Source: an uncultured Massilia sp. (GTDB taxonomy: Bacteria > Pseudomonadota > Gammaproteobacteria > Burkholderiales > Burkholderiaceae). Taken from it: DNA of 59,101 bases. Numbering within the stretch: position 1 is the first letter of the stretch; each line of letters starts with the position of its first letter. The DNA is taken from the NCBI GenBank assembly GCA_946481275.1, contig CAMLMV010000039.1, positions 1 through 59,101 of the forward strand. The letters are read 5' to 3'. The notes under the pieces are model-generated. The model did no database searches. It was not told the origin of the DNA and worked only from the letters and a program-made list of their open reading frames with translations. Below are positions 1-59,101 of this stretch, in pieces. The position numbers and the translations under genes were made by a program.

Positions 1-632
1 GTCTGCTCCAGCAGGTTCAGGAAGCGGCGGGCGTCGCCGTCCGCGTAGCCGATCAGCGTCTGCACCGCGATGTCGTCGAACTTCAGGTGCGACAAGCCGC
101 CCTGCGCGCGCGCGCGTTCCAGCAGCTGGCGCATCTCGTCGTCGTTCAGCGCCTTCAGCACGTACACCTGCGAGCGCGACAGCAGTGCCGAGTTGACTTC
201 GAACGACGGGTTTTCCGTCGTCGCGCCGATCAAGGTGACGAGGCCGGATTCCACGAACGGCAGCAGCGCGTCCTGCTGCGACTTGTTGAAACGGTGGATC
301 TCGTCGATGAACAGGATCGTGTGCTTGCCCCCGGCAAGGTAGTGCCCGGCCTGTTCGATGGCGGCGCGGATGTCCTTCACGCCCGACAGCACGGCGGACA
401 ATGCGATGAATTCGCAGTCGAATGCGTTCGCCGTGAGACGCGCCAGCGTCGTCTTGCCGACGCCCGGCGGGCCCCACAGGATCATCGAATGGGGCCGGCC
501 CGACTTGAACACGAGGTTCAGCGGCTTGCCCTCGCCCAGCAGATGGCTCTGGCCGATCACCTCGGCGATCGTCTTCGGACGCAGGCTTTCGGCCAGCGGG
601 GCGGCGGGTTCGGTCTTGAAAAGGTCATCCAT
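1..632 (-). CDS. rarA: Replication-associated recombination protein A (AAA+ ATPase), 3' end beyond window
   Basis: RarA/MgsA is a clamp-loader-like AAA+ ATPase that acts at stalled replication forks. The visible N-terminal part (about 210 codons) starts MDDLFKTE and has a Walker A motif GPPGVGKTT, a Walker B/DExH region FIDEIHRF, and the sensor-1-like [12 protein letters not shown] that is typical of RarA rather than of RuvB or DnaX. The ATG at 630-632 is chosen because it opens the family N-terminus directly; a second ATG two bases away is out of frame. It lies 62 bp downstream of lolA on the same strand, in the ftsK-lolA-rarA order that is common in proteobacteria. The C-terminal half lies off the left edge. 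Confidence 0.95.
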
Positions 633-694
633 GGGCTGCGTTCTTATTGTCCATCTTGCCTATGTATGGCCAGCGCGTCGAAAGCGCAAGTGTA

Positions 695-1315
695 TTACTG
701 GTTGACGACCTCGGCACCCTTCGGCACGTCGAACTTGAACGTCTGCGCGCCCAGCGCCGGATTACGCTGGAAGCTGGTGAATTTCAGCAGCACGGTCTGG
801 CCGAAGTTGTCCTTCAGTTCCATCGCCTGCGGGATGCCGTCCTTGAGACCGATGCCGATCTGCTCGAACGTCGTGTCCTTCGATTTCGGCGTCGCGTTCA
901 GCCATTCCAGGCCGTCGCGCGTGCCCGCTTCGGCGAGCGTGAAATTCTTTTCCAGGTCGTTGCTGCCGAACAGGATCGCGGCCGGCGAGCTGCCCAGCGC
1001 GCCGCCCAGCTTGCGCGTCGTGACCTGGTTCAGGTCCTTGTCGTACAGGTACAGGGTCTCGCCGTCGGCCTGCAGCAGTTGCTCGTACGGCTTCTGGTAC
1101 GTCCAGATGAATTTGCCGGGGCGCGCGAACACGAAGGTGCCGCTGGACGTCTTGCCCGTCTTGGTCTTCATGACCTGCGTCTGGGTAAATTCGCCGCGGG
1201 CGGACTTGGTGCCCGACACGAAGGATTTGAACTGGTCGAGGGCGGTGGCGTGCGCCGCGCCCGCGATCAGGAAAGTGGTAGCGATCAGTGTAGTTTTCAG
1301 TTTCAACATGCTCAT
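695..1315 (-). CDS. lolA: Outer-membrane lipoprotein carrier protein LolA
   Basis: LolA is the periplasmic chaperone that accepts mature lipoproteins from LolCDE and passes them to LolB at the outer membrane. The 206-residue product has a cleavable signal peptide (hydrophobic [10 protein letters not shown], then AHA) without a lipobox. The mature part contains the family pattern [18 protein letters not shown] and [16 protein letters not shown]. The ATG at 1315 overlaps the ftsK stop codon by four bases (ATGA), which implies translational coupling; a second in-frame ATG at 1309 would be equally good. The length is normal for the family. Function is inferred from family and context. Confidence 0.93.
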
Positions 1316-3951
1316 TCCGCGTTCGTTGCCGGCACCAGGATGTCCCGGTTGCCGTTCGACTGCATCGGCGACACGATGCCGCTTTGCTCCATCTGCTCGA
1401 GCAGGCGCGCGGCGCGGTTGTAGCCGATGCGCAGGTGGCGCTGCACCAGCGAGATCGACGCCCGGCGGTTCTTCAGCACCACGGCCACGGCTTGGTCGTA
1501 CATCGCGTCGGACTCGCCGCCGCCTTCGCCGGCCGGCACGCCATCGGCACCGCCGCCGTCTTCGGCCACGCCGCCTTCGAGGATGCCTTCAATGTAATTC
1601 GGTTCGCCCGTGGACTGGAGGTGTTTTACAACTCGATGCACTTCGTCGTCCGACACGAACGCGCCGTGCACGCGGATCGGCAGGCCCGTGCCCGGCGGCA
1701 TGTACAGCATGTCGCCCATGCCCAGCAGCGTTTCCGCGCCCATCTGGTCGAGGATGGTGCGCGAGTCGATCTTGGACGACACCTGGAACGCGATACGCGT
1801 CGGGATGTTCGCCTTGATCAGGCCCGTGATGACGTCCACGGACGGACGCTGCGTCGCCAGGATCAGGTGGATGCCGGCCGCGCGCGCCTTCTGGGCGATA
1901 CGGGCGATCAGCTCCTCGACCTTCTTGCCGACCACCATCATCAGGTCGGCCAGCTCGTCGATGATGATGACGATCGTCGGCAGTTTATCGAGCGGCTCCG
2001 GCGCGTCCGGCGTCAGCGAGAACGGGTTCGGGATATGCTCTTCGCGCTTGGCGGCCTCCGCGATTTTCCCGTTGTAGCCGGCCAGGTTGCGCACGCCCAG
2101 CTTCGACATGAGCTTGTAGCGCCGCTCCATCTCGTTCACGGCCCAGTTCAGGGCGTGGCCGGCCTGGCGCATGTCCGTGACGACCGGCGCCAGCAGGTGC
2201 GGGATACCCTCGTACACCGACATCTCCAGCATCTTCGGGTCGATCAGGATCAGGCGCACGTCGGCCGGATCGGCCTTGTACAGCAGCGACAGGATCGTCG
2301 CGTTGATGCCCACGGATTTACCGGAACCGGTCGTACCCGCCACCAGCAGGTGCGGCATCTTCGCGAGGTCGGCGACGACCGGCTTGCCGGCGATGTCCTT
2401 GCCCAGCGCGACCGTCAGGCTGGACGCGCTGTCGCCATAGACTTTCGAACCGAGGATCTCCGTCAGGCGCACGATCTGGCGCTTCGGATTCGGCAGCTCG
2501 AGCGCCATGTAGTTCTTGCCGGGGATCGTCTCGACGACGCGGATCGACGTCAGCGACAGCGAACGCGCCAGGTCGCGCGCCAGGTTGACGATCTGGCTGC
2601 CCTTCACGCCCGTCGCCGGCTCGATCTCGTAGCGCGTGACGACCGGACCCGGATACGCCGCGACGACCTTCGCCTCGACGCCGAAGTCCGACAGCTTCTT
2701 CTCGATCAGGCGGCTGGTGAATTCCAGGGTGTCGACGGCGACGGACTCCTGCGCGGGCGGCGCGTCGTCCAGCAGCGCCAGCGGCGGCAGCGTGGAATCG
2801 CCGTGGACTTCGAACAGGTGCGACTGGCGCTCCTTCTCGGCGCGTTCCGAGCGCGGCACGCTCGTCATCGCCGGCTCGATCTTGATCGGCGACGGATTGG
2901 GTGCAGAGGCCGGCGGCAGCGGCGCTTTCACGGGCGCGGGTGCGCGCGGTGCGGGAGGCGCATCGTCCACGTCGTCGAACGACGGTTCCATGGCCATCGG
3001 GGCCGGCGGCGGTTCCGCACCGTCGATCTGCGGCTCGGCCCGGGCACGCGCCAGCTTCGCTTCGCCGCGCGCCTTCACCTTCGCCTTCATCTTGGCGAGG
3101 AAGCCAGGGGCCGGCTGCGCATCGTCCCGCGGCGCATCGAAGTCGTCGTCGCGCGGGGTCTCGATGCGGATCGGCGACCCGGCATGTTTTTCCTCGTACT
3201 TGGCGCGCTCGTGCACGACGACCTCGTCGCGCTTGTGCGCCGCCACTTCGCCGTAGCGGCGGTCTTCGCGGTCTTCGTAGCGCAGGCGGAACCAGTCCCA
3301 CGTCGTCTCGACGGATTCGCCGATGCGCTCGGCGACGGCCAGCCACGACACCTGGAAATACCAGGAAAAGCCGAGGCCGAAGAGCAGCAGCAGGAGCAGG
3401 GTCGCGCCCGTGAAACCGAACGCCGTGTGGGCGGAATGGCCGATCAACTGGCCCAGCACGCCGCCGGCCGCACGCGGCAGTTCGACTTTCAGCGACCACA
3501 TGCGCAGATACTCGAGGCCGACGCTGCCGGCGAACATCAGCACGAAGCCGATCCAGCGGATCAGCGTCTCGCCCTGGTGCTCGGGCTCCTGTTCCGCTTC
3601 CTGGACGATGAACCGGGTATGGAGCCGCCGATACCCCTTCCAGACGGCGCGCGTAAAGCAGACGCACAGCCACCATGCGGAAAAGCCGAAGATGAATAAC
3701 AATAAGTCGGCCAGCCAGGCGCCGGCGCGGCCGCCGAGATTGGCGACGTGGGCGACGGCGTTCTCGTGCGACCAGCCCGGATCGCCCTTGTTATAGCTGA
3801 GCAAAATGAGGACGAAATACAACAGCGCGACGGCCGTGGCCAGCCAGCGCGCCTCCGACAACAGGCGCACGAGCCGGTTCGGCAGCGGCTGGCGGGGCGG
3901 TCGCGGCTTGTGAGTATAGGTCGTGCTCGTCGATGGACTATTCTTGCTCAT
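1312..3951 (-). CDS. ftsK: DNA translocase FtsK
   Basis: FtsK anchors at the septum and pumps chromosome dimers toward dif for XerCD resolution. The 879-residue form starts MSKNSPSTS. Four N-terminal membrane helices lie in about residues 30-210, followed by a short Pro/Ala-rich charged linker and the RecA-like motor with Walker [11 protein letters not shown] (near residue 540) and Walker B LILIDPK. The C-terminal gamma winged helix ([20 protein letters not shown], about residues 820-879) reads KOPS sites. The frame stays open for 34 codons upstream of 3951, but that extension looks non-coding and this ATG directly precedes the family N-terminus. It is the first gene of ftsK-lolA-rarA and is divergent from trxB. 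Confidence 0.95.
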
Positions 3952-4057
3952 TGCGGTGTGAAACGGTACTGCCGGGTAACAATTCCCCAAAGATGACCAT
4001 TCTAAGCGATATAACGCCGCGTTGGCCCCACGATTCATGCTTGTTTGCATCATCGAC

Positions 4058-5094
<1,037 letters not shown>

Positions 5095-5110
5095 ATGTAA
5101 AGGTGGCTCG

Positions 5111-5782
5111 ATGGCGATGAAGGACTTCGCTGAACTGAAATCCTTGCGCGACAAGCTCAAGGAAGACGAAAGGCTGCGCGCCATCGAAAAGGCCGAGCGG
5201 GAAAAGCGCGAGCGCATCGCGCGCGAACACGCCGTCGAATTCCGCTCGGCCGTCACGGACGTCGTCAAGATGCCCGAATCGGACCGCTACGTGTGGCGCC
5301 CGATGCACGAATTCGAAACGCGCGGCCAGCCGCTGCCGACGCGCCCCCGCACCCTTGAGGAAGAAACGGCGGCCGTGCTGCGCGAATCGATGCTGTCCGA
5401 CCAGTTCGACGTGGACGGCCTGCTCGACGAAGACCCGTCCCTCAGCTGGTCGGCACCGGGCGTCGGCCCGGACGTCGTCAAGAAGCTGCGCAAGCGCCAC
5501 TGGCCCGTCGAGGACGAGCTGGACCTGCACGGCCTCACGCGCGACCTGGCGCGGCGCCACGTCGACGCCTATCTCCGCAAATCCAGCAAGCGCGGCATCC
5601 GCTGCGTGCGCATCATCCACGGCGTGGGCTATGGCTCGGCCGGCGGCGAACCCGTCCTGCGCGGCATGGTCCACAGCTGGCTCGTGCAGACGGACGACGT
5701 GGTCGCGTTCTGCGTCGCGAACCGGGCCGACGGGGGCAATGGCGCATTGATCGTACTCCTGCGTCCGGCCCTGCTCGATTGA
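5111..5782 (+). CDS. Smr/MutS2-type domain protein (putative endonuclease)
   Basis: The 223-residue protein has a long charged, probably coiled N-terminal half (KLKEDERLRAIEKAEREKRE) and a C-terminal Smr domain at about residues 135-220. The two Smr signatures are visible: LDLHGLT at the start and HGVGYGSAGGEPVLR, a variant of the HGxGxG...L[KR] motif. Stand-alone Smr proteins are implicated in nicking DNA or mRNA and in ribosome rescue; which role applies here cannot be told. The start at 5111 (MAMKDFAEL) has a GGTGG-like ribosome-binding site at 5102-5106, and the gene follows trxB directly. Confidence 0.85.
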   Translation: MAMKDFAELKSLRDKLKEDERLRAIEKAEREKRERIAREHAVEFRSAVTDVVKMPESDRYVWRPMHEFETRGQPLPTRPRTLEEETAAVLRESMLSDQFDVDGLLDEDPSLSWSAPGVGPDVVKKLRKRHWPVEDELDLHGLTRDLARRHVDAYLRKSSKRGIRCVRIIHGVGYGSAGGEPVLRGMVHSWLVQTDDVVAFCVANRADGGNGALIVLLRPALLD

Positions 5783-5822
5783 GCACTCTTTCCTACTGTC
5801 AAGTCGTAGAATAAGTTCCTTG

Positions 5823-5846
5823 AAACATGTTCATATTGGCATGTTT
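5823..5846. promoter_or_regulatory. Inverted repeat upstream of the phytochrome gene
   Basis: AAACATG (5823-5829) and CATGTTT (5840-5846) form a perfect 7-bp inverted repeat with a 10-bp spacer. It lies in the AT-richer 154-bp gap between the Smr gene and the phytochrome gene. There is no T-tract directly after it, so it resembles an operator more than a terminator. No regulator can be assigned. Confidence 0.35.
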
Positions 5847-5936
5847 TATTGTCAAACTGGCGCGCCGATTTGACGAAACGGGTAAGATGCATACGACGTA
5901 GTGCCGAGGTGGTGCTGCCCGCATAAGGATGAACGC

Positions 5937-8150
5937 GTGAAGTCCAGTCGCCCGGTACCGATGGCAGCGCCGCAGCGGGTCGATCTGCAGAACTGTGCAG
6001 ACGAACCGATCCATATCCCCGGCTTCATCCAGCCGCATGGCGCCCTGCTCTTCCTGTCGGACACCGGACTCGTCGAAGGCTGGAGCGCGAACATCGCCGC
6101 GATCACGGACAGCGAGCCCGCTCTTGGCCAACCTTTCGCCGCACTCGGACTGCCGGAAGCAGTGACCGAACTCATCCAGGAATGCATCGCCACGATGGAC
6201 GACGGCGCGGCGCCGGCCTCGGTGGCGGCCCTGTCCATCCGCGACCGCGAATACGACTGCGTCGTGCACGCGCACATGCACCGCGTCCTCGTCGAATTCG
6301 AGGCGCGCGACGTGAGCATGGAGGAAGTCGCCCAGTTCGCCATCAAGGCGCACTCGTCGATCGACCGCCTGCGCCGCCAGCGCAGCATCGAGGGCCTGCT
6401 GGAAGCCGCCGTGCGCCAGATCCGCGACTTCACGGGTTTCGACCGCGTGATGGCCTACGCTTTTCGCAGCGACGATTCCGGCGACGTGGTGGCCGAGGCG
6501 CGGCGCGACGACCTCGTCCCCTACCTGGGCCAGCGCTACCCGGCCGGCGACATCCCCCCGCAGGCGCGTCGCCTGTACGTACTGAACACCCTGCGCATGA
6601 TCGCCGACGTCGGCTACCACGCCGTGCCGCTGCTCGGCGCGGAAGGCGGCGCGCCGCTCGACATGAGCTTTGCCGTGCTGCGCAGCGTGTCGCCGATCCA
6701 CGTGGAGTATTTGCAGAACATGGGCGTGGGCGCGTCGATGAGCGTGTCGATCGTCATCCACGGCCGCCTGTGGGGGCTGATCGCGTGCCACCACATGGGC
6801 CCCAAGCGCGTCCCCTACTCCGTCCGGATGGCGGCCGACGTGCTGGCCCAGGTGATCGCGTCGACCGTGCAAGGCATCGAGGCGCGCGAGGACGCGGCAC
6901 TGGTCGAACACGCGGCCAAGGTACGCACGAGCCTCGTCGAATCGCTGCTGCTGGAAGAGGATCCGCTCGAAGCCCTCATCGAGCACGGCGACGGCCTGCT
7001 GGAATCCACGCATGCGCAGGCGCTCGTCGTGAGCCAGTACGGGCGCGTCGTGTGCCGCGGCGTCGACCAGGCGCTGGGCGAAGCCGTCGTCGCGTCGCTG
7101 CCGGCCGAAGCGCACGACATCGTCATGTACGGCTGCGTGAAGGAATGGCCGGAGGCGATCCAGCCCCTGCTCGGCAAATGGGCCGGCATGCTGGCCCTGC
7201 CGTTCGACCCGCCGTCGGGCGGCTGGTGCGTGCTGCTGCGCACGGAGCAGATCGAGGAAGTGGCCTGGGGCGGCAAGCCGGACAAGACCCAGGCCGGCCC
7301 GCTGGGCGAGCGCCTGACGCCGCGCGGTTCGTTCGAAGCCTGGCACGAGACGGTGCGCGGCCGCGCCCACCCGTGGGAAGACGGCATTCTCACGCATGCG
7401 CGCATGATGCTGGGCGAGTTGGCGCGCGTGTCGAACGCGCGCCGCGCCCAGACGGAATCCACGCGCGCGCAACTGCTCGCCATGCTGGGCCACGACCTGC
7501 GCGACCCGCTCAACTCGATCAACATGGCAGGCATGGTCCTCGAGCGCACGGACGGTCCCGGCAACAAGGGCACCCTGGGCAAGCGCATCCAGTCGTCCAG
7601 CAACCGCATGCAGCGCATGATCGGCCAGGTGCTGGACATGAGCCGCATCGACCGCGGCCTGTCCCTCGGCATCGACCTTCATCCCGTCGACCTGGCGGCC
7701 CTCGTCGAAGACATGGTCGAGGAAGCGCGACTCGCGTATCCGACCATCGTCTACGACGTGCACACGGCCGGCCCGGCGTTCGTGCTGGCGGACGCGGGCC
7801 GCCTGAGCCAGGTGGTCTCGAACCTGCTGTCCAACGCGCGCCACCACGGCGAACCGAACCAGCCGATCACGATCCGCCTCGCGCCGCGGGACGGCCTCGC
7901 CGTACTGGAAATCGCGAACGCGGGCGCGCCGATCCCGGAGGAGACGGCAAGCGCGCTGTTCAATCCATTCAAGCGCAGTTCGTTGAACAATCCCCGCAAC
8001 CGCACGGGCATGGGCCTCGGCCTGTACATCGCCCAGCAGATCGTGCGCGAGCACGAGGGCGAGATCGATTACCGCCACGAGGAGGGACCGGTGATGAGCG
8101 GCCGCGTGATCTTCGCGGTCCGCCTGCCGCTGGCGCCGAACGCAAACTGA
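5937..8150 (+). CDS. Bacteriophytochrome sensor histidine kinase
   Basis: This is a red/far-red light sensor kinase of 737 residues, with domains in the order PAS-GAF-PHY-HisKA-HATPase. The conserved biliverdin-attaching Cys is residue 20, followed by ADEPIHIPGFIQPHG. The GAF domain carries YPAGDIPPQAR (the PASDIP-type motif with its Asp kept) and LIACHH. The PHY tongue shows WGGKP and the PRGSF version of PRxSF. The kinase core has LGHDLRDPLNSI (phospho-accepting His) and the N and G boxes LLSNARHHGE and GMGLGLYIA. The GTG at 5937 is chosen because AAGGA lies seven bases upstream; the next ATG (5961) would still keep the Cys. No heme oxygenase or response regulator is adjacent. Confidence 0.92.
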   Translation: MKSSRPVPMAAPQRVDLQNCADEPIHIPGFIQPHGALLFLSDTGLVEGWSANIAAITDSEPALGQPFAALGLPEAVTELIQECIATMDDGAAPASVAALSIRDREYDCVVHAHMHRVLVEFEARDVSMEEVAQFAIKAHSSIDRLRRQRSIEGLLEAAVRQIRDFTGFDRVMAYAFRSDDSGDVVAEARRDDLVPYLGQRYPAGDIPPQARRLYVLNTLRMIADVGYHAVPLLGAEGGAPLDMSFAVLRSVSPIHVEYLQNMGVGASMSVSIVIHGRLWGLIACHHMGPKRVPYSVRMAADVLAQVIASTVQGIEAREDAALVEHAAKVRTSLVESLLLEEDPLEALIEHGDGLLESTHAQALVVSQYGRVVCRGVDQALGEAVVASLPAEAHDIVMYGCVKEWPEAIQPLLGKWAGMLALPFDPPSGGWCVLLRTEQIEEVAWGGKPDKTQAGPLGERLTPRGSFEAWHETVRGRAHPWEDGILTHARMMLGELARVSNARRAQTESTRAQLLAMLGHDLRDPLNSINMAGMVLERTDGPGNKGTLGKRIQSSSNRMQRMIGQVLDMSRIDRGLSLGIDLHPVDLAALVEDMVEEARLAYPTIVYDVHTAGPAFVLADAGRLSQVVSNLLSNARHHGEPNQPITIRLAPRDGLAVLEIANAGAPIPEETASALFNPFKRSSLNNPRNRTGMGLGLYIAQQIVREHEGEIDYRHEEGPVMSGRVIFAVRLPLAPNAN

Positions 8151-8182
8151 CGCCGCCGGGGCCGGCATGCTAGTCTAGCAAC

Positions 8183-8809
8183 ATGGAGACTATCGGCCCC
8201 CGCATGCACCTCATCACCGTCATTGAAATCGTTGCGATCCTGGTGGGCGCATTCTCGGGTTTCATCGAGGCGCGGAGAAAGCGCATGGACGTGGTGGGGG
8301 TATTCACGGTGGCCTTCATCGCCGCATTCGGCGGCGGCACCCTGCGCGACATCCTGCTGGATAAACGGCCGCTGTTCTGGGTGATTCATCAGGAGTACGC
8401 GATCCTGATCTTCGTGCTGGCCCTCGTCGCGACGCCGCTGATCCGGACCTTGCGCCAGATCGTGTCGGAGCGGTTGATCGTCATCGCCGACGCGGTCGGC
8501 CTGGGGCTGTTTTCGGTAGCCGGCGTGTCGTCCGCGCTGGACGCGCACATGCCGCTGTTCATCGCCTCGATGATGGGCGTGATCACGGGGATCTTCGGCG
8601 GCGTGATGCGCGACATCGTCTGCAACGAAGTGCCGATGGTGTTCAGGGACGGCAAGCCCTATGCCATCTGCGCGTTCCTCGGCAACTGGATGTTCCTGCT
8701 GCTGGGGATGAACGGCTTTCCGCACGATTTCGCGCTGTGGTCCAGCGCGATGTTCATCGTCGTGTTCCGGCTGGTGGCGTGGAAGTTCGACGTGCGGGTG
8801 GGACGGTGA
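8183..8809 (+). CDS. TRIC/YicG-type (UPF0126) integral membrane protein
   Basis: The 208-residue protein has about seven hydrophobic helices and two copies of the family signature, AAFGGGTLRDILL in the first repeat and GVITGIFGGVMRDIVCNEVP in the second. This internal duplication defines bacterial trimeric intracellular cation-channel-like proteins. Bacterial members form monovalent-cation pores in structural work, but their physiological role is unclear. The start at 8183 lacks a good Shine-Dalgarno sequence; an in-frame ATG at 8204 (MHLITVIE) is a real alternative. It begins 32 bp after the phytochrome gene on the same strand and may share its transcript; a functional link to light sensing is not established. 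Confidence 0.85.
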   Translation: METIGPRMHLITVIEIVAILVGAFSGFIEARRKRMDVVGVFTVAFIAAFGGGTLRDILLDKRPLFWVIHQEYAILIFVLALVATPLIRTLRQIVSERLIVIADAVGLGLFSVAGVSSALDAHMPLFIASMMGVITGIFGGVMRDIVCNEVPMVFRDGKPYAICAFLGNWMFLLLGMNGFPHDFALWSSAMFIVVFRLVAWKFDVRVGR

Positions 8810-8879
8810 ATTTACGAAATTCATCAGCGTGAGAATATTTCTTACCGTCGCGGCCCGCTTGCATGGCGGCGACCATAAT

Positions 8880-10730
8880 ATGGCCTTTTTATCGCGACGG
8901 CATCTTCCCTTGAAAAACCGCCTGCTTTATTTTCGTCTGCTGCTGGAGTTCCGCCCCTATGCCGGGCCACTGTGCGCGACATTGGTGGCGATTGCCGTGG
9001 CATCCGTGACCGATGTGCTCCTGATCCGGCAGCTGGAGAACGTAGTCAACGCGTTGAACCCGCATAACGTCATGTCCGGCATGGCTGCAAGTGGCCTGCC
9101 GCATGCCATCAAAGAATGGATAAGCCACGTCGTTCCAACTGCGGCAACGGGAACGGCGATATGGACAATTCCCGCGACCATTATGGCGCTGGCCATCCTG
9201 CGAATGGTGAGCAGCTTTTCCGGGGACTACGGCTCAGCTTGGCTCAGCAACCACGTGCAGGCGAACCTGCGCCGCAAAATGTTCACACGCATCCTGCGTC
9301 TTCCCAACGGCTATTTCGATCAGTCGTCGACCGGCACCCTGCTGTCACGTGTTACTTTCGACGCCAATCAGGTATCGCAAGCAGGGCTGAATGTCGTTAA
9401 CGTCGTGGTACGGGATTCAATCGCCACGGCCGGGTACATTGTATTACTGTGCCGGATCGACTTGCAGCTCGCCGTTTTTTGCCTCGGCCTGCTGCCAATG
9501 GTCGCACTCGTCGTCGTCCTGGCGGGCCGCCGGATGCGCCGTATTTCCGGTAACGCACAGCACGCAATCGGTGAACTCACCCATGTGCTGGACGAAAGCA
9601 TTGGTGGCCAGCGCGTCGTCAAGATCTTCGGAGGCCAGAATTACGAACAGCGGCGCTTTGACGACGTGGTGAAACTGAATCGCCAATTGTCCGTCAAGCA
9701 TGCCGCCACAGCCGCACTGAACTCGGGCGTGATCATGATGCTGGTGGGCATTACCCTGTCAGCCGTGATTTATTTCGCGTTGCTGCGTGCACAGGCTGGC
9801 GCTCTGTCGCCGGGCGCGTTTGTCGCCTTCATGGGATCGCTGATGGCGATGCAATCGCCGATCAAGAATCTTACGAAGGTCAACGAACCGCTGCAGCGCG
9901 GCCTCGCGGCGGCAACGTCCGTATTCGGCATGATCGACGCTCCAGCGGAGGATGACAGCGGGCTGCGTCCACTGGCCCGTGCATCCGGCGATATCGCGCT
10001 GGAGTCGGTGGGTTTCAGCTACGGCAAGCAGAACGTCGGCACCGCGCCCGCCTTGCGCGACGTGTCGTTGCATATCGCCGCGGGCGAAACGGTGGCGCTG
10101 GTAGGCGGCTCCGGCAGCGGCAAGACGACGCTTGCAAGTCTGCTGCCGCGCTTCTACGACGTCAGCAGCGGCCGGATTCTGCTGGACGGCGAAGACATTC
10201 GGCACTACCGGTTGCAAGATCTGCGTGCGCAGATAGCGCTCGTCGGCCAGGATGTCGTGCTCTTCAACGATACGTTATCCGCGAATATCTCGTACGGCGA
10301 TCCCGATCCGGACCAGGACCGCGTCGTCGCCGCCGCGCGGGCGGCATACGCGGAAGAATTCATTCTGCGCCAGCCGCACGGCTACATGACGGAAGTCGGT
10401 GAAAACGGCCTGCGGCTTTCGGGTGGGCAGCGCCAACGTATTGCGATCGCCCGCGCGCTGTACAAGGATGCGCCTGTCCTGATCCTGGACGAAGCCACGA
10501 GCGCTCTGGACACGGAATCGGAACGCCAGGTCCAGGCGGCGCTTGAACGACTGATGAAAGGTCGCACGACGGTGGTGATCGCGCACCGTCTTTCTACCAT
10601 TCGAAACGCGGACCGGATCGTAGTCATGCGTAACGGCGCGATTGTCGAAACCGGCACGCATGACGACCTGTTGGCCCGCGAAGGATATTATGCGAACCTC
10701 GCGAAGGCGCAAGAGAAGCCCAGTCATTGA
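8880..10730 (+). CDS. msbA: MsbA-like lipid A exporter (ABC permease-ATPase fusion)
   Basis: This is a half-transporter of about 616 residues. The N-terminal part has six membrane helices, with the MsbA-like stretch YFDQSSTGTLLSRVTFDANQ in the first cytoplasmic loops. The C-terminal ATPase has Walker A GGSGSGKTT (near residue 410), signature LSGGQRQRIAIARAL, Walker B LILDEATSALD and the switch region IAHRLSTIRNADRI. The family flips lipid A core or other lipids across the inner membrane. The start MAFLSRR (8880) is preferred to an ATT-like upstream extension from 8829, though its ribosome-binding site is poor. Codon third positions contain visibly more A/T than the neighbouring genes, a hint of different ancestry. 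The substrate is inferred from similarity only. Confidence 0.78.
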   Translation: MAFLSRRHLPLKNRLLYFRLLLEFRPYAGPLCATLVAIAVASVTDVLLIRQLENVVNALNPHNVMSGMAASGLPHAIKEWISHVVPTAATGTAIWTIPATIMALAILRMVSSFSGDYGSAWLSNHVQANLRRKMFTRILRLPNGYFDQSSTGTLLSRVTFDANQVSQAGLNVVNVVVRDSIATAGYIVLLCRIDLQLAVFCLGLLPMVALVVVLAGRRMRRISGNAQHAIGELTHVLDESIGGQRVVKIFGGQNYEQRRFDDVVKLNRQLSVKHAATAALNSGVIMMLVGITLSAVIYFALLRAQAGALSPGAFVAFMGSLMAMQSPIKNLTKVNEPLQRGLAAATSVFGMIDAPAEDDSGLRPLARASGDIALESVGFSYGKQNVGTAPALRDVSLHIAAGETVALVGGSGSGKTTLASLLPRFYDVSSGRILLDGEDIRHYRLQDLRAQIALVGQDVVLFNDTLSANISYGDPDPDQDRVVAAARAAYAEEFILRQPHGYMTEVGENGLRLSGGQRQRIAIARALYKDAPVLILDEATSALDTESERQVQAALERLMKGRTTVVIAHRLSTIRNADRIVVMRNGAIVETGTHDDLLAREGYYANLAKAQEKPSH

Positions 10731-10750
10731 CCGACTGGCCCTGTAATGCG

Positions 10751-11098
<348 letters not shown>

Positions 11099-11134
11099 CT
11101 ATCAGGTTTTCCCGGGATTATCGCATGGCGCCCG

Positions 11135-13189
11135 TCAGTCCGGAATCCTCGCCAACTGGTCCATCCACACGGTCGCTTCCGAGTCGCTGGGCGCGCGCCA
11201 GTCGCCGCGCGGGGACAGCGAGCCGCCGTTGCCGACCTTCGGCCCGTTCGGCACGCACGAGCGCTTGAACTGGCTCGTCTTGAAGAAGCGCCACAGGAAG
11301 ATGCCGAGGTTTTTCTTGATCGCCGCGAGATCGTACTGGTTGCGCGCCGGGCTGCCGCCTTCCGGCCACGGGCCCATCGTCCGGTCCTGCCATGCGCTCC
11401 ACGACAAGAAGGCCACTTTCGCCGGTCCGAAACCGTAGCGCAGGGTGTAGTACAAATTAAAATCCTGCAGCTCGTACGGGCCGATGAAGTCTTCCGTCAC
11501 CTGCGCCGGCTTGTTGGCATCGCCCACCTTGCCCGGCACGAGCTCCGGCGAGATCTCCGTCTCCAACACGTTGATCAGGACGTCGGAGCCCGTGTCTCCG
11601 ATCTGGTTCGTGTCCGCGACCCAGCGCACGAGGTGCGAAATGAGCGTCTTGGGCACGCTGGCGTTGACGTTGTAGTGCGACATGTGGTCGCCCACGCCAT
11701 ACGTGCACCAGCCCAGCGCCAGTTCGGACAAATCGCCCGTGCCGATCACGATCGCGTGGTGGTGGTTCGCGAGGCGGAACAGGTGACTGGTGCGCTCGCC
11801 CGCCTGCACGTTCTCGAACGTGACGTCGTACTGCTCGGCGCCTTCCGCATACGGGTGGCCGAGGTCCTTCAGCATCTGGATGCAGCTGGGGCGGATGTCG
11901 ATCTCGTGCGCCGTGCAGCCGACGACGCGCATCAGTTCGCGCGCCTGGCGCAAGGTGCGCTCGCTCGTCGCGAAGCCCGGCATCGTGTACGCGAGGATGT
12001 TCGTGCGCGGCAGGTTCAGCTTGTCCATCGCCTTCGCGCAGACAAGCAGCGCGTGCGTGGAATCCAGGCCGCCGGAAATCCCGATGACGACCTTCTGGTG
12101 CCCGGACGACTGCAGCCGCTGCACGAGCGCCTGCACCTGGATGTTGTAGACCTCCGTGCAGCGTTCGTCGCGGCGGCGGCCGTCGGCCGGCACGTACGGG
12201 AAGCGCTCGACGAGGCGGGCCAGCGGCAAGTCCTTGTCGAGGGGCAGCGGCACGGCGAAGGTCTGCACGCGGAATTTCGCGACCTCGTGCGCGTGGCGGC
12301 GCACGGACTGCGCGAACGTCGTCGTGTGCATGCGGTCGACCGACAGGCGCTCCAGGTCGACGTCGCCGAAAATGATGTGCGAGTCGGCCAGGAAGCGCTC
12401 GGACTCGGCCAGCTTGTCGCCCTTTTCGTAGATCAGCGACTGGCCGTCCCACGCCATGTCGGTCGTCGATTCGCCGCGGCCCGCCGACGTGTACAGGTAG
12501 GCCGCGAGGCAGCGCGCGGACTGCTGCGACACGAGCTGGTGCCGGTAGCCGCTCTTGCCCACGACGACGTTCGACGCCGACAGGTTCACCAGCACCGTCG
12601 CGCCGGCCAGCGCGGCGTACGAGGACGGCGGGACCGGCACCCACACGTCTTCGCAGATCTCGACGTGGAAGCGGAACAGCGGTTGATTCTCGAGCTCGAA
12701 GATCTGTTCCGGACCGAACGGCACGTCCTGGCCCAGCAGGGTGATCCGGTCGACGGCCGCGTTGTCCGCGGGACTGAACTGCCGACTTTCATAAAATTCG
12801 CCATAATTGGGCAAGTAGCTTTTCGGGACCACACCCAGGATGCGGCCACCGGCGACCACGACGGCGCAGTTGAACAGCACGTGGTTGACGCGCAGCGGCG
12901 CACCGACGACGAGGGCCAGCGGCAACGTGCTCGATGCGGCGACCACCTCGGCCAGCGCGTCCAGCACGGCGTCGAGCAGCGCGCGCTGGTGGAACAGGTC
13001 GTCGCACGTGTAGGCCGACAGCCCCAGTTCGGGGAAGGCGGCCAGCACGGCGCCCTTGTCGGCCGCTTCATGCGCCAGGCGGATCGTTTCCTGCGCATTG
13101 AACGCCGGGTCGGCGACCTTGCAGCGCGGGCTGGCGACGGCGACGCGCGCGAAGTCGTGGGAGTACAGGTTGAAGAATCGCTTATCCAT
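11135..13189 (-). CDS. nadE: Glutamine-dependent NAD+ synthetase
   Basis: The enzyme converts deamido-NAD+ to NAD+, using ammonia released from glutamine by an N-terminal nitrilase-type domain. The 684-residue length matches the long two-domain form. The glutaminase triad is visible as Glu54 (FPELGLSAY), Lys123 ([13 protein letters not shown]) and Cys179 ([11 protein letters not shown]). The synthetase P-loop [13 protein letters not shown] is near residue 368. The frame stays open far upstream to 14374, over the opposite-strand gene, but [13 protein letters not shown] at 13189 is the clear family start. The next gene on this strand is glnB. Confidence 0.96.
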
Positions 13190-13216
13190 AGGTCTCAACA
13201 GCTCACGGAAGTCATC

Positions 13217-14353
13217 TTGAATTATCGCACGCATATCGTTTCTTCTTTGTCCGAGATCGGGCAGGCGGACTGGGACGCCCTCGTGGCCCTGCAGGAGAAT
13301 CCGAACCCGTTCCTGTCCTTTGCCTTCCTGCATGCACTGCACGAATCCGGCAGTGCGACGCCGGAAACGGGCTGGCAGCCGCAATACATCGCCCTGTACG
13401 ACAAGGATGAGCGCCTGGCCGCCGCCCTGCCCCTGTACGTGAAAGGCCATTCGTACGGCGAATACGTGTTCGACTGGGCGTGGGCCAACGCCTACCAGGA
13501 GCATGGGCTCGACTATTACCCGAAGCTGCTGTCCGCGATCCCGTTCACGCCCGTGAGCGGCCCGCGCCTGCTCGCGCGCGATGCGTTCGCGCGGGCGGCC
13601 CTCGTCGACGTGCTCGTAAAGACGCAGAAGGCGACGGACGTCTCGTCCACGCACGTGCTGTTCCCGCCCGACGAGCAGGCGAAACAACTGGCCGATGCCG
13701 GCTTCCTGCTGCGCAGCGGCGTGCAGTTCCACTGGATGAATGCGGGCTACGCGACCTTCGACGAGTTCCTCGCGACGCTCGAGCAAAAGAAGCGCAAGAA
13801 CATCCGCGCCGAGCGGAGAAAAGTGCGCGAGGCCGGCATCTCGCTGCGGCGCGTGCGCGGGCCGGACATCACGAACGAGGAATGGCGTTTCTTCACGCGC
13901 TGCTACCGCAACACCTACTCCGAGCACTTCTCGAAGCCCTATTTGAACCTGGACTTCTTCCGGCGCATCGGCCAGACGATGCCGGACAACCTGCTGCTCG
14001 TCATCGCGGAACGGGGCGGCCACCCGATCGCGGCGTCGCTCGTCGTGCACGATGCGACGACGCTGTACGGCCGCTACTGGGGCGCGCTGGAACACGTGCC
14101 CTGCCTGCACTTCGAGACGGCGTACTACCAGCCGCTGGAATTCTGCATCGAACAGGGCATCCAGGTGTTCGAGGGCGGCGCGCAGGGCGAGCACAAGATG
14201 GCGCGCGGGTTCCTGCCGACGCGGACCTGGTCCGCGCACTGGCTCGCGCATCCGTCGTTCCTTGACGCCGTCGCGCGCTTCCTGGAACGGGAAGCGGGCG
14301 GCATCGACGACTACATCGACGAGCTCAACGACCGGAACCCGTTCCGAAGGTAA
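13217..14353 (+). CDS. FemAB/GNAT-like acyltransferase (peptidoglycan-related DUF482 type)
   Basis: The protein of about 378 residues matches the DUF482/FemAB_like family: [18 protein letters not shown] near the start, [39 protein letters not shown] and [17 protein letters not shown] followed by [15 protein letters not shown]. Members have a GNAT-like fold and are annotated as possible peptidoglycan or amino-acyl transferases; the actual reaction is unknown. No ATG fits the N-terminus. The TTG at 13217 (LNYRTHIV) has GGAAG five bases upstream and is the best start. The gene is divergent from nadE with only 27 bp between starts. Its last 29 bases overlap the 3' end of the CobN-like gene on the other strand. 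Confidence 0.85.
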
Positions 14354-17300
14354 CGGCGCGCCGGCGCCACACATAGCCGCCGCCGATCACGGCGACCGCC
14401 AGCGCCAGCACGACGAGCGCGCCGATGGTCTTCTGCACGGGCGTCATGGCCTTGACGCTTTCCATTTCGAAGCCGGCCACCTTGCCGTTGCCCGCCGGCG
14501 CGGGTTCCACGGCCTTGGCGGGTGCTGCCGGTGCAGCTGACACGCGCGGCGCCGCCCCACCCTCGCCGGGCGCCCGTCCCGCCAGCAGCGGCTGCAGGGT
14601 CAGCGTCGCGCGACTGCACGAATCCGCACCGCAGGCCGCGCCACCTTCCGCGACGGCGCGCGCGTTCTCGGCCAGCAGGCGCCGGCGCGTGGCATCGTCC
14701 GGTTTCCAGTACCCCTTCTCGATGGCCGACAGCATCCGGTCCGTGACGGCCTGCCACGCGCGCAGGTTGCCCGCCTGCGCGATGCGCTCGCGCACGCGCA
14801 GGCCGTGGCGGTCGGCGACGTAGGTGTCGTACATGCGCTGCCACGTCCCGCCGTCGACGGCTTCCGGCACCGTCACCTGCCATGCCCACAGGTAGTCGAC
14901 GACACGGTTGATGAAGCGCGCGCCGGAGTAGCCCTCGGCCAGCATCTTGTCGGCCCAGCGCGGGTTCAGGTAGCGGCTCTGCATCTCCTGGCCCATGTAC
15001 TGGTTCAACGTCTTGTGACCGGGGCGGCGCGGGTTCGACAAATCGCTCACGAGGACCTCGGGCGTCCTGCCGTCGACGCTGCGGATCGCCAGCGCCGTGC
15101 CGCCCAGGTACTGGAAGAAGTCATCGTTGTCGAGCGTCGCGAACAGGTTGCTGGACCGGCTGTGCAGCGCGATGCGGCTGCCGGACAGCGCGAGCCGGAA
15201 CACCTCGCGCCGGCGTCCCGCGTCGCCATCGTCGTCGCCCCAGTAGCCGTTGCCGAACGGGTGGCTCATGCGGTTGATGAACACATCCGCGACCTGTTTC
15301 TCGTCCTGCCACACGTTCGACAGCGGCAGCAGCTTCTCGATGTTGGTGCCGTACGCGCCGGACGGCAGGCCGAAGATGCGCACGCCCGCGAGGCGCTCGG
15401 CCTCGTCGGCGGGCACGCCTTCCTGGCGCAGCTTCGCGGCCGTCGCCCGCGCGTGCGCGGCCAGCACGTTGCCGCCCGGATCGTCGTCGTCCTTCTGCGC
15501 GCGGGCTGTTTGCGCGGCCTGGTCGAGCAGTTTCAGCACGTTGCCGAACAGGTCGCGGAACAGGCCGGACGACACCATCGTCACGTCCACGCGCGGCCGT
15601 CCCAGCTCGCGGCGGGGAATCGCCTCGACGCCGGTCACGCGTCCGCGCTCGTCCCAGGTCGGCCGCACGCCCATCAGCGCCATCGCCTGCGCTTCCATCA
15701 CGCCTTCGTGGCGCTGCGTCTCCACGCCCCACAGGTTCATCGTCAGCTTGTCGGGATACACGCCGTGGCGGCTGCGGTAGTCCTCGACGAGCTTCGTGGC
15801 CAGCTGCCGGCCCTGCTCGTAGACCGCGCGGCCCGGGATGCGGGCCGGATCGAGGCCGAAGAAATTGCGGCCCGTGGGCAGCGCGCCCGGATTACGCACG
15901 AGGTCCGCGCTGGGTCCCGTCGGGATGAATTTACCATCCAGCGCATCCACGAGACGGGCCAGTTCCGCCGCGGCGCTTGCCTCGATGTCCCGCTCCAGCT
16001 GCGCGGTGCGGGCCGCCTTGCCGGCGTCGTCGAGATGCGGTTCGAGACTCACGACGGCGCGTGCCGTCGCGGCACGCAGGTCGGGCGCGGGCGCCACGCC
16101 GAACGTGTGCAGGCCGAACGGCGTCAGTTTGCTGCCGGTGTCGTCGAGGTATTCCTCCAGCGCTTCCATGTCGGCCTCGGTGGACAGCGCCGGCTTGCCC
16201 ATGTCCTTCAGCACGCCCGCCTTCTTCGCGAGCGCGTTCAGCGCCGTCAGGTGCGCCTTCACGAGCATGGGGCTTTTCTGCTCGGCCACGCGGTAGTCGT
16301 TCAGCAGCGCGCCCAGCTCGCGCAGGTCCGGGTTCAGCCCGGCCGCGTCGAACGGCGGCGTCATGTGGTCGACGATCGTCGCCATGCCGCGCCGCTTCGC
16401 CTGGATGCCCTCGCCCACGTCGTCCATCACGTACGGATAGATGTTCGGCATGGCGCCGATCAGTGCTTCGGTCGGATCGCTGGCCGACAGGCCGGCCTCC
16501 TTCCCCGTCAGCCATTCCTGCGTGCCGTGCGTGCCCACGTGGACGACGGCGTTCGCGTGGAAACCGTGCTGCAGCCACAAATAAAACGCGATGTATTCGT
16601 GGCCCGGCGGAAGCGTCACGTCGTTGTGCAGCTTGGCCAGGTTCTGTTCCCACGCGCGGCCCGGCTGCGGCGCCAGCAGCAGATTGCCGTGACGGCGCGC
16701 GGGGAACACGAAGTGCGGTACGCCGCGCGCATCCTTCCACAGCACGGGCGACTTTTCCGGCGGCCCCCATGCCCCCTCGACGGCGACGCGCAGCTTCGCG
16801 GGCAGCGCGTCGTACCAGCGCCGGTAGTCCGCCAGCGGGACGAGCAGCGCTTCGCCGCTGGACGCCAGCCGCGCGAGGCCGGCCAGGTAATCGGCACCCG
16901 TCTTGCCGGGGTAGTTGCCCCATTGCTGGACCTCGCGCTGCAGTGCCGCCGGTGTCGACGGGTAGCGCTGATCGGTCGCGTAACCGACGGCACGCAGGCG
17001 TTCGGTGATCTGCCACAGGCTGTCCGGCAGCACGTTCAGGTAGGCCGCGCCGATCGTTTCGGAGCCGTGCGGATAATTGAAGTAGACGATGGCCACGTGC
17101 TTGTCCGCGTTGGGCGTGCGGCGCAGCGCGAGCCAGGCGTCGACGCGGGCGCGCAGGCGCACCACCCGTTCCGCAATTGGCTGCTCTTCCACGTACGCGA
17201 GCCCCGTCGCGGCATCGACGACCTTTTCGCGGCTCGCGACGACGGTCGGCTGCACGAGGCCCGCGACCTCGGCGCCGGCCATCTGCCACGTGCGCTCCAT

Positions 17301-18224
17301 CAGGTCCAGCCCGACCTTCGAGTCTTCCCATTGCGCCACGCCGTGCTGGCTCAGGGTGATCGCGTTGATGGCGGGGACGCCGATCCGGTCCAGCAGGGCG
17401 CCCGTCGCCGCGGTGCCGCCGACCTTCATGCCGAGCGCCACGAGCAGGTCGATGCGGCTTGTGCCGTCCGCCCCGAGGAACAGCTTCAACGGCACGTCGT
17501 ACGGATAGCCATATGCGGGCAGCACGTTGTAGCCCGCGCCTTCCAGCGCATGCACGATGGCCGCCAGCGGCAGGGTCTGGCCGGCCACGAGACTCGCGCG
17601 GTAGAACATCACGCCGATCCACGGCGCGCCCGGCCGGTGGTGCGCATAGTGCGCCACGTAGTCGTCGAACGACGCGGCGCCGCGGCGGGCGTCGACGTCG
17701 TACAGGCCGGCCTCCGGCATCGTGCGGAGCAGCGGTACGTCGACGCGGGCGCCGAAGCCGGCGACCAGTACGCGCCGCAGCAGGCCTTCCATGTTCTCGA
17801 TGCCGCCTTCGCGGTGGAACGCGAGTATCGCGGCGTCCGCACGGATGCCTTGCTCGCGCTGCGCGTCGTCCGGCTGCGCGCCGACGGCGTACACGGGCCG
17901 CGCGCGGCGCCGCAACGCCTCCAGGTCGGGCTGCACGAGCTGCAGCAACTGGCTGCCCTTGACGTTGACGACGGCGACGTCGGCACCGGCCAGCGCGGCG
18001 TGGTCGGCCGGGGTCATGCCGCTGGAGGGGATGATGCGCACGGCCACGTTGGCGGCTGCCAGGTCGGCCTGAAGCGCACGCACGGCCAGCACGGCAGGGC
18101 GCGATTCCACGTCGCCCAGCAGCAGCGCCAGCGTGCGCGGCGCGGCGTGGGCGGCCTGGCCCAGCACCAGCGCGGCCAGCAGCGCCAGCAAAAACGCGAG
18201 GCGGATGAACTTATTCGGGCACAT
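14325..18224 (-). CDS. CobN-like protein with signal peptide and C-terminal membrane anchor
   Basis: The 1299-residue protein belongs to the CobN/BchH large-subunit chelatase family. It keeps the core motif [15 protein letters not shown] near residue 560, the downstream [15 protein letters not shown], and the late region [18 protein letters not shown]. Unlike cytoplasmic CobN it begins with a clear signal peptide ([17 protein letters not shown], about residues 10-26). It ends with a Pro/Ala-rich linker, one membrane helix ([20 protein letters not shown]) and a basic tail. This predicts a periplasmic body anchored in the inner membrane. It is the last gene of a riboswitch-headed operon and overlaps the DUF2149 gene by 14 bases. 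No CobS or CobT partner is present. A role in corrinoid or cobalt handling is inferred from the riboswitch; a classic cobaltochelatase reaction is doubtful. Confidence 0.88.
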
Positions 18225-18543
18225 ACACGACCTTCCCGTCCGGCAGCTGGTACGCGGTGCCGAGGCGCTTGCCGGCGCCGGACAGCGGCTTGTCGGACAC
18301 GCGCGTGACCTTGATCTCGGCGCCCTTCTTCGTCATGACCTCGACCTTGCCGTCCGCGCCCTTCTTGGCGATCGTGACTTCGGACGCCGGATCCAGCAGG
18401 TCCAGCATGTTCCAGGCCGAGAACAGGGCGAGCATCATCGCGACGATGAACACGATGCTGGCGTCGAACAGGTTGGCGACGCCGGCGAGCGGATCCTCGC
18501 CGTGCGCGGCGTACTGGCCGCGGCGTTGTTTCAGGTAGCGCAT
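18211..18543 (-). CDS. DUF2149 protein, probable ExbD/TolR-like partner
   Basis: The small 110-residue protein has one membrane helix near the N-terminus (LFDASIVFIVAMMLALFSAW) followed by a soluble, probably periplasmic domain. The Asp at the start of the helix, in FDASIVF, recalls the single proton-path Asp of ExbD, TolR and MotB, and the gene is flanked by an ExbB/TolQ-like gene. I therefore infer a stator-type complex of ExbB-like and DUF2149 subunits. The soluble part (residues 50-110) has a Lys-rich stretch and ends [13 protein letters not shown]. It starts 7 bp after the ExbB-like stop and overlaps the CobN-like start. The DUF assignment is from recognition of the family pattern and context. 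Confidence 0.8.
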   Translation of the reverse strand: MRYLKQRRGQYAAHGEDPLAGVANLFDASIVFIVAMMLALFSAWNMLDLLDPASEVTIAKKGADGKVEVMTKKGAEIKVTRVSDKPLSGAGKRLGTAYQLPDGKVVYVPE

Positions 18544-18550
18544 GAGGGCC

Positions 18551-19111
18551 TCACTCGCGAACGGCCAGCGCCTGCTCGGCGGCGAACGCGACGTCCAGCA
18601 TGTCCGTGCGCAGCCAGTGCTCGCGCACGAGCGCCAGCACGTAGGCGAGCACGCTGCAGGCCAGGCCCACGACCGTCGCGGTGAACGCGGTCGTCATGTC
18701 CTGCGCCATGTGCGGCAGGTCGCCGTGGGCAAGGCCCGCGAGCGCGATGCCCATCGGGATCAGGGTGCCCATGAGGCCCAGCGCGGGGCCGATCCGCACG
18801 ACGAAGCGCACGGCGTCGAGGCGCCGCAGGCCGGCGCCCTCGGCGCTCTGCACGATGTGTTCGAGGTGTGCCTCGAGCGGCGCGGCGGCTTCGCGCAGGC
18901 AGGTGTCGATGGCGGCGCGGGCGCCGTCGACGAGCAGGCGCGCGCCGCGCCGGCGCTCGCGCCATTCGCCGAGGAAGGCGCCGAGGCAGGCCAGCATGTA
19001 CAGCAGCAGCGCGGCGATGGCCACGAGCACGGGCAGGTACAGGACGGTGGAAACGGAATACAGCACGGTTTCGACGGCGCGCACGGCGCCGTCAAAGGTC
19101 GGATCAGGCAT
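18551..19111 (-). CDS. MotA/TolQ/ExbB-type proton channel protein
   Basis: The 186-residue inner-membrane protein has a first helix (VLYLPVLVAIAALLLYML), a cytoplasmic helical loop, and the paired helices of the family. The signature is VVRIGPALGLMGTLIPMGIAL, then MTTAFTATVVGLACSVLAYVLA, which carries the conserved Thr/Gly packing of TolQ and ExbB. These proteins form the pentameric channel that converts proton flow into motion of an ExbD/TolR partner. The ATG at 19111 (MPDPTFDG) is chosen. The longer open frame to 19255 would run through the riboswitch expression platform and has no family match. It is the first gene after the cobalamin riboswitch. Confidence 0.88.
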   Translation of the reverse strand: MPDPTFDGAVRAVETVLYSVSTVLYLPVLVAIAALLLYMLACLGAFLGEWRERRRGARLLVDGARAAIDTCLREAAAPLEAHLEHIVQSAEGAGLRRLDAVRFVVRIGPALGLMGTLIPMGIALAGLAHGDLPHMAQDMTTAFTATVVGLACSVLAYVLALVREHWLRTDMLDVAFAAEQALAVRE

Positions 19112-19136
19112 GATTGAAGACGGTGACAGGCAATCC

Positions 19137-19189
19137 GCCCACTTCCCCGTGGGCGCGACTGGAACGGCGGACCTTCGCGAAGATCCGCC
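19137..19189 (-). promoter_or_regulatory. Expression platform hairpins between the riboswitch and the ExbB-like gene
   Basis: Two perfect hairpins lie between the aptamer and the start codon. One has GGCGGA at 19166-19171 pairing with TCCGCC at 19184-19189. The other has GCCCAC at 19137-19142 pairing with GTGGGC at 19149-19154. Neither is followed by a U-tract on the minus strand, so control of translation start is more likely than intrinsic termination. This is inference from sequence only. Confidence 0.5.
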
Positions 19190-19400
19190 ACCTGTCTGGC
19201 CGGTATCCGGGCTGGCAAGGCGGACCGGCCCACCTTCCCATGCGCGGCTGCGCACAGTGGTTCGAGGACCGGCCTGCCGTCGGAAGACGGCGCTTGCTTA
19301 CCGTTGCGGGGGCAGCACACCCTGGCGGACACGGAATCGTCCGCCATGTGTTTCCCGTTTAACTGCGTGTGCCGAACGCACGCGCGGGCACCAGACGGTG
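19189..19400 (-). ncRNA. Cobalamin (B12) riboswitch aptamer
   Basis: The minus strand shows the conserved blocks in order: TTAAACGGGAAACAC (about 19345-19362), CCCGCAACGGT (19300-19310), CCACTG (19255-19260), GGGAAGG (19233-19239) and the B12 box AGCCCGGATACCGGCC (19198-19213). A closing P1 helix can be drawn between CACCGTCTGG (19391-19400) and CCAGACAGGTG (19189-19199) with one bulged A. Adenosylcobalamin-type aptamers usually repress B12 uptake or synthesis genes when ligand is present. Here the element heads the ExbB-like, DUF2149 and CobN-like genes. Confidence 0.93.
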
Positions 19401-19403
19401 CGG

Positions 19404-19409
19404 ATTATA
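19404..19409 (-). promoter_or_regulatory. -10 element for the riboswitch operon
   Basis: A perfect TATAAT on the minus strand ends four bases before the first base of riboswitch helix P1, so transcription would begin essentially at the aptamer. It lies between the mocR stop codon (19415) and the aptamer. The matching -35 region falls inside the mocR 3' end and is weak. Confidence 0.55.
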
Positions 19410-19414
19410 CCCGC

Positions 19415-20824
19415 TCACGCCAGCTCGGCGACGAGCCGGCCCAGCGTACGCAGCGCATCCTCCGTCGCCGGCGTCCACGGGTAGCTGTAGTTCAGGCGGA
19501 TGCAGTGCGTCCAGCTGCCGCGCGCGGAAAACATGTGGCCCGGGCCGACCGTGATCCCGTGCTCGAGGGCGCGGGCGTACAGCCGCATCGCGTCGACGCC
19601 GCCCGCCAGTTCCACCCACAGCACGTAGCCGCCCCGCGGTTCGGAGACGCGGGTGCCGGCCGGGAAGAAACGCAGCACGGCGGCCGCCATCATGCGCGCA
19701 CGCTGCGCATACCCCTTGCGCACCTGGCGCAGGTGACGGTCGAAACCGTCGTTCTGCAGATAGTCCGCGATGGCGAGCTGCGGCAACGACGGCGTGCTCA
19801 GCGTGTTCAGGAATTTCAGCTTTTCCACCTGGGCCGCGTAGCGTCCCGCCAGCGCCCAACCGATGCGGTAGTTCGACGTCAGGCTCTTCGAGAACGACGC
19901 GCAGTGCAGCACGAGGCCGCGCGTATCCCACGTCTTGAGGGGGCACGGGCGGCTGTCGCCGTAATACAGTTCGTCGTAGACGCAGTTCTCGATCGCGGGA
20001 ATGCCGTGCTCCGCGAGCAGCGCGACGAGTTCGCGCTTGCGCTCGTCCGGCATGAGGAAGCCGAGGGGGTTCTGGAAGTTCGGCATCACCATCACGGCGG
20101 CCACGCGCTGGCTCGCCACGATGGCGCGCAGCGCGTCCACGTCGATGCCGGTGCGCCGGTCCGTCGGCACTTCGAGCGCGCGCATGCCCATCCGTTCGAT
20201 CGCGTGCAGCATCGCGTAGAACGTCGGCGACTCGACGGCGACAGTATCGCCCGGCCTGGCGACGGCCTGCAGGCACAGGTTGATCGCTTCGGTCGCGCCG
20301 ACGGTGACGACGATTTCGGACGGATCGACGGCGACCCCGTGTTCCCCGTAGCGGCGTGCGATCTGGCGGATCAGTTGCGGGTTCCCCGGCGGCAGGTCGT
20401 CCATGACGCTCGATTGGCGCCGGCGGGCGATCGCGTTGGCGTACCGGCTGATGCGCGCGGCGGGGAAGACGGCGGGGTCGGGATACGGCGAACCGAGCGG
20501 CGCCGCGCCCTGCGTGCGGATCGTGCGCAAGGTGGACAGCACGAGCCGGCTCACGTCCACTTCCGACGACAGCGTCAAGGCGGGTGCCGGCGCGGCGGGA
20601 CGAGCGGCAATGCGCGGCCGGGCGCGCACGAAGAAGCCGGACTGCGGGCGGCTTTCGATGACGCCCTTGCTCTCGAGCAGCGAGTACGCGCGCAGCACCG
20701 TGCTGATGCTCAGCCTGCGGCGCTGGCTGGCCTGGCGCACGGAGGGCAGCCGCTCCCCTTCCAGCAGCACGCCGCGGGCGACCTGGCCTTCGACTTCGGC
20801 GGCGAGGGACTCGTAGAGCTTCAT
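19415..20824 (-). CDS. MocR-type GntR regulator with aminotransferase domain
   Basis: The 469-residue protein has an N-terminal GntR winged helix (residues 1-70, with RLPSVRQASQRRRLSISTV) and a class I/II aminotransferase-like domain. The presumed PLP-binding Lys is in SFSKSLTSNYRIGW near residue 312. Such MocR proteins sense amines, amino acids or PLP and act as regulators; some keep transaminase activity. The gene is divergent from the YdeP-type oxidoreductase, and a 9-bp inverted repeat lies directly upstream of its start, which suggests autoregulation and possibly control of the divergent gene. The effector is unknown. The start MKLYESLAAEVEGQV fits the family without extension. Confidence 0.9.
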   Translation of the reverse strand: MKLYESLAAEVEGQVARGVLLEGERLPSVRQASQRRRLSISTVLRAYSLLESKGVIESRPQSGFFVRARPRIAARPAAPAPALTLSSEVDVSRLVLSTLRTIRTQGAAPLGSPYPDPAVFPAARISRYANAIARRRQSSVMDDLPPGNPQLIRQIARRYGEHGVAVDPSEIVVTVGATEAINLCLQAVARPGDTVAVESPTFYAMLHAIERMGMRALEVPTDRRTGIDVDALRAIVASQRVAAVMVMPNFQNPLGFLMPDERKRELVALLAEHGIPAIENCVYDELYYGDSRPCPLKTWDTRGLVLHCASFSKSLTSNYRIGWALAGRYAAQVEKLKFLNTLSTPSLPQLAIADYLQNDGFDRHLRQVRKGYAQRARMMAAAVLRFFPAGTRVSEPRGGYVLWVELAGGVDAMRLYARALEHGITVGPGHMFSARGSWTHCIRLNYSYPWTPATEDALRTLGRLVAELA

Positions 20825-20845
20825 GCGGACGAGTATAGCGCAGCG

Positions 20846-20877
20846 GTACAGTTGCGGCAGCGGACAGCCAACTGTAC
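20846..20877. promoter_or_regulatory. Perfect 9-bp inverted repeat, probable MocR operator
   Basis: GTACAGTTG (20846-20854) and CAACTGTAC (20869-20877) are perfect inverted copies separated by 14 bp, about 23 bp centre to centre. The near arm is only 22 bases upstream of the mocR start codon and about 80 bases from the divergent oxidoreductase gene. Binding there would overlap the mocR promoter or leader. Confidence 0.55.
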
Positions 20878-20958
20878 TCCTTTTTCATTGGCGGAATTGT
20901 ATCTGCACATTAGACGGCTCATGCATGACACTGTTGCCATCGCACAAGGAGAGCAAGC

Positions 20959-23262
20959 ATGGCCGAGAACGACACCGGGGGCCGTATCGCCCCGTACCCC
21001 AACCCCGCCGGCGGCTGGGGGGCGCTGAAATACGTGGCGCTGAACCTCGTCCGCGAACGGGTGGGCAGGAACAGCATCGGGACGCTGCTCGCGCAGAACC
21101 AGCCGGACGGCTTCGACTGCCCCGGCTGCGCGTGGCCCGACCGCGTCCATACGTCGACGTTCGAATTCTGCGAGAACGGCGTCAAGGCCGTGGCGGCGGA
21201 GGCGACGGGCAAGCGGGTACGGCCCGAGTTCTTCGCGCGCCACACGGTGACGGAACTGATGGCGCAAAGCGACTACGAACTGGAACAGCACGGCCGCCTG
21301 ACCGACCCGATGGTGTACGACCGCGCCACCGACAAGTACGTGCCCATCGCCTGGGACGACGCCTTCGCCCTCATCGCACGCCACCTGAATGCGCTGGACG
21401 ACCCGGACCGCGCGGCGTTCTACACGTCCGGCCGCGCCAGCAACGAGGCCGCGTTCCTGTACCAGCTGTTCGCGCGCATGGTCGGCACCAACAACTTCCC
21501 CGACTGTTCCAACATGTGCCACGAGGCGACGAGCCGCGGCCTGCCCGGCACGGTCGGCATCGGCAAGGGCACCGTCACGCTGGACGATTTCGACGAAGCC
21601 GACGCCATCCTGATCTTCGGCCAGAACCCGGCCACGAACCACCCGCGCATGATGGGCCTGCTGCGCGAGTGCGCGAAACGGGGCGCCGCCATCGTGTCGA
21701 TCAACCCGCTGAAGGAGCGCGGCCTGGAACGCTTCCAGGATCCGCAAAGCCCGGCCGAGATGCTCACCAATGCCAGCACGCCGATCAGCTCCATGTTCGT
21801 GCGCCCGCGCCTGTCCGGCGACCTGGCCCTCATCAAGGCCGTGGCCAAACGCGTGCTGGAACTGGACGACGACGCGCATGCCGCAGGCAACCCGCGCGTG
21901 CTCGACACGGCGTTCATCGACGCGCACACGACCGGCTTCGCCGCGTTCGCGGCCGACCTGCGCGCCGAGGACTGGGGCATGCTGCTGGAGGAATCGGGCG
22001 TGCCGCGCGCCGACATCGAACGCCTGGCGCGGCTGTACGCGAGTGCCGACCGCGTGATCGCGTGCTGGGGCATGGGCCTGACCCAGCACAAGCAGTCGGT
22101 GGCGGCCGTGCAGATGCTGTCCAACCTGATGATGATGCGCGGGCAGATCGGCCGCCGCGGCGCCGGCCTGTGCCCCGTGCGCGGGCACTCCAACGTGCAG
22201 GGCGACCGCACGGTCGGCATCGAGGAACGGCCGACCGGGGCGTTCCTCGACCGCCTTGGCCAGGTGTTCGACTTTTCTCCGCCGCGCCACCACGGGCTGG
22301 ACGTCGTGGCGACGATCCGCGGCATGGTGGACGGCCGCGTGAACGTGTTCGTCGGCCTGGGCGGCAACTTCGCGGCCGCCACGCCCGACACGCCGCTCAC
22401 GTGGGCCGGCCTGCGCCAGTGCGCGCTGACGGTGCAGGTGTCGACGAAGCTGAACCGCAGCCACCTCGTGCACGGCCGCGACGCGCTGATCCTGCCCACG
22501 CTGGGCCGCACGGAGATCGACCTGCAGGGCGGCGTGGCGCAGGGCGTGACGGTGGAAGACTCGATGAGCATGGTGCACATCTCGTACGGCATCAACCGCC
22601 CCGCGTCGCCCAACCTGCTGTCCGAAATCGCCATCGTCGCGCGCATGGCCCACGCCACGGTGGGCAGCGGCAAGGTGGACTGGCTGGCGCGCGCCGCCAA
22701 CTATGCGCTGATCCGCGACGACATCGAGAAGGTGTTCGACGATTTCTACGACTACAACGCGCGCGTGGCCAGGCCGGGCGGCTTCCACCTGCGCGTGGCG
22801 TCGCGCGAGCGCGCATGGGCTACGCCGAGCGCGCGCGCCCAGTTCGTCGTCAACGCGATCGACCGCGACACGGCCATCCACCGCGCCCGCGCCATCCACG
22901 GCGAGCGCCTGCTGACGATGATGACGACCCGCTCGCACGACCAGTACAACACGACCGTCTACGGCCTGGACGACCGCTATCGCGGCGTGTTCGGCATGCG
23001 CCGCGTCGTGTTCATCCACCGCGACGATCTCGCCATGCTGGGGCTGAAGGCCGGCGAGAAGGTCGACGTCACGAGCGTGTGGGACGACGGCGTGGAACGC
23101 CGCGCGGACGGCTTCCTGCTCGTCGAATACGACATCCCGCGCGGCTGTGTCGGCGCCTATTATCCGGAGACGAATCCGCTCGTGCCGCTGGACAGCGTGG
23201 CCGTCGGCGCGGGCACGCCGACGTCGAAGTCGATACCGGTGCTGCTGCACCCGGCGCGCTAA
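20959..23262 (+). CDS. YdeP/FdhF-type molybdopterin oxidoreductase alpha subunit
   Basis: The 767-residue protein belongs to the formate-dehydrogenase-H-like molybdopterin family, YdeP branch. Cys54 and Cys57 (DCPGCAWP) and Cys71 could ligate a single Fe-S cluster. Molybdopterin-binding regions include FYTSGRASNEAAFLYQLFA, ILIFGQNPATNHPRM and RRGAGLCPVRGHSNVQGDRT. Cys187, in NMCHEATS, sits where FdhF has its metal-ligating selenocysteine (my alignment by eye). There is no Tat or Sec signal, so it is cytoplasmic. E. coli YdeP is linked to acid resistance, but the substrate of the family is unknown. AAGGAGA precedes the ATG. No FdhD gene is adjacent. It overlaps the convergent GNAT gene by four bases. 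Confidence 0.88.
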   Translation: MAENDTGGRIAPYPNPAGGWGALKYVALNLVRERVGRNSIGTLLAQNQPDGFDCPGCAWPDRVHTSTFEFCENGVKAVAAEATGKRVRPEFFARHTVTELMAQSDYELEQHGRLTDPMVYDRATDKYVPIAWDDAFALIARHLNALDDPDRAAFYTSGRASNEAAFLYQLFARMVGTNNFPDCSNMCHEATSRGLPGTVGIGKGTVTLDDFDEADAILIFGQNPATNHPRMMGLLRECAKRGAAIVSINPLKERGLERFQDPQSPAEMLTNASTPISSMFVRPRLSGDLALIKAVAKRVLELDDDAHAAGNPRVLDTAFIDAHTTGFAAFAADLRAEDWGMLLEESGVPRADIERLARLYASADRVIACWGMGLTQHKQSVAAVQMLSNLMMMRGQIGRRGAGLCPVRGHSNVQGDRTVGIEERPTGAFLDRLGQVFDFSPPRHHGLDVVATIRGMVDGRVNVFVGLGGNFAAATPDTPLTWAGLRQCALTVQVSTKLNRSHLVHGRDALILPTLGRTEIDLQGGVAQGVTVEDSMSMVHISYGINRPASPNLLSEIAIVARMAHATVGSGKVDWLARAANYALIRDDIEKVFDDFYDYNARVARPGGFHLRVASRERAWATPSARAQFVVNAIDRDTAIHRARAIHGERLLTMMTTRSHDQYNTTVYGLDDRYRGVFGMRRVVFIHRDDLAMLGLKAGEKVDVTSVWDDGVERRADGFLLVEYDIPRGCVGAYYPETNPLVPLDSVAVGAGTPTSKSIPVLLHPAR

Positions 23263-23786
23263 CGCGCTGCCAGGCGCGCCAGCGCCGCGGGGATGCTTGC
23301 TGCCGGCAGCATGTAACGCGCATACGGCACGCCACGATTCGGCGGCAGGTCGTGCTCGCGCACGAAACCGATCGACGTGTACAGCCGCAGCGCCGTCGCC
23401 ATGATCGGGCTTGTGTGCAGTCCCACAGCGCGCGCGTCCGTACGCCGCGCCCGCTCGAGCGTGGCCGCGACGAGCGCGCGGCCGATGCCGCCGCCGCGCG
23501 CCGCCGGGTCGACGACCAGCATGCGGATCACCGACCAGTCGTCCGGATAGATCGCGCTGCGCGGCCGTCCGGGCCCCACGTGCACGACGGCCCCCGCGAT
23601 GCCGCCGGCGCGCGCGGCGACGAACAGGTCGCCGTCCGCGGCCAGGTCGGCCATGCGCCCGATGCCCGCGCTGAACGTGGGCCAGTCCTCGTAATCGCCC
23701 GCGTATTGCGCGAACGCGGCCAGCGCCACGGCGTTGACGCCGGCGCGGTCGGTCCCGATGTAGTCACGAATCGTCGTTGCCGTCAT
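23259..23786 (-). CDS. GNAT family N-acetyltransferase
   Basis: The 175-residue protein has the acetyl-CoA-binding motif MLVVDPAARGGGIGRALVAA followed by ALRLYTSIGFVRE, the usual motif A and B pattern of GNAT enzymes. The acceptor substrate cannot be told. Its ATG overlaps the stop codon of the upstream LysR gene by four bases (ATGA), so the two form a coupled pair that probably responds to the same signal. Its 3' end overlaps the convergent oxidoreductase gene by four bases. Confidence 0.85.
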   Translation of the reverse strand: MTATTIRDYIGTDRAGVNAVALAAFAQYAGDYEDWPTFSAGIGRMADLAADGDLFVAARAGGIAGAVVHVGPGRPRSAIYPDDWSVIRMLVVDPAARGGGIGRALVAATLERARRTDARAVGLHTSPIMATALRLYTSIGFVREHDLPPNRGVPYARYMLPAASIPAALARLAAR

Positions 23787-24703
23787 GCTGCCCTCCCCAT
23801 GTCGCCGTTATGCCACCACAGCTTCGGATTGTTGTCGGCCAGGTCGCGCAGCAGGTCCCACACGACTTTCACGCGGCGCAGGCGGTACAGGTCCGTCGGC
23901 GCCGCGAGCCAGAACGAGCGCTCCGCGTAGAAGCCCGGCAGCACGGGCACGAGCCGGCCGTCGTCCGGCACGGCGTACGGCGGCGCCATCATGAGGCCCA
24001 TGCCCAGCGACGCGGCCTCGATCTGCGCCGTCATGCCCGAGCAGCACAGCCGGCGGCGCGGCGTGAACCCGAGTTCGTTCAGATACGACAGCTCGCGGCT
24101 CGCGAGGCGGTCCTGCACGTAGTCGACGAAGTCGTGGCGCTCCAGGTCCGCGTGCGTGCGGATCGGCGGGTGCTTCGCCATGTACGTGGGCGACGCGTAC
24201 AGGTAGAAACGGAAGGAGGCGAGCCGGGTGACCATGTAGCGCCCCGTCGACGGCGGGTCGAGCATGACGCCGAGATCCGCCTCGCGGTTGGCAAGGTTGG
24301 CGAAGCGCGGCAGGGCCAGCAGGTCGATCGACAGGTCGGGATGGTCCTCGAACAGTTTCACCAGCAGGGGCGCGACGACCCGCGTGCCGAACACCTCCGG
24401 TATGCCCAGCCGCACGACGCCGGCCGCCGCCACCTCCGCGCCGCCCAGCTGCTCGGTGGCCGCGAGCGCCGCGCCTTCCATCGCCTCGGCATGCGGCAGC
24501 AGGGCCTGGCCCATCTCCGTCAGCTCGTAGCCTTCGCGCGACCGGTCGAACAGCGTCGTGCCCAGTTGCTGCTCGAGGCGGTCGATGCGGCGCGCCACCG
24601 TGGTGTGCTCCACGTCCAGGCGGCGCGACGCCCCGGACAGGGTGCCGGCGCGCGCCAGCTCCAGGAAAAACCGCAGGTCCGTCCATTCCGGCAGGCTGTG
24701 CAT
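23783..24703 (-). CDS. LysR family transcriptional regulator
   Basis: The 306-residue regulator has an N-terminal winged helix-turn-helix (residues 5-65, with GTLSGASRRLDVEHTTVARRI and LFDRSREGYELTEMG). A periplasmic-binding-protein-like effector domain follows. It is transcribed divergently from the TonB receptor and uptake operon across a 345-bp region that contains two matching palindromes, and it is translationally coupled to the GNAT gene. LysR regulators usually control the divergent gene, so the uptake operon is its likely target. The effector is unknown. Confidence 0.9.
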   Translation of the reverse strand: MHSLPEWTDLRFFLELARAGTLSGASRRLDVEHTTVARRIDRLEQQLGTTLFDRSREGYELTEMGQALLPHAEAMEGAALAATEQLGGAEVAAAGVVRLGIPEVFGTRVVAPLLVKLFEDHPDLSIDLLALPRFANLANREADLGVMLDPPSTGRYMVTRLASFRFYLYASPTYMAKHPPIRTHADLERHDFVDYVQDRLASRELSYLNELGFTPRRRLCCSGMTAQIEAASLGMGLMMAPPYAVPDDGRLVPVLPGFYAERSFWLAAPTDLYRLRRVKVVWDLLRDLADNNPKLWWHNGDMGRAA

Positions 24704-24797
24704 GTGTGTCTCCCCCGTTCCTCCGACCCGTCACGCATGGGATCGCCATTCGCTGCGGCTTTTTCGGGAACCGTTGTTTGATATCAAGGTGACATAT

Positions 24798-24813
24798 TGT
24801 GCACCAGTGCACA
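24798..24813. promoter_or_regulatory. Palindromic operator candidate 1
   Basis: TGTGCAC-CA-GTGCACA is a perfect 7+2+7 palindrome, 95 bp upstream of the LysR start codon. It matches the second site at 24929 in the pattern TGTGCA(N4)TGCACA. A half-site ATGCACA lies between them at 24849-24855. Confidence 0.6.
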
Positions 24814-24928
24814 TTGCCGCTGCAACGTTTTCGGAATACGGCTTGCGTATGCACAGCAAACCCGTTTTCCGGACGTCGCGACACGCCGCGCCCTCTGGCG
24901 CCGCCCCTTACGGGACGTCCCGCGGCGT

Positions 24929-24944
24929 TGTGCATAAATGCACA
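24929..24944. promoter_or_regulatory. Palindromic operator candidate 2
   Basis: TGTGCAT-AA-ATGCACA is a perfect 7+2+7 palindrome, about 105 bp upstream of the TonB receptor start. It lies 131 bp from site 1, which would suit looping between two dimers. Apart from the two palindromes and the half-site, I see no gene in the 24704-25048 region. Confidence 0.6.
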
Positions 24945-25048
24945 CCCTGTGGGCGCGGCGTTGTCTTTTCAGCCAAATTCATCCGAGGCACACTGTGATG
25001 CATGCGAAGACTGAACGCATGACACCACAACAAAATCAGGAGACCTCA

Positions 25049-27331
25049 ATGCGTCTTAGCAAGAAGAAACAGCAGCTGATCCAGCGCTCGGCTGCCGCCC
25101 TGCTCGTCCTGTCCGGCGGTGCCGCCGGTGCCGCGCACGCCCAGGATGCGGGCAGCGCCAGCGGTGCCGTCGCCGCACCGGAAGGCAATATCGAGAAAGT
25201 CGTCGTCACCGCGCGCCGGCGCGAGGAAACGCTGCAGGATGTCCCGGTGTCCGTTACTGCGTTCAGCGCCGACCAGCTCTCCAAGCAGGCCGTCCCCGAC
25301 GTCGTCGCCCTGGCGACGGCACTGCCGAACACCACCCTGAAGGCGTCGCGCGCCACCAACTCGACGCTGACGGCCTTCATCCGCGGCGTGGGCCAGGCCG
25401 ACCCGCTGGCGGGCTTCGAATCCGGCGTCGGCATCTACCTGGACGACGTCTACCTGGCCCGCCCGCAAGGCGCCGTGGCCGACATCTACGACGTCGAGCG
25501 CATCGAGGTGCTGCGCGGTCCGCAGGGCACGCTGTACGGCCGCAACACCATCGGCGGCGCCGTCAAGTACGTGACCCGCAAGCTGGCCCCGAAGACAGAC
25601 GTGCGCCTGCGCGGCACCCTGGGCAACTACCAGGAACGCGACGCGGTCATCACGGCCAGCACGCCCGTGGGCGAGCAGCTGCGCGTGGGCGGCACGGTTG
25701 CCCGCTTCAAGCACGGCGGCTACGGCACGAACCTGTTCGACGGCTCGCCGAACTACGACAAGGACCTGAAGGCCGCGCGCCTGTCGGCCGAATGGACGCC
25801 GACGCCCGACCTGTTCATCCGCCTCGCCGGCGACATCACGCAGGACGATTCGCATCCGAAGAACGGCCACCGCCTCATCGTGGGCCGCACGAGCGGCGCG
25901 CCGATCCTGTCCAACGTGTACGACTCGAATGCCGAGATGCTGACCGCCCTCGGCCACAAGCAGTCGGTGCGCCAGCACGGCGTCGCCGCCACGGTCGAAT
26001 GGAACGTGTCACCCGAGCTGACGTTCAAGTCGATCACCGCGCAGCGCCAGGACAAATCGTGGGCGCCGATCGACTTCGACTCCCTGCCCGTCGTCGACAT
26101 GGAAGTGCCGGCGCTGTACACGAACCGCCAGTTCAGCCAGGAATTCAACCTGACCTACACGGGTCCGAAGATCCAGGGCGTGGCCGGCGTCTACTACATC
26201 GACGCGAACGCGTACAACAAGTTCGACACGATCCTCGCGGGCGCCGTCCCGACCAGCACCTTCACGAGCGGCAACATCGACACGAAGGCGTGGGCCGCGT
26301 ACGCCGACGGCAGCTACAACCTGACCGATGTGCTGCAGCTGTCGCTGGGCGGCCGCTACACGGTGGACAAGCGCGAGGCCGACATCTACCGCCAGATCTA
26401 CCTGGGCCAGAAAGGCACGCCGGAGATGGGCAACCCGGGCGCGATCCTGTTCCGCACCGACACCGACCTGCGCGGCCTGGAGCGCGAGGACAAGAAGTTC
26501 ACCCCGCGCATCGCGCTGAACTGGAAGGCGCTGCCGAACCAGAACGTGTACGCGTCGTACTCGAAGGGCTTCAAGGGCGGCGGCTTCGACCCGCGCACAA
26601 ACGTGGTCGGCACGAAGATCCCGCTGACGCAGGCCCGGGCCGGCTACAAGCCCGAGACGATCGGCACCTATGAACTGGGCCTGAAATCGTCGTTCAACGG
26701 CGGCCGCATCACGACCAATACGGCCGTGTTCTACAGCGACTACAAGGACGTGCAGATCCCGGGCTCGGTGGCGATCGACACGAACGGCGACGGCAAGGAC
26801 GACAGCTTCGCGGGCATTACGACCAACGCCGGCAAGGCCAAGATCAAGGGCTTCGAATTCGAGGCCGTGGCCCACCTGACGAAGGAATTCTCGCTGTCCG
26901 GCATGTACAGCTACATCGACGCCAAGTACAACGAGTACATCGTGGCGGGCGTGAACGTGGCCGACCAGCGCCACTTCCAGAATACGCCGCGCAACTCGGC
27001 GAACCTGCGCGCCACCTACGAGGTGCCGATGCCGCTGGCGGGCTACAACGGCCGCCTGTCGCTGATCGGCAGCGCGTCGTACCGCGGCCAGACATACCAG
27101 TTCGAGACCCCGTCCGTCATCGACCAGGACGCGTACAAGCTGTATGACGCCAGCATCGTCTGGACCCGCGCCGACGGCAAGATCCGCGCCGGCATCCACG
27201 GCAAGAACCTGTCGGACGTGCACTACAAGACGGCGGGCTACCTGTTCCCGACGCTGGGCAACGAAGGCACGCTGACCGCCTTCTACGGTGCTCCGCGCAC
27301 CGTGCAGGGGACGATCGAGTACCGCTTCTGA
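25049..27331 (+). CDS. TonB-dependent outer-membrane receptor
   Basis: The 760-residue receptor has a signal peptide (basic MRLSKKKQQL, a hydrophobic run and AAHAQ). A TonB-box-like KVVVTARRRE follows, then a plug domain with the typical VPVSVTAFSADQL, FIRGVGQ and VERIEVLRGPQGTLYGRNTIGG. A beta-barrel ends in the aromatic terminus GTIEYRF. The style matches iron-pirin/CirA-like receptors that often carry organic substrates rather than siderophores. The ATG at 25049 has AGGAG six bases upstream; the longer frame from 24938 would overlap the second palindrome. It is the first gene of a run that continues through a hydrolase and a Liv-type ABC transporter. The substrate is unknown. Confidence 0.92.
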   Translation: MRLSKKKQQLIQRSAAALLVLSGGAAGAAHAQDAGSASGAVAAPEGNIEKVVVTARRREETLQDVPVSVTAFSADQLSKQAVPDVVALATALPNTTLKASRATNSTLTAFIRGVGQADPLAGFESGVGIYLDDVYLARPQGAVADIYDVERIEVLRGPQGTLYGRNTIGGAVKYVTRKLAPKTDVRLRGTLGNYQERDAVITASTPVGEQLRVGGTVARFKHGGYGTNLFDGSPNYDKDLKAARLSAEWTPTPDLFIRLAGDITQDDSHPKNGHRLIVGRTSGAPILSNVYDSNAEMLTALGHKQSVRQHGVAATVEWNVSPELTFKSITAQRQDKSWAPIDFDSLPVVDMEVPALYTNRQFSQEFNLTYTGPKIQGVAGVYYIDANAYNKFDTILAGAVPTSTFTSGNIDTKAWAAYADGSYNLTDVLQLSLGGRYTVDKREADIYRQIYLGQKGTPEMGNPGAILFRTDTDLRGLEREDKKFTPRIALNWKALPNQNVYASYSKGFKGGGFDPRTNVVGTKIPLTQARAGYKPETIGTYELGLKSSFNGGRITTNTAVFYSDYKDVQIPGSVAIDTNGDGKDDSFAGITTNAGKAKIKGFEFEAVAHLTKEFSLSGMYSYIDAKYNEYIVAGVNVADQRHFQNTPRNSANLRATYEVPMPLAGYNGRLSLIGSASYRGQTYQFETPSVIDQDAYKLYDASIVWTRADGKIRAGIHGKNLSDVHYKTAGYLFPTLGNEGTLTAFYGAPRTVQGTIEYRF

Positions 27332-27342
27332 CCCGCCCCACC

Positions 27343-27367
27343 GCGTGGCCGGCCCGCCCGGCCACGC
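27343..27367 (+). promoter_or_regulatory. Strong 10-bp hairpin after the TonB receptor gene
   Basis: GCGTGGCCGG (27343-27352) pairs perfectly with CCGGCCACGC (27358-27367) across a 5-base loop, 12 bases after the receptor stop codon. No T-tract follows, so it is not a normal intrinsic terminator. It may stabilise the receptor message or partly attenuate the downstream genes. Confidence 0.5.
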
Positions 27368-27423
27368 ACCCCACACCGGCATCCGCCGCACTACCGGACA
27401 TCGAACGACAGGATATCGCCAGC

Positions 27424-28296
27424 GTGGCCAATTACACCTCCATCCGCTATACGAGCAACGACGGCCTCGCGCTGCATGCGCGGGATTACGCCGCCGACGG
27501 CGCGTGCGTCCGCCTGCCCGTGATCTGCATCCACGGGCTGACGCGCAACGCGTCCGACTTCGACGAGTTCGCGCCGCTCGTCGCCCGCCAGGGCCGGCGC
27601 GTGCTAGCGCTCGACGTGCGCGGCCGCGGCGAATCGCAACGCGATCCGAATCCCGACAACTACACCCCGGGCGTGTACGCCGGGGACGTCGCCCGGTTCA
27701 TGGCGGGCCTGAACATCCCGCGCGCCGTGTTCGTCGGCACGTCGATGGGCGGCCTGATCACGATGACCTTGGCCGCGAAGCACATCGACCTGATCGCCGC
27801 CGCGGTGATCAACGACATCGGCCCCGTGATCTCGGAAAAGGGCCTGGCGCGCATCGCCGGCTACGCGGGCAGGACAGCCGCCGTGGACTCGTGGGCCGAT
27901 GCCGCCGGATGCATCCGCGACATCAACGCCTGCGCGTTTCCGGACAACAGCGACGCCGACTGGGACAAATGGGCGCGCCGCGCCTTCGCCCCGGACGCCG
28001 CCGGCCGCCTGGCGCCACGCTACGACCCGAATATTGCGATCGCGCTGCAAACCGGTAAACTCAGGCCGACGTCGCTGTCGCTGCGGATGGCGTTCCGCAA
28101 ACTCACGCAGGAACGCCCCGTATTGCTCGTGCGCGGCGCGCTGTCGGACCTGCTCGAAGAACGCCAGGCCGCATGGATGCGGCGCGCGGCGCCGGCGATG
28201 GCCTGCGTCGAAGTCCCGAACGTGGGCCATGCCCCGATGCTGACGGAACCGGTCGCACTGGATGCGATCCTCAAGTTCCTGGCAGACGTACCTTAA
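27424..28296 (+). CDS. Alpha/beta hydrolase
   Basis: The 290-residue cytoplasmic hydrolase has the oxyanion region ICIHGLTRNASDF and a nucleophile elbow GTSMGG with Ser107. The probable acid is Asp242 (RGALSDLLEE) and the catalytic His is His269 (VPNVGHAPML). It has no signal peptide. The start is a GTG with a weak upstream CAGGAT. It lies between the receptor and the substrate-binding protein and probably opens an ester, lactone or similar bond after or during import, but the substrate cannot be named. It ends 16 bp before the next gene. Confidence 0.88.
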   Translation: MANYTSIRYTSNDGLALHARDYAADGACVRLPVICIHGLTRNASDFDEFAPLVARQGRRVLALDVRGRGESQRDPNPDNYTPGVYAGDVARFMAGLNIPRAVFVGTSMGGLITMTLAAKHIDLIAAAVINDIGPVISEKGLARIAGYAGRTAAVDSWADAAGCIRDINACAFPDNSDADWDKWARRAFAPDAAGRLAPRYDPNIAIALQTGKLRPTSLSLRMAFRKLTQERPVLLVRGALSDLLEERQAAWMRRAAPAMACVEVPNVGHAPMLTEPVALDAILKFLADVP

Positions 28297-28312
28297 TAAA
28301 CAAGGAGACGAG

Positions 28313-29506
28313 ATGAAACACATCAAACCCATTCCCCTGGCCCTGTTCGCCGCCTTCGCCATGACGGCGGCCGGCGCCGCCCTGGCCGCCCCCGACCTGA
28401 AAGTCGCCCTCATCGCCGGCAAGACGGGCCAGCTGGAATCCTATGCCAAGGAAACGGAAACGGGCTTCATGCTGGGCCTCGAATACCTCACCGGCGGCAA
28501 GATGGAAATCAACGGCCGCAAGCTGAAGGTGATCGTCAAGGACGACCAGGGCAAGCCTGACCTCTCGCGCACGCTGCTGGCCGAGGCTTATGGCGACGAC
28601 AAGGCCGACATCGCCGTCGGCACCACGTCGTCCGGCGCGGCGCTCGCGATGCTGCCCGTCGCGAAGGAATACAAGAAGGTGCTGATCGTCGAACCGGCCG
28701 TGGCCGACGAGATCACCGGCGCCAAGTGGAACAAGTACATCTTCCGCACCGCGCGCAATTCGATGCAGGATGCGCTGGCCGCGGCGTCCACGCTGAAGAA
28801 CGGCAGCGTCGCCTTCCTCGCGCAGGATTACGCGTTCGGCCGCGACGCCATCAAGGCCGGCAAGGAAGCGCTGGCCGCCACGGGCAGCAAGGCGAATGTC
28901 GTGCACGAGGAATACGCGCCCGCCGCCGCGACCGACTTCACGGCGCCCACGCAGCGCCTGTTCGATGCATTGAAAGACAAGCCGCAGCCGCGCGTGCTGG
29001 CGATCGTCTGGGCCGGCCCGAACCCGATGAACAAGATCGCGGACATGAAGCCGGAACGCTACGGCATCTCGCTGGCTCCGGGCGGCAACATCCTGCCCGT
29101 GATGAAGACGTGGAAGGCGTACGCCGGCACGGAAGGCACCATCAATTACTACTACGGCTTCCCGAAGAACAAGATGAACGACTGGCTGGTGGCCGAGCAC
29201 ACGAAGCGCTACAAGGTCCCGCCCGACATGTTCACGGCGGGCGGCATGGCGGCGGCTGCGGCCGTCGTCGCGGCGCTGCAGAAGGTTCCGTCGGGGAATG
29301 GCGACCAGATGGCGGCGGCGATGGAGGGCATGTCGTTCGAGACGCCGAAGGGATTGATGACGTTCCGCAAGGAAGACCACCAGGCGCTGCAGCCGATGTA
29401 CCACTTCCGCATCAAGAAGGACCAGAAGAACGAATGGGACCTGCTGGAACTGGTGCGCGAAATCCCGGCCAGCGAGCTGCCGCTGCCCGTCCGGAACAAA
29501 CGCTGA
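28313..29506 (+). CDS. Liv-type ABC transporter substrate-binding protein
   Basis: The 397-residue periplasmic protein has a signal peptide (PLALFAAFAMTAAGAALA) and the type I binding-protein fold of the LivK/amide-binding family: KVALIAGKTGQLESYAKE, VKDDQGKPDLSRTL, VGTTSSGAALAMLPVAKEY and FLAQDYAFGRDA. It feeds the LivG/F/H/M-like genes that follow. AAGGAGACG lies just before the ATG. Members of this family bind branched-chain amino acids but also amides, aromatic acids and other small acids. The operon context argues for a hydrolysis product rather than a plain amino acid. Confidence 0.9.
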   Translation: MKHIKPIPLALFAAFAMTAAGAALAAPDLKVALIAGKTGQLESYAKETETGFMLGLEYLTGGKMEINGRKLKVIVKDDQGKPDLSRTLLAEAYGDDKADIAVGTTSSGAALAMLPVAKEYKKVLIVEPAVADEITGAKWNKYIFRTARNSMQDALAAASTLKNGSVAFLAQDYAFGRDAIKAGKEALAATGSKANVVHEEYAPAAATDFTAPTQRLFDALKDKPQPRVLAIVWAGPNPMNKIADMKPERYGISLAPGGNILPVMKTWKAYAGTEGTINYYYGFPKNKMNDWLVAEHTKRYKVPPDMFTAGGMAAAAAVVAALQKVPSGNGDQMAAAMEGMSFETPKGLMTFRKEDHQALQPMYHFRIKKDQKNEWDLLELVREIPASELPLPVRNKR

Positions 29507-29507
29507 C

Positions 29508-30272
29508 ATGACCGCCACGCCATCGCTCGCCACACGCGACCTGACCATCCGCTTCGGCGGCCACGTGGCCGTCGACGCGGTGACGGCCGAGTTTTATCCG
29601 GGCACGCTGACCGTGATCGTGGGCCCGAACGGCGCCGGCAAGACGACGTACTTCAACCTCGTATCCGGCCAGTTGCCGGCGACGTCCGGCAGCGTGTTCG
29701 TGGGCGGCCAGGACGTGACCCGGCTCGGCCCGGCACGCCGCACGCGCCTGGGCGTCGGGCGCGCGTTCCAGCTGACGAACCTGTTCCCCTACCTCACCGT
29801 GCTGGAAAACGTGCGGCTCGCGGTGCAGAGCCGCGCCGGCATCGGCATGAGCATGCTGTCGCTGTGGTTCGGCCACAAGGAAATCATCCAGCGCGCGGAG
29901 CACTATCTCGAGCGCGTTTCGATGATCGGCAAGCGCGCTTCCCTGGTCGGCACGCTGTCGCACGGCGACCAGCGCAAGCTGGAGGTGGCGATCCTGCTCG
30001 CGCTGGAGCCGTCCATCCTGATGTTCGACGAACCCACGGCCGGCATGAGCGTCGATGAGGTGCCCGTCGTGCTCGACCTGATCCACCAGGTCAAGGCCGA
30101 GCGCAACAGGACCGTGCTGCTCGTCGAGCACAAGATGGACGTCGTGCGCGCACTGGCCGACCGCATCATCGTGCTGCACAACGGCACGCTGGTGGCGGAC
30201 GGCCAGCCGGCCGAGGTGATGCAATCGAAAATCGTGCAGGAGGCCTATCTTGGCACCCCCGAACCCGCGTGA
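29508..30272 (+). CDS. Branched-chain-type ABC transporter ATPase (LivG-like)
   Basis: The 254-residue ATPase has Walker A GPNGAGKTTYFN, the LivG-like insertion GRAFQLTNLFPYLTVLENV, a divergent signature (SHGDQRKLEVAILL in place of LSGGQ) and Walker B MFDEPTAGMS. It begins one base after the stop codon of the binding protein. It is one of the two cytoplasmic ATPases of the importer. Confidence 0.92.
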   Translation: MTATPSLATRDLTIRFGGHVAVDAVTAEFYPGTLTVIVGPNGAGKTTYFNLVSGQLPATSGSVFVGGQDVTRLGPARRTRLGVGRAFQLTNLFPYLTVLENVRLAVQSRAGIGMSMLSLWFGHKEIIQRAEHYLERVSMIGKRASLVGTLSHGDQRKLEVAILLALEPSILMFDEPTAGMSVDEVPVVLDLIHQVKAERNRTVLLVEHKMDVVRALADRIIVLHNGTLVADGQPAEVMQSKIVQEAYLGTPEPA

Positions 30273-30294
30273 CGACCTGAGAGCGACGCTGCCC

Positions 30295-31020
30295 ATGAGC
30301 GACCCCATCCTGACGCTGTCCGGCGTCCACACCCATATCGGCCAGTACCATATCCTGCAGGGCGTCGACCTCGTCGTGCCGCGCGGCGGCCTGGCCGTGC
30401 TACTGGGCCGCAATGGCGCCGGCAAGACGACGACCCTGCGCACCATCATGGGCCTGTGGAAGGCCAGCCGCGGGACGATCACGTTCGACGGCCGCGACAT
30501 CACGAAGCTGTCCACCCCCGACATCGCCCGCGCCGGCATCGCCTACGTTCCGGAAAGCATGGCCGTGTTTTCCGAACTGACGGTGCGCGAGAACCTGTAT
30601 CTCGCCGCGCGCAACGGCCCGCTGGACGCGGCGCGCGTGGACTGGATCTGCGGCTTCTTCCCCGCGCTGAAGAAGTTCTGGAACTATCCGGCGGGCAATC
30701 TGTCGGGTGGCCAGAAGCAGATGGTGGCCATCGCCCGCGCGATCGTCGAGCCGAAGCAACTGCTCCTCGTGGACGAGCCGACGAAGGGCCTCGCCCCCGC
30801 CATCGTGCAAAGCCTGATGGCGGCGTTCCGCGACCTCAAGGACACGAGCACGACCATCCTGCTCGTCGAACAGAATTTCAATTTCGTGCGCACCCTCGGC
30901 GACAGCGTGAGCGTCATGGACGACGGCCGTGCCGTCCACGCGGGCCTGATGCACGACCTGGCGCACGACGACGCCCTGCAGCAGCGCCTGCTCGGCCTGT
31001 CGCTCGACTCCCACCAATGA
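30295..31020 (+). CDS. Branched-chain-type ABC transporter ATPase (LivF-like)
   Basis: The ATPase of about 241 residues has Walker A GRNGAGKTTTLRT, signature LSGGQKQMVAIARAI and Walker B LLVDEPTKGLAP, all in LivF style (including the YVPE stretch). The ATG at 30295 (MSDPILTL) is chosen over a TTG at 30250 that would overlap the LivG-like gene. It pairs with the LivG-like subunit. A 121-bp structured repeat separates it from the first permease gene. Confidence 0.92.
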   Translation: MSDPILTLSGVHTHIGQYHILQGVDLVVPRGGLAVLLGRNGAGKTTTLRTIMGLWKASRGTITFDGRDITKLSTPDIARAGIAYVPESMAVFSELTVRENLYLAARNGPLDAARVDWICGFFPALKKFWNYPAGNLSGGQKQMVAIARAIVEPKQLLLVDEPTKGLAPAIVQSLMAAFRDLKDTSTTILLVEQNFNFVRTLGDSVSVMDDGRAVHAGLMHDLAHDDALQQRLLGLSLDSHQ

Positions 31021-31023
31021 AAA

Positions 31024-31144
31024 GGGAACCTCGAAAAACCGTCGCGAGCGGCAGCAGTTGCGGTCGAGAAGCGCAGCTGTACGAGAAGTACAGCGAGCAT
31101 CGCAGGCCGCAAATGCAACGCGCAGCAGGTTTGTCGAGCTTCCC
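31024..31144. repeat. 121-bp nested inverted-repeat element inside the Liv operon
   Basis: The gap between the LivF-like stop and the LivH-like start is almost filled by one structured element. The outer arms at 31024-31040 and 31128-31144 are 17-bp inverted copies with 15 matches. An inner TTGCGG/CCGCAA pair lies at 31058-31063 and 31107-31112. At the core, GCTGTAC-GAGAA-GTACAGC (31076-31094) is a perfect 7-bp hairpin. No protein-like reading frame is evident. It may be a dispersed palindromic repeat (REP/MITE-like) or a structured RNA that tunes expression of the permease genes. Other copies elsewhere in the genome cannot be checked here. Confidence 0.7.
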
Positions 31145-31156
31145 GAAAGGACAACG

Positions 31157-32176
31157 ATGAGTGCTACTTTACCCCTCGCCAAGGCGGACGCCCCGCTGCC
31201 GGCGGCACGGCGCGACATCGCCCCGCTGCTGCTCGTGCCGGCCGTCGTGCTGGCGGCGCTGCCCTTCATGAGCCTGCCGACCTGGATCACCCTGACGGTG
31301 GCCGGGCTCGCGATGGGCATGATGATCTTCATTATGGCCAGCGGCCTCACGCTGGTGTTCGGCCTGATGAGCGTGCTGAACTTCGGCCACGGCGCGTTCG
31401 TCTCCGTCGGCGCGTTCACCGCCACGTTCGTGCTGCTGCCCATGCGCGACTGGCTCGAGATGGATTCGCTGCTCGCCAACCTCGGCGTGCTGGGGCTCGC
31501 CGTGCTGCTCGCGATGGTCGTGACGGCCGTGCTCGGCTGGGCGTTCGAACGGGTCGTCATCATGCCCGTCTACGGCCAGCATTTAAAGCAGATCCTGATC
31601 ACGATGGGCGGCATGATCGTGTCCGAACAACTCATCAACGTGATCTGGGGCGCCGAACAGATCGCCCTGCCGCTGCCGGCCGCGCTGCGCGGCGCCGTGT
31701 TCCTGGGCGAGGCGGCCATCGAGAAATACCGGCTGCTGGCGGTCGTCGTCGGCCTCGTCGTGTTCGCCGCGATGTTCCTCACCCTGAACCGCACCAAGAT
31801 CGGCCTGCTGATCCGCGCCGGCGTCGAGAACGGCGAGATGGTCGAGGCGCTGGGCTACCGCATCCGCCGCCTGTTCGTGGGCGTCTTCGCGGCCGGCTCC
31901 GCGCTGGCGGGCCTGGGCGGCGTCATGTGGGGCCTGTACAAGGAAACGCTGGTGGCGCACATGGGCAGCGAGATCATGGTGCTGACCTTCATCGTCATCA
32001 TCATCGGCGGCCTCGGCTCCGTCGGCGGCTGCTTCATCGGTTCCCTGCTGATCGCCCTCGTCGCCAACTACGCCGGCTTCCTCGCGCCGAAGGTGGCGCT
32101 CGTCTCGAACATCGTGCTGATGATCGCCGTCCTCCTGTGGCGCCCGGCCGGCCTGTACACGAAAGGACGCCACTGA
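31157..32176 (+). CDS. Branched-chain-type ABC transporter permease (LivH-like)
   Basis: The 339-residue polytopic membrane protein has the LivH signature ASGLTLVFGLMSVLNFGHGA and the late GGLGSVGGCFIGSLLIALVANYAG. The N-terminus before the first helix is longer than usual (about 20 residues). The ATG at 31157 follows GAAAGGACAACG, directly after the structured repeat. It forms the membrane channel with the LivM-like protein, which begins one base after its stop codon. Confidence 0.92.
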   Translation: MSATLPLAKADAPLPAARRDIAPLLLVPAVVLAALPFMSLPTWITLTVAGLAMGMMIFIMASGLTLVFGLMSVLNFGHGAFVSVGAFTATFVLLPMRDWLEMDSLLANLGVLGLAVLLAMVVTAVLGWAFERVVIMPVYGQHLKQILITMGGMIVSEQLINVIWGAEQIALPLPAALRGAVFLGEAAIEKYRLLAVVVGLVVFAAMFLTLNRTKIGLLIRAGVENGEMVEALGYRIRRLFVGVFAAGSALAGLGGVMWGLYKETLVAHMGSEIMVLTFIVIIIGGLGSVGGCFIGSLLIALVANYAGFLAPKVALVSNIVLMIAVLLWRPAGLYTKGRH

Positions 32177-32177
32177 C

Positions 32178-33248
32178 ATGCTGATCAAGCTTCTTTCCGG
32201 CGACCTGCCGCGCAGCCGCGCGTTGACCGCCCTCCTCGTCGTCATCCTGCTGGGACTGCTGTTCGCACCGTTCCTCTTTTCCGGCGCGCGCCCACTGAAC
32301 ACGGCGGCCACGATCTGCGTCTACATCGTGCTCGTCGCGTCGTACGACCTGCTGCTGGGCTATACGGGCATCGTCTCGTTCGCCCACACGATGTTCTACG
32401 GGATCGGCGCGTACGGCGTCGGCATCGCGCTGTCCAGCGTGGACGAGCCCACGTGGGGCGCCATCGTCACGGGCCTCGTCGCCGCGCTGGCGCTGACCGT
32501 CGTCCTCGCCTTCGTCATCGGCCTGTTCGCCCTGCGCGTGCGCGCCATCTTCTACGCGATGATCACGCTGGCCGTCGCGTCGTCGTTCTCCGTGCTCGCG
32601 TCGCAGCTGTCCGACTTCACGGGCGGCGAGGACGGCCGCACGTTCAGCGTGCCGGAAATCCTGTCGCCGGGCTATACGCTGATGGAGAACGAGGTGTTCG
32701 GGCGCAGCGTCGACGGCAAGCTGATCACGTACTACATCGTGTTCGCGGGCTGCCTCGTGCTGTTCCTGTTCCTGCTGCGCCTCGTGAACTCGCCGTTCGG
32801 CCGCGTGCTGCAGGCGATCCGCGAGAACGAGTTCCGCGCCGAGGCGCTCGGCTACCGCACCGTCGTCTACCGCATCTGGGCGAACGTGCTGGGCGCCGTC
32901 GTGGCCGCGCTGGCCGGGGCGCTGATGGCCCTGTGGCTGCGCTACGTGGGCCCCAAGACGAGCCTCGGCTTCGAAGTGATGACGGACATCCTGCTCATCG
33001 TCGTCATCGGCGGCATGGGCACGATGTATGGCGCGGTCGTGGGTGCGACCCTGTTCATCCTCGCGCAGAACTACCTCAAGACCTTGATGGGGCAGGCGTC
33101 CGAGATGCTGTCCGGCGTCCCGCTGCTGGCCGCCGCGCTGCACCCGGACCGCTGGATGCTGTGGCTCGGCGTGCTGTTCATCCTCTCGATCTACTTCTTC
33201 CCGATCGGCATCGTCGGCAAGCTGCGGCTGCGCCGCGCCGCACGCTGA
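32178..33248 (+). CDS. Branched-chain-type ABC transporter permease (LivM-like)
   Basis: The 356-residue membrane protein has LivM-type features: DLLLGYTGIVSFAHTMFYGIGAY, FYAMITLAVASSFSVLASQ, and the cytoplasmic coupling-helix region QAIRENEFRAEALGYR. It is the last gene of the probable seven-gene operon. A perfect 8-bp hairpin follows six bases downstream. Confidence 0.92.
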   Translation: MLIKLLSGDLPRSRALTALLVVILLGLLFAPFLFSGARPLNTAATICVYIVLVASYDLLLGYTGIVSFAHTMFYGIGAYGVGIALSSVDEPTWGAIVTGLVAALALTVVLAFVIGLFALRVRAIFYAMITLAVASSFSVLASQLSDFTGGEDGRTFSVPEILSPGYTLMENEVFGRSVDGKLITYYIVFAGCLVLFLFLLRLVNSPFGRVLQAIRENEFRAEALGYRTVVYRIWANVLGAVVAALAGALMALWLRYVGPKTSLGFEVMTDILLIVVIGGMGTMYGAVVGATLFILAQNYLKTLMGQASEMLSGVPLLAAALHPDRWMLWLGVLFILSIYFFPIGIVGKLRLRRAAR

Positions 33249-33253
33249 TTCTC

Positions 33254-33275
33254 CGGTGGGCCGCCGCGCCCACCG
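33254..33275 (+). terminator. Hairpin at the end of the uptake operon
   Basis: CGGTGGGC (33254-33261) pairs with GCCCACCG (33268-33275) over a 6-base loop. There is no T-tract, so it would act, if at all, as an RNA-protecting or Rho-assisted end. Confidence 0.4.
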
Positions 33276-33409
33276 TCCCGTCCTGCGCATCCTTCCGTAT
33301 CGCTCATCGATACCCCCGTTTTGTCCAGCCTGTTCGTTAGCTGAAAATCAAAAGTCGTTGTCATCCGACTCATAAGATGAGCCCATTCATATTCCATGAA
33401 AGGGCCTCC

Positions 33410-34072
33410 ATGAAACCCGTAAAAACCTTGTTCGCGACAGCCGTGCTGTCGCTGGCCGCATTGGGCGCGGCGAGCGCGCGTGCGGCCGGGGTCGAAGTGC
33501 TGGGCGAAGGATTCGACAACGTGGCGGACCTCTCCGGATGGGCCCAGGTCAACCACAGCGTCCCGGCCGGCAGCGGCTGGTTCCAGGGCAATCCGGCGCT
33601 CTTCCCGGCCCAGTCGGGCGCCGCCGGTTCCTACGCGGCCGCCAACTTCCTCGGCGCCGCAAACGGCAGCGGCAGCATCGACAACTGGCTGATCACGCCG
33701 GTGCTCGACCTGTCCGGCACCACGGTGCTGAGCTTCTACACGCGCCACGATGTCCAGCCCGGCTTCAACGACCTGCTCGAAGTGCGCTACGCGGCGGGCA
33801 CGGGAACCGACATGGCCGACTTCACGACCCTGCTCACGACCATCGGCGGCACGGCGGGCTACCCGACGGACTGGCAGCAATTCACGGCCACGGTCACGAA
33901 CAGCGGCAACGGCCGTTTCGCCTTCCGCTACCTCGGACCGGCCGATACCCTGAACTATGTCGGCCTCGATACGGTCTCGGTGGTAACGGCGGTGCCGGAG
34001 CCGGCGCACTGGATGATGCTGGCGCTGGGCCTGGGTACGATCACCCTGCTGCGCCGCCGGCCGCGTTTTTGA
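33410..34072 (+). CDS. PEP-CTERM sorting-domain surface protein, choice-of-anchor/adhesin-like
   Basis: The 220-residue exported protein has a signal peptide (TLFATAVLSLAALGAASARA). Its jelly-roll-like domain has the choice-of-anchor pattern FDNVADLSGWAQVN, NWLITPVLDLSGTTVLSFYTR and FAFRYLGPADTLNYVGLDTVSV. It ends with a complete PEP-CTERM tail: VPEP, a hydrophobic helix and RRRPRF. PEP-CTERM proteins are processed by exosortase in bacteria that make exopolysaccharide; no exosortase is in the window. The start at 33410 has GAAAGGG upstream. The next two genes are also secreted and follow closely. Confidence 0.9.
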   Translation: MKPVKTLFATAVLSLAALGAASARAAGVEVLGEGFDNVADLSGWAQVNHSVPAGSGWFQGNPALFPAQSGAAGSYAAANFLGAANGSGSIDNWLITPVLDLSGTTVLSFYTRHDVQPGFNDLLEVRYAAGTGTDMADFTTLLTTIGGTAGYPTDWQQFTATVTNSGNGRFAFRYLGPADTLNYVGLDTVSVVTAVPEPAHWMMLALGLGTITLLRRRPRF

Positions 34073-34085
34073 ACGGGAGGAAGCC

Positions 34086-34472
34086 ATGTCCAAGGAAAAA
34101 CTGCTCACCATCGGCACGCTGGCCGCCCTGTGCGTGCTGGCCGCCTTCTCGATGCACGCCCAGGCCGCCGGCCAGGAAGGCATGGTCGTCGTGCGCGACC
34201 CGCTGACCGGCCAGCTGCGGGCGCCGACGGCCGACGAACTGAAGGAACTGCGCGCAAAGGCCCCCGCCGCCACCGGGCTCGCCGCGCCCCGCACGCCGGC
34301 CACGATCACCCGCCGCGACGGCGCGCGCGGCGTGCGCCTCGGCGAAAAAGACATGGTCTACGAAGTCGTCACGCGCGGTCCCGACGGCAAGCTGACGAGC
34401 GAGTGCGTGCACGGAGAGGCAGGCACGCGCCTCGACCACAACCACGGGGAGAAAACGAATGAAAGCCGCTGA
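34086..34472 (+). CDS. Small exported protein of the PEP-CTERM cluster
   Basis: The 128-residue protein has a signal peptide (LTIGTLAALCVLAAFSMHAQA) and a mature part starting near GMVVVRDPLTGQLRAPTADE. It ends with a His-rich tail (CVHGEAGTRLDHNHGEK) that could bind metal. It resembles the small proteins annotated as post-PEP-CTERM-1, which are encoded next to PEP-CTERM genes; this is recognition by pattern, without a search. GGGAGGAAG precedes the start. It overlaps the metalloprotease start by 14 bases, so the two are translationally coupled. Confidence 0.75.
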   Translation: MSKEKLLTIGTLAALCVLAAFSMHAQAAGQEGMVVVRDPLTGQLRAPTADELKELRAKAPAATGLAAPRTPATITRRDGARGVRLGEKDMVYEVVTRGPDGKLTSECVHGEAGTRLDHNHGEKTNESR

Positions 34473-35913
34473 TCCGTCGCGCCTCCAACGGGCGCTCGGC
34501 GTCCTTGCCGGCATCGCCACCGCCTGTGCGTTCGCCTTCGGCGCGGCCGCCCCGGCCCGGGCTGCGGCCACCATCGTGATCGTCAACCTGAACGAGCCCG
34601 GCGTCGGCTTCAACGACCCGACCCCGGCCGTGCCCGTCGGCGGCAATACCGGCACGACGCTCGGCCAGCAGCGCCTGAACGCGTTCCAGCGCGCGGCCGA
34701 CATCTGGGGCGCGACGCTCACGAGCAGCGTGCCGATCCGCATCGGCGCGTCGTTCGTGCCGCTGGCCTGCACGGCCTCGAGCGCCGTCCTCGGTTCGGCC
34801 GGCGCCAACGAGATCTGGTCCGACTTCCCGAACGCGCCGCGCGCCGCGACGTGGTATCCGAGCGCCCTGGCCAGCAAGCTGGCGGGCCAGGACATCGCGA
34901 CGCCGGGCGAGCCGCACATCATCGCCCGCTTCAATTCGCGCCTCGGGCTGTTCCCGGACTGCCTGCCCGGTTCCGGCTTCTACCTCGGCCTCGACGCCAA
35001 CTTCGGCAGCCAGGTCGACCTGGTCACGGTCCTGCTGCACGAGTTCGCGCACGGCCTCGGCTTCCAGACGTTCACCAACAACGGGACGGGCGCCCAGACC
35101 ATGGGCATACCGTCGATCTGGGATTACTACCTGCTGAACAACCGCACGGGCAAGCTGTGGGTGGAAATGACGGACGCGGAGCGCGCGACGTCGGCCGTGA
35201 CGTGGCGCGGGCTCTCCTGGAATGGTCCCATCGTGACGGCCGCCGTGCCGCAGATGCTCGATCCGGTCTCGAACCTGGCCGTCAGCGGCGCCGCCGGTCC
35301 GGCCGCGGGCAACTACACGGTCGGCGACGCGTCGTTCGGACCGCCGCTGTCCAATCCGCCCGTCGCCGGCCAGCTGATGCCCGTCGTCGACCAGCCCGCC
35401 GGCACGGGCCTCGCCTGCGACCCGCTGGATGCGGTGAACAGCCTCGCCGTACGCGGCAACATCGCCCTCGTGGACCGCGGCACGTGCGACTTCGTCACCA
35501 AGGCCCGCAACGTGCAGGCGGCCGGCGCGCTGGGCATGGTCGTGGCGGACAACCAGCCGGGCGACGTCTCCGGCATGAGCGGCAACGACTCCAGCATCAC
35601 GATCCCGTCCGTGCGCGTCACGCAGGCTGACGGCGTCAGGCTGAAGGCCGCGCTGCAGCGCCGCTCGCGCACGCAGTCGGGCGTCGTGGCCAGCCTCGGC
35701 CTCGACACGACGCGCCTGGCCGGCACGGACGACGCGGGCCGCATCCTGATGTACACGCCGACGACGTACTCACCGGGCTCGACCGTGTCGCACTACACGA
35801 CGGAGGCCAAGCCGAACCGGCTGATGGAGCCGGCGATCAACACCGACCTGACGCACGAGGTGACGCCGCCGCGCGACCTGACGTATCCGCTGCTGCGCGA
35901 TATCGGGTGGTGA
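34459..35913 (+). CDS. Secreted metalloprotease-like protein with PA domain
   Basis: The 484-residue protein has a signal peptide (ALGVLAGIATACAFAFGAAAPARA) and a zinc-protease motif LLHEFAHGLGFQTF (HExxH, near residue 195). A protease-associated domain follows at about residues 310-395 (NIALVDRGTCDFVTKARNVQAAGA). The C-terminus PRDLTYPLLRDIGW is typical of secreted PA-domain peptidases of this type. The third zinc ligand cannot be fixed by eye. It may process surface or exopolysaccharide-associated proteins, including the PEP-CTERM protein upstream; this is inference. The start overlaps the small exported gene. Confidence 0.85.
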   Translation: MKAADPSRLQRALGVLAGIATACAFAFGAAAPARAAATIVIVNLNEPGVGFNDPTPAVPVGGNTGTTLGQQRLNAFQRAADIWGATLTSSVPIRIGASFVPLACTASSAVLGSAGANEIWSDFPNAPRAATWYPSALASKLAGQDIATPGEPHIIARFNSRLGLFPDCLPGSGFYLGLDANFGSQVDLVTVLLHEFAHGLGFQTFTNNGTGAQTMGIPSIWDYYLLNNRTGKLWVEMTDAERATSAVTWRGLSWNGPIVTAAVPQMLDPVSNLAVSGAAGPAAGNYTVGDASFGPPLSNPPVAGQLMPVVDQPAGTGLACDPLDAVNSLAVRGNIALVDRGTCDFVTKARNVQAAGALGMVVADNQPGDVSGMSGNDSSITIPSVRVTQADGVRLKAALQRRSRTQSGVVASLGLDTTRLAGTDDAGRILMYTPTTYSPGSTVSHYTTEAKPNRLMEPAINTDLTHEVTPPRDLTYPLLRDIGW

Positions 35914-35939
35914 GCGGGTGGTGACGACGTAAACGACAA

Positions 35940-35968
35940 AGGGCCGCGCACCCGAAGGTGGCGGCCCT
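35940..35968 (-). terminator. Intrinsic terminator of ppa
   Basis: AGGGCCGC (35940-35947) pairs with GCGGCCCT (35961-35968). On the minus strand the hairpin runs into TTTGTCGTTT, a short imperfect U-tract, about 20 bases after the ppa stop codon. Confidence 0.6.
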
Positions 35969-35988
35969 CGCGACCGGAGGTGCGGGTT

Positions 35989-36525
35989 TTATTCGCCCTT
36001 CGACTCGTGGTTCTTGACGCCGGCGAGGATCTCTTCCTTGGCCGCGTCCGGACCTTCCCAGCCTTCGACCTTGACCCACTTGCCCTTTTCCAGGTCCTTG
36101 TAGTGCTCGAAGAAGTGCTGGATCTGGCGCAGGGTCAGTTCCTGGACGTCTTCGACCTTTTGCAGGTGCGAGTAGACCGGCAGGATCTTTTCGACCGGCA
36201 CGGCCAGGATCTTCGAATCGCCGCCGGCTTCGTCCGTCATCTTCAGCACGCCCAGTGCGCGGCAACGCACGACGACGCCCGGGATCAGCGCGAACGGGGT
36301 GATGACCAGCACGTCGCACGGGTCGCCGTCGTCGGCGATCGTGTTCGGGATGTAGCCGTAGTTGCACGGATAGTGCATGGCGGTACCCATGAAGCGGTCG
36401 ACGAAGATCGCGCCGGATTCCTTGTCCACTTCGTACTTGATCGGGTCGGCGTTCATCGGGATTTCGATGACGACGTTGAAGTCGTTCGGCACATCGCGGC
36501 CGGCGTTGACGTTATTCAGGCTCAT
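35989..36525 (-). CDS. ppa: Inorganic pyrophosphatase
   Basis: The cytoplasmic enzyme hydrolyses pyrophosphate to phosphate and so pulls biosynthetic reactions forward. The 178-residue length is normal for bacterial family I. The signature [13 protein letters not shown] carries the metal-binding Asp residues. [11 protein letters not shown] and the C-terminal [18 protein letters not shown] are also typical. It is a single-gene unit with its own terminator, convergent with the metalloprotease gene. Confidence 0.96.
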
Positions 36526-36774
36526 GGATAGTCCTTGGTTGCTGGGGAAACAATAAAAGGTCGATTATAACGAATCGCCTTGGGCTTGTGCGCCGCACAA
36601 GGTCGCAGAAGCACTGAAAAGACGTCTGTTGGTTCGCGCCCCACGCATCGGCGCGGATTGTTGGACCGATCCCGACTCGGCAGGCCGGTATCGCTGCCGG
36701 CGCCCCCCTGTCATCGGGCTGGCACGCCTCCTGCTGGATGGAGGACGTTACGTCACCAACCCGAGGGGAACAGC

Positions 36775-36966
36775 ATGAACATCCAGAAACACATGGAAGC
36801 CATCTTCATCACGACGCTGGCCATCGTCGGCGCCGGATCCATCGTCATCGACCGCCTGCCCGATGCCCGGGCGACGCCGGCCGTCCCGGTCGCGAACCCC
36901 ACCGGCACGCCCGGTCACATGGCCGTGGTCATCGTGCGCGGGAAGCGGGGAGCAAACCGCGCGTGA
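36775..36966 (+). CDS. Small hypothetical protein with N-terminal hydrophobic segment
   Basis: The 63-residue frame starts MNIQKHMEAIFITTLAIVGA, a likely uncleaved anchor or signal, followed by a short Pro/Ala-rich tail. It has a strong GAGGGGA ribosome-binding site eight bases upstream of the ATG. It ends four bases before the convergent hemY stop codon. I do not recognise a family. The region between ppa and this gene (36526-36774) holds nothing else that I can see. Confidence 0.55.
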   Translation: MNIQKHMEAIFITTLAIVGAGSIVIDRLPDARATPAVPVANPTGTPGHMAVVIVRGKRGANRA

Positions 36967-36969
36967 CGG

Positions 36970-38166
36970 TCACAGCACGGTGGCCAGCGCGCACAGCCGG
37001 TAGTGCCGGTCGGCGTCTTCCCGCTGTCCCAGCGCCTCGTGCAGCTGCGCCAGCTTCAGGTGGGCTTCGCGCACCATGTGCGGTTCGGTGGCGTCGGACA
37101 GCGCCTGCTCCAGGTAGCGCTGGGCCTTGCCCCACAGTTTCTGGCGCAGGCACAGGGAACCCAGGGTCAGCTCCAGTTCCGGATCGTTCGGATGGGCGCG
37201 CAGCCACGTTTCGCAATTCTCGATCTGCGCCAGCAGCGTGGCCGAGCCTTCCGGACCGGCCGCTTCGCGGTACGCGCGCACGACGCGCTCGTCCCAGCCG
37301 GCTTTCAGCGCATCCTCGACGATGCCGCGGGCGTCGTCGTGCAGGCCGCGCGCATTCAGGGCGGCCGCGGCACGCGCCGCGATGGTCGGTTTCACGCGGT
37401 CGCCGGCCGGGACGCCGGCCCACACGCGGCGGATCGATTCGGCGTCATGGCCGCCTTCGGACAGCAGCGCGTCGTACGCCATCTCGCGCAGGCGCGCGGA
37501 CAGCGCGGGATGCAAGGCGTTGCGCTTGTCCAGGATGCGCACGAGACGCAGCACTTCCGGCCAGTTGCGCGCCTGCTGGTTGGCCTTCATGGCCCATTGC
37601 AGCGCGTGGATGTGGCGCTGGCCGCTGGCGTTCAGTTCCGCGACGGCTTCCAGCGCGCCTTCCGGCTTGTGGTCGTCGACGAGCAGTTCCGTGACCGTCA
37701 TCAGGCGCGCCGTCTTGAGGGACTGGTCGTGCACGGTGCCGGCGAGCCAGGCGTCGCGGCGTGCCGGTTCGCGCATGCGGTGGGCCGCACGGGCGCCGAT
37801 CAGCGCGGCGAGGCCGGCATTCTCGGGCAGGTCGGCGGCGCGCATGGCGGCCTTCTCGGCATGGCCGAAGCGGCCTTCGAACAGGGCTTTCAGCGCCTCG
37901 CGCAGGCCGCGGTTCGCTTCGCGCTCACGCTTGCGGTAGCGGTACTGGGCCACCCGCTCGGGCATGCCCAGCGTGGCGCGTACCGCGCGGACCAGGCCGT
38001 ACAGCACGAGGAACAGCAGGAACGCCAGCACGACGAACAGGTTCAGCGACAGGTCGATCCGGTGCGGCGGATAGAAAAAGACGACGTTGCCGGGATTGAA
38101 GCGCGCGGTCACGGCAATGCCGATGGCCGCGGCCATCAGGGCGACTAACCAGAGTAATAAACGCAT
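36970..38166 (-). CDS. hemY: Heme biosynthesis operon protein HemY (TPR membrane protein)
   Basis: The 398-residue inner-membrane protein has two N-terminal helices (residues 1-20 and about 42-64, with PHRIDLSLNL between them) and a long TPR-like domain ending in LGSLCLRQKLWGKAQRYLEQ. This is the proteobacterial HemY of the hemCDXY operon, not protoporphyrinogen oxidase. Its biochemical role is unproven; a scaffold role for heme enzymes has been proposed. It starts 17 bp after the hemX stop codon. Confidence 0.93.
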   Translation of the reverse strand: MRLLLWLVALMAAAIGIAVTARFNPGNVVFFYPPHRIDLSLNLFVVLAFLLFLVLYGLVRAVRATLGMPERVAQYRYRKREREANRGLREALKALFEGRFGHAEKAAMRAADLPENAGLAALIGARAAHRMREPARRDAWLAGTVHDQSLKTARLMTVTELLVDDHKPEGALEAVAELNASGQRHIHALQWAMKANQQARNWPEVLRLVRILDKRNALHPALSARLREMAYDALLSEGGHDAESIRRVWAGVPAGDRVKPTIAARAAAALNARGLHDDARGIVEDALKAGWDERVVRAYREAAGPEGSATLLAQIENCETWLRAHPNDPELELTLGSLCLRQKLWGKAQRYLEQALSDATEPHMVREAHLKLAQLHEALGQREDADRHYRLCALATVL

Positions 38167-38183
38167 CGTTCAGGCCCCGCGCT

Positions 38184-39338
38184 TCACGGCTTCGATTTGT
38201 AATTGCGCACGGCGTTCAGGCTCTCCGACAGGTCGGGCACGTCGATGGTGACGTTGTTGGCCTGCACCTGGCGCAGCAGGGCCTGCGCGGCCTGGGTCGA
38301 GCGTGCCTTCGTGTCGAAGTACTTCACGAGCATCTGCTGTGCGCTGTTCAGGTCGTCGCGGAACGTGCCTTCGTTGCGCGACAGCAGCGCCAGGCGCGCG
38401 TTCAGCAGGCGCAGCTTGAGGTTTTCGCGCACGAAATACGATTCGCTCGGCGACAGCATCAGCGCATCCGGATTGTCGACCGTGCGCACGCGGATCAATT
38501 GCCGGATGTCGTCCCACATCTCGTGGCTCCAGTTGCGCCACGTTTCCAGCATGCGCCGGCCCAGCGTCCGGTCGGCCGGCGCCGCGGCCGCGGCGGCGCC
38601 CGGAGGATTCACGCGCGACGGCGCGATCGGCTCGGCCGGCTTTTCGTCGGACAGCAGCGGCAGGGTGTCGATCAGCGAGATGACGTTGTCGAGGCGCAGC
38701 GCGATGCCGGCCTGGTCGACGGAAGGCAACGCCTTCAGCTTCTCGATGTCGCGCGCGATGGCGCGGCGGATCGTGATGAATTGCGGCTTGTCGGAGCGCG
38801 ACAGGGACCGGTCGGCGTTCTGCAGCGCGATCAGCGCGCCCTGCACGTTGCCGGCCAGTTGCAGCTGCTGGCTCGCGGTGGACAACACCTGCTCGATCTC
38901 GGACAGCGCCCAGTCGTCGCGGTTCTTCGAAATGTCCTGGTACATCTGCTCGAGCGCGGCCTGCTGGCTCTGCGCCTCGGTCTGGCGGCTTTCCAGGACG
39001 CCCACCTTGACCTGCAGGTCCTTGGCCGCTTCCTTGATGTCGCGGACGCTCTGGGCCGTCTCGGCGTTGGAGGCGTTGTCCTTCTGGAGCGTGCGCGCGA
39101 CGTCCTCGCGCAGCTTGTTGAAACGGCTGTGCGTGGAATACGTCTGGAGCGCGAGCAGGACGGCCAGCGCGAGGATGGCGACGTTCTGCGGCTTCTGCAG
39201 CAGCCCGGCAAGGCCCGAACCTTCGGGAACGCGGGGCTCGCCGGGGCCGCCCGCCGGCGCCGGCGTCACATAGCTTTCCGGCGGAACGACCGGACCGCCC
39301 ATGTTTGGTTTTTCTGGATTGTTGGGCAATTCGTTCAT
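38184..39338 (-). CDS. hemX: HemX-like membrane protein of the heme operon
   Basis: The 384-residue protein has a Pro-rich cytoplasmic N-terminus, one membrane helix (NVAILALAVLLALQTY, about residues 51-66), a coiled coil (about 70-135, FNKLREDVARTLQKDN onward) and a helical periplasmic domain (ALIALQNADRSL, RRAIARDIEKLKALPSVD). It matches the HemX family, which is often labelled uroporphyrinogen-III C-methyltransferase although it lacks the methyltransferase domain. The start overlaps the hemD stop by four bases. Function is unknown but tied to heme synthesis by position. Confidence 0.92.
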   Translation of the reverse strand: MNELPNNPEKPNMGGPVVPPESYVTPAPAGGPGEPRVPEGSGLAGLLQKPQNVAILALAVLLALQTYSTHSRFNKLREDVARTLQKDNASNAETAQSVRDIKEAAKDLQVKVGVLESRQTEAQSQQAALEQMYQDISKNRDDWALSEIEQVLSTASQQLQLAGNVQGALIALQNADRSLSRSDKPQFITIRRAIARDIEKLKALPSVDQAGIALRLDNVISLIDTLPLLSDEKPAEPIAPSRVNPPGAAAAAAPADRTLGRRMLETWRNWSHEMWDDIRQLIRVRTVDNPDALMLSPSESYFVRENLKLRLLNARLALLSRNEGTFRDDLNSAQQMLVKYFDTKARSTQAAQALLRQVQANNVTIDVPDLSESLNAVRNYKSKP

Positions 39339-40105
39339 GCTCGTGATTGTAACGCGGCAAGCAGCCGCTCGTCGCCGGACCCCGTGAGCGTCACAGCGGT
39401 AAAACCGAGTGCAGAGGCCGTTTCCGCGATGCGGGCATGCGGAACGATCAGGCGCTGCCGTTGCAGATTTGCCACACTTGCACCACCGTCAAGCTGCTCG
39501 ACGAGACCGGCCAGGCCCCGCAAGGCTTCCGAACTCGTGATTATCCAGTCGTTCGGGCCCGCCAGCAAGGCGCGTAACGACGCGGCCAGGTCCGGCGTCA
39601 GGGCGGGAACGGCACGGCGGTAGGCGGCCACGGTCTCGACGTCGATACCGGCCGCGCGCAAGGCCTCCGGCAACACTTCGCGGCCCGTCTCGCCGCGCAC
39701 GACGAGCACCTTGCGGCCCGCCAGCGCGGCCAGGTCGAGGGCCTGCAGCAGGTGTTCCGAATCGCTGCGGGCGGGGTCGAGCGGCAAATACACGCGGTAA
39801 GCGTCGCCGTCGATGCCGTGCCGGGCCAGCGCGGCCCTACTGCCCTCGCCCACGACGGCGAGCGCCACCTCGGGCGGCCATTGTTCGATCAAGGCGAACG
39901 CGGCATCGACGGCGTTCGGCGACACGAACGCGACCAGCGCATAGTCGCGCAGGCGGGCGAGCGCGGCGCGCAGCGGGGCGTCATCTAGCAGCGGAGAAAT
40001 TTCCAGCAATGGCAGGATCAGCGGTGTGCGGCCGAGTGCCGCCACCGCGCGGGCCAGCGGCTCGGCCTGCTGGCGCGGACGGGTGATGACGACCGCGTCA
40101 GGCAT
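39335..40105 (-). CDS. hemD: Uroporphyrinogen-III synthase
   Basis: HemD closes and inverts ring D of hydroxymethylbilane to give uroporphyrinogen III. The 256-residue product starts [20 protein letters not shown]. It shows the weakly conserved family marks [35 protein letters not shown] and [13 protein letters not shown]. The ATG at 40105 overlaps the end of hemC by eight bases. The longer frame to 40150 is rejected because it runs back inside hemC. Confidence 0.93.
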
Positions 40106-41090
40106 CGCCCGCGGCAGTCGCCTTGCACTCGGCCAGGATCCCGGCGGCATCCTGCGCGGCCAGCTTCTGCGCCACCTGCTCGCCCACGGCTTCCGGCAAC
40201 GCGGCCGGGCCGCTGGCGTCGGCGAAGGCGTTGCGGCGGCCGTCCGGCGTGGCGACCATGGCGCGCAGGTGCAGGGTGTCGCCGTCGACGGTCGCGTGCG
40301 CCGCCAGCGGGATCTGGCAGCTGCCGCCGAACACTTGCGAGACTTTACGCTCGGCCTGGACAGCCTGCGCGGTCGCCGTGTGGTTCAGCGGCGCCAGCAA
40401 GGCTTTTACATCGAAGCCTGCCGCGTTGCCGGACAGGATCTCGATCGCCATCGCGCCCTGGCCGGCGGCCGGCAGGCTCTCTTCCGGCTCCAGATAAGCG
40501 CGGATGCGGCGCGTGAGGCCCAGGCGCTTGAGGCCGGCCGCGGCAAGGATGATGGCGGCGTAGTCACCACGGTCGAGCTTGCCCAGGCGCGTGTCGAGGT
40601 TGCCGCGCAGCGGCTTGATCACGAGTTGCGGATAGCGCGCGGCGATCAGGGCCTGGCGGCGCAGGCTGCTCGTCCCGACGATGCTGCCGGCCGGCAACGC
40701 AGCCAGGCTGTCGAAATCGTTGGAGACGAAGGCGTCGCGCGGGTCTTCGCGCTCGAGGACGGCGGCCAGTTCAAAGCCTTCCGGCAACTCCATCGGCACG
40801 TCCTTGAGGGAGTGCACGGCCAGGTGGGCGCGGCCGTCGGCCATCGCCACTTCGAGCTCTTTCACGAACAGGCCCTTGCCGCCCACCTTCGACAGCGTCT
40901 TGTCGAGAATCTGGTCGCCGCGCGTGGTCATGCCGAGAATGTCGATCTGACACTGCGGATATAATGCTGCGAGCCGGTCGCGCACATGCGTGGCCTGCCA
41001 CATGGCCAGCCGGCTTTCGCGCGATGCGATAATCAGTTGCGCGGGAACGTGCTGCGTCGTGTCGTTGGAGTTCAAAACGGTTTCTTTCAC
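40098..41090 (-). CDS. hemC: Hydroxymethylbilane synthase (porphobilinogen deaminase)
   Basis: HemC polymerises four porphobilinogens on a covalently bound dipyrromethane. The 330-residue product has Asp97 in [10 protein letters not shown] (catalytic), the substrate-binding [12 protein letters not shown], and the cofactor-attaching Cys258 in [13 protein letters not shown]. The N-terminus is about 15 residues longer than in E. coli. It is the first gene of hemC-hemD-hemX-hemY, and all junctions are overlapping or close. It is divergent from ppc across 136 bp; a TAGAAT lies on the minus strand at 41112-41117 as a possible -10. Confidence 0.96.
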
Positions 41091-41226
41091 TAGCCCATAC
41101 TGAGATCATAAATTCTAGCATGGGCCCACCCGCAGGCCATGGCGAACCGCCAGCGCGCCCCGCAGGAGCACTTTGTAATACCGATTTCGTTGTATCTGTA
41201 GTTTCAACAATTCAACCACGGTCGAT

Positions 41227-44037
41227 ATGGACAATCCTGCTGCACTCAACACCCAACCTCCCGGCAACGTCGACAAGGACGCGCCGCTGAAAGAAGACAT
41301 CCGCCTGCTCGGCCGCCTCCTCGGCGACGTGCTGCGCGACCAGGAAGGCGAAGCCGTGTTCGACGTCGTCGAAACGATCCGCCAGACCGCCGTGCGCTTC
41401 CGCCGCGAAGACGACCAGGAAGCCGGCACCGAACTCAAGACGCTGCTGTCGAAACTGTCGCGCGAAGAGACGAACTCCGTCGTGCGCGCCTTCTCGTATT
41501 TCTCGCACCTGGCCAACATCGCGGAAGACCAGCATCACATCCGCCGCCGCCGCGCCCACCTGCTGGCCGGCTCGAAGCCGCAGCCGTCCAGCGTCGCCTA
41601 CGCCCTCACCCGCCTGAAGGATGCCGGCGTCGCTCAGGGCACGGTCGAGGCTTTTCTGCGCGAGGCGCTGATCGCCCCAGTGCTGACGGCGCACCCGACC
41701 GAAGTCCAGCGCAAGTCGACCCTCGACGCCGAGCACGACATCGCGCGCCTGCTGGCCGAGCGCGACCTGCCGCTGACGCCGAAGGAGCGCGCGCGCAACC
41801 TGCAACTGCTGCAGGCCCGCATCGCGACCCTGTGGCAGACCCGCATGCTGCGCTACGAAAAACTGACGGTGGCGGACGAGATCGAAAACGCCCTGTCCTA
41901 CTACCGCACGACGTTCCTGCGCGAGCTGCCGGCCGTGTACGACGACGTCGAGGAAGAGATCGCGGCGCAATACGGTCGCGCTGCGGCCGGCCTCGACGAC
42001 GCGGCGTACATGCAGATGGGCAGCTGGATCGGCGGCGACCGCGACGGCAATCCGAACGTCAATGCCGCGACGATGCAGCGCGCGCTCGTGCGCCATTCCA
42101 CGACCATCTTCGATTTCTATCTCGACGAAGTGCACGCGCTGGGCGCGGAGCTGTCGCCGTCCACCCTGCTCGTGTCCGCGAGCCCCGCGCTGCTGGCGCT
42201 GGCCGACGCGTCGCCCGACCACTCCCCGCACCGCAGCGACGAGCCGTACCGCCGCGCGCTGATCGGCGTCTACGCCCGCCTCGCGTCGACGGCGCGCGAA
42301 CTGGGCGCCACCAACATCCTGCGCAAGGAAGTGGGCCATGCGGACGCGTACCGCGACGCATCCGAATTCCGCGCCGAGCTGCAGGTGCTCGTCGATTCGC
42401 TGAACGAGAACCACGGCGCCATCCTCGCCGTGCCGCGCCTGAACGGCCTCGTACGCGCGGCGCGCATCTTCGGCTTCCACCTCGCCTCGCTCGACATGCG
42501 CCAGAGTTCCGACGTGCACGAGAAAGTGCTGGCCGAGCTGTTTGCGCGCGCGGGCGTCGAAGCGGATTACGCGGCATTGGACGAAGACGCGAAGGTAAAG
42601 CTGCTGCTGGACGAACTGGCGCAGCCGCGCCTGCTGTACACGCCGTACGAAAGCTATTCGGACATCACGAATTCCGAACTGCAGATCCTGCGCACGGCGC
42701 GCGAGATCCGCAAGCGCTACGGCACGCGCGCGATCCGCAACTACATCATCTCGCACACGGAGACGGTGTCGGACCTGCTCGAAGTCCTGCTGCTGCAAAA
42801 GGAAACGGGGCTGTTCCGCCCGAGCGAGAAGAAGAGCGACGCGATGGTGATCCCGCTGTTCGAGACCATCCCCGACCTGCAGCGCGCCGCCGACATCATG
42901 GGCACGTGGATGGCGCTGCCGATCGTGGCGGACGTGATCGAGCACCAGGGCCGCCTGCAGGAAGTCATGCTGGGCTATTCGGACTCGAACAAGGACGGCG
43001 GTTTCATGACGTCGAACTGGGAGCTGTACCAGGCGGAGCTGAAACTGGTGAAGGTGTTCGCGGACGCGAACGTCAAGCTGCGCCTGTTCCACGGCCGCGG
43101 CGGCACGGTGGGCCGCGGCGGCGGTCCGAGCTACGACGCGATCCTCGCGCAGCCGCCGGGCACCGTGAACGGCCAGATCCGCCTGACGGAACAGGGCGAG
43201 ATCATCTCGTCGAAATTCAGCAATCCGGAAATCGGCCGCCGCAACCTGGAGCTGCTCGTCGCCGCGACGCTGGAAGCAGGCCTGATGCCGCACGACGCGG
43301 ACCGCGAACAGATCGAGCGCCTGTCCCGCTTCGAGCCCGTGATGGCCGAGCTGTCGCAGCGCGCGTACAAGGCGTACCGCAACCTCGTGTACGAGACCCC
43401 GGGCTTCACCGACTACTTCTTCGCCGCCACGCCGATCGCCGAGATCGCGGAACTGAACCTGGGCTCGCGCCCCGCGTCACGCAAGTCGACGCGCCGCATC
43501 GAAGACCTGCGCGCGATCCCGTGGGGCTTCTCGTGGGGCCAGTGCCGCCTGCTGCTGCCGGGCTGGTTCGGCTTCGGCGCGGCCGTCTCCGGCTGGCTGG
43601 CCGAAGGCGACCGCGAGGAACGCCTGGCGCTGCTGCGCGAGATGGGCCAGCACTGGCCGTTCTTCGCGACGCTGCTGTCGAACATGGACATGGTGCTGGC
43701 CAAGACCGACCTCGCGATCGCGTCGCGCTACGCGGAGCTGGTGCCGGACGCCGAACTGCGCGAGCGCATCTTCAAACGGATTTCGGCCGAGTATGCGGAG
43801 ACGCTGCGCTGCCTGGAACTCGTCACCGGGACGGATGAACGCCTCGTGAACAACCCGCTGCTGGCGCGGTCGATCCAGAACCGGTTTGCCTATCTCGATC
43901 CGTTGAACCACCTGCAGGTCGAGCTCATTCAGCGGCATCGGGCGCTGTCGGCCGAGCAGAAGGTCGACGAGCGGGTGCATCGCGGGATTCACCTGTCGAT
44001 CAACGGGGTGGCGGCGGGGTTGCGCAACACCGGCTGA
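41227..44037 (+). CDS. ppc: Phosphoenolpyruvate carboxylase
   Basis: The enzyme carboxylates PEP to oxaloacetate to refill the TCA cycle. The 936-residue length is normal. The catalytic motifs are VLTAHPTEVQRKS (His near residue 156), GSWIGGDRDGNPNV, MLGYSDSNKDGGF and the mobile glycine-rich loop FHGRGGTVGRGGGPS. The C-terminus ends LRNTG, as PEP carboxylases do. It is transcribed alone, ends at a strong terminator and is divergent from hemC. Confidence 0.97.
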   Translation: MDNPAALNTQPPGNVDKDAPLKEDIRLLGRLLGDVLRDQEGEAVFDVVETIRQTAVRFRREDDQEAGTELKTLLSKLSREETNSVVRAFSYFSHLANIAEDQHHIRRRRAHLLAGSKPQPSSVAYALTRLKDAGVAQGTVEAFLREALIAPVLTAHPTEVQRKSTLDAEHDIARLLAERDLPLTPKERARNLQLLQARIATLWQTRMLRYEKLTVADEIENALSYYRTTFLRELPAVYDDVEEEIAAQYGRAAAGLDDAAYMQMGSWIGGDRDGNPNVNAATMQRALVRHSTTIFDFYLDEVHALGAELSPSTLLVSASPALLALADASPDHSPHRSDEPYRRALIGVYARLASTARELGATNILRKEVGHADAYRDASEFRAELQVLVDSLNENHGAILAVPRLNGLVRAARIFGFHLASLDMRQSSDVHEKVLAELFARAGVEADYAALDEDAKVKLLLDELAQPRLLYTPYESYSDITNSELQILRTAREIRKRYGTRAIRNYIISHTETVSDLLEVLLLQKETGLFRPSEKKSDAMVIPLFETIPDLQRAADIMGTWMALPIVADVIEHQGRLQEVMLGYSDSNKDGGFMTSNWELYQAELKLVKVFADANVKLRLFHGRGGTVGRGGGPSYDAILAQPPGTVNGQIRLTEQGEIISSKFSNPEIGRRNLELLVAATLEAGLMPHDADREQIERLSRFEPVMAELSQRAYKAYRNLVYETPGFTDYFFAATPIAEIAELNLGSRPASRKSTRRIEDLRAIPWGFSWGQCRLLLPGWFGFGAAVSGWLAEGDREERLALLREMGQHWPFFATLLSNMDMVLAKTDLAIASRYAELVPDAELRERIFKRISAEYAETLRCLELVTGTDERLVNNPLLARSIQNRFAYLDPLNHLQVELIQRHRALSAEQKVDERVHRGIHLSINGVAAGLRNTG

Positions 44038-44059
44038 CGCTCCCTTTACCCCGTAACGA

Positions 44060-44091
44060 CAGGGCCCCGGCAACGGGGCCCTGTTTTTTTT
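44060..44091 (+). terminator. Intrinsic terminator of ppc
   Basis: CAGGGCCCCG (44060-44069) and CGGGGCCCTG (44074-44083) form a perfect 10-bp stem with a GCAA loop, followed directly by eight T. This is the best terminator in the window. The rest of the gap to vgrG (44092-44258) has a 6-bp inverted repeat TCAAGC/GCTTGA at 44162-44177 but no gene. Confidence 0.92.
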
Positions 44092-44258
44092 CAGCACTAC
44101 TCTCCAAGTTGTACGACGCGCTCTCCCGACGGTCGTCAGGTTGTGTTCGCTCAAATGTCACTCAAGCATGAGCTTGAATAATTACAAGGTTTCCCAGCGC
44201 AACGCTTGGGGATACCCACCGTGCACAGAGCGTGATGAACCTGGAAGGGGTACGACCG

Positions 44259-47057
44259 ATGGCAGATCCCGACATCGCAAGAACGTTCGCCGAAGTCCAA
44301 TATGTGCTGAGAGATCGGCACCGGCCGCTTCGTCTGCTTCTGGATGGGATGACCAAGGCCGGAAAGGAACCGCTCCTGCCGCAACGAATAATCGGCAGCG
44401 AAGCGATCTGTGGCGGATTCAATTTCCGGATGCTGTGTGTGTCCGAGAGCGCGACCCTGCCCCTCAAGACCTTCATCGGTGTGCCTGCCGAACTGCAAAT
44501 CGTCACCGACCGCGGCCAGCTACGCCGCATTTGCGGACTGGTCACCGAGGCCTCTTCGGGCCAAAGCGACGGCGGACTCGCCACATACCAGTTGACCATG
44601 CGAGACGCACTATCGGTGCTGGAACACAAGGTCAACACGAGGGTGTTCCAGGGCAAAAACGAACTGGACATCATTCAGATACTGGTCGGCGAATGGCATA
44701 AAAACATGACGGTCCTGGGAGCATCGTTTGATTTGGCAATCGATGCCAGCCTCTCCAATCGCCGGTTGCCGAAACGACAGTTCATCATGCAACACAATGA
44801 GTCGGATGCCGACTTCGTCCGTCGGCTGCTACAGAGACGGGGAATCGCCTGGTGCTTTCGCCCCGGGCTGATGACCGGCGCCGGCGTATCCGGAAGCGGG
44901 CGAACGGAATCAAGAATTGGGCATACCTTGATACTGTTCGAGGATTCGAGTCAACTCAACCAGAACGCCGCCGGGACGGTGCGGTTTCATCGTGACGATG
45001 CAACTGAGCAGCGCGACACCATCACCGGCTGGAGCGCGGTGCGTACGCTTCGTTCGGGAAATACGTCCTTATTCAGCTGGGATTACCTTCAGCCCGGCAA
45101 TACGATGTTCATGACGGCACAGGTGCCGGCGCAAGCTGATCAGGGCGAGCAAGGCAACCAGCTGGCGGCGGGACTGGACGAATACCAGTGCACAGCCCCG
45201 CATATCGGGGACAGCCCGCGCGATCTGTCTGAGCTGAACGATACGCAGATGGCTTACCACGAGTACGCTGCAAAATGGTTCAAAGGTGAAGGCAGTGTTC
45301 GCGACCTGGCAGTTGGCGAGTGGTTCAGTCTTAAAGGTCATCCTGAAATCGACACCCATCCCGACAGCGAGCGGCAGTTCGTCGTGACGTCACAGCATAT
45401 CGTTGCGGAGAACAACCTACCGGTGGAAATTGGCGCACGTGTGGAGCGGCTCTTCGAACGCAGCGGCTGGGCTCGCGACACGACTGCGCTGCAGCGGAGC
45501 GACGAAAACCAGAAGCTGCGCTACAAGACAAGCTTCACGTGTGTTCGTAGAAGCGTCCGCATCGTGCCACCTTGCCCCGTCCTGCCCCGCCCGCAACTGC
45601 AGTCGGCAATTGTCGTCGGACCGGAAAACGAAATTGTGTGGTGCGACTCGCTGGGCCGTGTCAAAGTCCGCTTTCTTGCCGCACGTCCGGAAGATCATGC
45701 GCATGCAGCGGGCGCGGGCAGTTCCGATTCGGATCGCGACTCGGCTTGGGTACGTGTCGCGTTCAGCTGGGCCGGTAATGGTCCCGGAGCCCGCCTCCTG
45801 CCCCCTGTCGGAACCGAAGTGCTGATCGATTTTGCTGGCCGCGATCCCGATAAGCCCGTCATCATCGGCCAGGTGTACAACGGTAATTCGCCGCCGCCCG
45901 TGTTCGTTGGAGAGGACGCGTTGCCCGGTACCCGCTACCAGTCCGGCCTGCGCAGCCGGGAGATTCGCGGCCGACGCGGGAACCAGCTTCGGCTGGACGA
46001 TACGACCGGCCAGATCAGTGCGCAGTTGGCCAGCGACCACGGTAAAACGGAGCTGAACCTTGGCTATCTCACTGAGCCGCGTCGGGAGGGTGGCGCACGC
46101 CCACGCGGAGACGGTGCCGAGTTACGCACCGACGAAGCGATCGCTTTACGCGCCGCGCGCGGTATCTTGCTGAGTACCTGGAAACTGCTCGACGGCTCGG
46201 GCAGTAAGGCTCCGCAACTTGCACGCAACGAATACCTCGACCTGCTGCGCGAATGCGGAGAACTGTGCACTTCACTCGGTAACTACGCAGCTGAGCACAA
46301 TGGCATGGCGATCGATGCCAAGGAACAGGAAGCACTGCGTGCACGGTTCAAGAACTGGGAGGACGGAAGCAACACCGCGCCCGACGCCGCCGAGCCAAGA
46401 GAACCAGTCGTTGCGGTGACCTCGCCGGCCGGGATCGGCTTCGCCAGTTCCAAGGCCATCGTCAGCTACTCGGCCAGCAACGTCGACACCACTGCGCAAC
46501 AGCATCTGCAACTCACGGCGGGCCAGCGTTTTGCAGTCAATGCCGGCAATGGCATCTCGCTCTTTGCCCGCGGCGGCGGACTCAGTGCGATCGCGCACGT
46601 CGGAAAAATGCTGGTGCAAAGCCAGCATGACGACATCGCTGTCAACTCGGCCAAGGACATTCAGGTGACCGCCAGCGAAGGCTCGATCACGGTATCGGCC
46701 AAGACCATCCTCCTGGTTGCACAGGACGGCTCATTCCTCAAGCTCGGGGAAGGATCTCCGGTCCTCGGGAGCAAGGAGGCCCTCGAGTTCCACGCACCCG
46801 ATTTCATTTGGGATGGCGCCGAGACGATGAGTGCACAACTCCCTGCCTTCAAAAAGGACGGGACGGATCTCAAGTTCGAACCCCGGCTCTACCCCAATCT
46901 CGACGGTGGCGTGCCGGCGGCCGGATTGGTCTACAAGATCGAATCTGCGGCCGGCGGCGGCGCGGGCCAAACCGACGCGCAAGGGACGACCTCGACCTTG
47001 AAACACGACCAAATGCACGTTGCGAGCATTGAACTCAAGGAGGAAGACCAGCCATGA
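44259..47057 (+). CDS. vgrG: Type VI secretion tip protein VgrG (with DUF2345 domain)
   Basis: VgrG trimers form the puncturing tip of the type VI secretion needle and carry effectors. The protein of about 932 residues has the gp27-like N-terminus with the VgrG marker NESDADFVRRLLQRRGIAWCF (about residues 180-200), and an OB/gp5 region with RVKVRF and PPVGTEVLIDF...DPDKPVIIGQVYN. A DUF2345 beta-helix follows (about 710-870: VTSPAGIGFASSKAIVSYS, TLLVAQDGSFLKLGEGS style). It ends with a tail that probably recruits the next gene product. The ATG at 44259 has GGAAGGGG eight bases upstream; GTG/ATG at 44232-44235 are alternatives. No T6SS structural genes are nearby, so this is an orphan VgrG module. 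Confidence 0.93.
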   Translation: MADPDIARTFAEVQYVLRDRHRPLRLLLDGMTKAGKEPLLPQRIIGSEAICGGFNFRMLCVSESATLPLKTFIGVPAELQIVTDRGQLRRICGLVTEASSGQSDGGLATYQLTMRDALSVLEHKVNTRVFQGKNELDIIQILVGEWHKNMTVLGASFDLAIDASLSNRRLPKRQFIMQHNESDADFVRRLLQRRGIAWCFRPGLMTGAGVSGSGRTESRIGHTLILFEDSSQLNQNAAGTVRFHRDDATEQRDTITGWSAVRTLRSGNTSLFSWDYLQPGNTMFMTAQVPAQADQGEQGNQLAAGLDEYQCTAPHIGDSPRDLSELNDTQMAYHEYAAKWFKGEGSVRDLAVGEWFSLKGHPEIDTHPDSERQFVVTSQHIVAENNLPVEIGARVERLFERSGWARDTTALQRSDENQKLRYKTSFTCVRRSVRIVPPCPVLPRPQLQSAIVVGPENEIVWCDSLGRVKVRFLAARPEDHAHAAGAGSSDSDRDSAWVRVAFSWAGNGPGARLLPPVGTEVLIDFAGRDPDKPVIIGQVYNGNSPPPVFVGEDALPGTRYQSGLRSREIRGRRGNQLRLDDTTGQISAQLASDHGKTELNLGYLTEPRREGGARPRGDGAELRTDEAIALRAARGILLSTWKLLDGSGSKAPQLARNEYLDLLRECGELCTSLGNYAAEHNGMAIDAKEQEALRARFKNWEDGSNTAPDAAEPREPVVAVTSPAGIGFASSKAIVSYSASNVDTTAQQHLQLTAGQRFAVNAGNGISLFARGGGLSAIAHVGKMLVQSQHDDIAVNSAKDIQVTASEGSITVSAKTILLVAQDGSFLKLGEGSPVLGSKEALEFHAPDFIWDGAETMSAQLPAFKKDGTDLKFEPRLYPNLDGGVPAAGLVYKIESAAGGGAGQTDAQGTTSTLKHDQMHVASIELKEEDQP

Positions 47058-49411
47058 CCACCGCAAAGAGCGCATCGCTTTACAAGAAACTGCCATTCAG
47101 CCGAGGTAAAGGGCAAGGCGTTACTTTGCCCGGACAGGGAAACAAGAAGATCGTCGGCGTCAGGCACAACCTGCCCGGCTCCATCATCCTCGTACATGGC
47201 GTGAACGATGTGGGCGTCAGTTACGACGCGGTGGAATCGGGTTTGTGCGAAGGGCTGGCGGAAAGGCTGTGCGGCGAGCTGACGCCGGGTACGTATCGCA
47301 TGCCGCAAGCCGCCGACCGCGACAAGTTGGAGGAAGATCCCGACGACGTTTTCTACAAGCGTAAGATCGGCGACGATACGCACAGTCCGGTTATTCCATT
47401 CTACTGGGGGTTTCGCGAAGAATCAGCGCACGTGCAGGACTGGAGAAAAACACCGCACGGCCAGGCGGCCGATCGGTACGGCAACCGGTTGGACAGGGAT
47501 TATTCGAAGGAAGGCGGACCGTTCGCCAACGCGACATCCTCGCTACCGGAGATGTGGAATCGGGGCAAGAGCGATGCATACGGTGCCCTGGACTGGGCAT
47601 CTCGCGATGCGACCCACCCCATCCTGAAAAACCCCGGCCGGCTCTACATGATCCTGGCAGCGCGACGACTGGCCGCGCTCATCTCGATGATCCGCGACTA
47701 CGACGAAAACGAAACAGTCTCGATCGTCGCTCACAGTCAAGGATGCTTGCTCAGTCTGCTGGCCCAGGCCTTTCTGCTCGACCCAAAGATGCAAAATGAC
47801 CAGCCTGGCGCACGCCCGGCCGATACCCTGATCCTATGTAACCCGCCTTACAGTCTGGTCGATGAGTTGCCGGCGGCTGCGGCTATCGCCAACGGATATT
47901 CGGGTTCGGACCCGCTGATGACGACAAAACAGGACCGTTACAAATACATCAGCGGTAGCCAAACATTGCATGCACGCCTGACCACGCTGGCGAATATCGT
48001 CAGTGGCGTTCACGCCAAAAAGCATCAGACGCCGGCATTGGCGGAATTAACCGACACGAAAAAACATATGGGCGCGGTCGGCCCCAAATGGGATGCATCC
48101 CTAGACCGGGATAACCGGGGAAAAGTCTACCTTTATTTTTCTCCAGAAGACATGACCGTGGCATTCGCCGGTGTCGAGGGTATCGGCTGGCAGGGCGTGC
48201 CTGATTTCCAACGCGGCCACCGCCATGACTCCGGTCCAGTCAACGCAAATGCATCGATTAAAAATTCTGGACCGCCCCATTCCGTACCGACGATGGAGAC
48301 ACGCAAACCTCTTTCAGAGCTGGGGCCGGGATTCTTTCAACGCGTTTTCACGCTGAAACGTAGACCTGATTTCCGAAATGGAAAGCCGGTTCTGGTCGGG
48401 CAGCCTCCGCATGATTTTGCGCTCCGGGTTCCCGGCGAAGATGACCACGCCCATACAGCCGCCAGCGATACGTTGATGAGCAATCACGCTCTGCGCGAAC
48501 ACTTGCCCATCACCGGCGACACCCCGAGCGACTTGTCTCCCGAAGAGCGCGCGCGATTTGGCCTGCGCCGCATCACCGGCGAGGCCTTGTCAAAACCGGT
48601 CCTGGCGAGCATGGGCGAAGGTGCCTTCCCCGACGCACAGCGTCGCTATGCCGCCAGCGAAAACATCGATCAAATCGACGCAGCCATCTCTGTGACCAGC
48701 GATTACGGCATCGATGGACATCGTTGGGAATGCATCGCGGATCCAGGCGGCACTGCGTCAACATTACGAGGCTATCAACCGGTTACAAGCCCTCGTCCTG
48801 GCCTGCATGCCGGCAGAGTGGCAAAGCTCAACGAACAGCGGCAGGCGGTGACGGAAAAGCTCAATCGCGACAAGAAGGTCGAAGACAGGTGCCAGGTCAA
48901 GAGCGTGTACGTTTGTCTGGAGGTCGGATTCGAACGCCCGCTCAATCCTCCCAAGCTGCTGATCGAACGGACCGAAACACCGAACGAAGCCCGGCTGCGC
49001 TGGCAAAAGACGAGCACGGCGCGCTCGTTCCACAGCGCGATTTACGGTGGGCGCAAGAATCACAGTCAGGTAACTGCGTACGACGTGGCGATTGGTGGTG
49101 GCAAGGCGCCTACACATCCGCTGTTTTACAAATACTTATGTGCGGTTGCGGATTGGCGGCTGAAAGACCCGAACGAAAAAGATCCACCACGACAAGGCAT
49201 CCTTAAATGGAGCAATTTCCTAGAACAATTTGCAGTCTACTGGGCAGACGAGCGGGCTTGGCGCAAGAAGCTAATCGAAGATAATAAAACTTATTACTCA
49301 ACCGGAGAATTACCCGCCGATCTGCCACTGCCGCCACAGGGGCTTCCACAGTGCCTTGTAGTCGAATCGATGGCTACAACAATCGAGAAGACTGCGCGAG
49401 CGTATAAATGA
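47054..49411 (+). CDS. Tle3-like type VI lipase effector (DUF3274 type)
   Basis: The 785-residue protein has an alpha/beta-hydrolase core: SIILVHGVNDVG as the oxyanion region and a nucleophile elbow IVAHSQGC with Ser228. The large C-terminal region is poorly conserved. The gene order (vgrG, this gene, Tla3-like gene, PAAR) matches Tle3 phospholipase modules such as the VgrG2b cluster of Pseudomonas aeruginosa. It has no signal peptide, as expected for a needle-delivered effector. It would attack phospholipids in the periplasm of target cells. Start and stop overlap the neighbours by four bases each (ATGA), so vgrG, tle3 and tla3 are coupled. The acid and His of the triad cannot be placed with certainty. 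Confidence 0.8.
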   Translation: MTTAKSASLYKKLPFSRGKGQGVTLPGQGNKKIVGVRHNLPGSIILVHGVNDVGVSYDAVESGLCEGLAERLCGELTPGTYRMPQAADRDKLEEDPDDVFYKRKIGDDTHSPVIPFYWGFREESAHVQDWRKTPHGQAADRYGNRLDRDYSKEGGPFANATSSLPEMWNRGKSDAYGALDWASRDATHPILKNPGRLYMILAARRLAALISMIRDYDENETVSIVAHSQGCLLSLLAQAFLLDPKMQNDQPGARPADTLILCNPPYSLVDELPAAAAIANGYSGSDPLMTTKQDRYKYISGSQTLHARLTTLANIVSGVHAKKHQTPALAELTDTKKHMGAVGPKWDASLDRDNRGKVYLYFSPEDMTVAFAGVEGIGWQGVPDFQRGHRHDSGPVNANASIKNSGPPHSVPTMETRKPLSELGPGFFQRVFTLKRRPDFRNGKPVLVGQPPHDFALRVPGEDDHAHTAASDTLMSNHALREHLPITGDTPSDLSPEERARFGLRRITGEALSKPVLASMGEGAFPDAQRRYAASENIDQIDAAISVTSDYGIDGHRWECIADPGGTASTLRGYQPVTSPRPGLHAGRVAKLNEQRQAVTEKLNRDKKVEDRCQVKSVYVCLEVGFERPLNPPKLLIERTETPNEARLRWQKTSTARSFHSAIYGGRKNHSQVTAYDVAIGGGKAPTHPLFYKYLCAVADWRLKDPNEKDPPRQGILKWSNFLEQFAVYWADERAWRKKLIEDNKTYYSTGELPADLPLPPQGLPQCLVVESMATTIEKTARAYK

Positions 49412-51171
49412 GGGTGATCCATAGAAAACGTCCAATAGCAGCAGGGCAAATATTTAACATCTTGTTTGTCCTGCTGGCGCGTGCACTACTCTTTACAACT
49501 TCAATTAACGCAGTCGCGGCATCGCTGCAAGCGGAGAAGACAATGGGCAAACCATGGTGGCTGTTGGCGGCAGTGTTGGGTATTGGGTTGATACTAGGTG
49601 GGCGCTGGGTCATAGCGGTGCGCGATGCCGACGCTCGACAGGAGCAGGCTTCGGCTGCGGCAGCGATGCTACGTGAACAGGCCGCGACGCAGACTGAGCA
49701 AGGACGGCATGAATATGTTCTGGAAGTGATCAATCTGGGCGTTACTTTTGACAAGTTCCGGCAAGGCAAACTATGGGACGCGCTGCAATCTGGCGCTCCG
49801 TACACTTCGCTTCGCGAACATGATCCTAAAAAATACCCTTGGACGATGTTTGACAAGCTCGGCCTAAGCGGCGGGCGAAGTGGCGACACCTTGGAGAACG
49901 GTGCCGGCTATACGGTCACGGAATGGGGCACACCAGTCTTCAATGCAAGACCCCGGGACCAGAGCAGATTCGCTGGCAACCCGCTAATGCCAGACATGGG
50001 TATCGCCAGCTCGGCTGAGTCATCCGGAATGTCTACCAGCCTGTTTGTGGCCGGTCCAGCTCGCTTCGACGAACGACCAGATCGCATCCTCGAGGACGTT
50101 TTCCTTTTCTTCGATACCAATCCAGATGTCCCTTACATCGTCTTAAATTCGGACGACGGCATGACAGTTCGTGACGTATCCCGCCCACCTGGCTCGCCAT
50201 CGCTCGTCAAGGAAGGCTACTATGTCCCCGAAATGCCCGACTCGTCAGCGCTTTTCGTCCTCGCCCGCCGCGAGCGGGTCGATCCGATCCGTCCTTTTAC
50301 CTACGAGGATATCGACGATTACCGAACCCCGATGGAGGTGCTCAATCGCGATGGGGTCGCGAGGAGACTATTTTTAGGCTATCTCGACTTGCAGAAATCG
50401 GTACCCAAGCCGAGCGCTCCCAATATACCGAGAAGCCGCACGATAACCGCTGCCGAATGGCTCGAATTCGCCGCAAAATTCAGCAAACGCCCGGACATCC
50501 GCGGCACCGGCCAGATCAGCTTCCTTGACCGCGAATTCAACGCAAAGCACCGCCCACCACTCGACTGGAAACCGACTCCCTGGTTCCCCATCCCATGGAG
50601 CAAACTACAGCTTCAACAATTCGACAGCATGGCAACGCTCGGCTTCATCCACCGACCAGTTTTCGTCAAGACCACGGACGAGCACGGCAAACCGCTCCCC
50701 CGGCGCGATGCGCGGCAAAAAGCGCTGATGGAAGGCCTGCAGGAAGCACTGCGCACCCTGCCCGAAACCGAGCGCGCCAAGGGTCCGGCGCGCGTGATCG
50801 CCGCTACGAATAATCAAACGGAACAACTGGTCGCCCTGGAAGGCATGCTGCACCAGTACGCCGCGCAAGGCGGTCCCGACATCGACAGCGGCAAGCTCGA
50901 CCAGTTCATCAACATCGACCGCCGTCTCGGCAATACCGGCGCGGCTACTCTGTTCATGCAAATGGCGATCGGTGTAATGGGCAGCTATCGCGCCGGTGGA
51001 CCAAGCCTCGCTGTCAATTTGCGCGATCCGCACGAGGCGACGTTTATTTTCATCAGTCCGCCTTCCGAAGAAAAGCGCAAAGCCCAGCAGGAATCGCGCG
51101 GTGACGTGTTCCGTAGTATCAAATCGATGGCGCCCCCTGCAGAGAGCGACGCTGCCACGGCCGTCAAATAG
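49408..51171 (+). CDS. Tla3-like (DUF2875) type VI lipase adaptor
   Basis: The 587-residue frame matches the DUF2875 family, members of which act as adaptors (Tla3) that load Tle3 onto VgrG. Landmarks are GAGYTVTEWGTPVFNARP, DVFLFFDTNPDVPYIVLNSDDG and RTITAAEWLEFAAKF. It has a membrane helix (WWLLAAVLGIGLILGG) and, if the first ATG is used, a second hydrophobic segment before it (IFNILFVLLARALLF). The ATG at 49408 overlaps the Tle3 stop codon. The ATG at 49543 (MGKPWWLL) has GGAGA five bases upstream and is an equally likely start. The family and order are known; the membrane location in this protein is a prediction. Confidence 0.78.
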   Translation: MRVIHRKRPIAAGQIFNILFVLLARALLFTTSINAVAASLQAEKTMGKPWWLLAAVLGIGLILGGRWVIAVRDADARQEQASAAAAMLREQAATQTEQGRHEYVLEVINLGVTFDKFRQGKLWDALQSGAPYTSLREHDPKKYPWTMFDKLGLSGGRSGDTLENGAGYTVTEWGTPVFNARPRDQSRFAGNPLMPDMGIASSAESSGMSTSLFVAGPARFDERPDRILEDVFLFFDTNPDVPYIVLNSDDGMTVRDVSRPPGSPSLVKEGYYVPEMPDSSALFVLARRERVDPIRPFTYEDIDDYRTPMEVLNRDGVARRLFLGYLDLQKSVPKPSAPNIPRSRTITAAEWLEFAAKFSKRPDIRGTGQISFLDREFNAKHRPPLDWKPTPWFPIPWSKLQLQQFDSMATLGFIHRPVFVKTTDEHGKPLPRRDARQKALMEGLQEALRTLPETERAKGPARVIAATNNQTEQLVALEGMLHQYAAQGGPDIDSGKLDQFINIDRRLGNTGAATLFMQMAIGVMGSYRAGGPSLAVNLRDPHEATFIFISPPSEEKRKAQQESRGDVFRSIKSMAPPAESDAATAVK

Positions 51172-51202
51172 CCGTATTCGTATTCAAACAGGAATCCTCA
51201 CC

Positions 51203-51472
51203 ATGAAAAACGTCATCAGGCTGGGCGACGCCACAACCCACGGCGGCAAAGTGGTCAGCGCCAGCGCGTCGCACTTCAAAGTTCACGGGATTCCAGTAGC
51301 CTGCGTGGGCGACACGTGCAGCTGCCCCATCCCTGGCCACTCAGGCTGCACGATCACCAGCGGTTCTCCGCACCACACAATCAGCGGCAAGCACATTGCT
51401 TTCGATGGCGACAATCTGAGTTGCGGCGCGAAGCTGATTTCAAGCTTTCAGCATTTCAGCACAAAGATGTAG
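51203..51472 (+). CDS. PAAR-repeat spike protein
   Basis: The 89-residue PAAR protein caps the VgrG trimer and sharpens the type VI spike. It starts MKNVIRLGDATTHGGKV and has conserved Cys/His (CVGDTCSCPIPGHSGCTI, SPHHTISGKHIAFDGD) that would bind the zinc at the tip. It has no C-terminal toxin domain. It is 31 bp after the Tla3-like gene and closes the module. Confidence 0.9.
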   Translation: MKNVIRLGDATTHGGKVVSASASHFKVHGIPVACVGDTCSCPIPGHSGCTITSGSPHHTISGKHIAFDGDNLSCGAKLISSFQHFSTKM

Positions 51473-51490
51473 CGCCAGTCGTGTTCGACG

Positions 51491-52267
51491 TTAGCGCCTG
51501 ACCGACACGCCAAACGCCAGGCTGAGCCCCGGGGTCTGGCGATTCAGCCCATGCACGACCATCGCGTCGAGCTGGCAATCCCTGTTCACGAGCCAAGCCA
51601 CGCCCGTGTCGACAATCGTCTGCGTGCCGTGCCCGATCTGCGGCGCGGCCACTTCCGCAAAGCCGTGCAGCCGCTCGCTGAACGCCTTCCCGACCGACGC
51701 GGCCAACACGCCATACGTCAAGCCGCTGTCGCGCACGACACCCGGCATCACGCCCAGCGACCAGTCATGCCCGAGATCCCACTCCAGCGGCAGCTCGACC
51801 GCCGGCCGGAACCCGCTGCCGCGCAGCGCCGCACTGCCCGTGGGCAGCGCCACCTCGGCGATCACACCGACGGATGGCCGCATGCCGTCCTGGTCGGCGA
51901 CATGCCACTTCACGCCCGCGGACAAATCCGCCCAGCCGGCACTGACCGTGTGCACGCCCGACGCGGGGTCGCTCGCGTGTTCGACGGTGCGGCCGTCCGT
52001 TTCCACGCGGAGTTCGAGCGCATCGGATACGCCGATGCGCAACAGGGTCGGCGTCGTCAGCGTGCGCACGTGCGCCTCAAGGTCGCGCTGGCGGTCCCAT
52101 TGCACGCCCGTCTCGAGCTGGAGGCGGTGGCTGCCCACCACCTGGCTCGAGTTGGCGACGTTGGGACGGTCGGGGTTGATGGTGTCGTCGTCCGCATGGG
52201 CGGCCGGGACGGACAGGACGCCTGCCAGCAGGCAGGCCAGGGAAGAGGAACGGATCGAAGGTTGCAT
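51491..52267 (-). CDS. Outer-membrane transporter-like protein (MetA-pathway phenol type), paralog A
   Basis: The 258-residue exported protein has a signal peptide (SSSLACLLAGVLSVPAAHA) and alternating beta-strand patterns that resemble the phenol_MetA_deg/transporter family of small outer-membrane barrels. Landmarks are RLQLETGVQWDRQRD, TLTTPTLLRIGVSDALELRVETDG and LSAGVKWHVADQDG. It is clearly paralogous to the gene at 53936-54712 (same length; TLTTPTLLRIG is identical). The substrate is unknown. The start codon lies in a perfect GCATAC/GTATGC hairpin. Confidence 0.8.
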   Translation of the reverse strand: MQPSIRSSSLACLLAGVLSVPAAHADDDTINPDRPNVANSSQVVGSHRLQLETGVQWDRQRDLEAHVRTLTTPTLLRIGVSDALELRVETDGRTVEHASDPASGVHTVSAGWADLSAGVKWHVADQDGMRPSVGVIAEVALPTGSAALRGSGFRPAVELPLEWDLGHDWSLGVMPGVVRDSGLTYGVLAASVGKAFSERLHGFAEVAAPQIGHGTQTIVDTGVAWLVNRDCQLDAMVVHGLNRQTPGLSLAFGVSVRR

Positions 52268-52280
52268 ACCGACAGTATGC
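52264..52280 (-). promoter_or_regulatory. Hairpin enclosing the start codon of paralog A
   Basis: GCATAC-TGTCG-GTATGC (minus strand) is a perfect 6-bp inverted repeat, and its second arm contains the ATG at 52267. It could reduce translation or be a small operator. No strong ribosome-binding site is visible. Confidence 0.35.
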
Positions 52281-52320
52281 CAAGGCCGGGCCGGCGCCGC
52301 CCAACCTGTCTAAACCGTAA

Positions 52321-53925
52321 TCATTGCAGCGCCAGGTGCGGTGCTCCCACCTGCGGCTGCGGTGCACGCGGCGCGGCGGCCGGGGCGGCGTCGAGCACGA
52401 AGCTGGCCACGAGCCGGCGCAGCTGCTCCGCCTGTTCCTGCATGGCGCTCGCCGCCGCCGTCGCCTCTTCGACGAGCGCCGCGTTCTGCTGCGTCGCGCC
52501 GTCGATCTCGCCGATGGCGCGGTTGACCTGGCCGATGCCTTGTTCCTGCTCGCCGCTCGCGATGCTGATCTCGCCGATGATCGCCGTCACGCGGCCCACG
52601 CTGTCGACGACGTCGCGCATCGTGGCGCCCGCTTCCGCGACGAGGCGCGTACCGGCGTCGACGCGGGCCACGGAATCGTCGATGAGGCCCTTGATCTCGT
52701 GCGCGGCCGCGTTGGCGCGCTGGGCCAGGGTGCGCACCTCGCCCGCGACGACGGCAAAGCCCCGTCCCTGCTCGCCCGCACGCGCCGCTTCCACGGCCGC
52801 GTTCAGCGCGAGGATGTTGGTCTGGAACGCAATCCCTTCGATGACGCCGATGATGTCGACGATGCGGCGCGCGGACGTGTCGATCGCGCCCATCGTGTCG
52901 ACCACCTGGCCCACGACGGCGCCGCCGCGCTGGGCGATGGCCGACGCCGATTGCGCGAGGCTGTCCGCCTCGCGCGCATGCTCCGCATTCTGGCGCACGG
53001 TGGCCGTCAGCTGCTCGATCGAGGACGCTGTCTCTTCCAGCGCCCCGGCCTGCGACTCCGTGCGGCGCGACAGGTCGGCGTTGCCGCTGGCGATTTGCGC
53101 CGTGGTCGTCGCGATGGCCTCGGTGCCGCCGCGCACGTCGCCGACGATGCGGCGCAGGCTGGCCTGCATCGCCGCCAGCGCGCGGCTCAGGCGCCCCGTC
53201 TCGCTGCGGTCGTCGTCGGCACACGCGAGGCCGGTGTCGAGGCGGCCCGCCGCGATGCGGTCGGCGAGGTCGATCGCGGCGTCGAGCGGACGGCTGATCG
53301 AGCGCACGAGCAGGACGCCCGCCACGAACGTCGTCAGCGCGGCCAGCAGGGCCATCACGATCACGCGGACGCGTGCGGCGCGCACCGTCGCGTCGCCGGC
53401 GGCCCGCGTGTCGTCCGACGCGGCTTCGATGCGTCCGGACAGCGTCTCCATGCTTTTTTCAAGTACGTGGAAGCGGTCCATGAACGCCGGATACGCGGCG
53501 CGCGCGGCGGCCGGATCGGCCAGTTTCAGGATGCCGTCGACGCTGCGCAGGTAAGCGTCGACGTCCGGTTTCACCTTGTCGATGGCCGCGCGGATCGCGG
53601 GATCCTTCACCTGCCTGTCGAGGTTCGCCATCATCTCGCGGAACAGCGCCGTGTGTTCGGCGGCTTCGCGCCGGGCGGCGTCGCGCGCGGCCGTGTCGGC
53701 GTCGCCCGCCAGCAGCGCGGCCAGCACGTCGGCACGCAGCGCGTCGTGCGCCTGGTCGGCCTGCATCTGGTGGCGGATGGCGCTGCCGTTGCCGGTGATG
53801 GCGTCCATGGCGCCGTCGAGCTGGCCGACGGCCAGTTCGCCGATGCCGCCCACCATCACGACGAAGGCGATGGCGGTGACGTTCCAGGCCAGCATGCGCT
53901 GGCGGATGGTAAAGCGGTTCAGCAT
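52321..53925 (-). CDS. Methyl-accepting chemotaxis protein
   Basis: The 534-residue chemoreceptor has a first membrane helix (residues 13-35), a four-helix periplasmic sensor (about 36-185), a second helix (VIVMALLAALTTFVAGVLLV), a HAMP domain and a cytoplasmic coiled coil. The hairpin tip is GIAFQTNILALNAAVEAARAGE, then GRGFAVVAGEVRTLAQR. It signals through CheA/CheW. Ten bases separate it from the upstream paralog B gene and 53 bp from paralog A, so the three may form one operon. The ligand is unknown. The C-terminus lacks a CheR-binding pentapeptide. Confidence 0.94.
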   Translation of the reverse strand: MLNRFTIRQRMLAWNVTAIAFVVMVGGIGELAVGQLDGAMDAITGNGSAIRHQMQADQAHDALRADVLAALLAGDADTAARDAARREAAEHTALFREMMANLDRQVKDPAIRAAIDKVKPDVDAYLRSVDGILKLADPAAARAAYPAFMDRFHVLEKSMETLSGRIEAASDDTRAAGDATVRAARVRVIVMALLAALTTFVAGVLLVRSISRPLDAAIDLADRIAAGRLDTGLACADDDRSETGRLSRALAAMQASLRRIVGDVRGGTEAIATTTAQIASGNADLSRRTESQAGALEETASSIEQLTATVRQNAEHAREADSLAQSASAIAQRGGAVVGQVVDTMGAIDTSARRIVDIIGVIEGIAFQTNILALNAAVEAARAGEQGRGFAVVAGEVRTLAQRANAAAHEIKGLIDDSVARVDAGTRLVAEAGATMRDVVDSVGRVTAIIGEISIASGEQEQGIGQVNRAIGEIDGATQQNAALVEEATAAASAMQEQAEQLRRLVASFVLDAAPAAAPRAPQPQVGAPHLALQ

Positions 53926-53935
53926 GGGCGCTCCT

Positions 53936-54712
53936 TCAGCGGCGGACCGACAGGCCCAGGCCGATGCCCAGGTCCGCCGTGCGGCGGTTCAGGCCGCGGG
54001 TCACCGCGGCGTCCAGTTGGATGTCGTTCGTGACCAGCCACGTCACGCCGGCGTCGACGCTCACCTGCGTGCCGCCCCGGTCGGCGCGCGCGATGCGCGG
54101 CGCGGCCAGTTCCACGAAGCCGCGCAGGCGTTCCGTGATGTCGCGGCCGAGCGTGGCGGCAAGGATGCCGTAGCCGCGGCGGGCCCCGCGCTCGTCGTTG
54201 TCGGTGCCGACGCCCGGCATGATGCCGAATTCGAAGCCGTTGGCCAGCTCCCACTCGGCGGCGACGCGCAGCGACGGGCGCACGCCGGTGCCGCGCAGCG
54301 TCTTGCTGCCGCTGGGCAGATCCGCATGCAGCAGCCAGCCCAGCGACGGCGCGGCCCCCATCTGGTCGGCCATATGCCATTTGATGCCGACGGACGTGTC
54401 GGCGTAACCGGCCGCGGTCGCGCCACCCGCGTGTTCGATCGTGCGGCCGTCCGTCTCGAAACGCAGCTCGGTCGTCTCGCCCAGGCCGATGCGCAGCAGG
54501 GTCGGCGTGGTCAGCGTGCGCGCGGTCACGCCGTCGGCGCGGTCGCGCTCCCACTGCAGGCTCGTTTCCAGTTGCAGGCGGCCTTTGCCGACCACCTGGC
54601 TGGATTCGACGACGTCGGGACGGTCGGAGGAAATCGTGTCGTCATCGCCGGCCGATGCGGCCAGCGGGAGGCCGCAGGCGGCGGCCAGGAAAAGTGAAGA
54701 AAGGCGAACCAT
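53936..54712 (-). CDS. Outer-membrane transporter-like protein, paralog B
   Basis: The 258-residue protein is paralogous to the gene at 51491-52267: same length, the DDDTI.SDRP mature N-terminus, TLTTPTLLRIGLGETTELRFETDG and SVGIKWHMADQMG, and a C-terminus ending SVRR. The signal peptide is LSSLFLAAACGLPLAASA. The ATG at 54712 (MVRLSSLF) is chosen over an upstream extension to 54751. It is the first gene of the group B, MCP, A. It may be an outer-membrane channel or binding protein for the compound sensed by the chemoreceptor; this is inference from context. Confidence 0.8.
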   Translation of the reverse strand: MVRLSSLFLAAACGLPLAASAGDDDTISSDRPDVVESSQVVGKGRLQLETSLQWERDRADGVTARTLTTPTLLRIGLGETTELRFETDGRTIEHAGGATAAGYADTSVGIKWHMADQMGAAPSLGWLLHADLPSGSKTLRGTGVRPSLRVAAEWELANGFEFGIMPGVGTDNDERGARRGYGILAATLGRDITERLRGFVELAAPRIARADRGGTQVSVDAGVTWLVTNDIQLDAAVTRGLNRRTADLGIGLGLSVRR

Positions 54713-54869
54713 GTGAATATGCGGAACAGTCGATGTGCCAAGTATCCGCAAGCTGGCTCGTCAATACCAGACAGATTATGAATTTCCGTGTGGAACCATT
54801 TTTCGTTTGATAACTTGTGTCGGGGCGGCACAACAAAGCTTGTCGAACCGGCATGCCGGACGCCGTGTG

Positions 54870-56036
54870 TCAGCCCTGGAAAGAAATGCGATGGCCGGGG
54901 CGCAACGGAATGGCGATGAGCGCCAGCACGAGGCAGAGCCCGGCCATCAACCACCATGCCGGTGCGAGATTCGAGAGGTGCTCGCGCAGCAGTCCGGCGG
55001 CGAGCGGCAGGATCGCCGCCAGCAGGTAGCCGCCGCCCTGGACGAACCCCACGATCGCACCGGCATCCGCCGGATTGTCGCCATGGTCCATCGCGACGAT
55101 GAGCGAAAGGGGGAACAGCGCACCGATACCGAACCCGGCCAGCAGTGCCGCCGGCCATGCGAGAGCGGCTGGGGCGAGGGAAAAGCCGAGCATCCCCGCG
55201 AGGAGCGCCCCGATCGACAGGAACAGGACGGGGCGCCGGTCGGGCGCACGGCCGATCGCCGCGGATACGGCGATCCCCGCCGCCACTTCCGCGCATGTGA
55301 GGACGCCAAGCAACGCTCCTGCCGCCTCGGCCGACCAGCCGAGCTGGGTGTAAAACGGCGGGAGCCACGCCAATACCAGGGTATATGCACCGGTGCCCAG
55401 GCCGAAAAAGCCCAGCAGGAGCCAACCGCGCCTCTTGCGATGGACCGGGCGCCGTGTCTTGTGCACCGGCAGCGCATCGGGTTGCGACGTGGCCAGGCAC
55501 CATGCAGCCAGTCCCACCAGGGCGGGAAACACCCATACACCCAGGGCCGCGGTCCAGCTCATGCCTTGCGCCAGCCAGGGACCGGCCGCGCTGGAGATCA
55601 TCGCCCCGCCCATGATCGCCGTCGAATAAATCCCCATCACCGTTGCCGTGTGCCCTCCCGCGCGGTGCCGGATCACCATCGGCATCAACGCCTGGACCAT
55701 CGCGATGCCGATGCCGCCCGCGATCGCAGTGGCGAGCAACGCAGGAGCGCCGCTCCACACCCAGCGTCCCAGGCAGGCCAGCACGATGAGCAGGACGCCG
55801 GACGCGATGCCCCGGCGCGCGCCGAGTGCGGCTTGCAGGCGGGAGGCGCCCAGCATGCACGCGCCCATCAATGCGACCGGCAGCGTGGTCAGCAGGCTGG
55901 CTCCGGTATCGCTCAGCCCCGTCTCGCGCTGGATCACGTCGAGCAGTGGTCCGATCGTCGCCATCGTGGGACGGAGGTTGATTCCAACGAGCACTACCGC
56001 TGCCGGAAATGCAAATGCGCCGAGTGATTTTGACAT
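54870..56036 (-). CDS. MFS transporter, CynX/NimT family
   Basis: The 388-residue protein has twelve membrane helices with an N-terminus typical of CynX/NimT-like exporters: VVLVGINLRPTMATIGPLLDVIQRETGLSD. Family members move cyanate, 2-nitroimidazole or other small molecules. The ATG at 56036 (MSKSLGAFAF) has AGGAAC upstream. The frame stays open to 56246 over the divergent MarR gene, which is rejected. The MarR gene begins about 100 bp away in the opposite direction and probably represses this exporter. The substrate is unknown. Confidence 0.88.
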   Translation of the reverse strand: MSKSLGAFAFPAAVVLVGINLRPTMATIGPLLDVIQRETGLSDTGASLLTTLPVALMGACMLGASRLQAALGARRGIASGVLLIVLACLGRWVWSGAPALLATAIAGGIGIAMVQALMPMVIRHRAGGHTATVMGIYSTAIMGGAMISSAAGPWLAQGMSWTAALGVWVFPALVGLAAWCLATSQPDALPVHKTRRPVHRKRRGWLLLGFFGLGTGAYTLVLAWLPPFYTQLGWSAEAAGALLGVLTCAEVAAGIAVSAAIGRAPDRRPVLFLSIGALLAGMLGFSLAPAALAWPAALLAGFGIGALFPLSLIVAMDHGDNPADAGAIVGFVQGGGYLLAAILPLAAGLLREHLSNLAPAWWLMAGLCLVLALIAIPLRPGHRISFQG

Positions 56037-56097
56037 GTTGAGTTCCTGGAACCGTTCGACGCTTGGCGGCGCGACGGCCATTCCATATAATTTGACG

Positions 56098-56126
56098 TGA
56101 AGATATTTTATCTCTACATCAAGATA
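56098..56126. promoter_or_regulatory. Possible MarR operator region
   Basis: The AT-rich gap between the exporter and marR contains AGATA-TTT-TATCT (56101-56113, a 5-bp inverted repeat). It also has the direct repeats TGAAGATA (56098-56105) and TCAAGATA (56119-56126), 21 bp apart, which is two helical turns. Both could be contacted by a MarR dimer. Confidence 0.4.
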
Positions 56127-56136
56127 CTTGCAAACA

Positions 56137-56637
56137 ATGGATAGAGCACAAAAAGCAGCGGAACAGTGGGCGCGCGAGCGCCCGGACCTCGATGTCGGGC
56201 CCATGATCCTGTTGGGACGGCTGGGAGAAGCGGGCGTGGTGGTCATGCGCGACCACCTTAATCCGCTCTTTGCGCGCTTCGGCTTGCAGCCGGGCGAATT
56301 CGACGTGCTGGCAACGCTGAGGCGCAGCGGTGCGCCCTATGCGCTTACGCCGACCGACCTCTATGAAGCGGCCATGATCTCGTCCGGGAGCATGACGAAC
56401 CGCATCGATCGGCTGGAAAAGGCCGGGCTCGTGCAACGCCAGCCCCACCCCAGGGATGGCCGGGGCACCCTGGTGGCGCTCTCCGCCACGGGACTCGCCC
56501 TCATCGACAAGGCCGTTGCCGAGCATGTCGCCAACCAGCAGGCCATCGTCAGCGGGTTGACGGCGCAGGAGCAGGCGCAGCTTTCGACCCTCCTTGCCAG
56601 GCTTCTCGCCTCGACCGGTGGCAAGGCGCCCGCCTGA
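56137..56637 (+). CDS. MarR family transcriptional regulator
   Basis: The 166-residue regulator has a central winged helix (FDVLATLRRSGAPYALTPTDLYEAAMISSGSMTNRI in pieces) and the wing sequence HPRDGRGTLVALSATG, typical of MarR. It is divergent from the CynX/NimT-type exporter and so is probably its ligand-responsive repressor. The ATG at 56137 (MDRAQKAAE) is preferred over the TTG at 56128; the ribosome-binding site is poor. Its stop codon abuts the convergent GST stop codon with no gap. Confidence 0.92.
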   Translation: MDRAQKAAEQWARERPDLDVGPMILLGRLGEAGVVVMRDHLNPLFARFGLQPGEFDVLATLRRSGAPYALTPTDLYEAAMISSGSMTNRIDRLEKAGLVQRQPHPRDGRGTLVALSATGLALIDKAVAEHVANQQAIVSGLTAQEQAQLSTLLARLLASTGGKAPA

Positions 56638-57243
56638 TCACGGCGCGGCTTCGGCACGCAACGACGCCAGCACGGCGGGCCGCGCGCCGACCCGCTGCAC
56701 ATAGGCCTGCAGCGCGGCCCAGTGGCCGAGATCGATGGAAAAGAACCTGCACCAGCCCAGCACGGTGAAGAGGTAGGCGTCGGCGATGCTGAAAGACGCG
56801 CCTGCCAGATAGTCCCGGCCGCGCAGTACGTCCTGCAAGACATCGAATCGCCTGGACAGCCTGGCGCGGAAGCAGGCCAGGGCCTCTTCGGGAAGGGCCT
56901 TGTTGAACAAGGGGGCCGAACCGGCATGGATCTCGGTGGCGACGAAGTTCAGCCACTCCTGGAGCCGCACCCGCTCCCAGGTGCCGGCGCGCGGCGCCAG
57001 TCCGCTGTCCGGGTCGAGGTCGGCCAGGTACTGAATGATGGCCGGACCTTCGGTCAGCACCTGGCCGTCGTCCAGTTCGAGCGCGGCCACGTAGCCCTTG
57101 GGATTGATGGTGAGGAAATCGCGGCCGTCCGCGGTGCGCTTGGTCCGGTTGTCCACCTTGACGAGATCGAACGGCAGGCCGAGTTCGCGCAACACGATAT
57201 GCGGAGACAGCGAACAGGTATGGGGGGCGTAGTACAGCTTCAT
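56638..57243 (-). CDS. Glutathione S-transferase, beta-like
   Basis: The 201-residue GST begins MKLYYAPHTCSLSPHIVLRE, with the Cys and Ser near residues 10-12 as in beta-class enzymes. The glutathione-binding VLTEGPAIIQYLADLD and the C-terminal helical domain LAGASFSIADAYLFTVLGW follow. These enzymes conjugate or reduce electrophiles. GAGGAG lies just before the ATG at 57243; the longer frame to 57324 is not needed. It is divergent from a LysR gene that is probably its regulator. Confidence 0.93.
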   Translation of the reverse strand: MKLYYAPHTCSLSPHIVLRELGLPFDLVKVDNRTKRTADGRDFLTINPKGYVAALELDDGQVLTEGPAIIQYLADLDPDSGLAPRAGTWERVRLQEWLNFVATEIHAGSAPLFNKALPEEALACFRARLSRRFDVLQDVLRGRDYLAGASFSIADAYLFTVLGWCRFFSIDLGHWAALQAYVQRVGARPAVLASLRAEAAP

Positions 57244-57348
57244 GGGACTCCTCGGCACGTTGAATACAGCCGCCCAGTATCCTCGTAGCCCATTCGCCCG
57301 TAAAATTAATGTCTGATTTTCCATGTATTAGCTGAGCTACTGATTCCC

Positions 57349-58224
57349 ATGATGAACCTATTGCATTGGCGCCTGGTGGTTGCCGTGGCCGAAGCCGGCA
57401 ACATATCGCGCGGCGCCGAGCGCGTGGGCATTACGCAGTCCGGTGCCAGCCAGGCCATCGCGCAGCTGGAAGCGTCGCTGGGATTCAAGGTGTTCACGCG
57501 CGAGCGGCGGCACATCGGCATCACGGCGCAGGGCGAGCAGGTCGTGGAGCAGGCCCGTGCGATGGTGGCGCGCCTCGACGCGATTCGCGCGCTGGCCGAT
57601 GACAGCCGGGGCCTCAATGGCGGGCGCATCCGCCTGGCCAGTTTTCCATCCGTGATCTCGACGCTGCTGCCTGGCCTGCTGCGGGATTTCCAGCGCCGCC
57701 ATCCCGGCATTGCACTGGTGGCGCTCGAAGGCACGGACGAGGAAGTGGAAGCGTGGCTGGGCGCCGGCACGGTGGAGTTGGGGGTGGTGTTGAATCCCGC
57801 CCCGGGACGCGCGGCAGCCCTGCTGGGACGCGATGCCTGGGTGGCGGTGCTGCCTTCCAGTCATCCCCTGGGCCGCCGCGCCAGCGCGAACGGCGTCACG
57901 CTCGGCGAAGTGGCCGCGCAGCCGTTCATCCTCGCCACGGGCGGTTGCGCCGTGCATGGCCGGAGTCTCGTGGAACGGGCGAGCCTGCGCCTGCCGGACG
58001 TCCGCGTGACCGTGCGCGACTGGGCCAGCGCGTGCATGCTGGTGCGCGAAGGCATGGGGGTCGCCCTCGTGCCCGAATCGGCGTTGCCGGAAGACCGGCG
58101 CGGGCTGCGCGTCATGCAGCTGACGCCGCCTGTTCACCGCGAATTCGGCCTGGTCTGCTCCGAAGCCGGGAAGGCTTCGCGCCCGGTGCAGGCCTTCCTG
58201 GCAGGACTCTTGCCCGCACAATGA
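57349..58224 (+). CDS. LysR family transcriptional regulator
   Basis: The 291-residue regulator has an N-terminal helix-turn-helix (residues 5-62: GNISRGAERVGITQSGASQAI, FTRERRHIGITAQGE) and an effector domain beginning near GGRIRLASFPSVIS. It is similar to LysR proteins paired with transporters or detoxifying enzymes. It is divergent from the GST across 105 bp, and the AT-rich stretch TTAATG...CATGTATTAG just before its start is a possible binding site. Two adjacent in-frame ATGs (57349 and 57352) exist. It ends at a bidirectional terminator. Confidence 0.92.
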   Translation: MMNLLHWRLVVAVAEAGNISRGAERVGITQSGASQAIAQLEASLGFKVFTRERRHIGITAQGEQVVEQARAMVARLDAIRALADDSRGLNGGRIRLASFPSVISTLLPGLLRDFQRRHPGIALVALEGTDEEVEAWLGAGTVELGVVLNPAPGRAAALLGRDAWVAVLPSSHPLGRRASANGVTLGEVAAQPFILATGGCAVHGRSLVERASLRLPDVRVTVRDWASACMLVREGMGVALVPESALPEDRRGLRVMQLTPPVHREFGLVCSEAGKASRPVQAFLAGLLPAQ

Positions 58225-58260
58225 AAAAGCCGCGCGGCCCGGTCGGGCGGCGCGGCTTTT
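58225..58260. terminator. Bidirectional terminator between lysR and rpoD
   Basis: AAAAGCCGCG (58225-58234) pairs perfectly with CGCGGCTTTT (58251-58260), so either strand ends in a U-run. It begins right at the LysR stop codon and lies 19 bases from the rpoD stop codon. Confidence 0.85.
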
Positions 58261-58279
58261 CAGGCCCGTACGGTACGGC

Positions 58280-59101
58280 TTACTGGTTCTGCAGGAACGT
58301 CTTGAGCTTGTCCGAGCGCGACGGCTGGCGCAGCTTGCTCATCGCCTTCGCTTCGATCTGGCGGATACGCTCGCGGGTAACGTCGAACTGCTTGCCCACT
58401 TCTTCCAGCGTGTGGTCGTTCGACATCTCGACGCCGTAGCGCATGCGCAGGACCTTCGCTTCGCGCGGGGTCAGCGAGTCCAGCACTTCCTTGATCACGT
58501 TGCGCATCGACGCGTGCATCGCGGCGTCCAGCGGCGCCAACGTCGCGTTGTCCTCGATGAAGTCGCCCAGCTGCGAATCGCCGTCCTCGCCCATCGGGGT
58601 TTCCATCGAGATCGGTTCCTTCGCGATCTTCATGATCTCGCGGACCTTCGATTCCGGCATCTCCATCTTCGTCGCCAGCGTCGCCATGTCCGGCTCGGTG
58701 CCCGTTTCCTGCATGATCTGGCGCGAGATGCGGTTCATCTTGTTGATCGTCTCGATCATGTGCACCGGCACGCGGATCGTGCGGGCCATGTCGGCGATGG
58801 AACGCGTGATCGCCTGGCGGATCCACCACGTCGCGTACGTCGAGAATTTATAGCCGCGACGGTATTCGAACTTGTCCACGGCCTTCAGCAGGCCGATGTT
58901 GCCTTCCTGGATCAGGTCGAGGAACTGCAGGCCGCGGTTGATGTACTTCTTCGCGATCGAGATCACGAGACGCAGGTTGGCCACGGTCATTTCGCGCTTC
59001 GCGGTGCGCGCGCGCTTTTCGCCGGCCGCCATCTGGCGGTTGATGGTGCGCAGGTCGGCCAGCGGCAGCGCCACGCGCGCCTGCAGGTCGATCATGCGCT
59101 G
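58280..59101 (-). CDS. rpoD: RNA polymerase primary sigma factor, N-terminal part beyond window
   Basis: The visible 273 residues are the C-terminal part of sigma-70. Region 2 contains [27 protein letters not shown] and [20 protein letters not shown] (core binding and -10 recognition). Region 3 has [19 protein letters not shown]. Region 4 has [27 protein letters not shown] and [14 protein letters not shown] (-35 recognition). The frame continues past position 59101 with no stop; the ATG at 59095 is internal. The N-terminal regions 1.1 and most of 1.2 lie off the right edge. Confidence 0.97.

Follow-up and report, generated by a model that had tools for sequence, protein, structure and literature searches.

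Introduction

CobN of CobNST is a cytoplasmic protein, the partners of which are the AAA+ proteins CobS and CobT. To our knowledge, there is no biochemistry for any B12-linked member of the CobN-like/ExbB/DUF2149 family. The hmuYRSTUV operon of the Bacteroidota encodes a membrane-anchored CobN-type protein, HmuS, together with the ExbB-like HmuU and the DUF2149 protein HmuV. HmuS strips iron from heme, the purified protein being active with NADH and without the stator, and HmuU/HmuV have been drawn as energisers of the TonB type (PMC12583661). HmuU/HmuV were called ExbB/ExbD-like in 2023, when hmu-like operons under a cobalamin riboswitch were published for Bacteroides fragilis (PMC10100974). 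In a further report on this species, porphyrin release from heme persists in a btuS1 btuS2 double mutant (PMC6460266). A cobN-exbB-exbD cluster without CobST was published in 2012 for the Geobacter plasmid pSZ77 (PMC3403914).

Here we describe an operon of three genes, headed by a cobalamin riboswitch, in a 59,101-nucleotide stretch of DNA from an uncultured Massilia sp. (the window). An earlier note on this DNA had drawn attention to the trio. It has precedents: HmuS-HmuU-HmuV shares the architecture of the window operon, and related gene sets, including the hmu-like operons with B12 riboswitches (PMC10100974), are already in print. The present analysis adds the riboswitch linkage in Oxalobacteraceae, the replacement of the heme ligands, a CobN-type second motif, and the finding that the distances of the ExbB-like/DUF2149 pair follow those of the CobN-like protein.

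Results

The window operon and its leader

The features of the operon are listed in Table 1. The riboswitch match was well above the gathering score (31.5 bits; E 3e-14), full length, and the sole Rfam match at gathering scores within the window. Together with the PF01618, PF09919 and PF02514 matches, it bears out the earlier description of a clear cobalamin riboswitch heading genes for ExbB-like, DUF2149 and CobN-like proteins. As read from the sequence, the leader hairpin has no T run after its stem, so translational control by this hairpin is more likely than intrinsic termination. The 97-nt leader had a folding z of −1.88, and 9 of 200 shuffles were equally stable. For the ExbB-like ORF, which also has longer in-frame starts, the ATG at 19111 was chosen; no strong Shine-Dalgarno sequence was seen before this ORF. 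It is separated by 7 nt from the DUF2149 ORF, which in turn overlaps the CobN-like ORF by 14 nt. The window also contains another TonB-dependent receptor (24938-27328). No near match was obtained that would indicate plasmid carriage of the window operon.

Table 1. Features of the B12-riboswitch operon (positions in the window)
Feature	Position	Strand	Evidence
Cobalamin (B12) riboswitch aptamer, operon head	19181..19409	-	RF00174, 66.5 bits, model 1-189 of 189
Candidate expression-platform hairpin, placed between aptamer and first gene	19166..19189	-	94% palindrome
ExbB/MotA/TolQ-like proton-channel subunit, 186 aa	18551..19111	-	PF01618, 39.2 bits
DUF2149 protein, 110 aa	18211..18543	-	PF09919, 102.7 bits
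CobN-like chelatase with predicted membrane anchors, N-terminal signal-like segment, 1299 aa	14325..18224	-	PF02514, 946 bits

Comparison with related gene sets

The window operon shares with hmuYRSTUV the CobN-type protein, in the window with predicted membrane anchors, the ExbB-like protein and the DUF2149 protein, but has a B12 riboswitch and lacks HmuY, HmuR and HmuT. By their description (PMC10100974), the hmu-like operons of B. fragilis have matching machinery and also a cobalamin riboswitch. However, they belong to Bacteroidota and carry two HmuR copies, whereas the window has a bare trio in a betaproteobacterium. The CobN-like protein of Trichlorobacter (Geobacter) lovleyi pSZ77 (NC_010815.1) is 47% identical to the window protein over 86% of the latter, and the two DUF2149 proteins are 70% identical. 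The cobN-exbB-exbD-tonB cluster of this plasmid, without CobST (PMC3403914), lies beside cobamide genes; unlike the window, it includes receptors, DUF2162 and an ExbB-ExbD-TonB set. In Pseudomonas aeruginosa, PA1922-PA1925 resembles the window in having cobN-like and exbD-like genes, with a TonB receptor (PMC4542158, PMC8531726), but this module, likened here by description, belongs to a Zur-regulated operon and is under zinc-starvation control (PMC4542158).

The CobN-like protein is not a standard CobN

By hydropathy, the only hydrophobic stretches of the CobN-like protein span residues 6-24 and, at the other end, 1267-1285. The C-terminal one is absent from annotated CobN (judged by eye) and from three BchH-clade proteins. 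The signal-like start and a run of Arg past the last helix suggest that the body of the protein probably faces the periplasm, unlike the cytoplasmic CobN of CobNST. The predicted fold comprises six domains as in HmuS, and in Foldseek comparisons the model was nearer to HmuS (TM-score 0.79) than to CobN (0.73).

The HVGTHG motif of the window protein matches HFG(T/A)HG of HmuS, which holds the catalytic His538, with Phe replaced by Val; the corresponding His566 was invariant across a 17-member alignment. The second active-site motif, DDFFQ, is of the CobN type (DDYYQ, DDYFQ) and differs from DHVYE of HmuS. DDxxQ also occurs in members in which no B12 link was found (L099, and L100 by pattern scan only). 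In an alignment with three HmuS homologues, one of which itself lacks Met79, the heme ligands Met79 and His254 of HmuS are replaced by Lys and Val. The HmuS motif LSLDHxxEFMGG was not found in the window protein, both His1209 and Glu1212 being replaced. HmuS also has a methionine-rich insertion of some 120 residues; the window protein is 170 residues shorter than HmuS of B. thetaiotaomicron, given as 1469 residues. In trees it was separate from CobN, and the HmuS homologues formed a clade of their own (aLRT 100). We rejected the identification of the window protein as HmuS on account of these replaced residues and the separate clade. It is a member of a membrane-anchored class I chelatase branch that travels with an ExbB/DUF2149 pair.

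The ExbB-like/DUF2149 pair

The ExbB-like protein, with three hydrophobic regions, exceeded the PF01618 cut-off of 22.9 bits and gave no match in a PDB profile search. The DUF2149 protein has a single hydrophobic segment, corresponding to one transmembrane helix, with a short tail after it. Asp27 in this helix was invariant in 17 diverse members and was aligned on the Asp of ExbD by profile comparison, with a probability of 51 over only 19 columns. The protein did not match ExbD/TolR (PF02472), PF09919 being the only family reported at E 0.001; the one match in a PDB profile search (E = 1) was taken as chance, and the structure model was of too low confidence for use (pLDDT 60). The DUF2149 protein is likely to be an ExbD-like stator partner, equivalent to HmuV.

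In the control lines of the profile searches, Methanosarcina acetivorans, an archaeon without an outer membrane, matched PF09919 and PF01618 and gave no match for ExbD (PF02472). It also matched PF09930, for which one of the two matching archaea, which one not being stated, was above the cut-off.

Distances of the ExbB-like/DUF2149 pair follow the CobN-like protein more closely than the receptor

We compared protein distances by the mirror-tree approach over the 31 non-Oxalobacteraceae loci that have all four genes (CobN-like, ExbB-like, DUF2149 and TonB receptor). The distances of the CobN-like protein correlated with those of ExbB (r = 0.85) and DUF2149 (0.75). The correlations of the nearest TonB receptor with ExbB (0.36) and DUF2149 (0.30) were weaker and fell to near 0 after accounting for CobN. 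The receptor correlations with all three proteins nevertheless beat nearly all permutations (0, 0 and 3 of 2000). The correlated distances of stator and chelatase may reflect only inheritance as a block.

A TonB receptor was present somewhere in 53 of the 61 loci with at least 5 kb upstream, and in 9 of the 23 Oxalobacteraceae loci a receptor gene follows immediately downstream. A TonB gene was close by in only 3 of the 61 loci (narrow model), and the trio itself has none. In T. lovleyi, MotA-DUF2149 and ExbB-ExbD-TonB occur within one cluster. A role in the manner of TonB-ExbBD, the analogy drawn earlier, has become less likely, given this cluster and the distances of the pair. The comparison suggests that the pair more probably works for the CobN-like protein than for a receptor.

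Riboswitch linkage and neighbours across loci

The survey comprised 80 named loci. The 23 Oxalobacteraceae loci were tested by pattern only, and their genomes, except that of L024, were also scanned whole; L026 (a fragment) and the short contigs L035, L037-L040, L043, L047, L071 and L079 lay outside the Rfam scan, and L100-L103 and L107-L109 received the pattern scan only. The gene order of the trio was conserved in 66 of the 68 loci in which all three genes were found, and both stator genes lay within 2.5 kb in 64 of the 68 loci with at least 1.5 kb upstream.

Of the 23 Oxalobacteraceae loci, 22 have the riboswitch-core pattern upstream, directly before ExbB in 21 of them and before a receptor in L019. 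Rfam matches upstream on the operon strand were obtained for 16 of the 47 other named loci, as well as for L104, L105, L106 and L110. In 30 of the 47, no riboswitch was found within the available stretch, some contigs being too short to tell, and in L034 it may lie just beyond. Many of the riboswitch-less loci belong to the clade of the window, and riboswitch-linked members are spread over three separate clades. One part of the earlier view is supported: a CobN-like protein with segments for export and anchoring and a pair of the proton-channel kind, linked to the supply of corrinoids.

Neighbouring genes vary. L104 combines genes for a receptor, Peripla_BP_2, FecCD and ABC-ATPase proteins (BtuF-, BtuC- and BtuD-like by family), ExbB, DUF2149, the CobN-like protein and CobO/BtuR; the order in L110 is CobO-CobB-CobN-ExbB-DUF2149. 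A CbiZ-type gene occurs in 11 of the 61 loci with at least 5 kb upstream. Outside Oxalobacteraceae, 13 of the 38 loci with at least 5 kb upstream have DUF2162, a predicted transporter; none was found in the 23 Oxalobacteraceae loci. A related module in Azospirillum lies near iron transport genes. Another, in Runella, lies inside a nickel-hydrogenase maturation cluster with a weakly NicO-like protein (below cut-off), and therefore clade does not fix the substrate.

Corrinoid synthesis and uptake genes in the host genomes

The 80 genome handles represent 78 genomes, because G001/G062 and G031/G080 share identical coordinates; each pair was counted once in the figures for distinct genomes. CobS was above cut-off in 4 of the 80 handles, none of them in Oxalobacteraceae, and 18 more had sub-cut-off matches only. 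The nearest genomes, G001 and G031, had no CobS match, and CobJ was not above cut-off in the closest genomes. On these CobS and CobJ profile searches, a link to CobS-dependent synthesis was rejected for the kin of the window, as the earlier note had held for the trio. That note had regarded genome-wide co-occurrence with CobS and de novo synthesis as speaking against its proposal. CobS was rare. Corrin-ring synthesis does accompany the trio in some hosts: of the 57 distinct positive genomes, 24 had CobJ above the cut-off.

In the genus of the window, none of the 7 positive genomes (two of the window type and five of a second type) had CobJ above the cut-off, against 6 of the 21 negative ones, the 28 genomes being too few for a claim. 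MetH was found in all seven positive genomes, and with CobJ absent at this cut-off, a corrinoid would be needed there and free cobalt would be of little use. In G001, a different contig has a separate riboswitch heading a BtuB-like gene, CobO and CobB, and the genome also has its own ExbB-ExbD genes; a BtuC-like gene occurs at the equivalent place in G031 (both Btu matches below the equivalog cut-off). Because of these BtuB- and BtuC-like genes, the trio looks like an addition to the usual B12 uptake genes, and its replacing them is unlikely for the nearest genomes.

Discussion

We see about an even chance that the trio forms a corrinoid branch of the HmuS-type machines, with a chelatase that handles corrinoids in the periplasm and a proton motor dedicated to it. 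We infer three parts of this proposal: the periplasmic body, a corrinoid as the substrate, and the stator as motor. Under B12 scarcity, the riboswitch would permit expression of the operon. Corrinoids would cross the outer membrane via BtuB-type receptors encoded elsewhere and then meet the CobN-like protein, both ends of which would be fixed in the inner membrane and the body of which would project into the periplasm. As a proton-driven stator, the ExbB-like/DUF2149 pair would perform conformational work on this protein, a counterpart of the ATP-driven CobST or ChlID motors of the cytoplasmic relatives. The body might then work on the corrin macrocycle and the metal it holds, by metal exchange, insertion or reductive release of a ligated corrinoid, and the corrinoid would pass onward to a BtuC-type permease. 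Several observations speak against this proposal: purified HmuS is active without a stator, porphyrin release persists in the btuS1 btuS2 mutant, the structure model is nearer to HmuS than to CobN, many loci show no riboswitch, and the receptor correlations also exceed nearly all permutations.

It is most improbable that the protein is simply the cytoplasmic CobN used to make B12 aerobically and that its neighbours are there by chance. Its best PDB sequence match is indeed CobN (429 bits; HmuS 393), and public records name many homologues CobN or cobaltochelatase. However, it missed all NCBIfam CobN equivalog cut-offs (e.g. 822.7 versus 1248 and 562.9 versus 822 bits), has hydrophobic segments at both ends, is separate from CobN in trees, and comes from a lineage whose closest genomes have neither a CobS match nor CobJ above cut-off. 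An HmuS-proper heme dechelatase carrying a B12 riboswitch by chance is also very unlikely: the operon logic and the fold are alike, but all four of the HmuS residues discussed above are replaced, HmuY is missing, and the HmuS homologues stand apart.

Two other functions deserve more weight. The CobN-like protein could be a scavenger that removes cobalt, or a different divalent metal, from imported corrinoids or metallophores, the free Co2+ feeding B12 synthesis; the role of the riboswitch would then lie in cobalt supply. HmuS chemistry offers a precedent (PMC12583661), and this reading draws on the iron and nickel settings of the Azospirillum and Runella modules, on the Zur-regulated PA1922-1925 (PMC4542158), on DUF2162 outside Oxalobacteraceae, and on the genomes with CobJ. 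It is nevertheless fairly unlikely here, as DUF2162 is missing from the Oxalobacteraceae loci and free cobalt would be of little use in a genus without CobJ above cut-off. Stripping cobalt from corrin is, moreover, chemically very hard, which also disfavours it. Alternatively, the ExbB-like and DUF2149 proteins could power BtuB-type receptors, with the CobN-like protein as a periplasmic corrinoid binder. The frequent receptor genes, the weak receptor-stator correlations and the description of HmuU/HmuV as ExbB/ExbD-like (PMC10100974) fit this account. We consider it unlikely, since TonB is rarely near, ExbB-ExbD is present separately in G001 and as a full set in the T. lovleyi cluster, the stator-receptor correlation vanishes once CobN is accounted for, and proteins of both the ExbB-like and the DUF2149 families turn up in an archaeon.

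Returning to the motor-driven corrinoid chelatase, a wider and more doubtful possibility is that one motor-chelatase unit serves, in adapted forms, heme, corrinoids, and perhaps nickel and zinc chelates, the window holding a B12-controlled form. Should the chelatase be driven by the stator, extracytoplasmic tetrapyrrole and metal chemistry would gain an energy source of its own, and HmuU/HmuV, poorly understood in the heme operon, would gain a job. The proposal, if true, would also explain a family labelled cobaltochelatase CobN in public records, and would add a step to corrinoid acquisition by B12-dependent bacteria.

The riboswitch operon of the window

The earlier note had placed ExbB-like, DUF2149 and CobN-like genes under a cobalamin riboswitch, and all were found on the minus strand, the riboswitch at full length. 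A MocR-type regulator gene on the same strand ends upstream of the operon, and a convergent FemAB-like gene downstream overlaps the end of the CobN-like gene. Between the aptamer and the ExbB-like gene, the leader contains a strong palindrome that lacks a run of T; control is therefore more likely to act on translation than through a terminator. Elsewhere, the window carries a TonB-dependent receptor gene (24938-27328, +) and a type VI secretion lipase set (44232-51168, +; VgrG, then Tle3 phospholipase and Tla3 adapter genes by Pfam).

Features of the riboswitch operon
Feature	Position	Strand	Remark
Cobalamin riboswitch, full length	19409-19181	-	Rfam
ExbB/MotA-like protein gene	19111-18551	-	first gene after riboswitch
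DUF2149 protein gene	18543-18211	-	second gene after riboswitch
CobN-like protein gene, 1299 aa	18224-14325	-	third gene after riboswitch

Spread of the B12 link

The link between trio and riboswitch, which the earlier note wanted traced through many genomes, was seen in Oxalobacteraceae (core upstream in 22/23 loci by pattern search) and in 16 of the 47 other named loci (RF00174 upstream on the operon strand, Rfam scan). At L028, the one Oxalobacteraceae exception, the only RF00174 match listed for the genome apparently lies ∼11.5 kb upstream, on what we infer to be the same contig. The Rfam scan placed the riboswitch directly 5' of a TonB receptor gene at locus L048, and on the opposite strand, adjoining a divergent receptor gene, at L073. 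The stretches scanned at the Verrucomicrobiota loci L068, L070, L072 and L083, the Bacteroidota loci L077, L082 and L085, and the Methylomonas loci L045, L054, L057 and L067 yielded none. The B12 link is not common to all members of the module.

The link recurs in two further clades. One is a second CobN-like type, riboswitch-linked in L105-L109, five genomes from the same genus as the window (L105 and L106 by Rfam, the rest by pattern), and at L110. In L105-L109 the best segments are 37-41% identical and the active-site pattern differs (GRHST, NDAFD); the L105 order is CobN-ExbB-DUF2149-like-receptor-PepSY protein. The other is locus L104, where one riboswitch precedes receptor, BtuF-, BtuC- and BtuD-like (by Pfam family), ExbB, DUF2149, CobN-like and CobO/BtuR genes.

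Corrinoid capacity of the hosts

We searched 80 genome handles (78 distinct genomes, the completeness of many not known). Co-occurrence with CobS and de novo synthesis would, by the earlier note, refute its reading. CobS passed its cut-off in 4/80 handles, with 18 weaker matches besides, and the corrin-ring enzyme CobJ did so in 24 of 57 distinct module-positive genomes. Within the window's genus, CobJ was over cut-off in 0/7 positive genomes (two of the window type, five of the second) versus 6/21 negative ones. MetH exceeded its cut-off in 73/80 handles, among them every one of the 28 from the genus. The trio of the window's kin is found in cells that need corrinoid and apparently make no corrin ring. 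In these hosts, simple scavenging of cobalt is thus a less likely role.

G001, one of the nearest genomes, has a riboswitch followed by BtuB-like, CobO and CobB genes (BtuB-like gene of the nearest genomes, 451.7 bits; equivalog cut-off 599.7); the matching place in G031 holds BtuC-like (205.5; cut-off 334) and CbiB-like genes. In the nearest genomes (L115 9373-13463 (-) and L117 2307-6347 (+)) a third riboswitch heads another receptor gene; behind it are encoded two small proteins that begin with a signal-like segment and bear a CPxC motif, which we take to be DsbA-like.

Active site and related systems

Passages of the literature describe HmuS of Bacteroides as a membrane-bound heme dechelatase (PMC12583661), encoded together with HmuU (ExbB-like) and HmuV (DUF2149) (PMC10434189, PMC13227078); the three genes also stand together in the B. 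finegoldii region inspected. The window protein keeps the catalytic His538 of HmuS as His566 (GTHG), but its opposing site is CobN-like (DDFFQ versus DHVYE), and the heme ligands Met79 and His254 align with Lys and Val. This pattern fits corrin better than heme. It also occurs in L099, L100 and the Diaphorobacter and Pseudoalteromonas members, where no B12 link was found. The DHxxE form is shared by Azospirillum L158, which adjoins iron ABC transport and siderophore receptor genes, and its relatives L102 and L103. Cys1198 and Cys1203, a pair invariant in 17- and 41-member alignments and absent from Verrucomicrobiota and second-type members, could form a disulfide or metal site. In the CobN-like paralogues L101 8919-12869 (+) and the second ORF of L075, the latter beside an intact copy, WVSLFSNIVLQPG replaces the catalytic GTHG stretch.

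Cobalamin riboswitches are described on hmu-like operons, e.g. in B. fragilis, with a suggested cobalamin role (passages of PMC10100974). A cobN-exbB-exbD-tonB cluster without CobST lies beside cobamide genes, and the passages of PMC3403914 on it mention no riboswitch. According to parts of two further papers, a third CobN type, BtuS, is credited to Rodionov 2003 (PMC6460266), and M. barkeri has two BtuS copies (PMC10846266). The window trio thus adds one more member to a kind already in print; we found no functional test of the B12-controlled form in open-licence papers.

Partner of the stator

The ExbB-like/DUF2149 stator could serve the CobN-like protein or a receptor. Both stator genes lie within 2.5 kb in 64/68 loci having at least 1.5 kb upstream, and the order ExbB-DUF2149-CobN is kept in 66/68 loci with all three genes; receptor genes vary in position and are absent from some loci. 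Across 31 loci, pairwise distances correlated at 0.85 (CobN-ExbB) and 0.75 (CobN-DUF2149), and nearest-receptor distances at 0.42 (CobN), 0.36 (ExbB) and 0.30 (DUF2149), with a jackknife difference of 0.46 to 0.55. Hardly any permutation reached the receptor correlations (0, 0 and 3 of 2000), but none remained between stator and receptor once CobN was accounted for. T. lovleyi has a MotA-like/DUF2149 pair and a separate ExbB-ExbD-TonB set in one cluster. Methanosarcina acetivorans matched DUF2149 and MotA_ExbB, with no ExbD match in the same family searches; it also matched DUF2162, a predicted transporter family over cut-off in one (not specified) of two archaea. DUF2149 has an invariant Asp in its TM segment that aligns, weakly, with the ExbD Asp. 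Together these data support the stator as the motor of the CobN-like protein, although this is not proof: inheritance as a block would yield an equal signal, and HmuS, once purified, works with NADH in the absence of any stator (PMC12583661).

A module also lies inside a hyp hydrogenase maturation cluster on a Runella slithyformis plasmid (L161 4575-12609; receptor, NicO-like (weak, below cut-off), ExbB, DUF2149 and CobN-like genes), possibly a nickel version.

The window trio is genuine and belongs to a kind that is still little understood. We give even chances to corrinoid handling with a dedicated motor, and consider a full proton-driven chelatase rather doubtful; the motor-driven chelatase is a sharp idea, so far hypothetical. 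HmuV has been said to appear diagnostic of heme transport (in passages of PMC10100974); DUF2149 also occurs beside B12 riboswitches and within a hydrogenase cluster, and this speaks against that view.
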